Assembly (NCBI GenBank): GCA_015234115.1
Contig: JADFWP010000012.1
Coordinates: forward strand, 1-63,333
Direction of reading: 5' to 3'
From: Magnetococcales bacterium
GTDB taxonomy: Bacteria > Pseudomonadota > Magnetococcia > Magnetococcales > Magnetaquicoccaceae
Length of the DNA: 63,333 nucleotides
The notes beneath the pieces are model-generated. The model worked only from the letters and a program-made list of their open reading frames with translations, had not been told where the DNA came from and did not search any database. The position numbers and the translations under genes are program-made. Within the stretch, counting starts at the first letter, position 1. Each line of letters begins with the position of its first letter. Shown here piece after piece: positions 1-63,333 of the stretch.

Positions 1-54
1 TTAAAGTCAAAACCCTGGGGGAAGAATCCCCCAGACCCCTTCTTTTCTTTCAAT
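1..54. repeat. R2 palindromic repeat, right half, cut by window edge
   Basis: This is the right arm of repeat family R2. It holds a C-rich block (ATCCCCCAGACCCC) followed by a T-rich tail ending in TCAAT. The left arm would lie before the window. It ends 11 bp from the RNase E stop codon on the minus strand, so it probably forms part of that gene's terminator. Other copies lie near 21987, 23036, 32168, 34115, 42417, 43086, 46177, 54044 and 63279. Confidence 0.85.
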
Positions 55-65
55 GATGGACTGAA

Positions 66-2906
66 TCACGCCTCCCAGGGCGGAGGAAAATCTTCGGAGC
101 CTCGTTCCGGCCCCGGCGCCGCATCAACCACCGTATCCGGTGCGGACGACTCGCCACCTTCGCTCCCTTCGCCCCCTTCCGCCCCACCACCCGCACGACG
201 GGATGCCCCGGTGGTACGACGACGACGCCTGCGACGCGGACGGGGCTTGCCCCCTTCAGGCGCCGCAACCGGCTCCTCTTCCCCACCCTTCTCCTCGTCC
301 ATGACCTCCCCGACCAGACTCTCCGCCGAATCCGCCCCAGACTCCGGAGCAGCGATCACCACCGGCTTCACCGGTTCCAACTCGGGACGGGCGAGAATGA
401 ACAAGCCCGGCGCGGCCGTGGCCTGCACTCCCTGAATGCCAGCGACCACCGGGGATTCCTCTTCCTCCTCGTCGTCTCCCTCCGCATCGCTCAAGCCCTC
501 CTCCGGACGCACCCCCCCGGCGACAGCCCCCTGTCCGGATTTGCGCCGCCGACGCCGCCGACGTTTTTTCTTCTCGCCTCCCCCGGCAGAAGCGGCAACG
601 CTCTCCGACTCCTCCGCATCCTCCTCGGCAACCACAGGCGCGACAGGTTTCGATGGGGGCTGCGGCCTGGATTCCGGTTTGGCCTCCGGCTTGACCGGAA
701 CCGCCACCTCCCTGGAGGCCGGACGCCCCCCCGAACTCTTGCCCGCTTTCTGCTCGGCCAACTCCTCCGGAGTCGGGGCCACCTTGGGCCGGTCGGTACG
801 CTCCACCCGGTATTCCGGGGTCTGCAACGACTCATCCCCTTGAATCAACAATGGAATCTGACTATCCGCCTCCAGCGCGGCCAGTTGGGCGCGCTTGTGG
901 TTGAGCAGATAATTGGCCACATCCCACGAGGTGCGATAGACAATGCGCGTGTAACGACTCTTGGAGACATCCTCTTCCAGCATGCGAAACAGATGAATCG
1001 CCGTGGACTCCACCGAACGGATCGTGCCCAACCCCTTGCACCGGGGACACTCCATGCGGTTGGTCTCGCTGAAAGTCGGCTTCATCCGCTGCCGCGACAG
1101 CTCCAGCAGTCCGAACTGGGAAATCTTGCCCAACTGGATCTTGGCGCGGTCCAGCTTCAGCGCCTCGCGCATCTGCCGCTCCACCTCCAGATTGTGCTTC
1201 TTGTCCTCCATGTCGATGAAATCGACCACGATCAATCCACCCAGATCCCGCAGCCGCAACTGCCGGGCGATCTCCTCGGTGGCCTGAAGATTGGTCTTGA
1301 AGGCCGTGGTCTCGACATCCTTTTCGCGGGTGGAACGACCGGAGTTGATGTCGATGGTCACCATGGCCTCGGTCGGCTCGATGACGATGTACCCCCCGGC
1401 TTTGAGCTGAATGATCCGCTCGTGCATGGACTCGATCTGATTCTCGATCAAAAACCGGGAGAAGATCGGTTGCGGCTCTTTGTAGGGTTGCACCACTTTC
1501 ATGTAGCGCGGCATCAGCAGACGCATGAAATCCTTGCCGCGCCGATACCCTTCGTGCCCTTCGATCAGGATCTCGGTCATGTCGGAACTGTAAAGATCCC
1601 GGATGGTGCGCATGATCAGATCCCCTTCCTCGTGGATCAGCATCGGCCCATCGGCCTGCGCCGCGTTTTCCAGGATCTTTTTCCACAAACGCAACAGATA
1701 GTTCAGATCGCGGATGATCTCCCGCTTGGTCCGTCCCAATCCGGCGGTGCGGATGATCAGGCTCACCTGACCGGGAATGGCGATGGTCTCCAGGATCTCC
1801 TTGAGTTTCTTGCGTTCCATGCCATCGGTGATCTTGCGGGAGATGCCGCCGCCCCCTTCGTTTTCCGGCAGCAGCACGGCATAGCGCCCGGCCAGCGAAA
1901 GATTGGTGGTCAGCGAAGCCCCCTTGTTGCCACGCGGCTCCTTGACCACCTGCACCAGCAGCTTCTGACCCCGGGTGAGAATCTTCTGGATCGGCAACCG
2001 CTGCCGCCTCGGAAACCGCTTGAAGGTATCCAGCAGGGGCGCGCCGTCGTCATCGATCTCCACCCCGTTTTCCAGATCATCCAGACCGGAATCGGTTTCA
2101 TCCCCGGCAGACTCGGCAGACAAATCGGCGTTGCCCTCTTCGGAATCTTCCGACTCCCCATCCTCCGGTTCGTCGCCCCCCTCCTCCGGTTCGTCGGAAA
2201 CTGCGTCCAGCGCATCGGCGCCATCCTCCGGTTCCGACTCCGGCTCCGCCATACCGGCGTCCGACGCATCGAACCCATGCGCCGCAGGCTCTGCCGCGCC
2301 TGCATCCGCAGCTTCCGGAACCGGAATCGCCAGGGCGGCATCGTCCGCAGAGGAGGCAGGCCCGGACTCCGCATCGTCCAACTCTGCCTGTGGCGTGATC
2401 GCGGCAAGACAGGGCTGACTCCGCGCCTCGGCGACCATGGCCGGATTGGCGGAAGGAGGCACCGGTTCGTGCGGCGCGGTCCGAGGCTCCGGAACGGGAG
2501 TGCGGACGGAAACCGGGGCGAAGGTCTTTTTCCCTGACGCCTGCCCAGGATCTTCCTCGTCCTCCTCGTCGTCCTCGTCGTCGAACTCGTACTCCTCCTC
2601 CTCCTCGTCCTCCGGCTCCGGCAGGGGCAAGGGAAGAAATTCCCCGCGCTCCCCCTTGTCGTGGGTGGGGTAGTATTTGGGATGGATGTCGTTGACCGAC
2701 AGGAAGCCCTGACGCCCGCCTCCGAAATCGATGAAGGCGGCCTGGAGCGAGGGTTCGACGCGGGAAACGCGCGCCAGATAGATGTTGCCTTTGATTTGCT
2801 CCCGGCTTGATGTTTCAATGTCCAGGTCGATCAGTTTATTGTCCTGGACAATGGCGACACGAATCTCTTCTGGATGGGTGGCATCCACCAGCATACGCTT
2901 GGTCAT
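66..2906 (-). CDS. rne: Ribonuclease E (RNase E/G family)
   Basis: Endoribonuclease that initiates mRNA decay and processes rRNA and tRNA, and scaffolds the degradosome at the membrane. The 946-residue protein opens with the family start (MTKRMLVDAT) and an S1 domain. That domain is interrupted from about residue 95 to 300 by a highly acidic low-complexity insert and resumes at a KILTRGQKLLVQV segment. The DNase I-like catalytic core has TIDINSG near residue 517 and VVDFIDM near 561, which carry the metal-binding aspartates. The Zn-link CPRCKG follows near 620. The C-terminal third is disordered, with Arg-rich patches (KKKRRRRRRRK; RPRRRRRRR) suited to RNA binding. AGGAG lies about 13 bp before the ATG. 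An acidic S1 insert is common in alphaproteobacterial RNase E. Identification is secure; degradosome partners cannot be predicted. Confidence 0.97.
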   Translation of the reverse strand: MTKRMLVDATHPEEIRVAIVQDNKLIDLDIETSSREQIKGNIYLARVSRVEPSLQAAFIDFGGGRQGFLSVNDIHPKYYPTHDKGERGEFLPLPLPEPEDEEEEEYEFDDEDDEEDEEDPGQASGKKTFAPVSVRTPVPEPRTAPHEPVPPSANPAMVAEARSQPCLAAITPQAELDDAESGPASSADDAALAIPVPEAADAGAAEPAAHGFDASDAGMAEPESEPEDGADALDAVSDEPEEGGDEPEDGESEDSEEGNADLSAESAGDETDSGLDDLENGVEIDDDGAPLLDTFKRFPRRQRLPIQKILTRGQKLLVQVVKEPRGNKGASLTTNLSLAGRYAVLLPENEGGGGISRKITDGMERKKLKEILETIAIPGQVSLIIRTAGLGRTKREIIRDLNYLLRLWKKILENAAQADGPMLIHEEGDLIMRTIRDLYSSDMTEILIEGHEGYRRGKDFMRLLMPRYMKVVQPYKEPQPIFSRFLIENQIESMHERIIQLKAGGYIVIEPTEAMVTIDINSGRSTREKDVETTAFKTNLQATEEIARQLRLRDLGGLIVVDFIDMEDKKHNLEVERQMREALKLDRAKIQLGKISQFGLLELSRQRMKPTFSETNRMECPRCKGLGTIRSVESTAIHLFRMLEEDVSKSRYTRIVYRTSWDVANYLLNHKRAQLAALEADSQIPLLIQGDESLQTPEYRVERTDRPKVAPTPEELAEQKAGKSSGGRPASREVAVPVKPEAKPESRPQPPSKPVAPVVAEEDAEESESVAASAGGGEKKKRRRRRRRKSGQGAVAGGVRPEEGLSDAEGDDEEEEESPVVAGIQGVQATAAPGLFILARPELEPVKPVVIAAPESGADSAESLVGEVMDEEKGGEEEPVAAPEGGKPRPRRRRRRRTTGASRRAGGGAEGGEGSEGGESSAPDTVVDAAPGPERGSEDFPPPWEA

Positions 2907-3106
2907 GATGGGACGGGTTCTCCTGTATGGATTGGCCCAATCATCCGTTGATGCGGTCCAAGGCGCGCTGCATGGCGTTCACCTCGGGAGAATGCGACGG
3001 ATCGGGCATGGTTTCGGTTCATCCGGGGCAAGGCCACCGGGATCAAGTCCAAATCGAGAAAAAATGGCTCTACGGGCAAATAATATCAGTATAGGATCTT
3101 TTATCC

Positions 3107-4231
3107 ATGGAAGCAAAGTCGCTTGACAGATTTTCGCAGGTTCGCACGCCGGTTCGTCGCGTGGTGGTGGGCGCAGACGAGGCGGGCATGCGTCTGGACC
3201 GTTTTTTGAGCCAGCACAATCCCGGCGCACCCCTGGCTCTGGTGCAACGTTGGGTACGAACCGGGCAGACCCGCATCGACGGTGGCCGCGCCCAGGGGGG
3301 AGACCGCCTGGAAGCGGGACAGGAGGTGAGGCTGCCTCCGTTCGAAGCCAGGGCGCCTTCCCGGCGTGCCGACGAAGCGCCGGAATGGGCGATCAACGCC
3401 TTGAATTCCCGCATTTTGTGGCGCGATCGCTGGCTGCTGGTGCTCGACAAGCCCTGCGGCATGCCGGTGCACGGCGGCAGCGGCCAGGAGTGGGGCGTGG
3501 TGGATGCCCTGCGCACCCTGCTGGAGCGCGAAGGGGGTGGCGAGGTGCCGGAGTTGTGTCACCGGCTCGACAAGGAGACCTCGGGCTGTCTGCTCTTTGC
3601 CCTGGACAAGACGAGCGCGCGCCGCATGAGCGCCGCCTTTCGCTCCAAGGAGATCGAAAAGGAATACTGGGCCTGGGTCGCGGGCGCGCCGCGCGCCCCT
3701 GCCGGGGTGATCGATCAGCCGTTGAGCAAAGGCAATGCGCGGGGGGGCGAGCGCGTCATGGTGACCGGCGGCGGCATCGACAGCCAAAGCGCCCGCACCC
3801 GCTATCGGGTTCAGGAGCGCCACGCCCGCCTTTCGCTGCTGATCGCCCATCCGGATACCGGACGCACCCATCAGATCCGGGTTCATTTGCAATGGCTCGG
3901 CCATCCGGTGATCGGCGACGAAAAATATGGCGATCCCACCCTGAACCGGCAGGTGAAACGCCAGGGGGTCGCCCGCATGGGGCTGCATGCCCGCAAGATC
4001 GGTCTGGTTCATCCGGCCACCGGAGAAAAATTGATCATCGAAGCCCCGCTGGACGAGGGATTCAACCGTCTGGCCACCCTGGCCCGTGCAGACGATGGGC
4101 TCATGCGGCCAGATGATAAAGCAAACGGACCAGACTCTCGGTCCCGGTATGAAACGAAGGAAGATGGAGGTTTTCGTCCGGGGCGTGGGGACGGGCGTCG
4201 GGCAGGGAAAACCCGAGCAGCAAAGCCTTGA
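3107..4231 (+). CDS. RluC/RluD-family 23S rRNA pseudouridine synthase
   Basis: Converts specific uridines in large-subunit rRNA to pseudouridine. An N-terminal S4 RNA-binding domain (about residues 18-70, GMRLDRFL) precedes the RluA-type catalytic domain. HRLDKETSG near residue 152 holds the catalytic Asp, and GRTHQIRVHL and GHPVIGDEKYG are the later family motifs. The 374-residue length exceeds the usual 310-330. The conserved fold ends near EAPLDEGFNRL. The final 45 or so residues are Arg/Gly/Lys-rich and are read antisense through the end of the convergent M20 peptidase gene. RluC is more likely than RluD, but the target uridines cannot be read from sequence. The gene is divergent from rne across a 200-bp promoter region. 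Confidence 0.93.
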   Translation: MEAKSLDRFSQVRTPVRRVVVGADEAGMRLDRFLSQHNPGAPLALVQRWVRTGQTRIDGGRAQGGDRLEAGQEVRLPPFEARAPSRRADEAPEWAINALNSRILWRDRWLLVLDKPCGMPVHGGSGQEWGVVDALRTLLEREGGGEVPELCHRLDKETSGCLLFALDKTSARRMSAAFRSKEIEKEYWAWVAGAPRAPAGVIDQPLSKGNARGGERVMVTGGGIDSQSARTRYRVQERHARLSLLIAHPDTGRTHQIRVHLQWLGHPVIGDEKYGDPTLNRQVKRQGVARMGLHARKIGLVHPATGEKLIIEAPLDEGFNRLATLARADDGLMRPDDKANGPDSRSRYETKEDGGFRPGRGDGRRAGKTRAAKP

Positions 4232-5504
4232 TCCCCAAAATCCGATCCAGATCGGCCACCACCGGAATCGAAGCCCCTTCGCCGATGATCACCGGCTCGA
4301 CCCCGAAGGACTCTTTCAGGGCGCGCCGGGCCGCGATCACCGCCGGAAGATCCGCCGAGAGCCGCCAGGGATGACCGCCACCAGGCACGGAACGCACCTG
4401 GATTCGCACGCAATCGGCCATCATGGTCGCGGCGGCGCGCAGATGATCGGCCACGCGTGCGGCGACCCGTTCCGGCTGTTGATCCGGCACCAGACGCATG
4501 GAGAGCTTGGCCCAGGCCCGCGACGGCAACACGGTTTTGGCCCCGGATCCGGTATAGCCGCCCCACAGGCCATTGATTTCGATGGTGGGACGGAACCAGA
4601 GCCGCTCCAGCAGGGTGCAACCGGCCTCACCCCACCCGCCGGCCACGCCGATATCCTGCAAAAAAGCCGCCTCGTCGAACGGCAAGGCGGCCAGCCGGGC
4701 CCGCTCTTCCGGGGTGGGCGCGACCACATCGTCGAAAAATCCCGGCACGCGAATGGTGCCATGATCGTCTTTCAGGGTGGTCAGCAGCCGGGCCAGAATC
4801 TCCACCGGATTGGCCACGGCGCCGCCATAGCTCCCCGAATGCAGATCGCGATCCGGTCCGATCAGCTCGACCTCCAGGGCGACCAGCCCCCGCAGACCCG
4901 CCGTGATCGACGGGATCCCCTCGGCCCACATGCAGGTATCCGAGACCATGGCCAGATCGGCGCGCAGCATCTCCCCGCGCTCCCGCAGGAACGCCGGCAG
5001 ATTGGGACTGCCAATCTCCTCTTCGCCTTCGATCAGAAAAATCACATTGACCGGCAACCGCCCCGTGACCCGCAACAGGGCCGCCACGGCCTGCATGTGC
5101 ATGAGAATCTGCCCCTTGTCGTCCGCCGCACCCCGCGCCACCATGCGATCCTCGTGGATGGTCGGCTCAAAGGGACCGAAACGCCATAACGAGACCGGAT
5201 CCACCGGCTGAACATCGTAATGGCCATAAATCAATAGCGTGGGACGATCCGGGGCCTCCCGCCATTCGGCGGTGACGATCGGATGGCGGGGGGTGGGATG
5301 GATCTGCACCTGCCGGAGGCCGGAACGCTCCAGAAACGCCGCAGTCCAGGCCGCGCAGGCCGCCACATCCGCCGCGCGCTCCGGATGGCTGGAAATCGAA
5401 GGAAAACGCAACCAGTCGCTCAACTCCTTCAGACGCGCCTCGCGGGTGGCGCGCACCGCCTCCAGGACCGCTTGCATGGCGACCGGCTCAACCACCCAGC
5501 TCAC
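4101..5504 (-). CDS. M20 family metallopeptidase (dipeptidase type)
   Basis: Cytoplasmic di-zinc peptidase, probably acting on dipeptides or related amide substrates. Zinc-binding motifs are present in order: GHYDVQP (near residue 94), ARGAADDKGQ (near 125, bridging Asp) and EGEEEIGS (near 158, general-base Glu). The dimerisation domain includes DLHSGSYGG, and a late metal-site segment reads HAPDEN. Length is typical of the family. The start is uncertain: the upstream codon overlaps sixA by 17 bp, while an internal Met ten residues in (position 5477) would leave a short gap. The 3' end overlaps the convergent pseudouridine synthase gene by 131 bp. The substrate cannot be assigned. Confidence 0.93.
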   Translation of the reverse strand: MSWVVEPVAMQAVLEAVRATREARLKELSDWLRFPSISSHPERAADVAACAAWTAAFLERSGLRQVQIHPTPRHPIVTAEWREAPDRPTLLIYGHYDVQPVDPVSLWRFGPFEPTIHEDRMVARGAADDKGQILMHMQAVAALLRVTGRLPVNVIFLIEGEEEIGSPNLPAFLRERGEMLRADLAMVSDTCMWAEGIPSITAGLRGLVALEVELIGPDRDLHSGSYGGAVANPVEILARLLTTLKDDHGTIRVPGFFDDVVAPTPEERARLAALPFDEAAFLQDIGVAGGWGEAGCTLLERLWFRPTIEINGLWGGYTGSGAKTVLPSRAWAKLSMRLVPDQQPERVAARVADHLRAAATMMADCVRIQVRSVPGGGHPWRLSADLPAVIAARRALKESFGVEPVIIGEGASIPVVADLDRILGIKALLLGFSLPDARPHAPDENLHLPSFHTGTESLVRLLYHLAA

Positions 5505-6015
5505 GCGGGGAGATCAGGGTTTCGAGGGTGGCACAACCGGGAGAGATGTGGGTCCAGTCATTGGGCAGGGTGAGATGGGCCACGGTGGCGGTCTTGACCA
5601 ATCCCGCCTCTCCATCCCCATCGCCGGGCAACGCCATGGCGTGGCGGGAGAGATACTCAAGCAGCATCTCCAGTCCTGGATTGTGTCCCACGATCATGGC
5701 GATCCGGGTCTGTTTGGGCAGCTCGGTGAGCACTTCGAGCAACTCTTCGGTGCCGGCGCCATAAATGCGCCCATCCCACTGCACGAGTTTTTTCTTGATG
5801 TCGAGTACCTTGCATACCTCCAGAATGGTCTGTTTGGCACGCAAGGCCGGCGAACTGACAATGAAATCGGGGATCAGATCCTGATCCAGCAACCATTGTC
5901 CCATGCGCGGCGCATCCTGCAAGCCGCGCCGGGCCAGGGGACGCTCGAAATCGGAAGCGGCATCCGTGTCCCAGGCCGATTTCGCGTGACGCATGATGAT
6001 CAGTTGACGGGTCAT
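5488..6015 (-). CDS. sixA: SixA-type phosphohistidine phosphatase
   Basis: Histidine phosphatase of the phosphoglycerate-mutase-like superfamily. The known SixA dephosphorylates phosphohistidine on HPt domains of signalling or PTS proteins. The RHAKSAW signature at residues 9-15 carries the nucleophilic His, and VGHNPG near residue 108 carries the second catalytic His. The 175-residue length fits SixA (about 160-170). The downstream M20 peptidase overlaps or abuts its stop codon, so they are probably cotranscribed. The physiological partner is unknown; two histidine kinases elsewhere in the window are not obvious partners because neither has an HPt domain. Confidence 0.9.
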   Translation of the reverse strand: MTRQLIIMRHAKSAWDTDAASDFERPLARRGLQDAPRMGQWLLDQDLIPDFIVSSPALRAKQTILEVCKVLDIKKKLVQWDGRIYGAGTEELLEVLTELPKQTRIAMIVGHNPGLEMLLEYLSRHAMALPGDGDGEAGLVKTATVAHLTLPNDWTHISPGCATLETLISPRELGG

Positions 6016-6112
6016 GGCGGGTACACCTCATGCCTGGTATGAAAATGAAAGTCCTGGATCCTGGTAGCATAGATTCCAGATGCACGGACTGTCAAGATCT
6101 CGATGACATCCA

Positions 6113-6304
6113 AACCGCAATCATTTCGGGATGATGCGTTTTTGGCTCCAAGGCGTCGCCTGCGGCGACCGGGGGGCGCGCTGCCGGAAAAGCGCGCCAG
6201 GGAGCAAAGTCAAAGTCCCAAGGGCTTCGCCCCTGGACCCCACCAGGGACCCATGGCCCCTGGACCCCGATAAATTATTACCTGTCCCAAGATGAATGCG
6301 ATTC
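6113..6304 (+). repeat. R1 interspersed GC-rich repeat, copy a (diverged 3' end)
   Basis: Begins with AACCGC and runs through the R1 landmarks: CATTTCGGGAT, GGCGTCGCCTGCGGCGACC, a GCGCGCC block, CCCAAGGGCTTCGCCCCTGG and a GGACCCC pair around CATGGCCCCTGG. The 3' end has diverged from the standard GATGGGTGCGGTT and merges with the last bases of gmhA. It sits in the sixA-gmhA gap. No protein is supported in it; open frames here are repeat-derived. Confidence 0.85.
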
Positions 6305-6896
6305 AAAGCGCGCTGGCGAACATGCCCCGCTCCACCAACTCGCACAGGATGTGGCCGATCAGAATGTGACTCTCCTGAATCCGGGCCGTCACGGTGGAAG
6401 GCACCCGGATGCAGTCGCACTGGCTGAACAGTTTTCCACCGCTCTGGCCCGTGAACCCAACGACATGCAACTGTTTTTTCCTGGCCTCTTCGACGGCGAC
6501 CAAAAGATTGGGGCTGTTGCCGCTGGTGGTGATGGGAATGAAGACATCGCCCGGTCGGCCCAGGGCAACCACCTCGCGGGCAAAGACCTGCTCGTAGCCA
6601 TAATCGTTGCCAATGGCACTGATGGACGAACCATTCGTGCCCAGGGCCAGGGCGGCCAGCGGCGCGCGATCAAAACAGAGACGCGACGTGAACTCGGCGG
6701 CCAGATGCTGGGCATCCGCAAAACTCCCGCCATTGCCGGCAAAAAGAATCCGGCCCCCCTGTTCCAGACTGCTCTGGCAGTGCGCCGCCAGGGATTCAAT
6801 CCGGGCGATCAACTCCGGATCGTGCAGGATCGCCGCCTTGACTGCCATCGACGCCTCGATTCGGGCACGGATCAGCTCGGCCGGGGAGAGTTTCAT
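6303..6896 (-). CDS. gmhA: Phosphoheptose isomerase (sedoheptulose-7-phosphate isomerase)
   Basis: Converts sedoheptulose 7-phosphate to D-glycero-D-manno-heptose 7-phosphate, the first step of ADP-heptose synthesis for the LPS inner core. The 197-residue SIS-domain protein carries AGNGGSFADAQHLAAEF near residue 53 and ITTSGNSPN near 121, the sugar-phosphate loops. QESHILIGHILCELVE near the C-terminus supplies the catalytic and zinc residues. It stands apart from gmhB (26801) but serves the same pathway. Its stop codon lies at the edge of an R1 repeat. Confidence 0.95.
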   Translation of the reverse strand: MKLSPAELIRARIEASMAVKAAILHDPELIARIESLAAHCQSSLEQGGRILFAGNGGSFADAQHLAAEFTSRLCFDRAPLAALALGTNGSSISAIGNDYGYEQVFAREVVALGRPGDVFIPITTSGNSPNLLVAVEEARKKQLHVVGFTGQSGGKLFSQCDCIRVPSTVTARIQESHILIGHILCELVERGMFASAL

Positions 6897-6945
6897 GCGT
6901 CACTCCTTGAAATTGACAGGATTGGTCGAGAGGTATCACAGCCGC

Positions 6946-8595
6946 TCAACCCGGAAAAAGAATGGAAAAATGGATCCCCTTGTCCGGTGCGCCATGACAG
7001 AATATGTCGCCACCCAGGGTCTGAGTGACCAGATTGTAAACGATATGCATGCCCAGACCCGCCCCCCCCTGACCACGCCGGGTGGTGAAAAAAGGCTCGA
7101 AAATCTGCTGCACCTGATCGGAGGGCATCCCCTTGCCGTTGTCACGGTACTGAATGTGAATCTTCTGCTCATGATTGACCAGCACAATGATCCAGATGGT
7201 GCCGTGGGGCTTGAACTCGAAACCATGCCACAGGGAATTGCTGACCAGATTGGTGAGAATCTGGGCAATGGCACCCGGATAAACCAGAATCTCGGTCTCT
7301 TCCGGACAGGCGAAACAGATGCGGTGGGGCGTCTCCTGAATCTTGGGACGCAGCGTGGTCAACACCTCGTCGATGAAGGAGCGCAAATGAATTTTTCGGC
7401 GTCGGGTCACGCACCGATCCACCGCCACCTGCTTGAAACTCTCCACCAGATGGGCGGCGCGGTTGAGATTTTTCATCAGAATTTCAACCGCATTGCTGAT
7501 CGCGGTCAAACGCTGGTCGCAGGCGGGATTGGGCGCCTCGTCCGGAAGCGGTGCGCCCATGTATTCTTTCAAAGTGTCCTGCAGAAAAGAGGCCGCCGTG
7601 AAACTCACCCCCAGAGGAGTGCTGATCTCATGCGCCACTCCGGCCACCAGATTGCCCAGGGAGGCCATTTTTTCCGACTCCACCAACTGTTTCTGGGTGC
7701 GCCGCAAGGTCTCCAGCGAGTGATTGAGCTGCGCGGTGCGCTCCTGAACCCGTTCATCCAACGTGGTATTGAGCCGGGCAAGATCCTCGTTGAGGGCGCG
7801 TTCGGCGATTTTGCCGTTGGTCAGGTCATCGTGGACCGCGACGACTTCCCCACCCGGCAACCGGTAAACATAGTTTTCCACCCAGTATTCCAGCCGCTGA
7901 TCCTTGTAGGTGGTCAAGGGAAACCGTTCGGCACGACCGGTCAGATGAACCCGACGAAACACCTCCAGCAGCCCGAACTCCCGCACGCCGGGAAAAGCCT
8001 CCGTGACCCGCTTGCCCAGCACCATCCCCTTGCCGATGCGATTCATCCGTTCGGCGGCCTTGTTGAAATCGGTGATCCGGAAATCCCGTCCCTCGTCGAT
8101 CGGCTGATAGACGGCCACCGCGCTGCGCATGGCCTCGAACAGACTCCGGTAACGGGTTTCGCTCTGTTCCAAAGCCTTTTCCGCCGCACGTCTTTGGGCA
8201 ATGTGATGCCAACTGCGCAGCACCCGACTGACGGTCAATGGCAGATCCCGGATCACGTCCGGGCCGTTGAAAACCACATCCATGGCCCCGGCCCGCATCA
8301 CCTCGACGACCAACGCCGCATCGCGGGCCGCCAACAGAATCACCACCGGCGCCGCGGCAGGCTCACCAGCCAGAGTGACCAGTTCGGTCCCCATGCCGTC
8401 GGCCAGACGCAGATCGGTCACGATCACATCGACCGTCCCCTGTTCCAGAAGCGTCCGGGCCGCATGAAGCGTGGCTGCGGGCAGAATCTGCACCATCTGC
8501 CCGATCTCCTTGAATTTCTTGCGAATGGCAACCCCGTTCCGGCTGCTCTTTTCCACAAGCAACAGACGCGGCATATGGCTGTCCAGACGCTTCAT
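6946..8595 (-). CDS. Sensor histidine kinase with N-terminal degenerate receiver and PAS domain
   Basis: Order of parts: a receiver-like domain beginning MPRLLLVEKS with a phosphoacceptor-like Asp in VTDLRLADG; a PAS-like segment (ETRYRSLFEAM); a coiled coil; a HisKA domain with H-box GVAHEISTPLG; and HATPase_c with NLVSNSLWHG (N box), DNGKGM and the FEPFFTTRRGQGGAGLGMHI lid. The receiver lacks the usual N-terminal acidic pair (EKS instead of DD) and the conserved Lys, so phosphotransfer to it is doubtful. The start is set at MKRLDSH (GGA about 9 nt upstream); in-frame alternatives are ATG 8682 and TTG 8709. It appears to be a soluble kinase with no membrane segment. No response regulator is adjacent. 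Confidence 0.9.
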   Translation of the reverse strand: MKRLDSHMPRLLLVEKSSRNGVAIRKKFKEIGQMVQILPAATLHAARTLLEQGTVDVIVTDLRLADGMGTELVTLAGEPAAAPVVILLAARDAALVVEVMRAGAMDVVFNGPDVIRDLPLTVSRVLRSWHHIAQRRAAEKALEQSETRYRSLFEAMRSAVAVYQPIDEGRDFRITDFNKAAERMNRIGKGMVLGKRVTEAFPGVREFGLLEVFRRVHLTGRAERFPLTTYKDQRLEYWVENYVYRLPGGEVVAVHDDLTNGKIAERALNEDLARLNTTLDERVQERTAQLNHSLETLRRTQKQLVESEKMASLGNLVAGVAHEISTPLGVSFTAASFLQDTLKEYMGAPLPDEAPNPACDQRLTAISNAVEILMKNLNRAAHLVESFKQVAVDRCVTRRRKIHLRSFIDEVLTTLRPKIQETPHRICFACPEETEILVYPGAIAQILTNLVSNSLWHGFEFKPHGTIWIIVLVNHEQKIHIQYRDNGKGMPSDQVQQIFEPFFTTRRGQGGAGLGMHIVYNLVTQTLGGDIFCHGAPDKGIHFSILFPG

Positions 8596-8820
8596 GGCCG
8601 ATTTTCCGGATGGTTGCTGATGGCACGAAACATGGCCCGGTCCCTGGTTAAGCGTGTTGAACAGACGTTGAGTATCATCCATAGAAATGGATCGGATTGG
8701 CAGAATCAATCCAAGTAATGATACATTGTGTCACAATTGACAGGCAGTCGCAAGAGCGTGGGGGGAAAATGAGGAGTCAGGGCAAGGAAGGGGGCGATGG
8801 TTGCGGTCTGAGATCACGCT

Positions 8821-9747
8821 CTACTGAAAAACATGCTCAATTTTCTCGGCACCCAGAATTCTCTTGCCCCAGGCTTTCAGGGTGGCAAGATCGGCCGAGG
8901 CCAGTCTGGACGGCACCCACTCCGGCACTGTCCCGAAATGGTCCTGGAGGAGATCAAGCAGTGCCTCGACTCTGCCTTCCAGTTTGCCTCTCTGTTCTCC
9001 GAGTTGGATCCCCTCCGCTCTGCCTTCCGCTCTGCCTTCCGCTTTCGCCAGTTCCACCATGCCGCGTGCATCGGCAATGGCAATACCAGCTTTTTCATAC
9101 AGTTCCAACTCATCAGCCGTCATGTTGGCGACCAGGGCCATCTCAAAGGCATGATGGAATGGAGCGGCCTGCAATTGAGGGGGAATTTCCTTTAAAGAAT
9201 CCGCGTATCGAATGAAATAAATCCAGCGATCAAGGATATCATTCAGTTGCTCCAACGATTTTTCAAATTTCGGGAGTTCAACAAAAATATGCAAGATATC
9301 CTGCAAGAAAGATTGCCCGGTCACGCTCTCCCGCATCTCGTGACGGGAAACACAATGCTCAAAACCGTCCCATACAGAAAAATCAACGATCGTCACCGCG
9401 ATCACCTGGTTCAGCCTTGGGTAATCCTCCCCGCGTTCGATCTGACTGGCATAGGCCTTTGCGGCATTGTACTGGATGCGTTTCAAAAAGGCCGAAACCT
9501 TTTGAACCTGCATCTCCACGATGTAGTTGATGCCGCGATGATCCCGACATTTGACATCCAGGATGGAATATTTCAAATCACGAATTTTCGGTGTCTGGAA
9601 CGGGTCCAGGAGGGTCAATTCGGCAATACGTCGATCCCCCTCCAGACCGAGCAGGCTCTCCAGGAAACTGATCAGAACATCCTTGGCATTTTCACTGCCA
9701 AAGATCTTCTTGAAGGCAAAATCGATTTTTGGATCAATGAATTTCAT
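8821..9747 (-). CDS. Rpn family PD-(D/E)XK nuclease / putative transposase
   Basis: Member of the family often annotated as recombination-promoting nuclease or PD-(D/E)XK nuclease family transposase. The N-terminus carries DPKIDFAFKKIFG. The nuclease core follows: ILDVKCRD (Asp64) and then YIVEMQ (Glu78, Gln80). The C-terminal part is charged and contains short repeats of AEGRAEG type, probably a coiled coil. GGGGA lies 8 nt before the ATG. Length 308 is normal. These genes are often strain-variable and multi-copy. It lies next to the secreted fibre-like gene block, and no inverted repeats mark it as an active transposon. Confidence 0.9.
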   Translation of the reverse strand: MKFIDPKIDFAFKKIFGSENAKDVLISFLESLLGLEGDRRIAELTLLDPFQTPKIRDLKYSILDVKCRDHRGINYIVEMQVQKVSAFLKRIQYNAAKAYASQIERGEDYPRLNQVIAVTIVDFSVWDGFEHCVSRHEMRESVTGQSFLQDILHIFVELPKFEKSLEQLNDILDRWIYFIRYADSLKEIPPQLQAAPFHHAFEMALVANMTADELELYEKAGIAIADARGMVELAKAEGRAEGRAEGIQLGEQRGKLEGRVEALLDLLQDHFGTVPEWVPSRLASADLATLKAWGKRILGAEKIEHVFQ

Positions 9748-9946
9748 GACATATTCCCCGCAGTTGACCAGGCAAGAGGGTCTGATGATTCATTGTCCTG
9801 TGACAAAGGGGGTGCCGTCAATCAAAATCAAGCGGAAGCGGAAAGGAGTGGACTTCCCGATACCGTGCAGGAATTCCGGGGCACCATACTCAATGCGGGA
9901 TGGTTTGGCATGGCGCGCCCGGAATTCGACAAGTGGCATGGTCGTA

Positions 9947-11173
9947 TTAATATGTTATTTTTCCATATGATATTTGCTGCACCGCAGGTGTTTGTTGCGC
10001 TTCTTCAAGCATGCCGACTTTTTTCTGGATCGAATCAATGCCTGCCAAGACTTCTTGTAATCTGACTGTTAATGACTGAATCTCTTTCCCCTGCTTCTGG
10101 ATGGTCTCGTCTTGTTCTTTAATGGTCTTCTGTTGATCTTGCACTACTTTGGTTACAACAGCAACGATATCCATCGAAGACAAGCCCTTCCGATCCTTGG
10201 TTGCAACCAAGTCAGGAACGTCCTCGGCAATGAAACCGACATGAGACCCGTCTGGTTCTTTCTTGTAAGTGAAAGTGACAGGATTCAATTGTCCCAGGGT
10301 TGACTGCGCTTTCTCAAGAGATAAAACGGTGATATTGTCTTTATATTCTCGGCTGGATGCATTGGTCCATATTCCTCCAGATGTGACATATGCACCGCTT
10401 GCCATATGAAGAGGATATGAAATTTGATCAACAGTTCGTCCAATACCAACATTACCATCTGCCGTTAATATTATTTTAGATCCTTGGCCGCCTTTTGTGG
10501 ATAGAGTCAGAAAATGGTTTGATTCGGTTCCTATTTGCATGGATTCATATAAGGAGCCACCTTGTCCAGGAAGGCTAATTCCTCCAATCACTCCGGCAGT
10601 ATTTGTTAGATATATTTGGTAGCTATTGTCTTTTGATAAAATATGAAGAGGTTTTTCTGGGATTGAAGTACCAATTCCAACATTGCCATTGGAGTGGATG
10701 CGCATCACTTCTCCACCAGACGTGCCATGTCGATGAAAAGTGATTGGTCTTGATTCTCCAACAGTGCCTCCACTATAGGAAAACAGACGTAACGAACCAT
10801 CAGGATATCTTGAAATTACTCCAGGCTCAACGGTGGCATTTGAATTCTCAAACACCAGATTATGTTCCGCTAAGTAACCTTGTGGGGGGGGACTATTGTC
10901 TGAAAAATTACTTACGGTCGTAAGAAGTCCTTGGCGTGATGTGGATACGCCTCCAATACTAATTCTTCCCGGAGAAAGTGCTGTATCCGTGTTGATTGCC
11001 GATCCAATTTTATTGATTTGTGTATACAATCCATCAAAATTCGCATTCACCTCCGATGCATTGATCACCCCACCAGAGACAAATGTGTTCGGTTTGGTAA
11101 TACTATCTGCGGATACTGAGCCAAAACATGCAATTATGGCTGTCAGTGTAATGATTTTCAAAGATCTCTTCAT
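9947..11173 (-). CDS. Secreted fibre-like protein with C-terminal S74 chaperone domain
   Basis: A 408-residue protein with a Sec-type signal peptide (LKIITLTAIIACFGSVSA, cut near residue 22). The middle region repeats 'GNVGIG' turns (HSNGNVGIG, TADGNVGIG) seen in phage tail fibres and endosialidases. Near residue 290, SREYKDNI and then VGFIAEDVPDLV match the peptidase S74 intramolecular chaperone domain, which trimerises fibres and cuts itself off. A C-terminal coiled coil (repeated KTIKEQDETIQKQGKE) follows. GAGGTGATAAC precedes the ATG. Upstream on the same strand lies the cadherin-like surface protein. Codon use is more AT-rich than in neighbours, suggesting transfer. The role is probably a surface or adhesive fibre; the ligand is unknown. 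Confidence 0.85.
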   Translation of the reverse strand: MKRSLKIITLTAIIACFGSVSADSITKPNTFVSGGVINASEVNANFDGLYTQINKIGSAINTDTALSPGRISIGGVSTSRQGLLTTVSNFSDNSPPPQGYLAEHNLVFENSNATVEPGVISRYPDGSLRLFSYSGGTVGESRPITFHRHGTSGGEVMRIHSNGNVGIGTSIPEKPLHILSKDNSYQIYLTNTAGVIGGISLPGQGGSLYESMQIGTESNHFLTLSTKGGQGSKIILTADGNVGIGRTVDQISYPLHMASGAYVTSGGIWTNASSREYKDNITVLSLEKAQSTLGQLNPVTFTYKKEPDGSHVGFIAEDVPDLVATKDRKGLSSMDIVAVVTKVVQDQQKTIKEQDETIQKQGKEIQSLTVRLQEVLAGIDSIQKKVGMLEEAQQTPAVQQISYGKITY

Positions 11174-11272
11174 GTTATCACCTCATGCAATGGATAGAGT
11201 TGGTATCTCAATGTATTGACTGATTCTGGCACCACCTTGTTGCCAGGGCTAACAAACAGCACTGTTCTGCCA

Positions 11273-14104
11273 TCACCCCCAATGATCTGTATTCCAGATT
11301 GCACGATTCCAGACACCACCTCTACCAGCATCATCGTCTATGATGGTAGCCATTCCTCTGTTTCTGGCAATGACTGCACCAGAAACCGAGTGCAAGTGGA
11401 GATAAAAGGATTCGTTGCCTTCATTCTGCAAATCACCGAGAACTGTCACAGAGACAGACTTGCTGGTTTCTCCAGGATCGAAAGTAAGCGTTCCACTGGT
11501 AAAGAGATAATCTGAACCCATGGTCGCGGTGCCGTCGCCTGTATTGTATTGCACTGAAACGGTTTGGCTGCTGGCGCTGTCAAGTGTAACCGTAAAGGTG
11601 ACATTGGTCGAACCGGAATTTCCCTCAGTGACGGTCACATCGTCGATGGTTAGATTTGGGATCACGTTAATCAGATTGAAATTGAAGACGCTTTCTGCTG
11701 TCCCGCCATGGTTGTCGCTGGCCGTAACCTTGACCTGAAGTGTTGAAGTGCCGACAGGAGGAGTGCCAGTAAAAGTCCGGGTGGATGCGGAAAAGGAGAG
11801 CCACGCGGGTAGAGCTGACCCATTGACCAATGCTGCCGAGTAGGTCAGGCTGTCTCCTTCCGTATCGGTGAATGTGTTGGCCGGAACTTGAAATGATTGA
11901 CTCCCGCTTCCTGTCCAGGTCTGATTTGCAATGGGCGTGGTGACTGTTGGTGGATCGTTGGGTGTGTTAATGGTCAACGTAAAGGAGGCTCTGACCGATC
12001 CGCCGTTGCCGTCATTGGCTGTGACCTTCAGATTGAGTGTCGAGGCACCAGCAGGAGGATTGCCTGAAAAAGTACGGCTATTCGCGGCAAACGTCAGCCA
12101 TGCAGGCAAAGCCGAGCCATCGGCAAGCGAGGCTGAATACGTCAGGCTGTCTCCTTCCGCATCGGTGAATGTGTTGGCCAGAACCTGAAAAGACCGACTC
12201 CCGCTTCCAGTCCAGGTCTGATTTGCAATGGGCGTAGTGACTGTTGGTGGATCGTTGGGTATGTTGATGGTCAACATAAAGGAGGCACTGACCGATCCGC
12301 CGTTGCCGTCATTGGCTGTGACCTTCAGATTGAGTGTCGAGGCACCAGCAGGAGGATTGCCTGAAAAAGTACGGCTATTCGCGGCAAACGTCAGCCATGC
12401 AGGCAAAGCCGAGCCATCGGCAAGCGCGGCCGAATAAGTCAGGCTGTCTCCTTCCGCATCGGTGAATGTGTTGGCCGGAACCTGAAAAGATCGACTCCCG
12501 CTTCCTGTCCAGGTCTGATTTGCGATGGGCGTGGTGACTGTTGGTGGATCGTTGGGTGCGTTGATGGTCAACGTAAAGGAGGCACTGACCGATCCGCCGT
12601 TGCCGTCATTGGCTATGACCTTCAGATTGAGTGTCGAGGCACCGGCAGGAGGATTACCTGAAAACGTTCGGGTGCCGGGTGCAAAAATCAACCATGCTGG
12701 CAGTTGAGAACCATTTGCGAGCGTAGCGGTATAGGTAAGGGCGTCTCGGTCTCCATCTGCGAACGTGTTGGCCGGAACCTGAAAGCTCTTGACTCCGCTG
12801 CCACTCCAGGTCTGATTGGCAAGCGGCGTAGCCACGGTTGGTCCATCGCTGGTGGCGGTAAAGGAGAGGGTAAAGTTAGCGATGCCGCTTCCACCCTTGC
12901 CATCGCTGGCCGTGACCCGCAGATCCAGCGGTGCAATTCCGGCTGGAGGATTACCGGAAAAGGTCTGGGTGGTCGCATTGAAACTCAACCATGCGGGAAG
13001 AGCAGATCCATCGGCCAAGGTGGCGCTGTAACGCAAGCTCTCCCCGTCCCCATCAGTAAAGGTATTGGCCGGAACCTGAAAATTCTTGCTTCCGCTTCCA
13101 TTCCAGGTCTGATTGCCAATGGGGGTGACGACGGTCGGCGGATCGTTGGTTTGACGGAAGGCGAGTGTGAAGGTGGAAGAAATCGTGCCGCCATTGCCAT
13201 CGCTGGCAAAGACCTTGAGGGATTTGGCCGTGGCACCCGCTGGAGGATTGCCCGTAAAGCTCCGGGTAGCCGGATCGAAGGTCAACCAACCGGGCAAAGC
13301 TGAGCCGTCATTCAATCGGGCCGTATAGGCCAACGTATCCCCATCCCGATCAGAAAACGTGTTTTCCGGAATCTGGAAACTCTTGGCACCACTGCCACTC
13401 CAGGTTTGATCGACGATGGGGGTACGGAGCGTGGGCGGATCGTTGGTGTTGCCACTGAATGAGAGAGTAAAAGTATGGCTCCCCGTGCCGCCATGCCCAT
13501 CGTCAGCCGTAATTTTCAAACCCAGTGCAATGGCTTCCGCAGGGGGATTGCCGGAAAAGGTCCGGGTTCTGGGTGTGAAGGTAAGCCATGACGGCAGGGC
13601 GGAATCATCATCCTGGGTGGCGGTGTAGATCAGCGTATCCGCGTCCCCATCCAGGAAGGTATCGGCCGGAACTACGAAACTTTTAATTCCGCTGCCACTC
13701 CAGATCTGATTTCTGATATTGTTTATGACCTGTGGGGAATCATTGGTTTCGGTCAAATTCAGCGTGAACGGACTGGAAGCCGTGTTGCCATGACCATCAT
13801 TGGCGATCACCTTGAGACCGATTTTGAGAATGCCGGTCGGTGGATTCCCGATGAACGTGCGGGTACTTCTAATGAAGCGCAGCCAGGATGGCAAGGCCGA
13901 GCCATTGGCCCGTCTGGCCGAATAGGTCAGAGTGTCCCCATCGTTATCGCGGAACGTATTGGCTGGCATCTGAAAGCTTTTGCTCCCACTTCCGGTCCAG
14001 GTCTGATCGGGAATAGCATTGACCACCCGAGGTGCAGCAGACCATGCATCGGAACAGGTCGTTACAATAAGAATAAAGAGAATGATCTTATAAAATTCAG
14101 GCAT
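11273..14104 (-). CDS. Secreted cadherin-like (CADG/Ig-like) repeat protein with Calx-beta domain
   Basis: A 943-residue exported protein with signal peptide ILFILIVTTCSDAWSAA. Eight tandem units of about 98-99 residues each hold an NQTWxGSGxKSF start, NTFxDxDGDxLTY, LPxWLxF, TRTFxGNPPAG and LKVxANDGxGG. This is the dystroglycan-type cadherin-like fold with potential calcium-binding DxDxD and DxNDxPP-like sites. A Calx-beta domain follows from about residue 825 (VTVTEGNSGS, GDGTATxGSDY, ending IIDDD). The last residues (WNRAIWNTDHWG) match no sorting signal I know. CAGGAGC precedes the ATG. It is probably a cell-surface or extracellular adhesin or matrix protein, though the partner is unknown. 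Units 6-8 are almost identical at DNA level. Confidence 0.88.
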   Translation of the reverse strand: MPEFYKIILFILIVTTCSDAWSAAPRVVNAIPDQTWTGSGSKSFQMPANTFRDNDGDTLTYSARRANGSALPSWLRFIRSTRTFIGNPPTGILKIGLKVIANDGHGNTASSPFTLNLTETNDSPQVINNIRNQIWSGSGIKSFVVPADTFLDGDADTLIYTATQDDDSALPSWLTFTPRTRTFSGNPPAEAIALGLKITADDGHGGTGSHTFTLSFSGNTNDPPTLRTPIVDQTWSGSGAKSFQIPENTFSDRDGDTLAYTARLNDGSALPGWLTFDPATRSFTGNPPAGATAKSLKVFASDGNGGTISSTFTLAFRQTNDPPTVVTPIGNQTWNGSGSKNFQVPANTFTDGDGESLRYSATLADGSALPAWLSFNATTQTFSGNPPAGIAPLDLRVTASDGKGGSGIANFTLSFTATSDGPTVATPLANQTWSGSGVKSFQVPANTFADGDRDALTYTATLANGSQLPAWLIFAPGTRTFSGNPPAGASTLNLKVIANDGNGGSVSASFTLTINAPNDPPTVTTPIANQTWTGSGSRSFQVPANTFTDAEGDSLTYSAALADGSALPAWLTFAANSRTFSGNPPAGASTLNLKVTANDGNGGSVSASFMLTINIPNDPPTVTTPIANQTWTGSGSRSFQVLANTFTDAEGDSLTYSASLADGSALPAWLTFAANSRTFSGNPPAGASTLNLKVTANDGNGGSVRASFTLTINTPNDPPTVTTPIANQTWTGSGSQSFQVPANTFTDTEGDSLTYSAALVNGSALPAWLSFSASTRTFTGTPPVGTSTLQVKVTASDNHGGTAESVFNFNLINVIPNLTIDDVTVTEGNSGSTNVTFTVTLDSASSQTVSVQYNTGDGTATMGSDYLFTSGTLTFDPGETSKSVSVTVLGDLQNEGNESFYLHLHSVSGAVIARNRGMATIIDDDAGRGGVWNRAIWNTDHWG
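11931..12660 (-). repeat. Near-identical 297-bp tandem repeats inside the cadherin-like gene
   Basis: The phrase GACTGTTGGTGGATCGTTGG recurs at about 11941, 12238 and 12535, exactly 297 bp apart. The intervening sequence is almost unchanged (99 codons per unit). This marks recent duplication or gene conversion of cadherin-like units 6, 7 and 8. Units 1-5 are clearly more diverged. Such an array can vary in copy number and is prone to assembly collapse. Confidence 0.9.
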
Positions 14105-14660
14105 AACAAGTAGCTCCTGGGGAGTGGGGTGAACGGACTGTGCCCGTTCCGTTTCCTGAAATTCCTCTGTTGAACAGAATGGGACATAGTGTTTAAAATG
14201 TCAAGCTTGGTTTTATATTGCGCCAAAAAAATCATCCGCTTTTTGCGATAAAAATAGACCATCAAAATCAAATTGTTACTCGCAGACAGCCATCGCGATC
14301 CTTCCAGGATCTCAATCCTCCCGCCACCCTGCTGGCAATCACCAACACCCTTATATCTCAAAGCGCATCACCTTTCAGAAGTGCGTCAGAGAGATGCTTT
14401 CGGGTGACTGACACAATGAAATCCCTTGATTTTCATAAGGTTGATTTTTTTTGCGCTACCGATACCGAATTTGAAATTATTGGTGTTCGAATGAACACTA
14501 TTGGGTGAACCGGGCTGATTTGACATGTCGGTTGGCCCAGATTTTCTGGTGATTCCACCAATTTCAACCTGTCATTTAAGCACGGTTGAGCCACTATGTC
14601 CCATTTTGTTCATTCTGATCAGGTCTGACCTTTCTGACGACAGGATCGCTTCAACAGTGA
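14105..14660. other. Intergenic region without a supported gene
   Basis: About 550 bp between the cadherin-like gene and the 5'-nucleotidase. It is more AT-rich than the flanks. No ORF here resembles a known family. Its one clear structure is a 21-bp imperfect inverted repeat near both ends (listed separately). The promoter and RBS of the cadherin-like gene lie at the left end. Confidence 0.6.
14171..14612. repeat. 21-bp inverted repeat flanking about 400 bp (possible MITE or IS remnant)
   Basis: TGAACAGAATGGGACATAGTG at 14171-14191 matches the reverse complement of 14592-14612 with one mismatch. The internal 400 bp have no coding signal. No convincing target-site duplication is visible outside the arms. 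The layout fits the ends of a small non-autonomous element or a decayed insertion sequence. No second copy was noticed in the window. Confidence 0.5.
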
Positions 14661-15587
14661 TCAAAAATCGGCGCCATCGCGACCCGTGGTTTGCTGCTGA
14701 CACACCCCCGAAGGCACATGCCCCGTCACCACATACGGGCGCGCCGCATCGCAATGACTCTGCTGATCATCGAAGAAAATATCCGCTCCGAAGGCCCGCA
14801 GGAAGGCGGCCTTGTCCATTCCTCCCAGAAACAGGGCCTCGTCCAGCCGCAGATTCCAGGCGCGCAGCGTCTGGATCACCCGTTCATGGGCCGGGGCCGA
14901 ACGAGCGGTAATCAGGGCAGTGCGCAGCGGGGCGCGGTCGGCGGGAAATTGGGATTGCAGATGTTGCAATGCCTCCAGAAACCCCTTGAACGGCCCCCCA
15001 GGCAAGGGATGACGGGCCGCGCGTTGCTCGCTGGCGTGAAAGGCCTCCAGTCCATTGGCCTGAAAGATCCGCTCTGCCTCGTCGGAGAACAGCACCGCAT
15101 CCCCATCAAAGGCGATGCGCAACTCCGGATGATCGGGCGCCGAGGGGCGGGGCGAGGCCGGAAGAATGGTGGCCGCCGCCAGACCGGCCTGCAAGGCGTT
15201 GCGCACATCTTCCGGATTGGAGGACAAAAAAAGATGGCTGCCAAAGGCGGCAGCATAGCGATAAGGCGTGGCGCCGGTGGTGAAGGCCGCGCGGGAGATG
15301 GCCAAGCCATGATGCTGAATCGATTTGAAAATCCGCAACCCCGTATCGCTGCTGTTGCGCGACAACAGCACCACTTCCACCCGTGGTGCCGGGGCATGGT
15401 GATTCAGGGCCAGCAATTTCTGAATCACCGGAAAGGCGCTGCCCGGTTCGAGCGGTTGATCCTCGTGCCGGATCTGGTACTCCCGGTAGGCATCCACCCC
15501 GGCGCGCTCGAACAGGGCGTGACTTTCGTCCAGATCGAACAAGGCCCTGGAAGAGACGGTGACAATGAGTTGGTCGGATTTATCCAT
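14661..15587 (-). CDS. Cytosolic 5'-nucleotidase (NT5C1-like family)
   Basis: Hydrolyses nucleoside 5'-monophosphates such as AMP or IMP to nucleosides and phosphate. The 308-residue protein starts with VSSRALFDLDES, where the DLDES element matches the family's N-terminal acidic motif. It continues with VVLLSRNSSDTGLRIFKSI, AFDGDAVLFSDEAE (HAD-like DxD), TALITARSAP and a late IFFDDQQSHCD acidic motif. This order matches the bacterial relatives of human NT5C1. It follows purH on the same strand after 58 bp, consistent with a role in purine nucleotide balance. The start lacks an obvious Shine-Dalgarno. The family is clear; substrate preference is not. Confidence 0.87.
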   Translation of the reverse strand: MDKSDQLIVTVSSRALFDLDESHALFERAGVDAYREYQIRHEDQPLEPGSAFPVIQKLLALNHHAPAPRVEVVLLSRNSSDTGLRIFKSIQHHGLAISRAAFTTGATPYRYAAAFGSHLFLSSNPEDVRNALQAGLAAATILPASPRPSAPDHPELRIAFDGDAVLFSDEAERIFQANGLEAFHASEQRAARHPLPGGPFKGFLEALQHLQSQFPADRAPLRTALITARSAPAHERVIQTLRAWNLRLDEALFLGGMDKAAFLRAFGADIFFDDQQSHCDAARPYVVTGHVPSGVCQQQTTGRDGADF

Positions 15588-15645
15588 ACGCGATCGTCAC
15601 CGTCTCTTCCCCACTGACTAAAGATCCACAGCGTTGCAAGACCGG

Positions 15646-17256
15646 TCAATGCTTGAAATGACGCACTCCGGTAAAGAGCATGGCCATGCCGTGTTCGTTG
15701 GCCGCCGCGATCACCTCGTCATCGCGGATCGACCCTCCCGGCTGGATCACCGCCGTGGCTCCGGCAGCGGCTGCGGCATCGATGCCGTCGCGGAACGGAA
15801 AAAAGGCATCCGAGGCCATCACCGATCCGGCCACCGGATTGCCTTCCCGTTTGCTCGCCTGGGCGGCGTCATTGGCCTTGGCAATGGCGATGCGCGAAGA
15901 GTCCACCCGGCTCATCTGTCCGGCTCCGACGCCGACCGTGGTCAGGTCGCGGGCGTAGACGATGGCATTGGACTTGACGTGTTTGGCGATCTTCCAGGCA
16001 AAAAGCAGATCGCGTTTTTCCTGCTCGGTGGGCGCGCGTTGCGTCACCAGCTTGAGATCCTCTGCGCGCAGCTCGCCGACATCGGGTTGCTGAACCAGCA
16101 GACCACCCACCACCCGTTTCAGATCCATTTTGAGGATCCCCTCGCGGGTTTTCGCCGGGGCCATGGGCACCAGGAGTTCCAGCAGACGCAGATTGCTTTT
16201 TCCGGCCAGAACGGCGCGGGCTGCGTCGGTGTAGCCGGGCGCGATGATCACCTCAAGAAAGGTTGCGGCGAATTCCTTGGCCAACCGTTCGTCCACCTCC
16301 CGGTTGACGGCGATCACCCCGCCAAAGGCCGAGACCGGATCGGTGTCGCGGGCGCGCAGATAGGCGGTGGTCAGATCCGGATCGGTCGCCACGCCGCAGG
16401 GATTGGTGTGCTTGATGATGGCCACGGTCGGTTCGGTGAACTCCCGCACCAGCTCGAAGGCGCCATTGGCATCGTGGATGTTGTTGAACGACAACTCCTT
16501 GCCCTGAAGCTGCCGGGTGTTGGCAATGTTGCAACCCGGTGCGGCTGCATCCTTGTAGAAAGCCGCCTTCTGGTGGGGATTTTCGCCGTAGCGCATCTCC
16601 TGATGCTTGTGAAACTGCAACGTGAGCACCTCGGGAAAGAGGCCGGGGGTGTTCTCCTTGTCAAGCGCGGTGAGCCAGTTGGCGATGGCGGCGTCATAGG
16701 CGGCGGTACGGGCGAAGGCCTTGCGGGCCAGTTCCGCATTGGTGCGTGCCGAGATCGCCCCCTGATTGGCACGCATTTCAGCCAGCACCCGGATGTAGTC
16801 TTCGGGATCGACCAGCACCGTCACCCAGCGGTGATTCTTGGCCGCCGAACGGATCATGGCCGGACCGCCGATGTCGATGTTTTCCACCGCCTCGTCCAGG
16901 GTGCAGCCGGGACGGGCCACCGTGGCCTCGAAGGGATAGAGGTTGATCGCCACCAGATCGATGGGTTCGAGTTGGTTTTCCTTCATCTGGGTCTGGTGCT
17001 TGCGGTTGTCGCGCACCCCGAGCAGGCCGCCATGAATGCGCGGATGCAGGGTCTTGATGCGTCCATCGAGCATCTCCGGGAAGCCAGTGAAATGCGAGAC
17101 CTCCTCCACCGCCACCCCATTCCCCTGGAGGGCACGGGCCGTGCCGCCGGTGGAGAGAATGGTGACGCCGAACGAGGCCAGTCCCTCGCCGAGGATCGCC
17201 AATCCGGTTTTGTCCGAAACACTGATCAGGGCGCGTTTGATCGGAATCATGCTCAT
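15646..17256 (-). CDS. purH: Bifunctional AICAR formyltransferase / IMP cyclohydrolase
   Basis: Catalyses the last two steps of de novo IMP synthesis: AICAR to FAICAR, then ring closure to IMP. The 536 residues match the family length. The N-terminal cyclohydrolase has [27 protein letters not shown]-like [14 protein letters not shown], and MIRSAAKNH. The transformylase has [33 protein letters not shown] (catalytic Lys-His) and [12 protein letters not shown] with IQPGGSIRD at the end. It lies 15 bp after rsmB on the same strand, so cotranscription is likely. purD and purE lie 10 kb away on the other strand. Confidence 0.98.
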
Positions 17257-17271
17257 GGTCTTAAAAAACCG

Positions 17272-18468
17272 TTATCGGTTCCTCTGAAGAAGGGCTGCGA
17301 AAAAGCCGTCACACCCGGCGATATGCGGCAAAAGTGTCAGATACGGATCCATGGAGTATATCTCCCCGAACCCCCTGGCCGCCAGGGTCGGCATGGCGGA
17401 AAGAAGGCGAAAGTTGGGATTTTCATTAAGGAAAGTTTCGATCACGGCCTGGTTTTCCCGTGCCAGCAGCGAGCAGGTGGCATAGACCAGACGGCCTCCC
17501 GGACGAAGCAGACGGGCAGCGGCGGCAAGCAGGCCGCATTGGCGTTCGTGAAACAACGGAATCTGCTCCGGTGCCAGGTGCCACATCAGATCCGGGCGGC
17601 GGCGCAAGGTGCCGGTGCCGCTGCACGGGGCATCGACGAGCACGGCATCGACCTTGCCCACATAGGGTTTCAGGGCCGGATCCCCTTCGTGGCGCAGCGG
17701 TGGCAAGACCCGCACCCGATGTCCCGGAACGCGGCGCAACCGCTGGTTGAGCTGCCCGAGTCGCTTCGCATCGGTATCGGTGGCGATGATCTGTCCTCTT
17801 CGGCCCAGCAGCGTGGCCAGATGGAGGGTTTTGCCCCCGCCGCCGGCGCACAGATCGACGATGGTTTCGCCCGGACGGGGAGCAAGCAGCGGCGCGATCC
17901 ATTGGCTCCCTTCATCCTGAATCTCGAACAGACCCTGATGAAACAGATCCAGGGTGGTGACGGGCGGATTGCCGTGCAGACGCAATCCATCCGGGGTGTT
18001 GGGCAGCGGTGTGGTGACGATATCGCGGGCAGCGAGTTGTTTTTGCAGTGCCGCGCGCTCGATTTTTTGCCGGTTGACCCGCAAATCCGTGGGAGCGGGT
18101 CGGGTCAACGCCTGATCGAGGGCGTGGGCTGTGCTGACGCCATACTGCGCGACCAGCGCCTGCCACAGCCACTCGGGCAGAGCGGGCAACTCCGGGAAGA
18201 GGGAACGCTCCCCCATGCCCGCAGCCGCCAAAGAGACCAGGGTGACCAGTCGCGCGGTCTCCGGGGTGGCGAGCCGTTCGGCCTGCCGTTCCAGAAAACG
18301 CCTGTGGCGCAACACGGCAAAGACCAGATCCCCGATCCGCGCCCGTTCGACCGATCCGGAGTTGCGACGCTGGAACAGACGGCGCAACGCTCCGTCAGCC
18401 GGGGTCGAATGGTCGAAAATCTCTTCCAGCAGGGCCGCAGCCAGGGTGATGGCCAGTTCTTGCGTCAT
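17272..18468 (-). CDS. rsmB: RsmB/NOP family 16S rRNA m5C methyltransferase
   Basis: S-adenosylmethionine-dependent rRNA cytosine-5 methyltransferase; the E. coli protein modifies C967 of 16S rRNA. A helical NusB-like N-terminal domain (residues 1-130) precedes a Rossmann fold with VDLCAGGGGKTLHLA (SAM loop), DAPCSGTGTLRRRPD (first conserved Cys) and YATCSLLARENQAV (catalytic Cys). Length 398 is slightly short for RsmB (about 430). The start codon overlaps the stop of the upstream PerM-type gene by one base, indicating translational coupling. purH follows at 15 bp. It could be another member of the NOP2/Sun group. Confidence 0.88.
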   Translation of the reverse strand: MTQELAITLAAALLEEIFDHSTPADGALRRLFQRRNSGSVERARIGDLVFAVLRHRRFLERQAERLATPETARLVTLVSLAAAGMGERSLFPELPALPEWLWQALVAQYGVSTAHALDQALTRPAPTDLRVNRQKIERAALQKQLAARDIVTTPLPNTPDGLRLHGNPPVTTLDLFHQGLFEIQDEGSQWIAPLLAPRPGETIVDLCAGGGGKTLHLATLLGRRGQIIATDTDAKRLGQLNQRLRRVPGHRVRVLPPLRHEGDPALKPYVGKVDAVLVDAPCSGTGTLRRRPDLMWHLAPEQIPLFHERQCGLLAAAARLLRPGGRLVYATCSLLARENQAVIETFLNENPNFRLLSAMPTLAARGFGEIYSMDPYLTLLPHIAGCDGFFAALLQRNR

Positions 18469-19535
18469 CAGGAGACTTCCGGTCCGGGGATGTCGGCGAC
18501 GGTGACCTCCAGCACGCTTTTGACCAGGACCGCCAGCGGCACGGCGAAGAAAACCCCGGCCACCCCCCAGAGCGAGCCGAAAAACAGCACGGCCAGCATG
18601 ATGGTGGTGGGATGGACCCGCACGGTTTCACCGAGAATCATCGGCGCGATCAGATTGCCATCGACCAGTTGCAAAATGCCGTATACCAGCAACGGATGGA
18701 TCGCTTCCCAGGTGATTCCCCACTGGAGCACGCCCAGCAACACCACCGGAATGGTGACCGCAGCCAACCCCAGAAACGGGATGAGCACCGACAATCCGGT
18801 CAGCACCGCCACCAGAAAGGCGTACTGGAATGCAATCAGCACGAATCCCAGATAGCTCGCCGCACCCAACAGCAGCATCTCCCAGAATTTGCCCCGGATA
18901 TAGCCGCCGACGCCGGTATTGACCTCCCGCAGCACCCGCTTGAGCAGGGTCCGCTCCCTGGGAAGATAACGGGTGAAGGCGGTGAGCAGCTCGGTCTTGT
19001 CTTTCATGAAGAAAAAGATCAGGAAAGGGACCAAGAAGAGGTAGATCAGCACCGAGACCAGCCCCGGCAATCCCCCTTTCAACAACAAAGACAGGGAATC
19101 GGCGATCCAGCCCTGGGATTTCTCCACCAGGCCGAGCAGCATGCTTTCGGCAAAAGGCGAGTCGATCCAGCCCGAGGCCGAAAGCGTGAGCTGTTGCAGC
19201 AGGGTTTTCAGGGTGACGGTGATTCTGGGGATTTCGGTGGAGACCCGGGAGAGTTCACGGATCAAGGCCGGGGTGAGAAGGAAAAAGATGGCCATGGCGA
19301 TCAGCAGAAAAAGACCGAAGACCAGCAGTACCGCCACAATGCGGGGCAGGCGGGTTCGTTCCAGGGGACGGACCATGCCTTCGAGCAGATAGGCCATGAT
19401 CACGGCGGTGAAATAGGGCGCCAAGGCCGAACCGAACAGGGTGACGACCAGAGTGGCGCCGATGAGGGCCAGAAAAAGACCGGAAATCTGAGGATTGGAG
19501 AGCTTTTGCAAGTACCCGGCGAACAGTTGATGCAT
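18468..19535 (-). CDS. AI-2E (PerM/TqsA) family transporter
   Basis: Inner-membrane protein of 355 residues with about eight hydrophobic segments, arranged as in the AI-2 exporter family: paired segments at the N-terminus (ISGLFLALIGATLVVTLFGS and an LLVFGLFLLIAMAIFFLL segment), a long periplasmic or cytoplasmic middle, then clustered C-terminal segments. PFLILFFMKD-like PFLIFFFMKDKTEL and the GNLIAPMILGETVRVHP motif are family hallmarks. Some members export autoinducer-2 and others act as Na+/H+ antiporters; sequence alone does not decide. It forms an operon with ldt upstream and rsmB downstream. Confidence 0.9.
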   Translation of the reverse strand: MHQLFAGYLQKLSNPQISGLFLALIGATLVVTLFGSALAPYFTAVIMAYLLEGMVRPLERTRLPRIVAVLLVFGLFLLIAMAIFFLLTPALIRELSRVSTEIPRITVTLKTLLQQLTLSASGWIDSPFAESMLLGLVEKSQGWIADSLSLLLKGGLPGLVSVLIYLFLVPFLIFFFMKDKTELLTAFTRYLPRERTLLKRVLREVNTGVGGYIRGKFWEMLLLGAASYLGFVLIAFQYAFLVAVLTGLSVLIPFLGLAAVTIPVVLLGVLQWGITWEAIHPLLVYGILQLVDGNLIAPMILGETVRVHPTTIMLAVLFFGSLWGVAGVFFAVPLAVLVKSVLEVTVADIPGPEVS

Positions 19536-19560
19536 GAATCGGGGTGCTCCGTGCGAACGG

Positions 19561-20124
19561 TCAGGGGGGTGGCAGGATCAAGACCAGGGTGCCCGGTTGG
19601 GCATGGGAAAAAAGTTGGATCACGTCACGATCACGCATGCGCACACAACCCGCCGAGACGGGTTGTCCGATCCGGTCGGCATGCGGGGTACCGTGAATAT
19701 AAATATATCGGGTGCGGCTGTCGATGCCTGTTCCCTGGTTGAGGCCCGCTTCGAGTCCGTCGAGCCAAAGAATGCGGGTGGTGATGAAATCGCCGTCGGG
19801 ACGGGCATCGGGCGGGAGGATCTGGCCGGTGGGCTGACGACTTTTGAAGACCGTGCCGGGTTGGGCGCGCGCGCCGAAGGTGGCGCAGATCTGGTGCAGA
19901 CCAATGGGGGTGCAGCCGCTGCCGTCCTGGCTGCCAAAGCCCGCCCTGCCGGTGGAAACCGGCCAGAACCGTTTGCGTGGTGTTGGCAGGCGTTGGCCGT
20001 TCGGGCGTTGCTTGCCGAGAAGAACCAGTCGTTGCGCCCCCCCGAGCACGACGATGGCGGGCTGGAGGCCATCCCAGCCCGCCTGATGCAAACGCGACAG
20101 CGCCTGTTTGGGAACCTTACTCAT
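19561..20124 (-). CDS. L,D-transpeptidase (YkuD) domain protein
   Basis: YkuD-fold enzyme that normally forms 3-3 crosslinks in peptidoglycan or attaches proteins to it. The 187-residue protein has the catalytic motif YIYIHGTPHADRIG followed by SAGCVRMRDRDV (nucleophilic Cys) near residues 142-168. No signal peptide or membrane anchor is evident: the N-terminus (MSKVPKQALSRLHQ) is polar. Export is therefore unexplained, unless the true start lies elsewhere or a non-Sec route is used. It overlaps the upstream yccA-family gene by 8 bp. Confidence 0.88.
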   Translation of the reverse strand: MSKVPKQALSRLHQAGWDGLQPAIVVLGGAQRLVLLGKQRPNGQRLPTPRKRFWPVSTGRAGFGSQDGSGCTPIGLHQICATFGARAQPGTVFKSRQPTGQILPPDARPDGDFITTRILWLDGLEAGLNQGTGIDSRTRYIYIHGTPHADRIGQPVSAGCVRMRDRDVIQLFSHAQPGTLVLILPPP

Positions 20125-20800
20125 CGCCTCCCAGGAAGCCCAGCAGCCGGAGCAGGCTGGTGAAGAGGTTGACCACGTTGAGATACATCGAAAGCGCAGC
20201 CACCGACGGCGAGACGGCCCAGGGATTTTCCTTGAGTTGCTGGGTCTCGAAGAGGATGTAACCGGCGAAGATCACGCTGCCGAGTGCGGACATGGCAAAA
20301 GAGACTGCCGAGGATTGCACGAAAAGGTTGATCAAGCCCCCGACCACGACGATGATCAAACCGGCGAAGAGCATGCCGCTCATCATCGACAGGTCGCGTT
20401 TGGTGGTCAAAGAGTAGACCGAAAGCCCGGTAAAGACCGCTCCGGTCATGAAGGCGGCCTGCCCCACCACGCCCGACATTCCGGCGCCCACATAATAGGC
20501 GATGAGCGGCCCGAGGGAGAGACCCGACAGACCGGTGAACAGGAACAGGGTGGCGGCGTTCTGGATCCGGAAGGCCAGGAACATGGACCCGAACATCAGC
20601 AGCATCAGGATGATGGGGTGTTCACGGGCAAAAGGCAGGGTCATGCCGACGTAGCCGGCGGCCACGGCCACCAGCAGGCTGGAGGCCAGCAACGCATAGA
20701 CCTGTTTGAGGTAGACCGCGACCTCCGAGGCGGCGTGGGCGTAACTTTTGGGCGCGCCCCAGGGGGAGTCTTGGGAGGGATACTTGGGATCGTTAAACAT
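20117..20800 (-). CDS. Bax inhibitor-1/YccA family membrane protein
   Basis: Seven-helix inner-membrane protein of the BI-1 (TMBIM) family; members include YccA, which modulates the FtsH protease, and proton/calcium leak channels. Of 227 residues, those after about 33 form continuous hydrophobic segments, with GLSLGPLIAYYVGAG and QAAFMTGAVFTGLS matching the family. ILFETQQL and the C-terminal LNVVNLFTSLLRLLG segment complete the pattern. A GGAG sequence precedes the ATG. It heads the minus-strand run to purH and faces the SlmA-like gene across a 228-bp divergent gap. Confidence 0.92.
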   Translation of the reverse strand: MFNDPKYPSQDSPWGAPKSYAHAASEVAVYLKQVYALLASSLLVAVAAGYVGMTLPFAREHPIILMLLMFGSMFLAFRIQNAATLFLFTGLSGLSLGPLIAYYVGAGMSGVVGQAAFMTGAVFTGLSVYSLTTKRDLSMMSGMLFAGLIIVVVGGLINLFVQSSAVSFAMSALGSVIFAGYILFETQQLKENPWAVSPSVAALSMYLNVVNLFTSLLRLLGFLGGDE

Positions 20801-21028
20801 GGTTTAAGCTCCAATATGTGTTGGCATTTTCGACAACGCAGAAGTCTCAGTTCACACTTTTTTCTGACCTGATTCTAGCACGAACGGTAGATGCCGTGCA
20901 AATGAATTGCAAAAAGCGCAAAAAGTGTGATATGGAATGATGTGGGGGAGATGTGTCAGGAAGGGTATGCGGAGTTCTCTGGCAACAGGGCCGCTGTTTT
21001 TTTCTCTTGAATTTTCTGTGGAGTTTCC

Positions 21029-21670
21029 ATGTCCCTCATCGAAGAACAGTCGGCAGACAAAAGCCAGGAAGAGACCAAAATTGATCGGAGACGCCGCCCG
21101 GAACGACGGCTCGAGATCCTCAAGGCCGTGATGACCCTGTTGGAAAAGGGCAATCGCCGCGTGACCACAGCCGAGTTGGCCGCCGAGGTTGGCTTGTCCG
21201 AAGCCGCCCTGTATCGCCACTTCACCGGCATGAACGCCATCTTTCAGGCGCTGACCGAACTGTTGCGGGAACAACTGCTCCATACGACCGGAAACGACGC
21301 CGTGGCGGGTTCGCCGTTGCGCCAACTGCAAGATCAACTCACCCGGCATCTGAATTTCTTTGCAGCCCATCCGGGGTTGTGTCGGATTTTTCTGGTGGAG
21401 GGAGTGATGACCCGCGCCGAAAGTCTGGCCATGGCCGAAATCGTGCGGGATTTCGAGCGTCAAACCCAAAAGACCATCGTGGCGGCCCGCGATGCCAACG
21501 AACTCCCGGCTGCGGTGGATCCGGAATCGGCCACCCGTTTTTTTGTGGGATTGATCCAGGCTGCGGCGTTGCGGTATGTGCTCAGTGGTTTCAGCGCCTC
21601 TCCGGTCTCCGGGATCGCTTCCATCTGGGGTTATTTCTGTCGTGGTGTGGGTGCGGTGGAGCAGGGGTGA
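21029..21670 (+). CDS. TetR/AcrR family regulator, SlmA-like
   Basis: A 213-residue regulator with an N-terminal helix-turn-helix (RVTTAELAAEVGLSEAALYR, residues 45-64). This segment is very close to the nucleoid-occlusion factor SlmA, which binds DNA and blocks FtsZ assembly over the nucleoid. The C-terminal ligand/dimer domain is less similar (FFAAHPGLCRIFLVEGVM). GGAG lies just before the ATG. It is a single-gene unit followed by a strong hairpin. SlmA orthology is plausible, but a generic TetR repressor cannot be excluded. Confidence 0.82.
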   Translation: MSLIEEQSADKSQEETKIDRRRRPERRLEILKAVMTLLEKGNRRVTTAELAAEVGLSEAALYRHFTGMNAIFQALTELLREQLLHTTGNDAVAGSPLRQLQDQLTRHLNFFAAHPGLCRIFLVEGVMTRAESLAMAEIVRDFERQTQKTIVAARDANELPAAVDPESATRFFVGLIQAAALRYVLSGFSASPVSGIASIWGYFCRGVGAVEQG

Positions 21671-21727
21671 TCGCAGCCGCCCGCAACCGCTGAATCCGCT
21701 GTGGCACTCCCCTGATCCCAGAACCAG

Positions 21728-21775
21728 AAAAGCAAAAAGGATCCGAAATGAAAATCGCGGATCCTTTTTGCTTTT
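21728..21775. terminator. Bidirectional intrinsic terminator
   Basis: Perfect 18-bp stem (AAAAGCAAAAAGGATCCG and its complement) with a 12-nt loop. The A-rich and T-rich outer arms give a U-tract in either direction. It sits between the convergent SlmA-like gene and tRNA-Leu and can end both transcripts. Confidence 0.88.
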
Positions 21776-21785
21776 TGGGCGTATT

Positions 21786-21870
21786 TGGTGCGGATAGCCA
21801 GATTTGAACTGGCACGGCGTGAACCACTGCCCCCTCAAGACAGCGTGTCTACCAATTCCACCATATCCGC
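21786..21870 (-). tRNA. tRNA-Leu (anticodon GAG)
   Basis: An 85-nt tRNA with encoded CCA. The acceptor stem GCGGATA pairs with TATCCGC. The anticodon arm is CTGTC-TTGAGGG-GGCAG, giving anticodon GAG, which reads CUC and CUU. A class II variable arm (TGGTTCACGCCGT) and a T arm GCCAG-TTCAAAT-CTGGC are present. It is transcribed on the minus strand toward the hairpin at 21728. Confidence 0.97.
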
Positions 21871-21986
21871 GTCTTGACAAAAAAGCCTAACAGAGGCTTT
21901 CATCTTTGGCAATGGTTTTTCTTCGCAACCGCAACCCTCTTGAAGAAAGTGTCGTTCCGGGTACGGATTGGCCATGGCGACAGGAT

Positions 21987-22116
21987 TGAAAAAAAGAGGG
22001 GGGTCTGGGGGATTGCTCCCCCAGGGTTTTGACTTCACACAAAAACATTTTAAAAGTTTTTTGTTTAAAGTCAAAACCCTGGAGGAAGAATCCCCCAGAC
22101 TCTCTCTTTTCTTTCA
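21987..22116. repeat. R2 palindromic repeat, long form
   Basis: Left arm TTGAAAAAAAGAGGGGGG..., central AT-rich segment with TTTAAA-like boxes, and right arm ending CTCTTTTCTTTCAA. Total about 130 bp. Unlike most copies, it does not follow a stop codon: it sits in the divergent gap between tRNA-Leu and cnoX. The flank AAGTGTGCCTCTT at 22117-22130 is also found, inverted, beside the R2 copy at 54044, so these two share extra sequence. A 17-bp palindrome (GCCTCTTTGAAAGAGGC) follows at 22124-22140. Confidence 0.88.
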
Positions 22117-22173
22117 AAAGTGTGCCTCTTTGAAAGAGGCGCAGTTCAAAACAAAAAAAGGAGCTTGCAAGGC

Positions 22174-23031
22174 ATGGTCGGGAGTCAATGGGTTGGCGAG
22201 GTGGAGGGATCCACCTTTGAACGTGAGGTGGTGGAACGTTCCAGGCGTGTGCCGGTGCTGGTGGATTTCTGGGCCGTATGGTGCGGTCCCTGCCGGACCT
22301 TGGGACCGATCCTGGAAAAACTGGCCAACGAGATGGATGGACGGTTCTTTCTGGCCAAGATCGATTCGGACCGGGAACCGGAGTTGGCGCGCCGTTACGA
22401 GGTGCGAGGAATTCCGGCAGTCAAATTGTTCGTGGATGGAAAGGTGGTGGACGAATTCACCGGTGCCCTGCCCGAATCCCAGGTGCGCCGTTTTCTGGAT
22501 CAGGCACTGCCCGGCGAGGCGGACAAGCTGGTGGGCGCGGCCCGTACCGCCGAGGCGGAAGCGGGTTGGGCGCAGGCTCTGACCTTCTATCAGGATGCGC
22601 TGACGTACGATGCGGAGCATGGACAGGCGATGCTGGGCATGGCGCGGATGCTGTTGACCCTGGGACGCGCCGCCGAGGCCGAAGAGGTGATCTCCCGTCT
22701 GAAACCCCGCGACCGGGAGAGCGTCGAGGCCAAAGCCTTGATCGCGCGGCTGGCTTTTGGCGCAGCCGAAGCCGATCTGGAGGGACTGGCGGCCAGAGTG
22801 GCGGCCCATCCGGACGATATCGAAGCGTTGCTGACGCTGGGCGAGGCGCTGGTGGCGCGGGAACGGTACGAAGAGGGGCTGGAACGTCTGCTGGAGGTGG
22901 TACGACGGGATCGGGCCTTCCGGGAAGAGGCGGGACGCAAGGCGGTGCTCCGGGTATTCGATCTGCTCGGACCGGGCCATCCGTTGATCCGGCAATACCG
23001 CCAGCGACTCTCCGCGCTGCTGTTTGCCTGA
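22174..23031 (+). CDS. cnoX: Thioredoxin-TPR chaperedoxin (CnoX/YbbN family)
   Basis: A thioredoxin-fold domain (residues 10-115) joined to a TPR-like helical domain. In E. coli, CnoX (YbbN) protects substrates from overoxidation and hands them to GroEL. The active site is WAVWCGPC, with a full CxxC, so it can be redox-active; E. coli CnoX has a changed motif. GIPAVKLFVDG carries the cis-Pro loop. The C-terminal half has repeated helices (AQALTFYQDALTYDAEH) and ends in a tail typical of the family. The start at 22174 is chosen because AAGGAG lies 10 nt upstream; a longer frame from 22120 would read repeat-flanking DNA. A perfect palindrome follows after 4 bp. Confidence 0.92.
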   Translation: MVGSQWVGEVEGSTFEREVVERSRRVPVLVDFWAVWCGPCRTLGPILEKLANEMDGRFFLAKIDSDREPELARRYEVRGIPAVKLFVDGKVVDEFTGALPESQVRRFLDQALPGEADKLVGAARTAEAEAGWAQALTFYQDALTYDAEHGQAMLGMARMLLTLGRAAEAEEVISRLKPRDRESVEAKALIARLAFGAAEADLEGLAARVAAHPDDIEALLTLGEALVARERYEEGLERLLEVVRRDRAFREEAGRKAVLRVFDLLGPGHPLIRQYRQRLSALLFA

Positions 23032-23035
23032 AATT

Positions 23036-23093
23036 ATTGAAAAAAAGAGGGGGTTTGGGGGATTCATCCCCCAAACCCCCTCTTTTTTTCAAT
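23036..23093. terminator. R2 palindrome, short form, acting as shared terminator
   Basis: A perfect 28-bp inverted repeat separated by only TC: a poly-A, GAGGGGG, TTTGGGGGAT arm and its exact complement. It begins 4 bp after the cnoX stop and contains the stop codon of the convergent diguanylate cyclase gene. U-tracts on both strands make it a bidirectional terminator. It is the R2 family without the internal AT-rich segment. Confidence 0.93.
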
Positions 23094-24111
23094 AGCTGAC
23101 CCTGGAACGACCGTTCGCCTTGGCGCGATAGAGCGCCGCATCGGCCCGTTCCCACCAGGATGGCAGGGTTTCGTGGGGCTGCCACTGGGTCAATCCCACA
23201 CTCACCCCAAGCGGCGCCGAATCCGGCGCGTGAATGTCAAGCGCCCGCACCGCCTTGCAAAGCCGTTCCATCAACAGCCCCGCCTTGTCCAACGGCGTGT
23301 TGGGCAGAATCATGGCAAACTCATCCCCGCCAATGCGGGCCAACAGATCCGAATCCCGCACGATCCGGGCAAAAGTCTGGGAAACGGTCCGCAACACCGC
23401 ATCCCCCTCCCCGTGACCCAAACGATCGTTGATCGCCTTGAAATGGTCCAGATCCAGACAAGCCAGCACCAACGGCTGACCATGACGGTTGGCATTGGCC
23501 ATCTCCATGGTGGCCCGCTCCTCGAAGACCCGCCGGTTGACCAGTCCGGTGAGGGCATCCCGGCGCGCCTGATCATACAGATCCTCATACGCCATGGCCC
23601 GCTCCAGCGGCCCGCGCAACTCATCCAGAACCTCCTCTTCCAGATGCAGAAAAGGGGCCGTGGAGAGTTCCGGACAGGGATGAATCACCAACAGACAGTC
23701 GTCATGCTCCGGATCCAAAGGCCAAAGATGATAAAAACGCCCCACGGTCGGCAATTCGCCGGAACGCTTCTCGTTCAAAGGATGGGCCATCAATCCCTGC
23801 GCCATCTCCTGCAACACCTGCCGGTCCGGACCATGACAGGAACAGGCCGTGTGCAGACGCCGACCAAACCGACGATAGGCCACCAGGTTGTGTGGCATCA
23901 CCGGCACCAGCCAACGGGAGAAGGCTTCGATCATCGAATCCAGATCCAACGTCGTGCCCAATTGACGATGCAACTCGTAAATGCGACCCAGCCGCTCGGT
24001 CTCCTTGCGATACTCTTCGATCTCCTCGACCAGAGCGCGCGGCTGACGCGCAAAGAGCGAAGGATCGATCATCATTTTGCGACGGTTTTCCAGTGAAATG
24101 CTGATACCCAT
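23089..24111 (-). CDS. Diguanylate cyclase (GGDEF)
   Basis: Makes cyclic di-GMP from two GTP. The C-terminal GGDEF domain carries DALTGLVNRRVFEE, DLDHFKAINDRLGH and the intact RIGGDEFAMIL active site. ADAALYRAKANGR is the usual ending. No RxxD inhibitory site precedes the GGDEF by five residues (sequence there is RDSDLLARIGG), though RDSD lies close. The N-terminal ~190 residues form a helical or GAF-like sensor with CSCHGPD cysteines. No membrane segments are seen. The start is at MGISISLEN because GGAG lies upstream; the longer frame adds 29 unconvincing residues. The stop codon lies in the shared palindrome. Confidence 0.93.
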   Translation of the reverse strand: MGISISLENRRKMMIDPSLFARQPRALVEEIEEYRKETERLGRIYELHRQLGTTLDLDSMIEAFSRWLVPVMPHNLVAYRRFGRRLHTACSCHGPDRQVLQEMAQGLMAHPLNEKRSGELPTVGRFYHLWPLDPEHDDCLLVIHPCPELSTAPFLHLEEEVLDELRGPLERAMAYEDLYDQARRDALTGLVNRRVFEERATMEMANANRHGQPLVLACLDLDHFKAINDRLGHGEGDAVLRTVSQTFARIVRDSDLLARIGGDEFAMILPNTPLDKAGLLMERLCKAVRALDIHAPDSAPLGVSVGLTQWQPHETLPSWWERADAALYRAKANGRSRVSY

Positions 24112-24336
24112 TTTTTTTCTCCACGCACGAGGCGGCGGATGCCAGAAAAACGGCCCGATCCGTTTGACCGGTTCGGGTGCGAAGAGGGCAGATGCCAAGT
24201 TTATGCCAATTCACCTCGGAGCCGTGGGAGTGCCGCCATGACAGGCTTTGCAAGCTTTGAAAGTTTGCACAGGATATCGGAAACGTCGTGCCAGGGAGTC
24301 AGGATTGCCGCCCGGTTGGCAAAAATTGCCCCGTGT

Positions 24337-25911
24337 TCAGCCGGACACCCAACGCAGGATCGTCTGCCGGAGCATCTCCCCGCGCACCGGCTTGGTCAGA
24401 TAGTCGTCCATGCCTGCTTTCAGACAGCGTTCCCGATCGCCCTTCATGACCTGCGCCGTCAGGGCGACGACAGGGGTGCGCCGCGCCGCTTGCGCCTCCT
24501 CCGCAGCGCGAAACAACTGCGTGGCGGTCAGGCCATCCATGACAGGCATCTGGCAATCCATGAAAACCAGGTCATAGCGGGTTGCCTTCAGCCGATCCAA
24601 GCCCTCTGCCCCGTTTTCGGCCAGATCCGCCACAATGCCCAACCGCTTGAGCATGCCACGGGTCACCTCGCGGTTGACTTCGTCGTCTTCGACCACAAGA
24701 ATTTTCAAAGTGTTGGCAAAGCGTCGGTCGGTTGCGGCCCCGGCAGCCGCCGGACGCGCGAGCGGGAATTCCACCCGGAAAAGCGTGCCGCGTCCGGGCG
24801 CGCTCTCCACCGTGATCGTGCCGCCAAGCCGCTCGATCACCCCATGCGCGATGGCCGGTCCCAAACCGCTGCCCTGGAGCGACGCGCTGGCCGTCGGTGC
24901 GGCCACGGGAGAAAAAAGCTGTTGCAAAGCCTGCGCATCCAGGCCACTCCCGGTATCGCGGATGTCGCATCCAAGACGAACCCGGTCGGCCTCGACCGTC
25001 AGCACCCGCACCGTGAGACGAATCTCCCCGCGTGGCGTGGTCCGCAGGGCATGATTGAGCAACTGTGCAAGCGCCAGTTGGATCCGCTCCGGATCGCCCA
25101 GCAGTCCGGTGGGCAGATCGGCGGGAATCTCGCTCAAGAAATCGATCTCCTGCGCGCGCGCCCGAATGGAAAAGGTGTCGCGCAACTCGCCAAACATCGT
25201 CCCCGGATCCAGTGGACGCCACTCCGGCGTCAACGCACCGGCCATGAGAAGCGAATAGTCGCGCACATCGTCGAGAATCTCCTGCAACGCCTGGGCCCCA
25301 TGGTGGATCACCCCTGCCTGACGGCGCACCTTGTAAAGATCGTCGGCATGCTGCAACAACTCCACCATGCCCAGTATGGTGCTCAACGGGGTACGCAGGG
25401 CATGTCCCAGGTGGGCCAGAAACAGATTCTTGACCTGATTCTCCGCATCCACGACACCCTTGGCCTGGGAAGCGACCCGCGCCCGCTCACGCAACCGCTG
25501 ATCCCGGAGCACGACCTCGGTCACATCCTGGATCTGAATCAGACAATGGCGCCCCGACTCCCCATGCTCGACCGGTTTGACATGAATGGTCTGCTGCATG
25601 GGCAGACCGTGCGGCGTGGTCAGCGGCAAAGGGGGAGCATTCAGCCGGGAGGTCAGCAGTGCAGGCAGGCCGCTCTTCAGGGCGTCGGCGATGGCCCGGT
25701 CCAGACGGGAATGGGCTGCCCCCGGAAAGAAATCCCGCCACAACTGACCCAGAATCCGCCCCTTCCCGATGCCGGAGGCCTGCTCCATCCAGCCATTCCA
25801 GACCAGCACCCGCGTTGCGGCATCGAGCACGATCCAGCCGAACGCGGCCTCTTCCACCAGATGACAGGCCAGGGCAGGATCCAAAGACGAACAAGAGCGC
25901 ATGACATTCAT
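24337..25911 (-). CDS. Hybrid sensor histidine kinase with C-terminal receiver
   Basis: Soluble hybrid kinase. A PAS domain (residues 18-135) is followed by HisKA with H-box LAHLGHALRTPLS. HATPase_c has the N box QLLNHALRT, DTGSGL and GSGLGPAI. A receiver follows, with VVEDDEVNREV, MDCQMPVMDG (phosphoacceptor Asp) and the KP pair in DYLTKPVRG. No HPt domain is present, so phosphate would pass to a separate HPt protein. Start at ATG 25911; an in-frame TTG at 25926 overlaps the upstream CheC-like gene. Adjacency to a CheC-type phosphatase suggests the two act on one chemosensory-like pathway. The signal is unknown. Confidence 0.93.
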   Translation of the reverse strand: MNVMRSCSSLDPALACHLVEEAAFGWIVLDAATRVLVWNGWMEQASGIGKGRILGQLWRDFFPGAAHSRLDRAIADALKSGLPALLTSRLNAPPLPLTTPHGLPMQQTIHVKPVEHGESGRHCLIQIQDVTEVVLRDQRLRERARVASQAKGVVDAENQVKNLFLAHLGHALRTPLSTILGMVELLQHADDLYKVRRQAGVIHHGAQALQEILDDVRDYSLLMAGALTPEWRPLDPGTMFGELRDTFSIRARAQEIDFLSEIPADLPTGLLGDPERIQLALAQLLNHALRTTPRGEIRLTVRVLTVEADRVRLGCDIRDTGSGLDAQALQQLFSPVAAPTASASLQGSGLGPAIAHGVIERLGGTITVESAPGRGTLFRVEFPLARPAAAGAATDRRFANTLKILVVEDDEVNREVTRGMLKRLGIVADLAENGAEGLDRLKATRYDLVFMDCQMPVMDGLTATQLFRAAEEAQAARRTPVVALTAQVMKGDRERCLKAGMDDYLTKPVRGEMLRQTILRWVSG

Positions 25912-25915
25912 GGCA

Positions 25916-26683
25916 TCAGACTTCAAAACGACGCAGCAGACCGGTCAGTTCCTGTTTCAGCCGGGAGATGGCCCAGGAATCGAACAGCAAAACCACATGC
26001 CCCTTGACCGTGTTGCCATGGGTCATGAAATCGATGAACATCAGGAGAATGATCGCGTCATCCGAGTCGTCGCGCCGCTCTTCCGCCAGCAGCGCGTCAC
26101 GGGTTCCCTGCCGGTATTCGGGCAGAGCGCACAGAATTTCCACATCCATGATATTGGCCAGACTCCCCAGGCAGGCGTTGAGCAGAATGTTGCCCACCTC
26201 GGTCAGACTCTCCTGTTCCAACTCCCGGCACTCCTCCAGGGCGATCTCGTCGTGAAGCAGCGCGCGCACCAGCTCCAGGCTCCGGTCATGCGGATAGATC
26301 AGCAAAGTCGAACCGTGAAACGGACCGGTGAAACGCTGCCTGACCGCCACCATCCGCGCTTCGGGATCCGGACCAAGACGACAGGCCGCCGCACGCCAGG
26401 AAAGAAATTCCAGACGCGGCATCGACAGCACGATCTCTTCGTGCACCATGCCGGAAAGCGCATCCGCCGCCTGCCCCATGCCCAGGTTCAACACCTCCAG
26501 CAAGGCATCCTGTTCGAGTTCCGAAAGCACAGAAATCATCGGCAAACGCCCCGGGTCGGGATTGAAATCCGGAATAAGGCAGGAACGATCCATGCAAGGA
26601 TACAACGATCCACCTGCCGCTTCCAGGTTTGACAAGGCGCGGCGCAAAACGTTGCCCCCCCGCTGAACAATCTGCTCCATCAC
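25916..26683 (-). CDS. CheC-like phosphatase domain protein
   Basis: CheC-family proteins remove phosphate from CheY-type receivers. Two copies of the active-site helix are present: LEVLNLGMGQAADAL and LTEVGNILLNACLGSLANI, each with the Glu...Asn pair. The CheC fold covers about residues 50-250. The N-terminal ~48 residues are outside the fold, and the start is uncertain: ATG 26683, ATG 26593 or ATG 26539 (MISVLSELEQDA) are all possible, none with a strong RBS. The next gene is a hybrid kinase with a receiver, a natural substrate. No other chemotaxis gene is in the window. Confidence 0.87.
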   Translation of the reverse strand: MMEQIVQRGGNVLRRALSNLEAAGGSLYPCMDRSCLIPDFNPDPGRLPMISVLSELEQDALLEVLNLGMGQAADALSGMVHEEIVLSMPRLEFLSWRAAACRLGPDPEARMVAVRQRFTGPFHGSTLLIYPHDRSLELVRALLHDEIALEECRELEQESLTEVGNILLNACLGSLANIMDVEILCALPEYRQGTRDALLAEERRDDSDDAIILLMFIDFMTHGNTVKGHVVLLFDSWAISRLKQELTGLLRRFEV

Positions 26684-26800
26684 GGCTGCCGGTTGACAGA
26701 AATCAGGCTTTCAGGCATTGGTGAGCAACCAAAAAGCAACTCAACAGGCTGCCCGATCGTCGCGCATCCTGGCAGACGCATGCAAAAAAGGTGAAGTGTC

Positions 26801-27355
26801 ATGAAACAACGGGCCTTGTTTCTCGACCGGGATGGGGTGATCAATCTCGATTGCGGGTATGTCCACCGCAGCGAAGAGGTGGTGTTCATCGAAGGGATCT
26901 TCGACCTGACCCGCCAGGCCCGCCACTGCGGCTATCGGGTGGTGGTGGTGACCAATCAGTCGGGCATCGGACGGGGATTGTATACCGAACCCCAGTTTCA
27001 CCAATTGACCGCATGGATGCAGGCCGAATTCGCCCGGCAGGGTGGAACCATCGACGCGGTTTACTTCTCGCCGTATCACCCCACCGAAGGGATCGGCCCC
27101 TATCGGCGCGAGGACCCCTCCCGCAAACCGGGTCCGGGGATGATCCTGGAGGCACAACGCGCCTTCGAACTCGATCTGGCCGCATCGCTGCTGATCGGCG
27201 ACCGCCCCACCGATATTCAGGCCGGTCTGGCCGCCGGAGTGGGCACCAATCTGCTCTTTGCCCCCCATCCGCTGGACAAACCTCCAGAAACGCCCTGTAC
27301 CGTGATTTCCACCCTGCGGGCAGCCTGGCCCTTTTTGCGGGAACTCCAGGCGTAA
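26801..27355 (+). CDS. gmhB: D-glycero-beta-D-manno-heptose-1,7-bisphosphate 7-phosphatase
   Basis: Removes the 7-phosphate from heptose bisphosphate, the third step in ADP-heptose synthesis for LPS. The 184-residue HAD phosphatase has FLDRDGVIN (nucleophile and acid Asp) at residues 7-15, VVTNQSGIGRG, the KPGPGM motif with catalytic Lys, and IGDRPTDIQAG. The usual Cys-rich zinc loop is reduced here: the insert reads YFSPYHPTEG with no clear CxH/CxC set, which is unusual. AGGTGAAG precedes the ATG. It pairs functionally with gmhA at 6303. Confidence 0.93.
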   Translation: MKQRALFLDRDGVINLDCGYVHRSEEVVFIEGIFDLTRQARHCGYRVVVVTNQSGIGRGLYTEPQFHQLTAWMQAEFARQGGTIDAVYFSPYHPTEGIGPYRREDPSRKPGPGMILEAQRAFELDLAASLLIGDRPTDIQAGLAAGVGTNLLFAPHPLDKPPETPCTVISTLRAAWPFLRELQA

Positions 27356-27475
27356 ACACTGGACTTCAGACCCTGATCTTGTGTAAACCTGCATGGATTG
27401 CCCCGCCAACGCGAACGTGGCGGGAAGACGGATTTTCCGGATTGGACACGCTCGACAAGGAGACGATCAGACATC

Positions 27476-28771
27476 ATGGGCATGCAGGTATTGCTGGTCG
27501 GCGGAGGTGGCAGAGAACACGCCCTGGCGTGGAAAATCGCCCAATCCCCACAGGTCACAAAAATCTGGTGCGCTCCGGGCAATCCGGGAATCGCGACCCT
27601 GGCCGAATGCGTTCCGATCCAGGCCGAAGCGCTGGACGAACTGGTGAACTTCGCGGTCGCCAAGGCCATCGAGCTGGTGGTGATCGGTCCCGAAGCCCCC
27701 CTCACCCTGGGTCTGGCCGATCTTCTGCGGGCACGGGGCATTGCGGTCTTCGGTCCCTCCAAGGCAGCGGCGCAACTGGAAGGCTCCAAGGCCTTCATGA
27801 AGGATCTGCTCGCCCGCCACGCCATTCCCACCGCCGCCTATCAGACCTTCCGCGCTCCGGAGGCCGCCTGGCAGTACATCCAGGAGCAGGGCGCTCCCAT
27901 CGTGGTCAAGACCTCGGGACTGGCCGCAGGCAAAGGCGCCATCGTCTGCGCCACGCTGGACGAAGCCCGTGACGCACTCGATCGCATCATGATCCAGCGG
28001 GAATTCGGCGCCGCCGGAGACGAGGTGGTGGTCGAAGAATTTCTGCGGGGCGAAGAGGCGTCGCTGCTGGCCTTCGTGGATGGAGAACGCATTCTCCCTC
28101 TGGCCGGCGCCCAGGATCACAAGGCGATCTGGGATGGAGACCAGGGCCCCAATACCGGCGGCATGGGCGCCTACTCCCCGGCGCCGGCCCTGACCGACGC
28201 CCTGGTCGCACGCGCGGTGGACGAAATCATCCGGCCCACCGTCCGCGCCATGGCCGAAGAGGGCCATCCCTATCGGGGCATCCTCTACGCCGGATTGATG
28301 ATCGACGGCAACACCCTGAAAACCCTCGAATACAATGTCCGCTTCGGCGATCCCGAGTGTCAACCGCTGCTGATGCGCATGCGTTCGGACATCGTTCCCC
28401 TGCTGCTGGCCTGCGCCACCGGATCCCTCGAAAACATGGCGATCGACTGGGATCCTCGTTCCGCCTTGTGCGTGGTCATGGCCGCCAAGGGCTATCCGGG
28501 CAGTTATCCCAAGGGCGATCCCATTCACGGCCTGTCCCAGGCCGCCCAACTGGCCGATACCGTGGTCTTTCACGCCGGCACCCGGCAGGCCGCCGATCAG
28601 GTGGTCACCGCCGGAGGCCGGGTGTTGGGCGTCACGGCCCTGGGTCACGGGGTGGCCGAGGCCCAGCGACGCGCCTATGAGGCGGTCCGGTTGATCGACT
28701 GGGACGGGGTGCAATTCCGCCGCGATATCGGCTATCGGGCCGTGGCCCGGGAACAACAGGCGCAAGGGTGA
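27476..28771 (+). CDS. purD: Phosphoribosylamine-glycine ligase
   Basis: ATP-grasp enzyme making glycinamide ribonucleotide in de novo purine synthesis. The 431-residue protein begins MQVLLVGGGGREHAL and continues with VIGPEAPLTLGLAD, GPSKAAAQLEGSK, VVKTSGLAAGKGA, AGAQDHKAIWDGDQGPNTGG and YNVRFGDPECQ. These are all GARS landmarks. The start at 27476 is fixed by AAGGAGA 12 nt upstream; the frame extends 26 codons further back without an RBS. Its stop overlaps the GTG of purE, so the two are translationally coupled. Confidence 0.97.
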   Translation: MGMQVLLVGGGGREHALAWKIAQSPQVTKIWCAPGNPGIATLAECVPIQAEALDELVNFAVAKAIELVVIGPEAPLTLGLADLLRARGIAVFGPSKAAAQLEGSKAFMKDLLARHAIPTAAYQTFRAPEAAWQYIQEQGAPIVVKTSGLAAGKGAIVCATLDEARDALDRIMIQREFGAAGDEVVVEEFLRGEEASLLAFVDGERILPLAGAQDHKAIWDGDQGPNTGGMGAYSPAPALTDALVARAVDEIIRPTVRAMAEEGHPYRGILYAGLMIDGNTLKTLEYNVRFGDPECQPLLMRMRSDIVPLLLACATGSLENMAIDWDPRSALCVVMAAKGYPGSYPKGDPIHGLSQAAQLADTVVFHAGTRQAADQVVTAGGRVLGVTALGHGVAEAQRRAYEAVRLIDWDGVQFRRDIGYRAVAREQQAQG

Positions 28772-29295
28772 CGACAATGAACGCAGCAACCGCTCCCCTG
28801 GTGGGGATTCTCATGGGTTCGGACTCGGACTGGGAGGTGATGAAAGAGGCGGGCAAGGTGTTGCGCGACTTCGGCATTCCCTTCGAAATGACCGTCACCT
28901 CGGCCCATCGCACCCCGGAGCGCACCCACGATTATGCCACTTCCGCCGCCCGGCGGGGCATCCGGATCCTGATCGTCGGCGCCGGAGCCGCTGCCCATCT
29001 GGCTGGCGTGGTCGCCTCGATCACCGATCTGCCGGTGATCGGCGTCCCCCTTTCGGCCACGGAACTCCAGGGCATGGATGCGTTGCTGGCCACGGTGCAG
29101 ATGCCGGGCGGCATTCCGGTGGCCACCATGGCCATCGGCAAAGCCGGCGCCAAGAATGGCGCCCTGTTCGCCGTGCGCATTCTGGCGGGCAACGATCCGG
29201 AACTGGCCGAGAATTACCGGAATTATAAAAACAAAATGGCCGCCGAAGTGACCGCCAAGCACGAAGCGTTGCAAAACCGGCTGCGGGAACTGTGA
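28768..29295 (+). CDS. purE: N5-carboxyaminoimidazole ribonucleotide mutase
   Basis: Class I PurE, converting N5-CAIR to CAIR in purine synthesis. The 175-residue protein has [20 protein letters not shown] (catalytic His), [21 protein letters not shown] and [10 protein letters not shown] in order. The GTG at 28768 overlaps the purD stop (GTGA); ATG 28777 is the alternative. Class I PurE normally needs PurK, which is not in this window. The downstream tsaC overlaps its stop in the same GTGA manner. Confidence 0.96.
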
Positions 29296-29888
29296 CCGTC
29301 TCCATCCCGGCGGCGGTGGCGGCATTGGGTCGGGGCGAGGTGATCGGACTGCCCACCGAAACCCTCTTCGGTCTGGCGGCAGATCCGATGCACCCCGACG
29401 CCCTGGCCCGTCTGATCCGCATGAAGGAGCGACCGGCGGACAAAGGATTCATTCTGCTGATCCAGGGCCAGGAGGATCTGGATGCCCTGGTGCTGCCCCC
29501 CTCCCCCGTGGCGCGTGCGCTGATGACGCAATTCTGGCCAGGACCATTGACGCTGGTGCTGCCTGCCCGTGCGGGTCTCTCCCCACTGCTCACCGGAGGG
29601 AGTGGATTTCTGGCCGTGCGGCACTCTCCGGCCCTGCCCGTTCAGGCGCTGCTCGCGGCATGGCAGGGGCCACTCATCTCCACCAGCGCCAACCGGGCCG
29701 GCGATGCCCCGCCGGGCACCGCCGCAGAGGTACGGGAAATCTGGTGCAAAGAAAATCTGCTGGTGATCGACGGAGAGATCCAACCCGACGCCCTGCCCTC
29801 CACCGTGGTCAAGGTGGCAGGCGCGCAGGCAACGATCCTGCGGCATGGCGCCATCCCTGACGAAGCACTGCCCATGGTGGATCCATAA
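29292..29888 (+). CDS. tsaC: L-threonylcarbamoyladenylate synthase (TsaC/Sua5 family)
   Basis: Makes threonylcarbamoyl-AMP for the t6A37 modification of ANN-decoding tRNAs. The 198-residue YrdC domain shows IGLPTETLFGLAAD, RMKERPADKGF (KxR-type nucleotide site), FWPGPLTLVLP, LAVRHSPAL and STSANRAGD. The GTG start overlaps the purE stop by 4 bp. There is no C-terminal Sua5 domain, so the short TsaC type is indicated. It ends 6 bp before the convergent DUF4276-like gene. Confidence 0.93.
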   Translation: MTVSIPAAVAALGRGEVIGLPTETLFGLAADPMHPDALARLIRMKERPADKGFILLIQGQEDLDALVLPPSPVARALMTQFWPGPLTLVLPARAGLSPLLTGGSGFLAVRHSPALPVQALLAAWQGPLISTSANRAGDAPPGTAAEVREIWCKENLLVIDGEIQPDALPSTVVKVAGAQATILRHGAIPDEALPMVDP

Positions 29889-29894
29889 ACCACT

Positions 29895-30605
29895 TCAGAG
29901 GGCTGTGACTTTTTGAATCAATGCAGCAAAATGAGGACATTTTTTGCCGATTCTGTCAATATTTTTTACCGCACGCTTGGCAAATTCTTTATAGCGAATT
30001 GATGTTTTTCTTGAGATACCGGTTGCCTCTTCCGGGAAAGGTCGCTTTTTATCTTGGCAATCCCATCTCAACAACGTCAAGTCCGGATTCTTGTCAGCTT
30101 CCGGTGTTGTCTCCTGAGTCAGTCCGGCGACCAGCCAACTTTCCACGGATTCCACCGCTGGCGCGATGATGGTCCACTGAAGATCATCACGATCCACACC
30201 AGCAGGCCATAACCAATCGGTCAAAACAGCCTCAACATATTGTCCCCTCCCCACAGGACCAGAAAGATCATAACAATACCGATCCACATTTGTATTATCT
30301 GATATTCTTTCACAAACATCGGAATCCAGATGAATCAATAACGCGTCATAAGATGAAGAAGTAGAAAAAAGTCCTCCCCCAACAATCATTTGCCGACGCA
30401 ATTCCGGATGATTATTCATACACCATTTATACACCAGTTCCCAACCGCCCTTCTGACCACCTCCTGAACTCGTCCTGTCTGAGCGTGGCTGCAAGCTGTC
30501 AAACTCATACGATATTACTTTTAGCGAGGCTGCTGGCAACAAGATTCTCAACACCTCTTGATCGGTTGGACCTTCAGTCACCATGCCAATGCGTTTGAAA
30601 GTCAT
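29895..30605 (-). CDS. TOPRIM-like protein (DUF4276 type), partner of AAA ATPase
   Basis: A 236-residue protein with a TOPRIM-like signature: GMVTEGPTDQEVL (Glu11), then ALLIHLDSDVCE (Asp94, Asp96). AVESVESWLVAG near residue 151 matches the Glu-x-x-Glu-x-Trp element of DUF4276 proteins. TOPRIM folds catalyse metal-dependent strand cleavage, so nuclease activity is likely but inferred. Its ATG overlaps the stop of the ATPase gene by 4 bp (ATGA), giving a tight two-gene unit. Base composition is more AT-rich than the flanking purine and atp genes. Such ATPase plus TOPRIM pairs resemble anti-phage systems such as PARIS (AriA/AriB), whose TOPRIM partner belongs to another family (DUF4435). Confidence 0.78.
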   Translation of the reverse strand: MTFKRIGMVTEGPTDQEVLRILLPAASLKVISYEFDSLQPRSDRTSSGGGQKGGWELVYKWCMNNHPELRRQMIVGGGLFSTSSSYDALLIHLDSDVCERISDNTNVDRYCYDLSGPVGRGQYVEAVLTDWLWPAGVDRDDLQWTIIAPAVESVESWLVAGLTQETTPEADKNPDLTLLRWDCQDKKRPFPEEATGISRKTSIRYKEFAKRAVKNIDRIGKKCPHFAALIQKVTAL

Positions 30606-31858
30606 AGTTGCGACGGCCCCAAAGCATCAGGAATCAGACCATTGATCCAGAGTTCGGACAAATTTTTACCTTGCTTGATTCGAATCCACTCTTCTCTTGT
30701 CATGCCCGGCCTGGGCTGTAAACGATCAATTTTGGTAAAACCAGTCTCCGGCTCACGACTGACCACGAAGATGCGTTGCTCCTCGTCAAACAGGTCAAAT
30801 GCATCCAGGGAGGTGGGATTATGACTGGTCAGAAAGACCTGATGGGGACCAATACCATGCTTCTGGAATGCTTCCCCGCACATCACGGTAATCAACTTCT
30901 CCAGAAACGCCCGTGTCGCCGATGGATTCAAGGCGTTATCCACATTATCGAGGGCAAAAATTTTTGGTGCCTCCTGATGTAAAATCACGATCGCCAAAAA
31001 CAATAAATAGAGAGAACCTTCGCTGCTGTCATAAGCAGATAGGGTATCTCTCCCGCGTTTCATAAAACGATCTTTAAAGAAAAGAGTTTTGTTTCCGGTT
31101 TTTACCTGCGAGGAAACCTGATCTGGAGATGACTCTCTAACCGCTAAAGAACTAGCCCATCCCGGCATCCACACCAGATCAAGTATTTCTTTAATTAATG
31201 ATGAAGTTTTTTGTGATTTTATAAGCTGATTAAAAACAACCAATGCTGCTTGTGGCAAGCCACCACCAAGCAATCCAATTGGCTTCACTGGCGTGGATTC
31301 AATTTCCACCCCACGCAGAAAAGAGGGCTGAGGTGCATAGATGCAATATCTTGCCAACACATCGAGTTGTAATGATAACTCCTCTGGAGTATCAATCACC
31401 CCATGATATTGATCCCACAAACCACGCTCAGGCGACAACTCTATCTTTTTGTCAATCCCACGCAACCGAATTCCACGATTGCTGCGCCCCAGATAACTCA
31501 AATTCTTATACCGAATCTCTTCACTAAAAAAACGTAATGTTTGAAATTGTTCGCCAGATGCAATGCGAACATTATATTGAACATCACCGTCCATTTCAGC
31601 ATCAAACCCAAAATTACTTTTCAATTCTCGATTTCTGAAAGCCGATTTAAACAAAGTCGGTACCGAAAGTCGCACCCCCTTGCGTTGCAATTCCACTTCG
31701 GTGATATCACGACTCAAGGCCGCACTCAAAACCCCAATAGACTCCAAAATGTTGGATTTTCCAGATCCATTCGCACCAATGAACAGGTTGACCCGTCCAA
31801 ATTCGAGTCTCGCATCGGTAATCGTCTTGAAGCCATTGATGGAAAGTTTCCTTAACAC
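30602..31858 (-). CDS. AAA ATPase (AAA_21/OLD-like, SMC-type)
   Basis: A 418-residue ABC/SMC-like ATPase. N-terminal ISINGFKTI-type strand (LSINGFKTI), Walker A GANGSGKS at residues 28-35, a signature-like AYDSSEGSLYLLFLA near 275-289, and Walker B IFALDNVDNALNP near 300-312. A switch His follows in FLTSHNP (near 346). The residue after the Walker B Asp is Asn, where the usual catalytic Glu is expected. The start is GTG. It lies immediately upstream of the TOPRIM-like gene with an ATGA overlap. The pair is bounded by tsaC and by an R1/R2 repeat cluster. Function is inferred as a nucleic-acid sensing ATPase of a defence module. Confidence 0.85.
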   Translation of the reverse strand: MLRKLSINGFKTITDARLEFGRVNLFIGANGSGKSNILESIGVLSAALSRDITEVELQRKGVRLSVPTLFKSAFRNRELKSNFGFDAEMDGDVQYNVRIASGEQFQTLRFFSEEIRYKNLSYLGRSNRGIRLRGIDKKIELSPERGLWDQYHGVIDTPEELSLQLDVLARYCIYAPQPSFLRGVEIESTPVKPIGLLGGGLPQAALVVFNQLIKSQKTSSLIKEILDLVWMPGWASSLAVRESSPDQVSSQVKTGNKTLFFKDRFMKRGRDTLSAYDSSEGSLYLLFLAIVILHQEAPKIFALDNVDNALNPSATRAFLEKLITVMCGEAFQKHGIGPHQVFLTSHNPTSLDAFDLFDEEQRIFVVSREPETGFTKIDRLQPRPGMTREEWIRIKQGKNLSELWINGLIPDALGPSQL

Positions 31859-32013
31859 GTTCTTTTTTCCATTTAACCCAAGGAGCGAAAGAGATCTGTC
31901 CCGTACTCAATCAAACAGGCCATTGTCTATCCAGATTACCCGATAATGCTCGAATAATCCATGCGGATCTGTTTCACCAGAAACCGAATAACGAATCCAT
32001 GCATCAAACATTA

Positions 32014-32167
32014 AACCGCACCCATCCGGGATACATCATTTGTCCGTGGGGTCCAGGGGCGAAACCCTTGGGACTTGCTTTTGGCGCGCTTTGCCGCAGG
32101 CGCGCCCCCTGGTCGCCACAGGCGACGCCTTTGAGCCAAAAACTCATGATTCCGAAATGGTCGAGGT
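32014..32167 (-). repeat. R1 interspersed repeat, copy b
   Basis: A full R1 copy in reverse orientation: AACCGCACCCAT at one end and ATGGTCGAGG, next to GTTTAAA, at the other. The core GCGCGCC, GGCGTCGCC and GGGGTCCAGGGGCGAA blocks are present. It directly abuts an R2 half (32168), so only one R2 arm remains here. Together they fill most of the 397-bp gap between the AAA ATPase and glmS; positions 31859-32013 show no feature beyond the ATPase promoter region. Confidence 0.88.
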
Positions 32168-32251
32168 TTAAACAAAACTTTTTCAAAAGTTTTTGTTTAA
32201 AGTCAAAACCCTGGGGGACGCCCCCCCCCAGACCCCTTCTTTTCTTTCAAT
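32168..32251. repeat. R2 palindromic repeat, centre plus right arm
   Basis: Contains the AT-rich centre (GTTTAAAC...TTTTTGTTTAAAGTC), then the G-rich/C-rich hairpin arm CCCTGGGGGACGCCCCCCC and the T-rich tail ending TCAAT. The left arm has been replaced by R1 copy b. It ends 4 bp before the glmS stop codon. Confidence 0.85.
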
Positions 32252-32255
32252 CGTT

Positions 32256-34085
32256 CTATTCGACCGTGACACTCTTGGCCAGATTGCGCGGCTGATCCAC
32301 ATCGGTGCCCTTGAGCACCGCAATATGATAGGCCAACAATTGCAAAGGCACCACATACAAGATGGGTGCCGCGAACATGCCGCACTCCGGCATCGAAACC
32401 ACATGATCGGCCAGCAATGGCGTCTCCCCGACGCCCCCGGCAGAAGTGACCACGATCAAACGCCCACCCCTGGCCCTGGCCTCCTCCAGATTGCTCACCA
32501 ACTTCTCGAACAACGGATCACGCGGCGCCACCGCCACCACCGGCAGATGGGCGTCGATCAAAGCAATCGGACCATGCTTCATCTCCCCGGCGGCATACCC
32601 CTCGGCGTGAATGTAGGAAATCTCCTTGAGCTTCAACGCCCCTTCCAGCGCAATGGGATAACAGGTGCCACGCCCCATGAACAAAAATCCCTTGGCATTC
32701 ATGAAACGGGTGGCAATGCGCTGCAACGTCTCGTCCAGCAACAAAACCTGCTCCAGCCGGGCCGGAATGCGAGTCAACTCCTCCACCCACTGCTGTTCCT
32801 GCTCCAGAGCCAACCGCCCCTTGGCACGCGCCAACCCCAATGAAAAACAGGCCAGAACCATCAACTGCGTCGTGAACGCCTTGGTGGAAGCCACCCCGAT
32901 CTCCGGGCCGGCCTGGGTATACAACACCCCATCCGCCTCGCGGGCAATGGTCGATTCCGGCACATTCACAATGGCCAACACCTTCTGCCCCTGGGAACGA
33001 CAGAAACGCAACGCAGCCAGGGTATCCGCCGTTTCGCCACTCTGCGAAATCACCACCGTGATGGCGCCGGGCAAAGACGGCGGCTCCCGGTAACGAAATT
33101 CGGAAGCGATATGCACACTCACCGGCACCCGAGCCAACTGCTCGATCCAATACCCCGCCACCATGCCCGAATGATACGACGTGCCGCAGGCAATGATGTT
33201 CACCGCCTGCACCGCCGTCAGATCCACATGATCCGCAATCTCTTGCAGATCGATCTGCCGTTCCGCAGCATGGATCAATCCCTTGAGGGTCGCACCCAAC
33301 GCCGTGGGTTGCTCAAAAATCTCTTTTTGCATGAAATGACGATACGGCCATTTGTCGGTCAGATCCGCGCTCACCTGGGAGATCTTGACCGCCCGCTGCA
33401 CCGGACGACCATGCAAATCGGTGATCTGCACCCCGGTCCGGGTCAATACCGCCAGATCATCATCGTTCAGATAAACCATGCGCCGGGTATAAGGCACCAG
33501 CGGAGTGGCGTCCGAAGCGATGAAATTTTCCCCCTCGCCCAGCCCCAGAATCAATGGGCTGCCGCGACGGACGGCAATCAGCAGATCGCTTTCCAGAATC
33601 AAGATCCCCAAAGCATAGGCGCCATGCAACCGCCGAATGGCGGCCCGGACCGCCTCCGCCGGTTCCAGCCCGCGATCCAGTTCCTGATCGATCAGATGCG
33701 GGATCACCTCGGTATCGGTATCCGAGGAGAAAACCACCCCCAGGGCCGTCAGTTCGCGCCGCAACTCCTGGTAATTTTCGATGATCCCATTGTGAACCAC
33801 GGCACAGCGACGGGAGAGATGCGGGTGGGCGTTTTGTTCCGTGGGCGGACCGTGGGTGGCCCAACGGGTATGACCGATTCCCACCAGGCCGGTGCAGGGA
33901 ATTTCGGCCAGACGATTTTCCAGGTGAATCAGTTTGCCTTTGGAACGGGTGATCTGAATGGCATGGTCACGGGTCAAAACCGCGATGCCTGCCGAGTCGT
34001 AACCGCGATATTCCAGCCGTTTCAACCCCTCCACCAGGATGGGCGTGACATTGCGTTCGCCAATGACACCGATGATGCCGCACAT
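32256..34085 (-). CDS. glmS: Glutamine-fructose-6-phosphate aminotransferase (isomerising)
   Basis: Makes glucosamine 6-phosphate, the entry step to UDP-GlcNAc for peptidoglycan and LPS. The 609 residues include the N-terminal nucleophile CGIIGVIG (Cys2), GHTRWATHGPP and the glutaminase core. Two SIS domains follow with ACGTSYHSG, SQSGETADT and a FLFMGRGTCYPIALEGALKLKEISYIHAE-type segment (seen as GRGTCYPIALEGALKLKEIS). The C-terminus ends in KSVTVE. It lies 176 bp after glmU. An R2 long repeat fills that gap, so transcription between the two may be attenuated. No glmS ribozyme is visible. Confidence 0.98.
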   Translation of the reverse strand: MCGIIGVIGERNVTPILVEGLKRLEYRGYDSAGIAVLTRDHAIQITRSKGKLIHLENRLAEIPCTGLVGIGHTRWATHGPPTEQNAHPHLSRRCAVVHNGIIENYQELRRELTALGVVFSSDTDTEVIPHLIDQELDRGLEPAEAVRAAIRRLHGAYALGILILESDLLIAVRRGSPLILGLGEGENFIASDATPLVPYTRRMVYLNDDDLAVLTRTGVQITDLHGRPVQRAVKISQVSADLTDKWPYRHFMQKEIFEQPTALGATLKGLIHAAERQIDLQEIADHVDLTAVQAVNIIACGTSYHSGMVAGYWIEQLARVPVSVHIASEFRYREPPSLPGAITVVISQSGETADTLAALRFCRSQGQKVLAIVNVPESTIAREADGVLYTQAGPEIGVASTKAFTTQLMVLACFSLGLARAKGRLALEQEQQWVEELTRIPARLEQVLLLDETLQRIATRFMNAKGFLFMGRGTCYPIALEGALKLKEISYIHAEGYAAGEMKHGPIALIDAHLPVVAVAPRDPLFEKLVSNLEEARARGGRLIVVTSAGGVGETPLLADHVVSMPECGMFAAPILYVVPLQLLAYHIAVLKGTDVDQPRNLAKSVTVE

Positions 34086-34114
34086 GGAGTCTCTCCCGGT
34101 TCAAAATGAAAACC

Positions 34115-34249
34115 ATTGAAAGAAAAGAGGGGGTCTGGGGGATTCATCCCCCAGGGTTTTGGCTTTAAACAAAAAATTTCCTAAAAATATTTTGCTTAAA
34201 GTCAAAACCCTGGGAGATGAATCCCCCAGACCCCCTCTTTTCTTTCAAT
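34115..34249. repeat. R2 palindromic repeat, complete long form
   Basis: The clearest long copy, 135 bp. Its left arm (ATTGAAAGAAAAGAGGGGG) is complementary to the end (CCCCCTCTTTTCTTTCAAT). Each arm also holds its own inner hairpin (TGGGGGATTCATCCCCCA). The centre is AT-rich (TTTAAACAAAAAATTTCC). It lies between glmU and glmS, 12 bp after the glmU stop. Confidence 0.93.
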
Positions 34250-34261
34250 AATCAAAACCAA

Positions 34262-35647
34262 TCAGGATCGGTGTTTGTTGCGCTTTTCCGACCAGCCCAT
34301 GACATGGGTCTGATGCGCACGCGAGATGGCCAACGAATCTGCCGGAACATCCTTGGTCACCGTGGTGCCTGCGCCAATGGTCGCCCCCACCCCGATCTGC
34401 ACCGGTGCCACAAACTGAACATCCGACCCCACGAACACATGATCCCCGATCACCGTGCGATGTTTATGCACCCCATCGTAATTGCAGGTGATGGTCCCGG
34501 CGCCCACATTGACCCCGCTCCCCACCTGAGCGTCGCCAATATAGCTCAAATGATTGATCTTGGAGCCAATTCCAATGGTGGACTTCTTGATTTCACAGAA
34601 ATTTCCCACCTTGACCTTGCGCGCCAGACGCACGCCCGGTCGCAAACGGGCATAAGGCCCGATCACACACTCTGCCTCGATCTCCACCCCCTCCAAATGA
34701 CTGAAGGGAAGGATCCGACTCTCCGAACCGATCACACTCTCCTGAATGTGACAAAACGAGCTGATCACACACCACTCCCCGATCACGCTGCCCGGCCCGA
34801 GAATGACATTCGGTTCAATGATCGTATCTGCCCCGATCTGCGCATCCGCTGCCACCCAACAGGAGGCGGGATCCACGAACGTGACCCCACGCTCCATCCA
34901 GGAGACGATGTGCCGATCCCGGAAGGCACGTTCCAGGGCGGCCAATTGCACCCGGTCATTGACCCCGGACAAGGCCACCGAATCCTCGAAGGGCCAAGCC
35001 GAGGCCCCGCCTGCGGCAATGGCCATGGGAACGATATCGGTCAGGTAATATTCATTCTGGGCATTATGCGGAGCAATGCCCGCCAGCCAACCCGGCAGAC
35101 GATCCAGGGAGACGCAGTAAATGCCCGTATTGACCTCGCGGATCCTACGCTCGGCATCTGTGGCATCCTTTTCTTCGACAATGCGCACAAAAGCGCCCGC
35201 ATCGTCGCGTACCACACGTCCATAACCAGCCGGATTGTCCAGAAAAGTGGAAAGCAGGGTCAGAGGTTGACCCTGAGTGCGATGGTGCAGCAACAAAGAT
35301 TCGAGAATGGCTGTGGTGATCAGGGGATGATCCCCGTTGAGGATCAACAACTCACCGCTCAACCCCTGAAGCGCGGACAGGGCACACTGTACCGCATGCC
35401 CCGTACCCTTGCGCTCTGTCTGTCTGACCCAATGGATTCCTGGCGCGGCCAAAGTCTGCTCGACCGCTTCGGCCTGGAAACCGGTCACCACCACCAACCG
35501 CTCCGGGGCCAGTCCGCGCACGGCCTCCAGAATATGCCACAACAAAGGACGACCTGCCAAGGCATGCAACACCTTGGGCAAACCCGAACGCATTCGGGTG
35601 CCCTGCCCAGCCGCCAAAATCACCACAGAACAACGATTCATGAACAA
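34262..35647 (-). CDS. glmU: Bifunctional GlmU acetyltransferase / uridylyltransferase
   Basis: Acetylates glucosamine 1-phosphate and couples it to UTP, giving UDP-GlcNAc. The N-terminal pyrophosphorylase has ILAAGQGTRMRSGLPKVLH, where the metal and nucleotide loop sits. A left-handed beta-helix follows (repeats such as IGADTIIEPN, VIGEWCVI) with the acetyl-CoA site near NYDGVHKHRT (catalytic His) and FVGSDVQFVAPV. Length 461 is normal. It follows atpC after 39 bp on the same strand, continuing the atp operon, with glmS next, as in gammaproteobacteria. Confidence 0.97.
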   Translation of the reverse strand: MFMNRCSVVILAAGQGTRMRSGLPKVLHALAGRPLLWHILEAVRGLAPERLVVVTGFQAEAVEQTLAAPGIHWVRQTERKGTGHAVQCALSALQGLSGELLILNGDHPLITTAILESLLLHHRTQGQPLTLLSTFLDNPAGYGRVVRDDAGAFVRIVEEKDATDAERRIREVNTGIYCVSLDRLPGWLAGIAPHNAQNEYYLTDIVPMAIAAGGASAWPFEDSVALSGVNDRVQLAALERAFRDRHIVSWMERGVTFVDPASCWVAADAQIGADTIIEPNVILGPGSVIGEWCVISSFCHIQESVIGSESRILPFSHLEGVEIEAECVIGPYARLRPGVRLARKVKVGNFCEIKKSTIGIGSKINHLSYIGDAQVGSGVNVGAGTITCNYDGVHKHRTVIGDHVFVGSDVQFVAPVQIGVGATIGAGTTVTKDVPADSLAISRAHQTHVMGWSEKRNKHRS

Positions 35648-35686
35648 GAGCGTTCCCTGTTGACAGCCAACAGTTGCACAGGGTGA

Positions 35687-36100
35687 CTAGGCTTTTTGTT
35701 TGTTGAGGAGTTCCTGACAAACATTGGCAAAGTCGATGCGGGATTGCCAGAGAGCCGCAGTGGTCTCCTCCAGATCCGACGCAGCCAGTTTGGTTCTGGC
35801 CTCTTTCAACTCGTCCTGGATCTGTTGGGCCGAGATCTGCTCACGGGAGAGTGCCCGTTCGGTGAGAATGGTCACCTTTTCGGGCATCACCTCGGCGAAA
35901 CCACCCGCCACAGCGAAATGTTTGGCGTCATCCCCCTCGCCCAGGGTGACAATGCCGGGTTTGAGCAGCGTCACGAAGGGGGCATGACCCGACATGACTC
36001 CGAAATACCCCTCGGCTCCCGGCGCCGTGACCAACATGGACTCCTCGGCGTGCAACAAGGCCTCCGGTGTGACGAGTTCCATTTGAATGACGATGGACAT
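35687..36100 (-). CDS. atpC: F1 ATP synthase epsilon subunit
   Basis: Part of the central stalk; it inhibits ATP hydrolysis. The 137-residue protein has the N-terminal beta-sandwich (MELVTPEALLHAEESMLVTAPG, broken as VTPEALLHAEE and GYFGVMSGHAPFVT) and a C-terminal helical hairpin (REQISAQQIQDELKEAR). It follows atpD by 15 bp and ends the F1 operon before glmU. Confidence 0.96.
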   Translation of the reverse strand: MSIVIQMELVTPEALLHAEESMLVTAPGAEGYFGVMSGHAPFVTLLKPGIVTLGEGDDAKHFAVAGGFAEVMPEKVTILTERALSREQISAQQIQDELKEARTKLAASDLEETTAALWQSRIDFANVCQELLNKQKA

Positions 36101-36115
36101 GGAGTCTCCTCATGA

Positions 36116-38507
<2,392 letters not shown>

Positions 38508-38529
38508 GCGTCTTGGGTCCCTTTCAGGC

Positions 38530-40119
<1,590 letters not shown>

Positions 40120-40125
40120 CGGCTG

Positions 40126-40665
40126 TTATCCTCTCATCTGTGCTTTTAGCCGGTTCAAATGGTTGCGTACGGAGTAATCCATCATCAGGCTTCCGATCCG
40201 CACAACGATTCCGCCAAGGAGATCGGGTTCCACGCGGCTCTCCAGGCGGACCTCCTTGCCGGTCAGTCTGGAGAGCGTGGCTTGCAGATTCTCGGCATGG
40301 TGGCTTTCCAGGGGCGCGGCCGACTGCAGCTCGACGGTGATGCGGCCACTGCGGGTCTCCATCTCCTTATGATACGCGACGATGATGGCCTCAACAAGGT
40401 CCATGCGCCGTTTGTCCACGAGCAACTTCAAAAAATTGCCCAGTATGCGGACCGGTGCCGCATGCGTGATGAAAGCATCCAGAGCGGCATGCTTGTCGCG
40501 AGCGGGCGCCGTGGGACTGGTGAGCAGAAGGCGCAAACCGGGCGTGGCCGTCAGAAGCTGGGAAAAGCGGGTGAGATCCTCTCCCACAACGCTCAATTGC
40601 TGATCTTCTGTTGCCAGGTCCGCCAGTGCGGTTGCGTAACGTTTGGCCAGGACAAGATTCAACAC
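40126..40665 (-). CDS. atpH: F1 ATP synthase delta subunit
   Basis: Peripheral-stalk connector (OSCP homologue) of 179 residues. The start is a GTG at 40665 (MLNLVLAKRYATALADLA) with GAGGA 7 nt upstream; the frame runs open further back but into the divergent fxsA promoter region. ILGNFLKLLVDKRRMDLV and the C-terminal LGGIVVRIGSLMMDYSVRNHL match the family. It heads the atpHAGDC operon. No a, b or c subunit genes are adjacent, so F0 is encoded elsewhere. Confidence 0.92.
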   Translation of the reverse strand: MLNLVLAKRYATALADLATEDQQLSVVGEDLTRFSQLLTATPGLRLLLTSPTAPARDKHAALDAFITHAAPVRILGNFLKLLVDKRRMDLVEAIIVAYHKEMETRSGRITVELQSAAPLESHHAENLQATLSRLTGKEVRLESRVEPDLLGGIVVRIGSLMMDYSVRNHLNRLKAQMRG

Positions 40666-40906
40666 GATGGTTCCTCGACCTTTCGCATGATATGGGTTGG
40701 GAAAATCGTTTTGCCTCGAATGGTCAAATTGAATACCACACCCGGTCGGCCCATTCAACGGTTTGCGATCACGCCCATGACGATTTCCCAAACCAGACCC
40801 GAATCGCCTCCCGTGGCATCTCCGGCCCGGCTGGGTTATGCTGGATTCCACGCGCGTCGGCACTACGCCCCGCCATCGACCCGAACGCTCCAGCCAGGAA
40901 CAAACC

Positions 40907-41317
40907 ATGAAACAACTGCCGATTATTCTTTTAGCTATCATACCGTTCATCGAAATCTGGCTGATGATCTGGATTGGACATCTATCCGGCGCCGGAGTGG
41001 TCCTGCTTTCATGGCTGGTCGCCGGCATGATTGGCTGGTCGGTGCTGCGCCAGGCGGGTGCCGGAACTCTTGTGACTGCACATAACCGCATACGAAACGG
41101 TGAGAATCCTGGACCTGAACTGCTTGACGGCGCCCTGCGCATGCTCGGCGCCGTGTTGTTGATCATTCCAGGTTACCTTTCGGATTTATCAGGTGTTTTA
41201 TTGCTTGTCCCCTGGATCCGCACCTGGTTGAAACTCCGGATACTCGCTCATTTCGCTTCCGTTGCCGCGTCTGCCGACGGGGTGATCGAGGGAGAGGTGG
41301 TGAACCATGAAGAGTAA
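40907..41317 (+). CDS. fxsA: FxsA family membrane protein
   Basis: A 136-residue inner-membrane protein. FxsA in E. coli suppresses exclusion of phage T7 by F plasmid. Hydrophobic segments include LPIILLAIIPFIEIWLMIWIG and VVLLSWLVAGMIGWSVL; the central GALRMLGAVLLIIPGYLSD region matches the family. The start at 40907 follows CCAGGA by about 8 nt. It overlaps the next gene by 11 bp and diverges from atpH. Confidence 0.88.
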   Translation: MKQLPIILLAIIPFIEIWLMIWIGHLSGAGVVLLSWLVAGMIGWSVLRQAGAGTLVTAHNRIRNGENPGPELLDGALRMLGAVLLIIPGYLSDLSGVLLLVPWIRTWLKLRILAHFASVAASADGVIEGEVVNHEE

Positions 41318-42407
41318 GAAAATCTGGTGTGCCGTCTCCGGCCATGGTTATGGCCACTGGTCGCAAATGGTGCCGGTGCTGCATATGCTGCTGGCCGCGA
41401 GACCCGATCTGACCCTGCATGTCACAGGCAGCATTCCCACCGCGTTGATTCAAAGAACGCTGCGCCACCCCGTGACCCACGATCTCCGCAGTTGTGACGT
41501 CTGCCTGATCCAGCCCGATCCCATGCAGGTCGATCTTGCCGCCACCGCTGCGGCCATGCGGCTCTTCCACGACGACTGGCCCGAGCGTGTGGCCCGCGAG
41601 GCTGCCCTCATGGCTGCCTGGCAACCCGATCTGATCCTTGGCAACATCCCCTGTCTGCCCATGGAGGCCGGAAAACGGCTCGGCATCCCCACCGTGGCCC
41701 TGACTTCCCTGACCTGGGATGAGGTGATCACCGCCTATTTCCCGCCAGATGCGCCAGAAATCGCCGCCTGGCTCGCCACCATGCGCAACGCCTATGCCCA
41801 GGCAACCCTGGCCTTGCGCATCACCCCGGCTCTGCCGGATCATCCGTTTCCGGAGAGCCGGATCATTCCGGCCATAACAACATCAGGTATCGAACGTGCC
41901 ACGGAACTGCGGCACGCACTGGGCATCGCTCCCCACGACACCCGCCCGCTGGTACTGCTCACCCTGGGAGGGATTCCGACCCGTTCGTTTCCCCTGGCGC
42001 GGCTCAACACCCAACGCGATTTTCACTGGATTCTCGACCAACCCCTGGAGCCGGATTCAGCATCCCATCTGCACGCCCTCGACCAACTCCCGACCTGGCC
42101 CTTTGCCGATCTGCTCGCCTCGGTGGATGCCCTGATCAGCAAACCCGGTTATGGCATGGCCTGTTCCGCCATGGCCCACCGCATTCCGTTTCTTTATCTG
42201 CGACGGGGCATCTTCCCGGATGAACCGCCGATTCTTGAATGGTGCGCCCAACATGGACGAGTCATGGAAATCCGTCGGGAAGCGTTTCAACAAGGCCAAT
42301 TCTCCGCCCCGCTGACCACGCTCCTCGCCCAGCCAGCCCCTCCCGCACCCGAGGTCAATGGTGCCGAGGTGGCGGCACGCATGCTGATGGAACGGTTCCT
42401 GGAATGA
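41307..42407 (+). CDS. GT-B type glycosyltransferase-like protein
   Basis: A 366-residue GT-B fold protein. The N-terminal VSGHGYGHWSQ resembles the start of glycosyltransferase-like domains fused to arabinokinase/galactokinase proteins. The C-terminal half has VLLTLGGIPTRSF and ISKPGYGMACSAMAHRIPFLYLRR-type sequence (SKPGYGMACSAMAH), the nucleotide-sugar region. A good RBS (GAGGTGGTGAA) lies inside fxsA. No acceptor can be named. It is followed at 9 bp by an R2 terminator-like palindrome. Confidence 0.78.
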   Translation: MKSKKIWCAVSGHGYGHWSQMVPVLHMLLAARPDLTLHVTGSIPTALIQRTLRHPVTHDLRSCDVCLIQPDPMQVDLAATAAAMRLFHDDWPERVAREAALMAAWQPDLILGNIPCLPMEAGKRLGIPTVALTSLTWDEVITAYFPPDAPEIAAWLATMRNAYAQATLALRITPALPDHPFPESRIIPAITTSGIERATELRHALGIAPHDTRPLVLLTLGGIPTRSFPLARLNTQRDFHWILDQPLEPDSASHLHALDQLPTWPFADLLASVDALISKPGYGMACSAMAHRIPFLYLRRGIFPDEPPILEWCAQHGRVMEIRREAFQQGQFSAPLTTLLAQPAPPAPEVNGAEVAARMLMERFLE

Positions 42408-42416
42408 ATCCCAGCC

Positions 42417-42476
42417 ATTGAAAAAAAAGAGGGGGGGCTGGTGGATTCCTCCCCCAGCCCCCCCTCTTTTTTTTCA
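42417..42476. terminator. R2 palindrome, short form
   Basis: Arms AAAAAAAAGAGGGGGGGCTGG and CCAGCCCCCCCTCTTTTTTTT surround GTGGATTCCTCCC. It starts 9 bp after the glycosyltransferase stop. It can terminate that transcript and also the convergent DUF2442 gene, which stops at 42510. Confidence 0.9.
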
Positions 42477-42509
42477 CCAACTCAATCTGTCCAGGCAAAA
42501 CTGGCTTGA

Positions 42510-42794
42510 TCAAGCAACCTTCCCCAACTTTTCCCGAACCGGACCATCAGTCGGCATTCCGCCCCAAATCAACACATCAGGACACAAATCCGCCCCATTC
42601 GGCCACGCCACCCCCCCGCCCTCGACACGCACCTCGAAAAACAAAGCCGGATCGCTACGCACAGAATCAAACAAGGGGCCACGCAACAATGGTGCGATCT
42701 CCCGTTCGATTTCAGTGCCATCCGTCAATGTCAGAGCAAGACGAAAACCTGACAAAGGCAGCGCACGGCTGATTCTGAGCAGAGTCATGAGCAT
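42510..42794 (-). CDS. DUF2442 domain protein
   Basis: A 94-residue protein resembling DUF2442 (SGFRLALTLTDGTEIEREI..., ALFFEVRVEGGGVAWPNGADL). In many genomes DUF2442 proteins sit immediately after DUF4160 proteins and are suspected to be the antitoxin-like member of a pair. Here the start overlaps the DUF4160 stop by one base (TAATG). Function not established. Confidence 0.85.
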   Translation of the reverse strand: MLMTLLRISRALPLSGFRLALTLTDGTEIEREIAPLLRGPLFDSVRSDPALFFEVRVEGGGVAWPNGADLCPDVLIWGGMPTDGPVREKLGKVA

Positions 42795-43054
42795 TACTCC
42801 AAGGGTTCCATGTGAAGCGGCGGTTTACCAACACTGGCCAGTTCCCAGTTTTGCTGCAACATTTCGCGATGGATTGCCGCCCATTCCAACACTATGGCTA
42901 ATGCTCTTCGCGGCAAATGACCATACAGCACCTCCAAGGTGCCAATATCAATCAACGCTTCATCATCACCATAGATTACATGAAAATGAGGAGGATTGTG
43001 ATCGTTGTTAAACATCCGAATGATGATGCCAAAGAATCGACACAACTCGGGCAT
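42794..43054 (-). CDS. DUF4160 domain protein
   Basis: An 86-residue protein with the DUF4160 core PPHFHVIYGDDEALIDI and a C-terminal helix-rich half (ALAIVLEWAAIHREMLQQNW). DUF4160/DUF2442 pairs resemble toxin-antitoxin modules in size and linkage, but activity is unproven. A GGGG/GATGGG RBS lies before the ATG. The pair is flanked on both sides by R2 palindromes. Confidence 0.87.
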   Translation of the reverse strand: MPELCRFFGIIIRMFNNDHNPPHFHVIYGDDEALIDIGTLEVLYGHLPRRALAIVLEWAAIHREMLQQNWELASVGKPPLHMEPLE

Positions 43055-43085
43055 CCCATCCCCCTATACACCAGAACAGAGAAGT

Positions 43086-43172
43086 GACTTTAAAGAAAAA
43101 ACCCATAAAAATGATTTGTTTAAAGTCAAAACCCTGGGGGATGAATCCCCCAGACCCCTCTTTTTTTTCAAT
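43086..43172. repeat. R2 palindromic repeat, centre plus right arm
   Basis: Central GACTTTAAAG...GTTTAAAGTC and right arm with CCCTGGGGGATGAATCCCCCAG and an 8-T run. The left arm is missing. It lies between DUF4160 (upstream start side) and the small Cys-rich gene, 21 bp beyond the latter's stop. Confidence 0.87.
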
Positions 43173-43193
43173 AATTGCAACGATCCTGCCGCC

Positions 43194-43493
43194 TCAATCC
43201 TCGATGATATCCCCCCGCAAGGCGCTCTTGTGCGCCACGGGCAAGACCCCTTCATCGCCATCATCCGGATTGTAAAAAGCCCGCACCGAACCGATCCGTC
43301 CCATGGAATTGAACAACGAATTCCACCCCTTGACGAACATGGAACACTCATCGTTGAAACAGACGAACATGAAATCACTGACAAATCCCATGCCGTCTCC
43401 GCAGAAATTATGGCCTGCCGAAGCCCATTTTTTCATGGCCACCCCACAATGGGGACAATCGTATTGCGTCGCTCCAATCACTTTCGGTTTCAT
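43194..43493 (-). CDS. Small Cys-rich (zinc-ribbon-like) protein coupled to alaS
   Basis: A 99-residue hypothetical protein. Two cysteine pairs (DCPHCGV near residue 13, and FVCFNDECSMF near 45-50) plus an interior Cys/His suggest a zinc ribbon. Its ATG overlaps the alaS stop by 4 bp (ATGA), so it is probably translated with alaS. I do not recognise the family. Role could be a nucleic-acid or protein contact; nothing further is supported. Confidence 0.75.
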   Translation of the reverse strand: MKPKVIGATQYDCPHCGVAMKKWASAGHNFCGDGMGFVSDFMFVCFNDECSMFVKGWNSLFNSMGRIGSVRAFYNPDDGDEGVLPVAHKSALRGDIIED

Positions 43494-46144
43494 CCGGTTC
43501 TCTCCTCGATCCAGGCCGTCGCTGCGACCAAAGCTTCATTGAGCGCTTCGGGACGGGTTCCGCCCCCCATCGCCATGTCTGGACGACCTCCCCCCTTGCC
43601 ACCCACCACGGGCGCCACGGCCTGCATCCAATCCCCGGCCTTGCAGCGTCCGGTCAGATCCTTGGTGACCCCGGCCAACAGACTCACCTTGCCCTCTTCG
43701 GCCAATCCGAGAAAAATCGCCCCGGAACCGAGCTTGTCCCGCAACCGGTCGGCCAGATCCCGCAACCCCTTGGCATCCACCCCGGAAACCCCGGCCACCA
43801 GATAACGCACCCCATTTTTCTCTTGGGCGCGTCCCAGCAATTCATCCACCGTGGATCCGGCCAGCGCGGATTGACTCTTTTCCAACTCGCGCTCCAACTC
43901 GGCCCGACGCGCCAGCAGCTTTTCCACTCCGGCCACCGCATCGCCCGGCGGCAGTTTCAACAATCCCGCCACCCGCTGCAACACCCGAGCATCCGCCAGA
44001 AAACTCTGTCTGGCCCGCGCGCCGCACACCGCCTCCAGACGCCGCACCCCGGCTGCCACCGCCGCTTCGGAGACAATCCGCATCAGGCCGATGTCTCCGG
44101 TACGCCCCACATGGGTGCCGCCGCACAACTCCAACGATGGACCCAGACGCACCACCCGCACCTGATCGCCATATTTTTCACCAAAAAGCGCCATGGCTCC
44201 GGCTCGAATCGCCTCATCCGGGGTCATCACCTCGGTGGTGCGCGCCTCGTTGGCCAGAATCGCTTCGTTGACCAACTCCTCGACCCGCTCCAACTCCGCC
44301 GCACTCACCGCCTGATAGTGGGAAAAGTCGAAACGCAACCGCTCCGGTCCCACCAGGGATCCGGCCTGCTTCACATGATCGCCCACCACCTGCTTGAGCG
44401 CCCAATGCAACAGATGGGTCGCCGAATGGTGCCACTGCACCGCACGCCGTCTGCCCCCATCCACCTGCAACGTGACCACATCGCCAACCGCCAGACTCCC
44501 GGATTGCACCCGCACCTGATGCACGATCAACTCCGGCAACGGTTTGCGGGTATCGATCACCGTGCCACGGCTCTCTCCGGCCAGAATCTCCCCCGCATCT
44601 CCGACCTGCCCCCCGGACTCGCCATAAAACGGGGTCTGATCGCAGATCACCCCCCCCTCTTCTCCGGCCTTCAGGGAGAGAACCAACGCGCCATCCCGCA
44701 CCAGCGCCCGTACCCGACCCGAGGCGGTTTCGGCCTCATAGCCCAGGAAGGTCACGCCACCGCCATCGGCCAGGATTTCATGATAGACCGCAGCCGTCCC
44801 CGCATCCCCGGATCCGGCCCAGGCCGCCCTGGCCATGGCCTTCTGACGGGCCATGTGCTGTTCGAATCCTTCCAGATCCACATCGATGCCCCGATCCCGC
44901 AGAATATCGGCGGTCAGATCCACCGGGAATCCGTAGGTATCGTACAACGTGAAAACCACCGCTCCATCCAACCGGTCGCCAGCGACCAGACCGCTTGCCG
45001 CCCCTTCCAGCAGTTTCATGCCCGAACCCAGGGTGGTGACAAAACGGCGTTCCTCGTTTTCCACCACTGCCGTGATCGCCTGTTGTTGCGCGACCAGCTC
45101 GGGATAGACCCGCCCCATCTTTTCCACCAGGGTGGGCACCAGACGATAGAGAAACGGCTCTTCCATGCCCAGCATCCGGCCATGGCGCATGGCGCGACGC
45201 ATGATGCGACGCAGGACGTAACCCCGTCCCTCGTTGGAGGGCAACACCCCGTCCGCAATCAGAAATCCCACGGCGCGGATGTGATCGGCGATCACCTGCA
45301 ACGAGACCGTCTCCCGCGACCAGGCTCCGGCATTTTTCTCAGCGGCGACCACCTGTTCGTGGCCGGTCCAGCGGGCCGCAGCCTGCATCAGGGGTTGAAA
45401 CAGGTCCGAGTCATAATTGTTCGTATGGCCCTGCAACACCACAGCCAGCCGTTCCAATCCGGCGCCCGTATCGATGCAGGGACGGGGCAGCGGGGTCAGG
45501 GTGCCATCGGCGCTGCGATCGTACTGCATGAAGACCAGATTCCAGATCTCCACGAAGCGGTCCCCGTCCTGTTCCGGAGAGCCGGGCGGACCTCCCGGGA
45601 TCGCCGGGCCATGGTCATAAAAGATCTCCGAGCAGGGACCGCAAGGGCCGGTCGGACCCATGGACCAGAAGTTATCGCTCGTGGCAATCCGGATGATCCG
45701 TTCCGCCGGCAGCCCCAGTTTTTCGTGCCAGAGGCGATAGGCCTCCTCGTCTTCGGCGTAGACCGTGACTAAAAGCCGCTCCAGGGGCAGGCCCAATTCC
45801 ACGGTGACGAATTCCCAGGCCAGCGGGATGGCTTCTTCTTTGAAGTAATCCCCGAAGGAGAAGTTCCCGAGCATTTCAAAAAAGGTGTGGTGGCGGGCCG
45901 TGCGACCGACATTTTCCAGGTCGTTGTGTTTGCCGCCCGCCCGCACGCATTTTTGCACGCTGACCGCTCTGGGGTTGGCACGGCGTTCCCGGCCCAGGAA
46001 CACCCCCTTGAACTGGTTCATGCCCGCATTGGTGAAGAGCAGTGTGGGATCATTGTCCGGAACCAGACTGGACGAGGATACGGCCTCATGTCCCTTGCGT
46101 TTGAAAAACGACACGAAACGGTCGCGAATGTCATCTGCCGTCAT
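43490..46144 (-). CDS. alaS: Alanyl-tRNA synthetase
   Basis: Charges tRNA-Ala and edits mischarged Ser/Gly. About 884 residues: class II aminoacylation core (FFKRKGHEAV, GRTARHHTFFEMLGNFSFGD split as TARHHTFFEML and NFSFGDYF), tRNA-binding domain, editing domain with WHHSATHLLHWAL (HxxxH zinc site) and CGGTHVGRTGDIG (CxxxH). The C-terminal domain ends in GGGTRPEAL-like sequence. ATG 46144 is chosen with GAGG 9 nt upstream; GTG 46150 is an alternative. It lies after an R2 repeat on the recX side. Confidence 0.98.
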   Translation of the reverse strand: MTADDIRDRFVSFFKRKGHEAVSSSSLVPDNDPTLLFTNAGMNQFKGVFLGRERRANPRAVSVQKCVRAGGKHNDLENVGRTARHHTFFEMLGNFSFGDYFKEEAIPLAWEFVTVELGLPLERLLVTVYAEDEEAYRLWHEKLGLPAERIIRIATSDNFWSMGPTGPCGPCSEIFYDHGPAIPGGPPGSPEQDGDRFVEIWNLVFMQYDRSADGTLTPLPRPCIDTGAGLERLAVVLQGHTNNYDSDLFQPLMQAAARWTGHEQVVAAEKNAGAWSRETVSLQVIADHIRAVGFLIADGVLPSNEGRGYVLRRIMRRAMRHGRMLGMEEPFLYRLVPTLVEKMGRVYPELVAQQQAITAVVENEERRFVTTLGSGMKLLEGAASGLVAGDRLDGAVVFTLYDTYGFPVDLTADILRDRGIDVDLEGFEQHMARQKAMARAAWAGSGDAGTAAVYHEILADGGGVTFLGYEAETASGRVRALVRDGALVLSLKAGEEGGVICDQTPFYGESGGQVGDAGEILAGESRGTVIDTRKPLPELIVHQVRVQSGSLAVGDVVTLQVDGGRRRAVQWHHSATHLLHWALKQVVGDHVKQAGSLVGPERLRFDFSHYQAVSAAELERVEELVNEAILANEARTTEVMTPDEAIRAGAMALFGEKYGDQVRVVRLGPSLELCGGTHVGRTGDIGLMRIVSEAAVAAGVRRLEAVCGARARQSFLADARVLQRVAGLLKLPPGDAVAGVEKLLARRAELERELEKSQSALAGSTVDELLGRAQEKNGVRYLVAGVSGVDAKGLRDLADRLRDKLGSGAIFLGLAEEGKVSLLAGVTKDLTGRCKAGDWMQAVAPVVGGKGGGRPDMAMGGGTRPEALNEALVAATAWIEERTG

Positions 46145-46176
46145 GATCACCTCACAGGCGGTTAACGATTTCCACT

Positions 46177-46316
46177 ATTAAAAAAAAAAGCGGGGGTCTG
46201 GGGGATTCCTCCCCCAGGGTTTTGACTTTAAAATAAAAAATTTTGAAAATGTTTTGCTCTTAAAGTCAAAACCCTGGGGGAGGAATCCCCCAGACCCCCG
46301 CTTTTTTTTTCAATAA
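46177..46316. repeat. R2 palindromic repeat, complete long form
   Basis: About 140 bp: left arm ATTAAAAAAAAAAGCGGGGG, right arm CCCCCGCTTTTTTTTTTCAAT, with inner hairpins GGGGGATTCCTCCCCC on the left and GGGGGAGGAATCCCCC on the right and an AT-rich centre. It starts within 2 bp of the recX stop and fills the recX-alaS gap, so it can separate flhB-recX from alaS transcription. Confidence 0.93.
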
Positions 46317-46317
46317 T

Positions 46318-46806
46318 TTATAATTCAACAAGCGCAGCGTCAATGACCTCCGCCTCGAATCCGCGCCGCGCCAGGAAGGCATAACGCCTGCCCCGCTCGC
46401 GCAGATCCGACCGGTTCCACCCCGCTGCGGCTCCGAAACGCTTTTCCAGCACCCGACGCGCCCGAGCCACGGGATCACTCCCCTCCTCGTCCGCATCCTG
46501 CTCGAATACGGCCCAGGCTTCGGTCAAAATCGCCTCGTCCAGCCCCAGCGACCGCAACTCCGCCCGAATCCGCAACCTGCCCCACCCCTGATTCTGCCGC
46601 ACCCGGATCCGGGAGAGAACAAAGGCCCGGTCATCCAGATACCCCAACTCCCGACAACGGATCAGCACTGCCGCAATCGCACCCGGTTCCCCCCCGACCC
46701 CTGCCAGACGCCAGGCCAGTTCCTGCTCACCATAGGAGCGGCGCGTCAACCAGCGCAACGCCTGATCATAAAGCTTGCGATCCAACCCGTCCACCGGACC
46801 ATTCAT
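46318..46806 (-). CDS. recX: RecX family regulator of RecA
   Basis: RecX binds RecA filaments and inhibits recombinase activity. The 162-residue protein has three-helix repeats: LDRKLYDQALRWLTRRSYG, ELAWRLAGVG, RELGYLDDRAFVLSRI and GWGRLRIRAELRSLGLDEAI. These match the family. Its ATG overlaps the flhB stop (ATGA), which is an uncommon partnership since recX is usually next to recA. Confidence 0.88.
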   Translation of the reverse strand: MNGPVDGLDRKLYDQALRWLTRRSYGEQELAWRLAGVGGEPGAIAAVLIRCRELGYLDDRAFVLSRIRVRQNQGWGRLRIRAELRSLGLDEAILTEAWAVFEQDADEEGSDPVARARRVLEKRFGAAAGWNRSDLRERGRRYAFLARRGFEAEVIDAALVEL

Positions 46807-47873
46807 CGCCGCATGCCACGCAATCCGTAGACATAGGCCAGAACTTCGGCCACCGCCTTGAAGAGTTCATGGGGAATGGCCCGATCCAGATCCACATCCT
46901 TGAACAAGGTGCGCGCCAACGGCGGATTCTCGACGATGGGCACCCCGTTGCCCCTGGCCACTTCGCGGATGCGCGCGGCCACATGACCCCGGCCCTTGGC
47001 CGTCAGCTTGGGCGCGCTCATCTTGCCTTGTTGATAGAGCAACGCCACCGCCACATGGGTCGGGTTGGTGATCACCACATCGGCCTTGGGCACCTCGGCC
47101 ATCATGCGCCGCTGAGCCATCTCCCGCTGGATCTGGCGGATGCGGCTCTTGACCAGCGGATCGCCTTCCATCTGTTTGAGTTCGTCCTTGACCTCCTGCT
47201 TGGTCATGCGCAACGCCTTCATGTGCTCGAACTTTTGATACAGAAAATCAAAAAGCGCGAACGCAAGAAACGCCATCGTCACTTTCCACAGCACCGCCAT
47301 GGAGTCCATGGCCAAGGCGTAAGTCACCTGCTCGACCGAAGTGGCGGTCCAACCCATGATCTCCGGCAGACTGCCCCGGATCGATTGATAGACCACCAAC
47401 GAAATCACGCCCATTTTAAGAACGGATTTGAACAGATCGACCAGGGATCGCTTGGAGATAAGCCTTTTCAGACCGGTCCAGGGATTGAGCTTGGAAAATT
47501 TGGGAGCCAGGGGTTCCAGGCTGAACAGAAAGCCATGCTGGAGAATGGAACCGAAAAACGCCATGAAAATAAAAACGATCAGGAACGGGGCCATATCCAC
47601 CAGCATGCCGAGCAGCACGCCGTCCATCAGGACGCTGATGCCCTCCCGGGTCAGATCATCGCTGATAGCCCCCCCCAGAAAAAAACGCATTTTTTCCTGG
47701 AGCGCGTTCCAGAAGACGCCCCCGTGAAAATAAAACACGCCTGTGGCCCCGAGCAGCAACAAGGCGGTGCCGACCTCACGGGAGTTGGCCACCTGCCCCT
47801 TGTTGCGGGCATCACCGAGCCGCTTGCCGGTGGGGTCTTCGGTTTTGGAATCGCTGTCGGCATCTTCGGCCAT
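46803..47873 (-). CDS. flhB: Flagellar export gate protein FlhB
   Basis: Membrane component of the flagellar type III export apparatus that switches substrate class by self-cleavage. The 356-residue protein has the N-terminal EDPTGKRLGDARNKGQVANS, four membrane segments (for example VGTALLLLGATGVFYF and MAPFLIVFIFMAFFGS), and the cytoplasmic NPTHVAVAL cleavage site followed by GRGHVAARIREVA and AVAEVLAYVY. No other flagellar gene is adjacent. recX is coupled at the 3' end. Confidence 0.96.
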   Translation of the reverse strand: MAEDADSDSKTEDPTGKRLGDARNKGQVANSREVGTALLLLGATGVFYFHGGVFWNALQEKMRFFLGGAISDDLTREGISVLMDGVLLGMLVDMAPFLIVFIFMAFFGSILQHGFLFSLEPLAPKFSKLNPWTGLKRLISKRSLVDLFKSVLKMGVISLVVYQSIRGSLPEIMGWTATSVEQVTYALAMDSMAVLWKVTMAFLAFALFDFLYQKFEHMKALRMTKQEVKDELKQMEGDPLVKSRIRQIQREMAQRRMMAEVPKADVVITNPTHVAVALLYQQGKMSAPKLTAKGRGHVAARIREVARGNGVPIVENPPLARTLFKDVDLDRAIPHELFKAVAEVLAYVYGLRGMRR

Positions 47874-48035
47874 GATGCGGGATCTCCTTCAGGCGTGATC
47901 GAAGGCTCCAGGCCACAAAAAAATCCACTCGACCTGGCGACCGGGGTCTTGACCACCCCCCGCCCTCCAAAGTCAAGTGGATTATGGTAACCCATTCGCC
48001 CGGTTTCCGAAAGGGAAGCCGTCAATCGAATGGCT

Positions 48036-48596
48036 TCAGCGCCCGTAGCGTCCGGTCAGACGGGCATGGGCCAGAGAATTGGCATTCACCAGAAAGCCGA
48101 TCAAAGAGGCGGTCGCTCCAGCCGGGGGATCCAGTTTCTCGACCTTGAGGGCGTGTAGGGTAAAATGATAATGGTGCGCACCATGACCGACCGGCGGGCA
48201 GGGACCACCCCAACCCGGCGCCCCGAAATCGGTTCCGGCCTGTCTGGCTCCCGACACCATGGCCGAGCCATCCCCGGCGCCCGCGCCTTGCGGCAAAGCG
48301 GTAACGGTCGCAGGAATATCGTAGACCACCCAATGCCACCACCCGGCTCCTCCCGTTGGCGCATCCGGATCATGCACCAACAGCGCAAAGCTTTTGGTCT
48401 CCGGCGGCGAATCCTGCCAGTTGAGGGCCGGAGAGAGATTCCCGCCCTCGCAGCCAAATCCCTTGAAGATGAATTTCTGATCAAACACCCCTTCCGGTTG
48501 CAGATCCGGACTGGTCAACGCCATGGCAGAAGCCCCCTGCGCCACACCCATGACCAGACCCAACACCATTCCCATCCTACCCGCCCGAAGTTTCAT
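48036..48596 (-). CDS. Secreted PEBP family (YbhB/YbcL-like) protein
   Basis: Phosphatidylethanolamine-binding-protein fold with a signal peptide (MGMVLGLVMGVAQGASA). The anion-binding motif DPDAPTGGAGWWHWVVYDIP is present, followed by GPCPPVGHGAHHYHFTLHAL. Start at 48596 (MKLRAG), because GGGGTGA is then 8 nt upstream; ATG 48605 is too close to it. The family's bacterial role is unclear; E. coli homologues are periplasmic or cytoplasmic. Confidence 0.92.
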   Translation of the reverse strand: MKLRAGRMGMVLGLVMGVAQGASAMALTSPDLQPEGVFDQKFIFKGFGCEGGNLSPALNWQDSPPETKSFALLVHDPDAPTGGAGWWHWVVYDIPATVTALPQGAGAGDGSAMVSGARQAGTDFGAPGWGGPCPPVGHGAHHYHFTLHALKVEKLDPPAGATASLIGFLVNANSLAHARLTGRYGR

Positions 48597-48905
48597 GGCA
48601 TTCACCCCATTTCCACAACAAATTGTCCCGATTCACACAAAGTGCGTGACTTCCGTTTGTATCCTGACGTAGAATATACCGGTTCGATGATCCTTTGCCA
48701 CCGGATCCTGACAAATTTACATTCATAAACTCTCAAAAAACACCCCACGGCACTCATCGAAACCTGGACGCGAATCCCCACTGCCGCATCAGGGAAAAGA
48801 ACAAGATCTCCGCATTTTTTTCTTGCATCCAGATTTAAAGTGAGTCAAAAATGCAAGCTGACCGGAATGGTTGACAGCAGTGTCGATCACAAGCGTTTCA
48901 GATCT

Positions 48906-48960
48906 GTCACGACACCAAAGGCCGATTGCCCGCACCCCGCTCTTTGGTGTTTGTCGTGAC
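48906..48960. repeat. Imperfect inverted repeat (hairpin with 4-nt bulge)
   Basis: Left arm GTCACGACACCAAAG pairs with right arm CTTTGGTGTTTGTCGTGAC with four extra bases in the right arm. Spacer is 21 bp. No T-run follows, so it is not a typical terminator. It could be a regulatory or recombination site. Confidence 0.6.
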
Positions 48961-49067
48961 CGACCGGAATGGGCTGCACGCCCGAATCCAAACCAATGCG
49001 GTAAGACAGTCATGGAAATGAGGTAAAAACCGACTGAACTCCAGGCCCATGCGCATGGTGAATCTGC

Positions 49068-49096
49068 TTGACTCTGATATTGGCATATGCTATTCA
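49068..49096 (+). promoter_or_regulatory. Candidate sigma70 promoter for the octad-repeat gene
   Basis: TTGACT (-35), 17-bp spacer, TATTCA (-10). This would give a 5' leader of about 140 nt before the RBS at 49227-49231. It rests only on sequence match and position. Confidence 0.35.
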
Positions 49097-49241
49097 TTGA
49101 TGGATTCAGGCCGTGAAATCCTGAAATGTCTATATTTTTTTTGAACGGCCCATAAAACTTTCTGTTGCGCCTGATCGCGGCATGGTGCTTACAGATCTTA
49201 AGTCAATTGCCGCAAGACACTACAAGAGGAGCAAGAAGCGA

Positions 49242-52200
49242 ATGCCTACAGCAACTGAGCTACAAGCGATGACCACGACCGAGATTGCAGCCCTGACTAC
49301 GACCGCCGTCAAAGGTCTGACCAGCACGGCAGTGGGTCTGCTCACCACCACCCAGTTTTCAGTCTTGTCATCCACCCAGATCGGCGTGATGACCTCCACT
49401 CAAATTCGTAGCGTGTCCGTCGATGCCATGGGCACCATCACCACGGATCAACTCGACGGCCTCACGCGGACCCGGTTGGGTAATTTGACCACCACACAGG
49501 TCGCCGCGATTTCGGCTGACGGTGTGGAAAGCCTCTCCACCACCCAGATGGCCGGTCTGAAATCCTCCCATCTGGCCAATATGACCGATACCCAGATCGA
49601 AGCCTTGAGCGCCGATCAGGTCGGCAGCCTGACCACCACCCAGGCGGATGGACTGGGCGAAGACCAGATCGGTCTGCTGGATGCGGATCAGATCGCGGGC
49701 CTCACCTCCACCGTGCTGCGCTCCCTGAACACGACCCAGGTCGGCGGCATGAACACCACCGCCATCGGCGCCCTGAATGCCACCCAGATCGGCGGCATGC
49801 GTGCCAGCCACCTGGGTGCCCTGAATGCGACCCAGTTGCAAAGCCTCTCCACCTCTGGCGTGGCGGCCCTGAATACCACCCAGATCGGCGGCCTGTCCAG
49901 CACCCAGGTGGGCAACCTGTCCGCCAATCAGTTCTCGGCCATGAGTTCCACCCAGATTGGCCAGATGAGCGTCACCCAGCTGCGCGGCCTGCCCACGGAT
50001 CGTCTCTCCGGCATGTCCACGACGCAACTGGCTGGTCTCTCCTCGACCCAGTTGGGCCGGATGACCACCACCCAGATCGGCGCGTTGGGCGTGGATAATC
50101 TCTCCACGATGCAGATTGTCGGCATGCGTTCCACGCAGGTGGCCGCTCTCTCCACCACCCAGATCGGCGCCATGGGCACCTCCCTGGTGGCCGCTCTCTC
50201 CTCGACCCAGGCCCAGGGACTCAGCGCGACCCAGATCGGGGTGATGAGCACGACCCAGATCGCCAACATGACCACCAACCAGTTGGGCGCCCTCTCCAAG
50301 ACCCAGCTGACCGCCATGAGCACCACGGCCATCGCCACGCTGGGCACCGCCCAGATGGATGGCCTGAATGCCACGCAGATGGGCTTCCTGACCTCCACGC
50401 AGGTCGGCGTCCTGAACAGTGACATCCTCGGCTCCCTGGAAGCGACCCAGTTGGGTGGCATGTCCAGAACCGGCATGGCCGCCATGTCCACCACGCAATT
50501 CGCTGCGCTCAATTCGACCCAGATCGGTGGCATCTCCCTCTCCCAGATCGGTGGCCTGCCGACCACGATCGTGGCCAGCATGAACACGACGCAGCTGGGT
50601 GGCCTCACCTCCACCGTGATGAGCCGTCTGAACAGCTCCCAGCTGGGCGTGATGTCCACCACGGCCATGGGTGCCCTCTCCACCGTCCAGGTCGCGGGTC
50701 TGAGATCCAGACAGATGATGGAAATGCCTTCGGCCCTCATCGGCGCCATGAGCACCACGCAAATGGGTGTGCTCACCGCGACCCAGGCCGGCGGTCTGAC
50801 CGCAACCCAGATCGGTTCGATGAGTTCGACGCAGGTCGGCAATCTGGGCACCAACATCCTGGGCGCCCTCAATTCGACCCAACTGGGCGGCATGAACACC
50901 ACGGCCATCGCGGTCCTGAGTTCGACCCAGCTGAGCGGTCTGAAATCCACCCAGATCGGCTTCATGAGCACGACCCAGATCGCCAGTATGAGCACCACCG
51001 GCTTGGCCAATCTGAGCACGACCCAACTGGGCGGCCTGAACGCCACGTTGATGAACGGTCTCTCCGCCACCCAGTTCTCGTCCTTGAACGCCACGCAGGT
51101 GGTTGGACTGAATCCGGACGTGATGGGCGGTATCGCCAACCTCGTGGGCGGAATGAGCACGACCCAACTGGGCCAACTCAGCACATCCCAAATGGCCAGC
51201 CTCTCCACCACGGCCGTGTCTGCCATGAGCACCACCCAGCTGAATCTGCTCACCGATTCCCAGTTTGGTGGACTGACCGGCACCATGATGGGTGCGTTGA
51301 CGACCACGCAGTTCTTTGGTCTGACCACGACCCACATCGGCGCGATGAATGCGTCGCAAATGGGTGGCCTGACCACCACAACGGTCAGCGCCCTGAGCAC
51401 GACCAATGTTGCCTCTCTCTCCTCGCTGCAGGTGGGTGGCTTGACGCTTGCCCAGTTCGGCGCCTTGACCACGACGAACCTGAACTCCCTCACCACCACG
51501 CAGATCGCGGGCATCAGCACCACGCAAATCTCGGGACTCTCCGCAGGACAGGCAGGCGGTCTGACCACCACCGAGATCGGCTATCTGTCGCAGGCCCAGG
51601 TTGGTGGATTGACCACCACGGCAATCACCAATATGTCCACGACGCAGGTGGGCAACCTGACCACGACCCAGTTGAACGGCTTGACCAGCACGGCTGTCGG
51701 GGCATTGACCACCACAAAATTCAATGACCTGGGCACGACCAAGATTGCCGCTCTCGGTGCGACCCAAATCAGTGGTCTCTCTGCGACCGTCCTGGCAGAT
51801 ACAGATTTCCTGAGCACCACCACCCAGAATGTACTTACCGCAACCAGCATCTCTGGTTTCACCCCGACCCAGCTCGGCCTCCTCACCACCACGTTCGTTG
51901 CGGCACTCACCACGACGCAGATCACGGGTCTGAATACCACGCAGGTGGCTTCACTGAGCACGACCAACATCCTGCTCATGACCACCACCAACATCGCGTC
52001 CCTGACATCCACCCAGTTCAGCGGATTGGTCACGACCCAGGTCAGAGGTCTGTCCACGACCCAGATCGTGAATCTGACCTCCGCGCAGGTCGGTGTTCTC
52101 AATACGACCCAGGTCGGCAGCGTGACAACCACCCATCTCACCTCAATCACCACGACTCAGGTGGCGGGTTTGAGTGCGACCCAGGTGGGTGCTCTGACCA

Positions 52201-53768
52201 CCACCCAGGTCAGAAGCCTGAACACGACCGCTCTGGCTTCGCTCAATGTCACCCAAATCGGTGGTCTGACCACCACTGAAATCGCTGCCGTGACGAGCAC
52301 CCAGGTCGCAACCATGAGTGCTGTCCAGATCGCTGGCTTGACCACGACGCAGATCGCCAGTGTGATCTCGACGGGCATCAGCGTCATGTCCACGACCCAG
52401 GTGGCCGCCATCTCCACGGCCCAGGTGGCTGTCCTGTCCTCGGCCCAGGTCGGTGCGCTCACGACGACCAATGTGTCGTCTCTCACCGTCGCCCAACTGG
52501 GTATTCTGTCCACCACCCAGGTGGCCGGAATGAGCACCACGCAGGTGTCTTCTCTGTCCACGACCCAGATCGGCACGTTCACGTCGAATCAAATCGGTGC
52601 CGTCCCGGCCGCAGGATTCGGTGTGCTGTCCACAACCCAGGTGACCGCCATCTCCACGACCCATCTGTCTGGCATCAGTTCCAGCCAGGTTGGCTATGTG
52701 ACCACCACGGCCATGGGGATTCTCACCACCACCCAGACGGGTGTTTTGACTTCAACCCAGATCGCCGGTATGGGCAGCAATCAGATTGCTGCGCTTACCA
52801 CGACCCTGCTCACCTCACTGACCTCGGTCCAGCTCGGTTCAGCGGTCACGACAGGAATCGGTCTGCTCTCCACGACCCAGGTGGCCTCCCTTACCACGAC
52901 TCATCTGTCTGGCATGTCCGCCGGCCAGGTCGGCGCGGTATCCACCACGGCTGTATCGACTCTCACCACCACCCAGGTGGCGGTACTGAGTTCGACCCAG
53001 GTTGCAGGAATGATTGCAGCCCAGGTCACCGTCATGACCACCACGCAAATCGTTGGTTTGACCACTGGGCAATTGTCCGGACTGGAATCCACGGATGCTG
53101 CCGGTCTCACCACAACCCAGGTGGCCGCACTTTCGACCTTGCAATTGGGTGCCTTCACCGGTTCAGCCGTGGGTGGCATGACCACCACAGCCCTGAACGC
53201 TCTGAGCACGACACAGATGGTCAACTTGTCCACCGGACAAGTGGCTGGACTCAATGTCACTCAGGTGAGTGCCATGACCACCACGTTGTTGTCCACTCTC
53301 TCTGCTGACCAGATGGGTGCGATTGAGTCCACCGATGCTTCGGGCATCACCACGACTCAGATCAACATCCTGACCACAACCCAAGTTGCTGCATTGACCT
53401 CCAGTGCCGTGGCTTCCTTGAGTGTGACGGATCTGCAATACCTGACCGTCACCCAATTCGGCGCACTCAACTCGTCGGATATCAAGGCCCTGTCTGCCGT
53501 CCAGATCGGTTCGTTGACCACGACCCAGGTGGCGGCTCTCACTTCCACCCAGGCAAGCGGCATCGACATCCTCGATATGCCGTCTCTGACCACGACCCAA
53601 ATGTCGGTCTTGACCGTCACAGCGGTGAGCGGCTTCAGCTCCACGCAGGTCAAAGGCCAGCCGTTTGGTATCGGTACTGCCACAGTCGGTGGCTTGACCA
53701 CCACGCAGGTCATGGCAATTTCGAGCGGCGACGCAGCACAGTATGTCATCGCGCTGGGCCAATCCTGA
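49242..53768 (+). CDS. Giant octapeptide (TTQ) repeat protein, unknown function
   Basis: About 1508 residues, almost entirely a tandem 8-residue repeat with consensus [GA]-[LM]-[ST]-[ST]-T-Q-[IVLMF]-[GA], roughly 180 copies (24-bp DNA period). The register is broken only a few times, for example around ADTDFLSTTTQNV. Position 2 is Leu/Met and position 7 Ile/Val/Leu, so two hydrophobic ladders run along the array, with Thr/Ser and Gln between. No Cys, few charges. There is no Sec signal peptide, and no recognised sorting domain at the end (GQPFGIG..., then GDAAQYVIALGQS). ATG 49242 is preferred because AGGAG lies 10 nt upstream; ATG 49182 extends it 20 residues. Three hairpins follow the gene. 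Function unknown; a rigid filament, surface layer or scaffold protein is possible. Confidence 0.9.
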   Translation: MPTATELQAMTTTEIAALTTTAVKGLTSTAVGLLTTTQFSVLSSTQIGVMTSTQIRSVSVDAMGTITTDQLDGLTRTRLGNLTTTQVAAISADGVESLSTTQMAGLKSSHLANMTDTQIEALSADQVGSLTTTQADGLGEDQIGLLDADQIAGLTSTVLRSLNTTQVGGMNTTAIGALNATQIGGMRASHLGALNATQLQSLSTSGVAALNTTQIGGLSSTQVGNLSANQFSAMSSTQIGQMSVTQLRGLPTDRLSGMSTTQLAGLSSTQLGRMTTTQIGALGVDNLSTMQIVGMRSTQVAALSTTQIGAMGTSLVAALSSTQAQGLSATQIGVMSTTQIANMTTNQLGALSKTQLTAMSTTAIATLGTAQMDGLNATQMGFLTSTQVGVLNSDILGSLEATQLGGMSRTGMAAMSTTQFAALNSTQIGGISLSQIGGLPTTIVASMNTTQLGGLTSTVMSRLNSSQLGVMSTTAMGALSTVQVAGLRSRQMMEMPSALIGAMSTTQMGVLTATQAGGLTATQIGSMSSTQVGNLGTNILGALNSTQLGGMNTTAIAVLSSTQLSGLKSTQIGFMSTTQIASMSTTGLANLSTTQLGGLNATLMNGLSATQFSSLNATQVVGLNPDVMGGIANLVGGMSTTQLGQLSTSQMASLSTTAVSAMSTTQLNLLTDSQFGGLTGTMMGALTTTQFFGLTTTHIGAMNASQMGGLTTTTVSALSTTNVASLSSLQVGGLTLAQFGALTTTNLNSLTTTQIAGISTTQISGLSAGQAGGLTTTEIGYLSQAQVGGLTTTAITNMSTTQVGNLTTTQLNGLTSTAVGALTTTKFNDLGTTKIAALGATQISGLSATVLADTDFLSTTTQNVLTATSISGFTPTQLGLLTTTFVAALTTTQITGLNTTQVASLSTTNILLMTTTNIASLTSTQFSGLVTTQVRGLSTTQIVNLTSAQVGVLNTTQVGSVTTTHLTSITTTQVAGLSATQVGALTTTQVRSLNTTALASLNVTQIGGLTTTEIAAVTSTQVATMSAVQIAGLTTTQIASVISTGISVMSTTQVAAISTAQVAVLSSAQVGALTTTNVSSLTVAQLGILSTTQVAGMSTTQVSSLSTTQIGTFTSNQIGAVPAAGFGVLSTTQVTAISTTHLSGISSSQVGYVTTTAMGILTTTQTGVLTSTQIAGMGSNQIAALTTTLLTSLTSVQLGSAVTTGIGLLSTTQVASLTTTHLSGMSAGQVGAVSTTAVSTLTTTQVAVLSSTQVAGMIAAQVTVMTTTQIVGLTTGQLSGLESTDAAGLTTTQVAALSTLQLGAFTGSAVGGMTTTALNALSTTQMVNLSTGQVAGLNVTQVSAMTTTLLSTLSADQMGAIESTDASGITTTQINILTTTQVAALTSSAVASLSVTDLQYLTVTQFGALNSSDIKALSAVQIGSLTTTQVAALTSTQASGIDILDMPSLTTTQMSVLTVTAVSGFSSTQVKGQPFGIGTATVGGLTTTQVMAISSGDAAQYVIALGQS

Positions 53769-53790
53769 TCGCAGTTAACCCTCCAAACCT

Positions 53791-53828
53791 CCGGCCAACT
53801 TCCCTCCTTCGGGAGTGGAGTTGGCCGG
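53791..53828. terminator. Hairpin after octad-repeat gene (CCGGCCAACT stem)
   Basis: A 10-bp perfect stem, CCGGCCAACT with AGTTGGCCGG, encloses an inner CTCC-TTCG-GGAG tetraloop hairpin. It begins 23 bp after the stop codon. There is no clear U-tract. Confidence 0.6.
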
Positions 53829-53838
53829 TGAACTGAAC

Positions 53839-53882
53839 AAAAAAAGGTGGCTGGTGAATTCATTCCCCAGCCACCTTTTTTT
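53839..53882. terminator. Intrinsic terminator after octad-repeat gene
   Basis: 16-bp stem AAAAAAAGGTGGCTGG with CCAGCCACCTTTTTTT, loop TGAATTCATTCC. The layout is that of a short R2 hairpin with different stem letters. The T7 run makes it a good terminator. Confidence 0.85.
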
Positions 53883-53959
53883 GTGCCCCCTTCCCCGGAT
53901 GACTACCTGCTCTGCACCGTCTCCTCTCCAACCAAGGGTCCTCTCCCTTTCCCCCCCAT

Positions 53960-54000
53960 AAGAAAGGGGCCTGGAGATTCAATCCCCAGGCCCCTTTCTT
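53960..54000. terminator. Third hairpin, R2-like stem
   Basis: 15-bp stem AAGAAAGGGGCCTGG with CCAGGCCCCTTTCTT, loop AGATTCAATCC. The loop resembles the R2 GGGGATTC core. It stands in a gene-free stretch from 53769 to 54386, which otherwise holds only repeats. Confidence 0.7.
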
Positions 54001-54043
54001 GGTGACAACTGATCAAACCACCCCATCTCAAGAGGCACACTTC

Positions 54044-54360
54044 TGAAAAAAAGAGAGGGCCTGGGGGATTCCTCCCTCAGAGTTTTGACTTTAAACAGAA
54101 ACCTTTTTAGAGATTTTTTGTTTAAACCGCGACCATTTCGGGATCATGAGTTTTTGGCCAAAAGGCGTCGCCTGCGGCGACCAGGGGGGGCGCCTGCGGC
54201 AAAGCGCGCCAAAAGCAAGTCCCAAGGGCTTCGCCCCTGGACCCCACCAGGGGCCAATGGCCCCTGGACCCCACTGACAAACGACGTCTCCCGTGATGGG
54301 TGCGGTTTAAAGGCAAAACCCTGGGGGAGGAATCCCCAGACCCCTTCTTTGTCTTTCAAT
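54044..54360. repeat. R2 long repeat interrupted by an R1 element
   Basis: Left R2 arm and centre 54044-54126, right R2 arm 54306-54360 ending TTTCAAT. An R1 element (54125-54307) separates them. The left flank AAGAGGCACACTTCT matches, inverted, the right flank of the R2 copy at 21987. It ends 26 bp before the acetyltransferase stop. Confidence 0.88.
54125..54307 (+). repeat. R1 interspersed repeat, copy c, full length inside R2
   Basis: Begins AACCGCGACCATTTCGGG, ends GATGGGTGCGGTT. The ends form an imperfect terminal inverted repeat (AACCGCGACCAT against the complement AACCGCACCCAT). Direct hexamers TTTAAA flank it at 54121-54126 and 54306-54311, as a target-site duplication would. Internal GGGGCCAATGGCCCC and GGGCTTCGCCC hairpins are present. 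Confidence 0.88.
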
Positions 54361-54386
54361 GATCTCACCATGGCCCATAGCCACGA

Positions 54387-54881
54387 TCAGCCCGGACGCG
54401 AAGCGGCACGATCCCGCACATCGCCGACGATGCGCGCCGGCACGCCCGCCACGATGGCAAAAGCCGGCACATCGCGCGTCACCAGCGCCGCAGCCCCGAC
54501 CAGCGCCCGCTCTCCGACGGTCACGCCCCCCAGCAACGTGGCGTGGGTGCCGATGGAGGCCCCTTTTTGGATCCGGGTCGGTTCCACCTGCCAATCGGCC
54601 TCGCTTTGCACCGAGCCATCGTCATTGGCGGCCCTGGGATACGAGTCGTTGATGAACATCACCCCGTGACCGATGAACACCTCGTCTTCGATCACCACCC
54701 CTTCGCACAAAAACGAATGGGAGGAGATTTTGCAGCGCGCGCCAATGGTGACATTTTTCTGAATTTCGACAAATGCCCCGATGCGGGTATCATCCCCCAC
54801 CCGACAGCCGTAAAGGTTGACCAGATCAGGTTGCGGAATGCGCACATTGGCGCCAAGTTCAACGTTCCGGGCTATGGGCAT
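54387..54881 (-). CDS. Left-handed beta-helix (hexapeptide) acetyltransferase
   Basis: A 164-residue LbH acyltransferase, similar to sugar N-acetyltransferases acting on UDP-amino sugars (WlbB/WbbJ type). Hexapeptide turns such as IGAFVEIQKNVTIGARCKI and the catalytic-region HGVMFINDSY, then IGTHATLLGGVTVGERALVGA and VPARIVG at the end. Start at MPIARNVEL with GGAG 10 nt upstream; the frame extends 31 codons back into the neighbouring gene. It follows the NeuD-like gene by 19 bp. Confidence 0.85.
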   Translation of the reverse strand: MPIARNVELGANVRIPQPDLVNLYGCRVGDDTRIGAFVEIQKNVTIGARCKISSHSFLCEGVVIEDEVFIGHGVMFINDSYPRAANDDGSVQSEADWQVEPTRIQKGASIGTHATLLGGVTVGERALVGAAALVTRDVPAFAIVAGVPARIVGDVRDRAASRPG

Positions 54882-54900
54882 GCGGCGGTGCTCCGATGGT

Positions 54901-55572
54901 TCATGAGAGGAGACTCCTGGCCGGACGCGACGAAGCTCTGGCAGGATTGCCGTAGACAACCGCGTCATTTTCAACAGATTGCAACACCACGCTGCCCATG
55001 CCGATCAACGCCCGATCCCCGATTTGCAACCGCTCGCGAATGGCACAGCGCATGCCAAGGTAACAGGCCCGTCCCACCGTGACCTCGCCGGCCAGACAGG
55101 CGCCACTGGCAATGGCGGTATAGTCACCGATCCGGTCGTGGTGGCTGATCACCGCATTGGGCAAAATCATGACATGCTGGCCAATCGTGACATGAGCGGC
55201 AATGGTGACCTGTGGCAAGACCACGCTCCCAGGAGCCAGAATGGCGCTACGGGATACGGTTGCCGATGGATGGATCAGGGTGACGAATCGATCCGGTGGC
55301 AGATTCAACTGGCTGAGGAACTGCTCTTTCCGGGCAAAGGTCTTGACATTGCCGATCCCGTTCACAAACAGGCAATCGGCATAGTCTGCACTCGCGGACA
55401 AGGGACCAAGGATCGGCACCCCCTGAATGGACTGCCCATGCAAATGCGCTGCATCGTCCAGGAATCCCGCGCAGTGGTAACGTCTCTCTTTGTGGGCATC
55501 GTTGAGATCCTGGAGCAAATCCAGGATATCCAAAGCATTGCCGCCCGTACCAAAGATAATGATCTTCTTCAC
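54901..55572 (-). CDS. NeuD/PglD-like sugar O/N-acetyltransferase
   Basis: A 223-residue protein with an N-terminal Rossmann part (IIIFGTGGNALDILDLL) and a C-terminal LbH domain (GSVVLPQVTIAAHVTIGQHVMI, seen as VLPQVTIAAHVTIG, with ISHHDRIGDYTAIASG and catalytic His region). NeuD/PglD acetylates sialic-acid-type or bacillosamine-type sugars. It belongs to the glycan run on the minus strand. Confidence 0.87.
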   Translation of the reverse strand: MKKIIIFGTGGNALDILDLLQDLNDAHKERRYHCAGFLDDAAHLHGQSIQGVPILGPLSASADYADCLFVNGIGNVKTFARKEQFLSQLNLPPDRFVTLIHPSATVSRSAILAPGSVVLPQVTIAAHVTIGQHVMILPNAVISHHDRIGDYTAIASGACLAGEVTVGRACYLGMRCAIRERLQIGDRALIGMGSVVLQSVENDAVVYGNPARASSRPARSLLS

Positions 55573-55797
55573 CGAACCCGCATGTCAGATTGGGAAAGAC
55601 AACCGTTCATCCCGCGGCGACCGATGGAATCATCCCTCTGGTCCCCTGTTCAGCAAACCCTGCATCCAGAAAAGGTCACCATCTAAAATATTCTTGATTG
55701 ACCCGCATGGCAAGTCACGGACGCTCATGATCGCACTTTCTTGCCACATCCTCAACCCGCCCGCTTCAGAAGCCCGTTGACGCGCAAGCAAACACCA

Positions 55798-57522
55798 TCA
55801 TCCATGATTGGCCGAATCGGTTTCATAGACCGACACACCTTGATCCACCTCCAGCAGACGCCACCGGGCCGGGGGTTTCAGGATGAAATCCGGCACCGCA
55901 CGCTGATAGGTGCCCTGGATTGCATTCAATCGATTCCGGTTGACAAAATAGAGGACACGCTTGTGGATTGCCGACTCCGGCTGCTCGGCGGACCAGTTGA
56001 TCAACTGCATCGTCTCTGGAACCTGAAATCCCAAATAATAACGCAGCGCCTTGAGCGTACGGCCATCGGTCACCACGGTCAGAGGTTCGCTCCGGTTCTT
56101 CAGATACTTCTGCACCAACACCCGTTCCGCGTGCAGATTCTCGCTCTCACCGATCTGTTTGCGGGCGATTGGCAGGGCGCTGTTGAGCGGATAAAGGGTG
56201 GCAATCAACGCAATGGTCACCCCGGCGACCACCCCCTTTTCCCAATGCAGACGGGATGCGAGCCAACGCAGCACAACCAGCCCAAGCAGTGGGGCCAGAG
56301 TGAAAACAATGGCAAATTTCTCGAAATTGAGCCATTTCTGCACCGGCAGCATGACCAGCGCAACCGCGATCACGCTCCACAACAACCGTTTCATTCCCGC
56401 CTCTGCGCCACTGCGCTCCACCAGTTGTGCAATGGTCACTCCAGCCAGGAAGCATAGAAACGGAGTCAGTGGCAACAGATAATAGTCAGACAGACTGTAC
56501 GGGGTATAATATTGGGAAGAGTTGCTGCCAAACCAGAAGAACAACAAAATAGACCACGCCATCAGTGCCCAAAAACGGACTGAAGCCGGCAGCACCCGCG
56601 CTTTCCGGAACGGCTCGATCATCGCCGGCCAGGAGAAAAGCATCGGAACAATGATGGCCGGAAGCGACAGGAACATCAGAACAGGCTTGTAGGTCAGTCG
56701 TTCGATATAGTCGATCAATGGTCGATTAATAAAATACTCCCGCATCTGCATGGCATTCATAGGTTGATCCTGGTCAAGCATTTTATTGACACCGGAAAAA
56801 CGATACAAAAACTCTCCCGTGTACATATAATACATGCCAAAATAGACCACAGCCAGCAATGTTCCCGCGATCGAGATGGTGATCCAGAGTCGCACATGAC
56901 GCCGGGATTTCAGGTCATAAAGCATCAAGCCAACCATGAACGGAAACGCCCACAGCACAGAACATTTACTGACAAAAGCCAATGTGAAGAGAATCGAAAA
57001 ACCAAGCCCCCATCCAATCTGCGACTGCGGCTGTTGCGCTTCACGACCGAAATACAACGCCGCAGCACTCATGAACGTGAACGTCGCCAACGGTCCATCC
57101 GTCATGATGCTGATCGCAAAGACCACATGCAACGGGTTCACCGCCACCAGCAATGCCGCCACGAAACCCGACAAAAGCCCGAAAATCCGCACGCCGGTCC
57201 AGTAGACAGCCGAAATCAATGACAGTGAACAGATCAAAGACCAGGCGGTCGTTGAATACGGATTCACTCCGAACCAGGAGTAAAACAACGCAGGCACGAC
57301 CGTTGCGCCAAACCGATTGTAAAAAACATGCGTCTGAAGTTCAAACGTGCCATTGCGGATGGCCTCGGCAATCGTGGCGTAGGCCAGATCATCGGTCACG
57401 AACATGACCGGACCGGACCAAAAATAAAAAACAAGATGCAAGAGCAGCAGATAGACCAGTGGCAGCACGGGACGCTCACGCATGCGAACGGCTATGCTGT
57501 CCAGGTTGGCAAAAACGCCCAT
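55798..57522 (-). CDS. GT39/ArnT-like membrane glycosyltransferase
   Basis: A 574-residue multi-pass membrane protein with about 11-12 hydrophobic segments, using a lipid-linked sugar donor by family analogy. The first periplasmic loop has VTDDLAYATIAEAI, with the Asp pair that serves as the catalytic acid site in this superfamily. AVNPLHVVFAISIMTDGPL follows. A soluble C-terminal part ends the protein. The start at MGVFANLDS follows AGGGG by 8 nt. The same frame runs further upstream for 54 codons, but that part is encoded by R1 copy d. Donor and acceptor unknown. Confidence 0.85.
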   Translation of the reverse strand: MGVFANLDSIAVRMRERPVLPLVYLLLLHLVFYFWSGPVMFVTDDLAYATIAEAIRNGTFELQTHVFYNRFGATVVPALFYSWFGVNPYSTTAWSLICSLSLISAVYWTGVRIFGLLSGFVAALLVAVNPLHVVFAISIMTDGPLATFTFMSAAALYFGREAQQPQSQIGWGLGFSILFTLAFVSKCSVLWAFPFMVGLMLYDLKSRRHVRLWITISIAGTLLAVVYFGMYYMYTGEFLYRFSGVNKMLDQDQPMNAMQMREYFINRPLIDYIERLTYKPVLMFLSLPAIIVPMLFSWPAMIEPFRKARVLPASVRFWALMAWSILLFFWFGSNSSQYYTPYSLSDYYLLPLTPFLCFLAGVTIAQLVERSGAEAGMKRLLWSVIAVALVMLPVQKWLNFEKFAIVFTLAPLLGLVVLRWLASRLHWEKGVVAGVTIALIATLYPLNSALPIARKQIGESENLHAERVLVQKYLKNRSEPLTVVTDGRTLKALRYYLGFQVPETMQLINWSAEQPESAIHKRVLYFVNRNRLNAIQGTYQRAVPDFILKPPARWRLLEVDQGVSVYETDSANHG

Positions 57523-57549
57523 CGTCGGATCCCCTGAAAGAGAAATCAA

Positions 57550-57736
57550 AACCGCAACCATTTCGGGATCATGAGTTTTTAGCCAAAAGGCGTCGCCTGC
57601 GGCGACCAGGGAGGGCGCCTGCGGCAAAGCGCGCCAAAAGCAAGTCCCAAGAAGCTCTCGCCCCTGGACCCCACCAGGGGCCATTGGCCCCTGGACCCCA
57701 CTGACAAACTACTTATATCCCGTGATGGGTGCGGTT
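57550..57736 (+). repeat. R1 interspersed repeat, copy d
   Basis: Full-length R1: AACCGCAACCATTTCGGG to GATGGGTGCGGTT. It lies 28 bp upstream of the glycosyltransferase start, so it occupies its promoter or 5' leader. One tract (AAGAAGCTCTCGCCCCTGG) differs from other copies. Confidence 0.88.
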
Positions 57737-57765
57737 AAATTGGGTCAAGCTGGTATTTGAACAGC

Positions 57766-57885
57766 ACCCATCCCGCAGATGATGCGTTTCCGGCCCACAG
57801 GCGTCATCTGCGACAAGGCGCGCCCAGGCCAAAGTCCCAAGAGGTTCTTGCCTCTGGATCCCGTTAACAAACGATGTGGATCATA
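57766..57885 (+). repeat. R1 interspersed repeat, copy e, diverged
   Basis: A degraded R1 relative with GATGATGCGTTTCCGGCC, ACAGGCGTCATCTGCGAC, GGCGCGCCC, CCCAAGAGGTTCTTGCCTCTGG and ACAAACGATGTGG in the expected order. Copies d and e fill the 383-bp gap between the glycosyltransferase and the metallophosphoesterase; nothing else is seen there. Confidence 0.75.
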
Positions 57886-57905
57886 CCCTCCCCACCCCCC
57901 TTCCG

Positions 57906-58601
57906 TCAACCAATCGCCTCTGAAGCCCTGGTGCGACTCAAGATGGCGACCATCTCCTCTGCCCACCCCAGATGTCGCAAACGGGCCTGCATGGCTTGAA
58001 CCTCGTAAGGGACACGATGCAACTCAACCCGGCAATCCTCTGCCAGATCGACAACAGCGAACGACGCTTCAGGACAATAATCCCGAGGTTGACCCACCGA
58101 TCCGGGATTGATCAGCCATCCCCGTCCACAACGCTTCACCATGGGATGATGGGTATGACCCACAACCAGAATCCCGTTTTCCGGCAGGTCGATCCGTGCC
58201 AGCAGCGCGGTCGCATCCGGATAAAGATAGGTGGTTTCGTCCCAGGGAGAGGCGTGGCGCAGTTGGATGGTCCAGGCGCCACAACAGAAAATCCGTTCAC
58301 TGGGCAAGGCGCGCAACCAGGAGAGCTGCTCCTCCGCAAGCACCGCGCGACTCCAGTCGGTACGATAGGCGACACGCCGGTCAGGATCGGATGGGAGCAG
58401 ATCGAGCAGATAGGCGTCGTGATTACCCCGGACCGTCCATGCCCCGGATTGACGCACCGCGACACAGACTTCGTTGACATCGGGATAATACCCCACCAGG
58501 TCTCCGGCGCACAGCAGCAGATCGACTTGCGGCAACGCCTGCAAAACGGCCCGCAAGGCCGGCAGATTGCCATGGATGTCGGAGATGAGGGCGATTCTCA
58601 C
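57906..58601 (-). CDS. Metallophosphoesterase (YfcE/MJ0936-like)
   Basis: A 231-residue calcineurin-like phosphoesterase. Metal ligands: ISDIHGNLPAL (DxH), CAGDLVGYYPD (GDxxx), VRGNHDAYLL (GNHD) and VVGHTHHPMV (GHTH). The GTG start at 58601 overlaps the epimerase stop (GTGA) and gives MRIALISDIHG; a GTG at 58616 is the alternative. Probably a small-molecule phosphodiesterase; substrate unknown. Confidence 0.9.
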   Translation of the reverse strand: MRIALISDIHGNLPALRAVLQALPQVDLLLCAGDLVGYYPDVNEVCVAVRQSGAWTVRGNHDAYLLDLLPSDPDRRVAYRTDWSRAVLAEEQLSWLRALPSERIFCCGAWTIQLRHASPWDETTYLYPDATALLARIDLPENGILVVGHTHHPMVKRCGRGWLINPGSVGQPRDYCPEASFAVVDLAEDCRVELHRVPYEVQAMQARLRHLGWAEEMVAILSRTRASEAIG

Positions 58602-59539
58602 GACCGGGACCACCACGGACGGAAACCAGCAGGATGACGCAAATACGCGATATAGTCGCGCAGCCCCTCATCCAGGGTAATCAGTGGCCGATATCCCAAT
58701 TGCCGCTGACCATGCGCCAGATTCAACTCCCACGCATATCCTTCCTGAGGATCGGGTCGATCGACCGCCGTGGCCCGGGAGGGAGAGTCCGGAATCAGGG
58801 CGATGATCTTTTCGGCCAATTGTTTCATGGGGATGCTGTCCGGTCCACCCACCAGAAAAAGATCGGGTTGCCGACTGCGGGCAGCCAACAGGCAGGCCTG
58901 CACCACATCGTCGATATGGATGAAATTCTGGGTGCGGCTGCCGGATCCAAACCAATGAATCTCTTTTCCCTGCAACACCTGCCCGATGAAAAAAGGCAGG
59001 ATCGAGCCTTGCCGCAAACCCGCACCATAAGGAGAAGGAATGCGCAGAATGGTGATGACCGGATCCGTGGGCTGCTCGTACTGGGCAATCCGACAATGGA
59101 ATTCACCACACAATTTGCTTTTGGCATAGGCGGTTTGAGGATCGAGAGGATGATGTTCGTCAACCGGCCTCAGACGCGGAATGCCATAGACCGCAGTCGT
59201 GGAAAAGTGGACGAAAAATCGTGCCTGCAACGCACGCGCCATCTCCAGCAGATGACGGGTCGCGGTCCCGTTGACCTGCATATAGGCTGACGCTTCCGGA
59301 ATGGCCGGATCGGGAAGAAGCGCGCCGACGTGAAAAACCCCATCCACCGGTCCGATAGCGGTCCGGACCTGTTCCAGGGCCGCAGGATCTGCCAGATCCG
59401 CGTACACCACCTGGATCTCCGGATCTTCCCAACGCACCTCCTTGCGCACCAGACAGACCACTTGCCAATTCAGCGCCCGCAACCGCTGCACCAGATGAGT
59501 GCCGATCAGGCCGGTTCCACCAGTGACCAGAACACGCAT
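58598..59539 (-). CDS. NAD-dependent epimerase/dehydratase (extended SDR)
   Basis: A 313-residue extended short-chain dehydrogenase acting on nucleotide sugars by family. GGTGLIGTHLV binds NAD(P), HFSTTAVYG carries the catalytic Ser/Thr, and YAKSKLCGE the catalytic Tyr-Lys pair. It lies 10 bp after the ATP-grasp gene and overlaps the metallophosphoesterase start. Exact reaction (epimerase, dehydratase or reductase) cannot be told. Confidence 0.9.
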   Translation of the reverse strand: MRVLVTGGTGLIGTHLVQRLRALNWQVVCLVRKEVRWEDPEIQVVYADLADPAALEQVRTAIGPVDGVFHVGALLPDPAIPEASAYMQVNGTATRHLLEMARALQARFFVHFSTTAVYGIPRLRPVDEHHPLDPQTAYAKSKLCGEFHCRIAQYEQPTDPVITILRIPSPYGAGLRQGSILPFFIGQVLQGKEIHWFGSGSRTQNFIHIDDVVQACLLAARSRQPDLFLVGGPDSIPMKQLAEKIIALIPDSPSRATAVDRPDPQEGYAWELNLAHGQRQLGYRPLITLDEGLRDYIAYLRHPAGFRPWWSRS

Positions 59540-59549
59540 GGCGCCCCGA

Positions 59550-60632
59550 TCATCCCCCCACCGCAGGTTGCGTCAGATCGGCACGCGGCACGATGATCGC
59601 CTGCAAGGCCCGGATCGCCACCACATCGCTGCGGTAATCCAGACGACCGAAGGTCTGATCAAACAGAAAGTTCCGAATCATCAGATCGGGTTCGTTGAAC
59701 CCCACATCGGCCCGAATGGAGGTCGTCCCCGAAAAACGGGGATGAACCTCAAAGATTTTGATCTTGTCGTCGCTGTCGATGCGACATTGAATATTCAACG
59801 GCCCCCTGGCCCCGATGGCGCACGCCAAATGTTCCAAAGCGGCTTGCAACCGGGGATGACGCACCACGAATCCCTGGGAATAGCCGGTGGAAAATCCATA
59901 CAGTTTGCCACGGATCAGACGGGTCTGGGCCAGAGAGATCCCGACCAGCTTGCGATGCAGCACAATGGAATCCACAAGCCGACCCTCTTTGTCGGTCAGC
60001 ACGCCAACCGTGTATTCGCTGTCCAAATCTCCGACATATTCCTGGAAGAGGGCATTCTCCTCCCCGACGATCCGCAGCCATTCGGCCACCTCTGCCGCGC
60101 TGTCGAGAATGGCCACGTTGCGGGATCCACCGCTGCCGGTCATGGGTTTGCCGATAATCGGAAATCCGGTATCCCGCACCAGTTGCGGCCACTCGCTGGC
60201 CGTGACCGTGATCGGGGTATCGATGTCATGGGTTTCCAGCCAGTGTTGCAAGCGCAGCTTGTCCTGACACAAGGCGACCAGTTCGTGCGGATGCGCGATC
60301 AGCACACACCCGTGAGCAGCGAGTTGCGCCTGATGCTGCGTCAGCACCCAGGTCTCCGGCTCGGTTCCGGGTATCAGAGCCTGCACCCCCTCTTTTTTGA
60401 TAATCTCCAACACTGCCGGAAGATAGCCGACATCCCGCGCGCCCGGAAGCAAATGACGGCTATCCCCCAGATAAAGTCCAAAGGAAAAGGGATCCATATC
60501 CGTGGCCACGATCCGATAGGCAGGCGTGACCAGAGAGAGCGCATGCAGAATCTGATGACCGACCGAGCGCCCCCCCACCCCGGTCACCATCACCGTGGTC
60601 CGCTCAGTCGGTGGCAACGAAGGCACGGTCAT
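59550..60632 (-). CDS. ATP-grasp family ligase (CarB-like fold)
   Basis: A 360-residue ATP-grasp protein. The N-terminal pre-ATP-grasp part has VMVTGVGGRSVGHQIL; the nucleotide site has PIIGKPMTGSGGSRNV, FQEYVGDLDSEYTVGVL, and IFEVHPRFSGTTS with the metal ligands. The ATG at 60632 overlaps the methyltransferase stop (ATGA). Such proteins join a carboxylate to an amine; in a glycan cluster an amino-acid or peptide decoration of a sugar is possible, but this is inference. Confidence 0.88.
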   Translation of the reverse strand: MTVPSLPPTERTTVMVTGVGGRSVGHQILHALSLVTPAYRIVATDMDPFSFGLYLGDSRHLLPGARDVGYLPAVLEIIKKEGVQALIPGTEPETWVLTQHQAQLAAHGCVLIAHPHELVALCQDKLRLQHWLETHDIDTPITVTASEWPQLVRDTGFPIIGKPMTGSGGSRNVAILDSAAEVAEWLRIVGEENALFQEYVGDLDSEYTVGVLTDKEGRLVDSIVLHRKLVGISLAQTRLIRGKLYGFSTGYSQGFVVRHPRLQAALEHLACAIGARGPLNIQCRIDSDDKIKIFEVHPRFSGTTSIRADVGFNEPDLMIRNFLFDQTFGRLDYRSDVVAIRALQAIIVPRADLTQPAVGG

Positions 60633-61360
60633 GTGCGCTCCACACAACGCAACAGACCATGTTTCCAGAGACGCTCCGGACCATCGAATGAGGCCAGCGA
60701 AAATCCATTCCCTTTCACGCCGACGACGAAATGGTCAAAAGCGTCGTTTTGTTCGATGTTGTCGATGATGATCCATCCGCCGGGTCGCAGGTATTTCCAG
60801 GCCAGTCCGACCTCAAACATGATGTGCGGATAGGTATGATCGCTGTCATGCAGAAAAATATCGATTGCGCCATATTCTGCCAGCACTCCGGGCAGAGCCT
60901 GTTCCGCCGGCGCCAGAACCAGGCGGTGACGGCTGCGCAATCCATCCGGAATCACCCAACCACTGGATTTGCCAGCCGGCAAGGGATTGGTTCCTTGCTG
61001 GGTGATCCGCTCATCCCCGAGCGGCGGCACATCAATCGAACACAGCTCTCCCCGATCGTTATGATGCATGGCCAACAAGATGAAGGCACTGCCAAAACCA
61101 TGCTGAACGCCTGTTTCAACAAAAACATGCGGCTTGAAGACGCGCGTGACCAGATAAAGCAAAATACGATAAACTCTCAAATCGTCCGGATGCGAGAAAG
61201 AGCGGCCCTGAAACTCCTGCACCCCGGCAATCTTTGCGTTTATCCCGCTCAGGAACAACGAATCCTGGGCAAGATCGTCCAGCATCCGCTCCAAGGCATC
61301 CGTGTCCACGTCCCATTGTTTGGACAACAACGGGAGATATTCTTTGATGTTTTTCTCCAC
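60629..61360 (-). CDS. Class I SAM-dependent methyltransferase
   Basis: A 243-residue methyltransferase of the Methyltransf_24/CmcI-like type. HVFVETGVQHGFGSAFILLA holds the SAM loop, ELCSIDVPP the acidic strand, and DIFLHDSDHTYPHIMFEV the metal-like Asp/His cluster, followed by LRPGGWIIIDNIE. A GTG start is used. It begins the glycan run on the minus strand (to 54387). Substrate unknown; sugar O-methylation is a possibility. Confidence 0.87.
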   Translation of the reverse strand: MEKNIKEYLPLLSKQWDVDTDALERMLDDLAQDSLFLSGINAKIAGVQEFQGRSFSHPDDLRVYRILLYLVTRVFKPHVFVETGVQHGFGSAFILLAMHHNDRGELCSIDVPPLGDERITQQGTNPLPAGKSSGWVIPDGLRSRHRLVLAPAEQALPGVLAEYGAIDIFLHDSDHTYPHIMFEVGLAWKYLRPGGWIIIDNIEQNDAFDHFVVGVKGNGFSLASFDGPERLWKHGLLRCVERT

Positions 61361-61753
61361 GGCACGCCCATTCCTTATTGTCAGACGAACGATTCAGATC
61401 GCGGCAGGATTCCAGCCAACTCTAATGCCCCGACACTCCCAAAGAAAAATCCAACTTCATGATTTCCCGAAAAAGACTACCGCGCGACTCGATACGGATG
61501 CAAGGGAAAAATGGACCGCCCCCAGGGGAACCAAACCGTTCTCAAGCCCCGGCAGACCGGGATCTTCCTCATGGCGACACCCCAAACCCATGCACAGGCC
61601 GGTTGACACATCGCCTGACGCCCCGTATCCTTGCAATATGTCTACCATCCCGTCGCGTGCGTGCTTTGCGCCCAGGTTCGCAGCGTCCGCGCATTGTGTC
61701 CGGCGCCTCCTGCCACACAGTCAACCCAGGGATCCACCAGGTCACCAGACCCC
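61361..61753. other. Intergenic region, divergent, no gene seen
   Basis: About 390 bp between the divergent methyltransferase and pcm genes. No ORF with coding character or RBS was found, and no strong hairpin. It must hold the promoters of both transcription units. surE, the usual upstream neighbour of pcm, is not here. Confidence 0.55.
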
Positions 61754-62428
61754 ATGAAACCACCGGAACACGGCATGATTTCATCACGCGCACGCGACCG
61801 CATGGTACGGGAACTGCTCGAAAACCAAGGGATCGACGATCCTCGCGTCCTTGCGGTGATGCGGGAAACCTTGCGTCACCTCTTCGTGGAAGAGGCCCTG
61901 GCCAGTCGCGCCTACGGAGACGAAAACCTCCCCATCGGCGAAGGCCAGACCCTCTCCCAACCCCTGACCGTGGCCCGCATGAGCCAGGCATTGCGCCTGG
62001 CCGGAAACGAAGAGATTCTCGAAATCGGCACCGGCTCCGGCTATCAGACCGCGATCCTGGCCAAACTCTGCCACAAGGTCTACACCATCGAGCGTCTCCC
62101 CACGCTGGCCGATACCGCCCGCAAACGGCTGCGGCGACTGGGGTATCACAATGTGGTCTGCCGGGTGGGAGATGGCACGCTGGGATGGCCCGAAGAACGG
62201 CTCTTCGACCGGGTGATCATCACCGCCGGAACCCCGGTCACACCCGAAAGCCTGATCCGTCAACTGGCCCCCCAGGGGCTGCTCGTCGCCCCGGAAGGCA
62301 GCCGCAGCGCCCAGAACCTGATCCGCATCGCCCGTCTGGCCGATGGCTCCATCCAGCGCGAAACCCTGGATCCCTGCTGTTTCGTCCCCCTGATCGGCGC
62401 GCAGGGGTGGCGGGATTCCACCCCATGA
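61754..62428 (+). CDS. pcm: Protein-L-isoaspartate O-methyltransferase
   Basis: Repairs isoaspartyl residues in damaged proteins using SAM. The 224-residue protein has DDPRVLAVMRETLRHLFVEE-like N-terminus (seen as IDDPRVLAVMRE), GEGQTLSQPLTVARM (substrate Ser/Thr loop), EIGTGSGYQTAIL (SAM loop) and VGDGTLGWPE. Start ATG 61754 or ATG 61775; neither has a strong RBS. Its stop overlaps the nlpD start (ATGA). The pcm-nlpD order is known from gammaproteobacteria. Confidence 0.95.
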   Translation: MKPPEHGMISSRARDRMVRELLENQGIDDPRVLAVMRETLRHLFVEEALASRAYGDENLPIGEGQTLSQPLTVARMSQALRLAGNEEILEIGTGSGYQTAILAKLCHKVYTIERLPTLADTARKRLRRLGYHNVVCRVGDGTLGWPEERLFDRVIITAGTPVTPESLIRQLAPQGLLVAPEGSRSAQNLIRIARLADGSIQRETLDPCCFVPLIGAQGWRDSTP

Positions 62429-63255
62429 TCCCCTCCCGCCCCCCCAGGAGGAATCGGGATTGGCACCACGCGTCGGCGCTGCTCCCCTGGCTGCTCCTGG
62501 CCGGCTGTGCCGGAACCGGCGCGCCGCCTCCCGCACCGCCCAAAGCCACCCTGCCTCCGGTGCGCCTGGCCCAGAATCCCGAAACCCCGACTCCGCCCGA
62601 CGCCCCCGACCGACCGGATTTTTATCAGGTCCGTCCCGGCGAGACCCTCTCGGCCATCGCCAAAGCCAACAACCTCGCACCGGAACAACTGGCCGCCTGG
62701 AACCGCATCACCCGACCCAATCAACTCCGGGCCGGACAGAAACTCCGCCTCACCCCCCCCGGCACGCCCGCCGCTCCGAACCGGAAAAACCCAGCCGTCG
62801 CATCCGAACCATCCCTCGCGCCGGTCGAACTCCCTTCCCCGCCCCCGCCGACCAATCTGCCGGACACCCCCCTGGCCAGCGGCTGGGTCTGGCCCCATCC
62901 GGGTCGCATCCTCACCTATTTCGGACGGGTCGGCGCACTCGACAATCCCGGCATCGACATCGCCGTCACGCCCGGCGACCCGGTGCTGGCCGCCTCCGAT
63001 GGCGTGGTCGCCTATGCCAATCCGGGACTCACCAACTTTGGCAACATGATCCTGTTGCGCCATCGCAACGCCTTCATGAGCACCTATGCCCACCTCGACA
63101 AAATCCTGGTCAAGCCGGGCCAGAGTGTCAAAGCCGGTGAAACCATTGCCCTGGCCGGTCAATCCGGGGTCACCGTCTCGCCCCGCCTCCATTTTGAAAT
63201 TCGCCGTAGCATTGCACCGCACAATCCTCTATTGTATCTCCCCAGAAAAGACTGA
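62425..63255 (+). CDS. nlpD: NlpD-like lipoprotein: LysM plus degenerate M23/LytM domain
   Basis: A 276-residue outer-membrane lipoprotein type. The signal ends in the lipobox LLLAGC (Cys28). A LysM domain (residues 70-112, YQVRPGETLSAIAKANNL) binds peptidoglycan. The C-terminal LytM domain has GIDIAVTPGDPVLAASDGVV and MSTYAHLDKI. The zinc site is degenerate: NPGID in place of the HxxxD His, and PRLHFEIR in place of HxH. E. coli NlpD is likewise non-catalytic and activates amidase AmiC at division. ATGA overlap with pcm fixes the start; the internal AGGAGG at 62446 has no in-frame start after it. An R2 repeat follows at 24 bp. Confidence 0.92.
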   Translation: MIPSRPPRRNRDWHHASALLPWLLLAGCAGTGAPPPAPPKATLPPVRLAQNPETPTPPDAPDRPDFYQVRPGETLSAIAKANNLAPEQLAAWNRITRPNQLRAGQKLRLTPPGTPAAPNRKNPAVASEPSLAPVELPSPPPPTNLPDTPLASGWVWPHPGRILTYFGRVGALDNPGIDIAVTPGDPVLAASDGVVAYANPGLTNFGNMILLRHRNAFMSTYAHLDKILVKPGQSVKAGETIALAGQSGVTVSPRLHFEIRRSIAPHNPLLYLPRKD

Positions 63256-63278
63256 AAACGCCCCCCGCAGGCACCACC

Positions 63279-63333
63279 ATTGAAAAAAAAGAGGGGGTCT
63301 GGGGGATTCTTCCCCCAGGGTTTTGACTTTAAA
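63279..63333. repeat. R2 palindromic repeat, left half, cut by window edge
   Basis: Left arm ATTGAAAAAAAAGAGGGGG and inner hairpin GGGGGATTCTTCCCCC, running to GACTTTAAA at the window end. It starts 24 bp after the nlpD stop. The rest lies outside the window. Confidence 0.87.

Follow-up and report, generated by a model that had tools for sequence, protein, structure and literature searches.

The window analyzed here, a stretch of 63,333 nucleotides from a Magnetococcales bacterium, carries a giant and highly repetitive open reading frame (ORF), raising the question of what kind of protein it encodes and whether that protein works alone or with partners. The ORF scan returned 49182-53768 on the + strand (1528 aa) as the longest frame at the locus, within which the second ATG opens an ALTTAQ-repeat protein ORF of 1508 aa (49242-53768, + strand). 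The latter start, which the original prediction had used, is the better choice, because the N-termini of relatives from the same genus match the window's second ATG (MATSTMIQML / MPITSTQMQAI / MAATSTIIQML) and an AGGAG lies 10 bases upstream of it. Unit parsing assigned 1472 of the 1508 residues to 184 octads, close to the roughly 180 first proposed, with five register breaks (of 5, 7, 3, 8 and 4 residues) and the consensus [LM]-[TSN]-[TSA]-T-Q-[VILMF]-[GAS]-[GAS]: position 2 is T/S/N in 159/184 octads, position 5 is Q in 118/184, and position 6 is V/I/L/M/F in 174/184. The period of eight was borne out by a lag-8 self-identity of 0.312 (calculated on the 1528-aa version) versus 0.110 ± 0.008 in 200 shuffles (maximum 0.134). 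Since 181 of the octads are distinct as peptides and all 184 are distinct as DNA, recent DNA amplification was rejected as the origin of the repeat, and the retention of the residue pattern upholds the earlier view that selection acts on the protein rather than on the DNA. The protein contains no Cys and shows no N-terminal hydrophobic stretch on direct reading, consistent with the predicted lack of a Sec signal; no type I secretion signal was identified in it either.

The protein had been thought to belong to no described family, which proved wrong. Our Pfam search revealed it to be a member of PF20080 (ALTTAQ_rpt; E = 5.9e-170, 56 matched stretches), with a score of 551.1 bits against a curated cut-off of 26.4, and we found no difference between it and the family. 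The only other Pfam matches to E 10 were CAAP1 and two models below cut-off. As the CAAP1 match (2e-6; 28.6 bits, cut-off 25) covered 42 residues, it was taken as a low-complexity match. A leucine-rich repeat (LRR) was rejected likewise: LRR_EndoS reached 17.8 bits (cut-off 27.9), LRR units each contain a strand and the AlphaFold2 model described below has none, and the weak phmmer matches to LRR proteins (best 9.5e-6, a plant LRR kinase) were read as common leucine spacing. Database labels seen on PF20080 proteins are "hypothetical," "ICE nucleation" and "heme utilization." We rejected an ice nucleation protein (the label of a Cereibacter relative), with no such Pfam match to E 10 and only helices modeled; a "Heme utilization or adhesion" large exoprotein (the label of other relatives), with no Pfam match to E 10 for the two-partner secretion domain that marks these exoproteins; and an RTX protein, with no RTX calcium-binding repeat match to E 10. 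Our literature search found no account of PF20080/ALTTAQ function, and nothing relevant on octapeptide repeats, on O-GlcNAc transferase (OGT) with type I secretion, or on helical repeats; the Pfam search output likewise gives no function. A contig-level genome search using this protein as query returned no relatives, and a Spiroplasma match (19% identity) was left out of the locus set.

Two folds had been put forward for the octads, i.e., short helices with Ser/Thr N-caps or a beta-solenoid. AlphaFold2 modeling of 20 octads (160 residues, 51810-52289, + strand) gave a confident helical fold (pLDDT 90.9, pTM 0.83), with 20 helices of 5-6 residues, one per octad. The helix reading therefore holds: each helix begins directly after octad position 2, the N-cap, which is mostly Ser/Thr/Asn, with Gln as third helix residue. 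In a model of the C-terminal 204 residues (53154-53765, + strand) the octad helices continue, with low confidence over the last ~45 residues (block means 53-71). Neither model contains a strand, and the beta-solenoid was thus rejected. We conclude that the window octads are predicted to fold as one short helix each, stacked in a long screw-like rod. Consistently, a profile search matched the solved chain 9zem "HeliScrew4" (E = 1.9e-18) in the identical 8-residue register, with hydrophobic positions 1 and 6 and mostly S/T at position 2; this chain of 120 aa, compared by sequence, differs at positions 3 and 4, where mostly Pro and Glu/Asp, respectively, replace the Thr-Thr of the window protein. 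Its name suggests a designed protein, and our literature search found no paper on HeliScrew. Foldseek returned no match at E ≤ 0.001 to the modeled fold; its best match was the mesothelin superhelix 8cx3 (E = 1.5e-3, TM 0.48), for which, at 12% identity, we claim no homology.

The gene was also described as having its own promoter and a triple terminator, which holds only in part. There are promoter-like sites 0.5-0.6 kb upstream (4 versus 0.9 expected; two on the + strand), and direct reading located two palindromes after the stop that are absent from the hairpin scan output: one at 53839-53882 (+), preceded by an A run and followed by a T run and thus a likely terminator, and a second long one at 53960-54000 (+), a possible terminator. 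The third hairpin (54061-54080, from the hairpin scan) sits inside a dispersed palindromic element (54025-54130, +) with 70 matches in its own genome, itself included, and is not a gene-specific terminator. Upstream, a block at 49085-49248 (+), which overlaps the gene start by a few bases, resembles the DNA 5' of the same gene in four of six GT41-linked same-genus relatives (L057 to L060; 73-81% over 74-154 bases), and a second short block (48817-48853, +) is common to the upstream regions of L057 and L058, weakly so (84-86%; E = 0.004 and 0.001).

These same relatives bear on whether the gene is an independent, highly controlled unit. In six same-genus genomes the ALTTAQ gene occurs together with genes for a TPR-containing GT41 glycosyltransferase of OGT type, an HlyB-like ABC exporter and HlyD (in G013, about 5 kb separates GT41 from ABC). 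No GT41 or ABC/HlyD gene adjoins the window ALTTAQ gene, which lies near genes for hexapeptide acyltransferases, PMT_2 and an epimerase. The window's own genome carries GT41 (1304 aa, with TPRs), HlyD and ABC genes side by side on another contig, C11, without a repeat gene. The C11 ABC protein is 84% identical to that of one same-genus relative (G011) and matches HlyB over its full length, with HlyB first in the list. In an alignment of the C11 enzyme with the 110-kDa OGT subunit (7yeh), the matched region includes the FNQxYKI, LDT...HTT and S-x-D-F-x-N-H stretches; this enzyme and its relatives combine TPRs with a Glyco_transf_41 domain bearing these OGT active-site stretches. Given this block in the genus, from which the window gene seems to have become separated, the notion of an independent unit is unsupported.

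Beyond the genus, a GT41 gene lies near the repeat gene in at least two of seven sister-genus genomes (among the matches listed, on partial stretches), in 3/5 ALTTAQ genomes outside the class and at 9/15 plasmid loci, against 0/11 control stretches, the nine plasmid neighbors being Pfam-confirmed in five cases, identified by annotation in two and by tblastn only in two. The plasmid sample was non-random (16 of 57 matching records, chosen by rank with added genera), and 15 were counted, Polaromonas L221 having no ORF over the density filter; L111 stood outside the partner counts. Overall, GT41 proximity recurs in Alphaproteobacteria, two Pseudomonas plasmids and the window's class. The remaining 6/15 plasmid loci and 2/5 distant genomes (G187 and G355) lack a GT41 neighbor; a search of these two genomes gave no GT41 match at E ≤ 1e-15, and the genome-level association of GT41 with ALTTAQ outside the class was not significant (3/5 versus 85/361, P = 0.09). 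Type I secretion system (T1SS) genes, i.e., ABC plus HlyD, lie near only 5/15 plasmid loci and 1/5 distant genomes; they were seen in Cereibacter, Niveispirillum, Pseudoroseomonas and two Pseudomonas plasmids. Plasmid pA of the laboratory strain Cereibacter sphaeroides 2.4.1 unites the repeat gene (DQL45_RS23715) with genes for a GT41 (DQL45_RS20570), an ABC exporter (DQL45_RS20575) and HlyD. A search by ABC alignment, dominated by the general ABC motif, yielded both ALTTAQ and GT41 only in L112 (Methylorubrum salsuginis) among 80 loci listed, and either alone in none. Sugar genes seen at repeat loci include those for dTDP-rhamnose (L056) and UDP-galactopyranose mutase (L085, L219).

At one octad position, composition varied with this linkage. 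Outside the host family, the Ser/Thr fraction at position 3 was 0.77 in GT41-linked (n = 13) versus 0.44 in unlinked (n = 8) loci (P = 0.004, an exploratory test treating loci as independent of kinship), and positions 2 and 4 in the same sets did not track linkage. Across all loci the values at position 3 were 0.787 (23 ORFs) versus 0.582 (18 ORFs; P = 0.0007, with ORFs of one genome counted apart); GT41 linkage was not reflected at position 4, in total Ser/Thr or in charge. ORFs over the density filter were lacking in, and thus excluded, sister-genus L073 (G001:C1) and distant L192/L193 (G187). Within Rhizobiaceae the position-3 test gave P = 0.15. Some unlinked ORFs are high at position 3 (Pararhizobium, 0.80; same-genus G008, 0.84-0.90), one linked ORF is low (G314, 0.36), and unlinked sister-genus ORFs are intermediate (0.53-0.68). 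The window gene, at 0.73, falls at the bottom of the range spanned by the six linked same-genus relatives (0.73-0.90).

In relatives, glycosyltransferase and exporter genes often neighbor the repeat gene, which suggests a sugar-decorated surface fiber. The best explanation, to which we give about an even chance, is a helical-screw rod that receives O-glycans in the cytosol and leaves the cell through a type I system. The repeat protein would be made in the cytosol, its very short helices, each with a Ser/Thr/Asn N-cap at position 2 and hydrophobic positions 1 and 6, stacking into a rod; a TPR-GT41 of OGT type would O-glycosylate exposed octad Ser/Thr, position 3 foremost; and an HlyB/HlyD-type system would export the glycosylated rod in one step, yielding a sugar-coated surface or extracellular fiber. 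In the window's genome, the C11 enzyme and exporter would act in trans. Glycosylation, its site, export and a role as surface coat or adhesin are all inferred from gene neighborhoods. A point against the glycan reading is that capping by itself may account for Thr at the helix starts.

Rather unlikely, in our judgment, is that the rod is an unmodified scaffold or adhesin, exported by a type I system or otherwise placed on the surface, and that its GT41 neighbors reflect surface-glycan islands with other targets. Sugar genes are frequent nearby (L056, L085, L219 and the window) and some loci lack GT41, as this would predict, but the higher position-3 Ser/Thr at GT41-linked loci and the recurrence of GT41 proximity across Alphaproteobacteria, the Pseudomonas plasmids and the window's class argue against it. 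The rod might instead stay in the cytoplasm as a scaffold or docking platform, the window copy having its own upstream region away from the exporter. With HlyB/HlyD-type genes adjoining the repeat gene in six same-genus genomes, and T1SS genes also near it in Cereibacter and the other taxa named above, we consider this improbable, even though neither a Sec signal nor an anchor is seen, the window gene has no adjoining partner, and some loci lack T1SS genes.

Finally, the window gene could be a relic that left its block and persists without function in the lineage. Its displacement, its five register breaks and its position-3 value at the low end of the linked range would fit; the 1508 stop-free codons, the residue pattern kept across octads that all differ in DNA, and the conserved upstream block speak against it and make decay very improbable. 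Within the preferred reading, that of a glycosylated and exported rod, a more specific version is possible but doubtful: a bacterial TPR-GT41 of OGT type may add sugar to nearly every screw turn while the rod is still cytosolic, at the residue that opens each mini-helix, and a type I exporter seemingly without the C39 cysteine would then bring the rod to the surface. In the sister genus, this enzyme would be one polypeptide that carries four GT41 modules.

Known systems offer partial parallels. HMW1C belongs to GT41. HMW1C (PMC2877744, PMC3012730) and FlmG (PMC7591256) are soluble enzymes modifying an exported protein, and the likeness to the proposed system is that of a cytosolic glycosyltransferase acting on such a protein. 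They differ in that HMW1C adds N-links to a two-partner-secreted adhesin (HMW1A/B/C) and FlmG places pseudaminic acid on flagellins, whereas the present case pairs a TPR-GT41 with a type I exporter. If the linkage of PF20080 to GT41 and T1SS genes holds, this poorly described family would gain a fold as well as an enzyme and an exporter, and would offer a genetically simple case of a bacterial OGT working on regularly spaced acceptor sites.

The reading frame is open from 49182, and a start at 49242 is preferred because it agrees with the starts of relatives' genes and with a Shine-Dalgarno-like AGGAG. The predicted giant octapeptide-repeat ORF (49242-53768, forward strand, 1,508 residues) was borne out by self-identity at a lag of eight residues (0.312, versus 0.110 ± 0.008 in 200 shuffles) and by a unit parse in which 184 octads cover 1,472 of the 1,508 residues; 181 peptide octads are distinct, as are 184 of 184 at the DNA level. 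The original prediction that it belongs to no described family did not hold, as Pfam assigns the protein to PF20080 (ALTTAQ_rpt), with 56 matched stretches (E 5.9e-170); an NCBIfam search up to E 10 gave no match. The protein is real, but not unclassified. All 33 PF20080 matches in its own genome (77% complete) lie inside this ORF. Within a class sample of 48 genomes (one order, 14 families; probably Magnetococcia), 16 of the 18 same-family genomes, own genome counted, carried PF20080, as did 0 of 30 from other families. A phylum sample of 397 genomes yielded 17 with the repeat, and five of these do not belong to the class. Among plasmids, 57 of 72,556 records carried a match. GC content in the window, mostly 55-65%, drops to ~45-46% at 9001-12000 and 30001-32000.

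A fold model of 160 residues, built from an alignment of this stretch with six others from the protein, reached pLDDT 90.9 and pTM 0.83; in it, every octad is predicted to form one helix of 5-6 residues, starting at octad position 3 throughout except in the first irregular unit. Position 2 is Thr, Ser, or Asn in 159 of 184 octads, and Gln occurs in 118 of 184; since the helices begin at position 3, position 2 would be the N-cap and Gln the third helix residue. A model of the C-terminal 204 residues gave the same helix pattern, less certain over the last ~45. No solved fold matched the model at E ≤ 0.001, mesothelin ranking first. A sequence-profile search matched the protein to 9zem ('HeliScrew4'; E 1.9e-18), a likeness from sequence alone, and 9zem was absent among the best 50 fold matches listed.

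PF20080 was detected in 8 of 10 other same-genus genomes searched, and in six of these (G009, G011, G012, G013, G014, and G017) the genes run TPR-GT41 glycosyltransferase, ABC, HlyD, ALTTAQ, with GT41 and ABC ~5 kb apart in G013. The listed GT41 of G016 sits on a different contig from its repeat gene, and in G008 the partners were not found within the first 20 kb of the repeat gene's contig. That genome carries three consecutive ALTTAQ frames (L061:1-11072, reverse strand; 1,950, 1,335, and 403 aa, with stops between), reflecting either a split gene or a sequence error. In the window's genome the GT41-ABC-HlyD block lies on contig C11 (locus L097; DNA 69-81% identical to relatives' blocks), where a sulfatase-domain gene follows HlyD in the expected repeat-gene slot; the window gene itself sits after the PEBP and flhB genes. 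Three relatives' loci (L101, L102, and L103; 20 kb viewed) keep the PEBP/flhB region and lack the repeat gene, and the DNA upstream of the window gene (49085-49248) is similar to that upstream of relatives' repeat genes in 4 of 6. The gene thus seems to have moved out of its block. The apparent displacement may instead be a misassembly at palindromic repeats, as a dispersed palindromic element (70 matches) occurs both at the empty C11 slot (L097:6967-7114) and downstream of the window gene; however, a search with the left flank (48601-49260) matched no repeat of this kind. The downstream copy (54025-54130) is itself among the 70 own-genome matches, and similar pieces occur in other loci of the genus.

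In the sister genus, GT41 lies within ~5 kb of a repeat frame in at least 2 of 7 genomes (G001:C1 and G004:C92), there as a giant chain; none of the remaining stretches fetched beside repeat genes, which did not include the G007 flank, held GT41. The G004 ORF (L222:5254-16596, reverse strand; 3,781 aa) contains eight GT41 stretches, making up four modules, and many TPRs, and another (L223:161-7681, reverse strand; 2,506 aa) holds several GT41 modules in a single chain. Among 15 plasmid loci, a non-random draw by repeat from the 57 records, tblastn with two probes found GT41 in the fetched stretch at nine (Niveispirillum, Cereibacter, Rhizobium CCGE532, Rhodovastum, Pseudomonas DTU, Pseudoroseomonas, R. 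daejeonense, P. asturiensis, and Pseudorhizobium), five of which were confirmed by Pfam, and not at six (Pararhizobium, Shinella, Sinorhizobium, Thioclava, Allorhizobium, and UR115); a 'glycosyltransferase' near the Shinella repeat gene had no Pfam match. ABC plus HlyD occurred at 5 of 15 (Niveispirillum, Cereibacter, both Pseudomonas, and Pseudoroseomonas). In the five distant genomes, GT41 was near a repeat gene in three (G314, G335, and G410), with ABC and HlyD also at the G335 locus; it was not found near the repeat gene in G187 or G355, nor near the second repeat locus of G314. Control stretches (20 kb each, shorter than most plasmid loci) contained GT41 or HlyD in 0 of 11 and partial ABC ATPase matches in 5 of 11. 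Separately, a segment of the window (11330-11662, reverse strand, in the 943-aa ORF 11273-14104) resembles, at 34% over 117 aa, the Calx-beta protein encoded next to the ALTTAQ gene in Cereibacter.

Outside the family, the mean Ser/Thr fraction at octad position 3 was 0.77 in GT41-linked loci (n = 13) versus 0.44 in unlinked loci (n = 8; P = 0.004), a comparison that emerged after several features were inspected and whose P value ignores relatedness. The linked loci include L112, found via its ABC gene, and G335, a 385-residue piece; P was 0.005 without L112. Ser/Thr content at positions 2 and 4 did not differ between the groups, and Pro at position 3 was commoner in unlinked arrays (0.01-0.23, versus 0-0.07). 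Exceptions to the trend are Pararhizobium (0.80, though unlinked) and G314 (0.36, though linked); inside the family, unlinked G008 reaches 0.84-0.90.

The first solved match of the block's ABC protein, over its full length, is HlyB. The ABC protein carries a weak Peptidase_C39 domain, and at the presumed position of the catalytic Cys, Ser or Thr stands instead in 8 of 8 aligned sequences; a Cys-less C39 pattern fits exporters without leader cleavage. The window's genome has four ABC exporters (contigs C11, C80, C78, and C95) that match almost the whole length of the exporter from G011.

The literature searched held no paper connecting PF20080 with GT41 or type I secretion. Caulobacter FlmG is described as a cytoplasmic O-glycosyltransferase possibly acting before flagellin export (PMC7591256), and HMW1C as modifying a secreted adhesin (PMC3012730, PMC3983070, PMC2877744). 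These show such a glycosylate-then-export logic to be possible; we make no claim that the systems are the same. The predicted fold and the recurring gene neighborhood are solid gains; O-glycosylation and export of the repeat protein is a hypothesis that, in our judgment, may equally well prove right or wrong.
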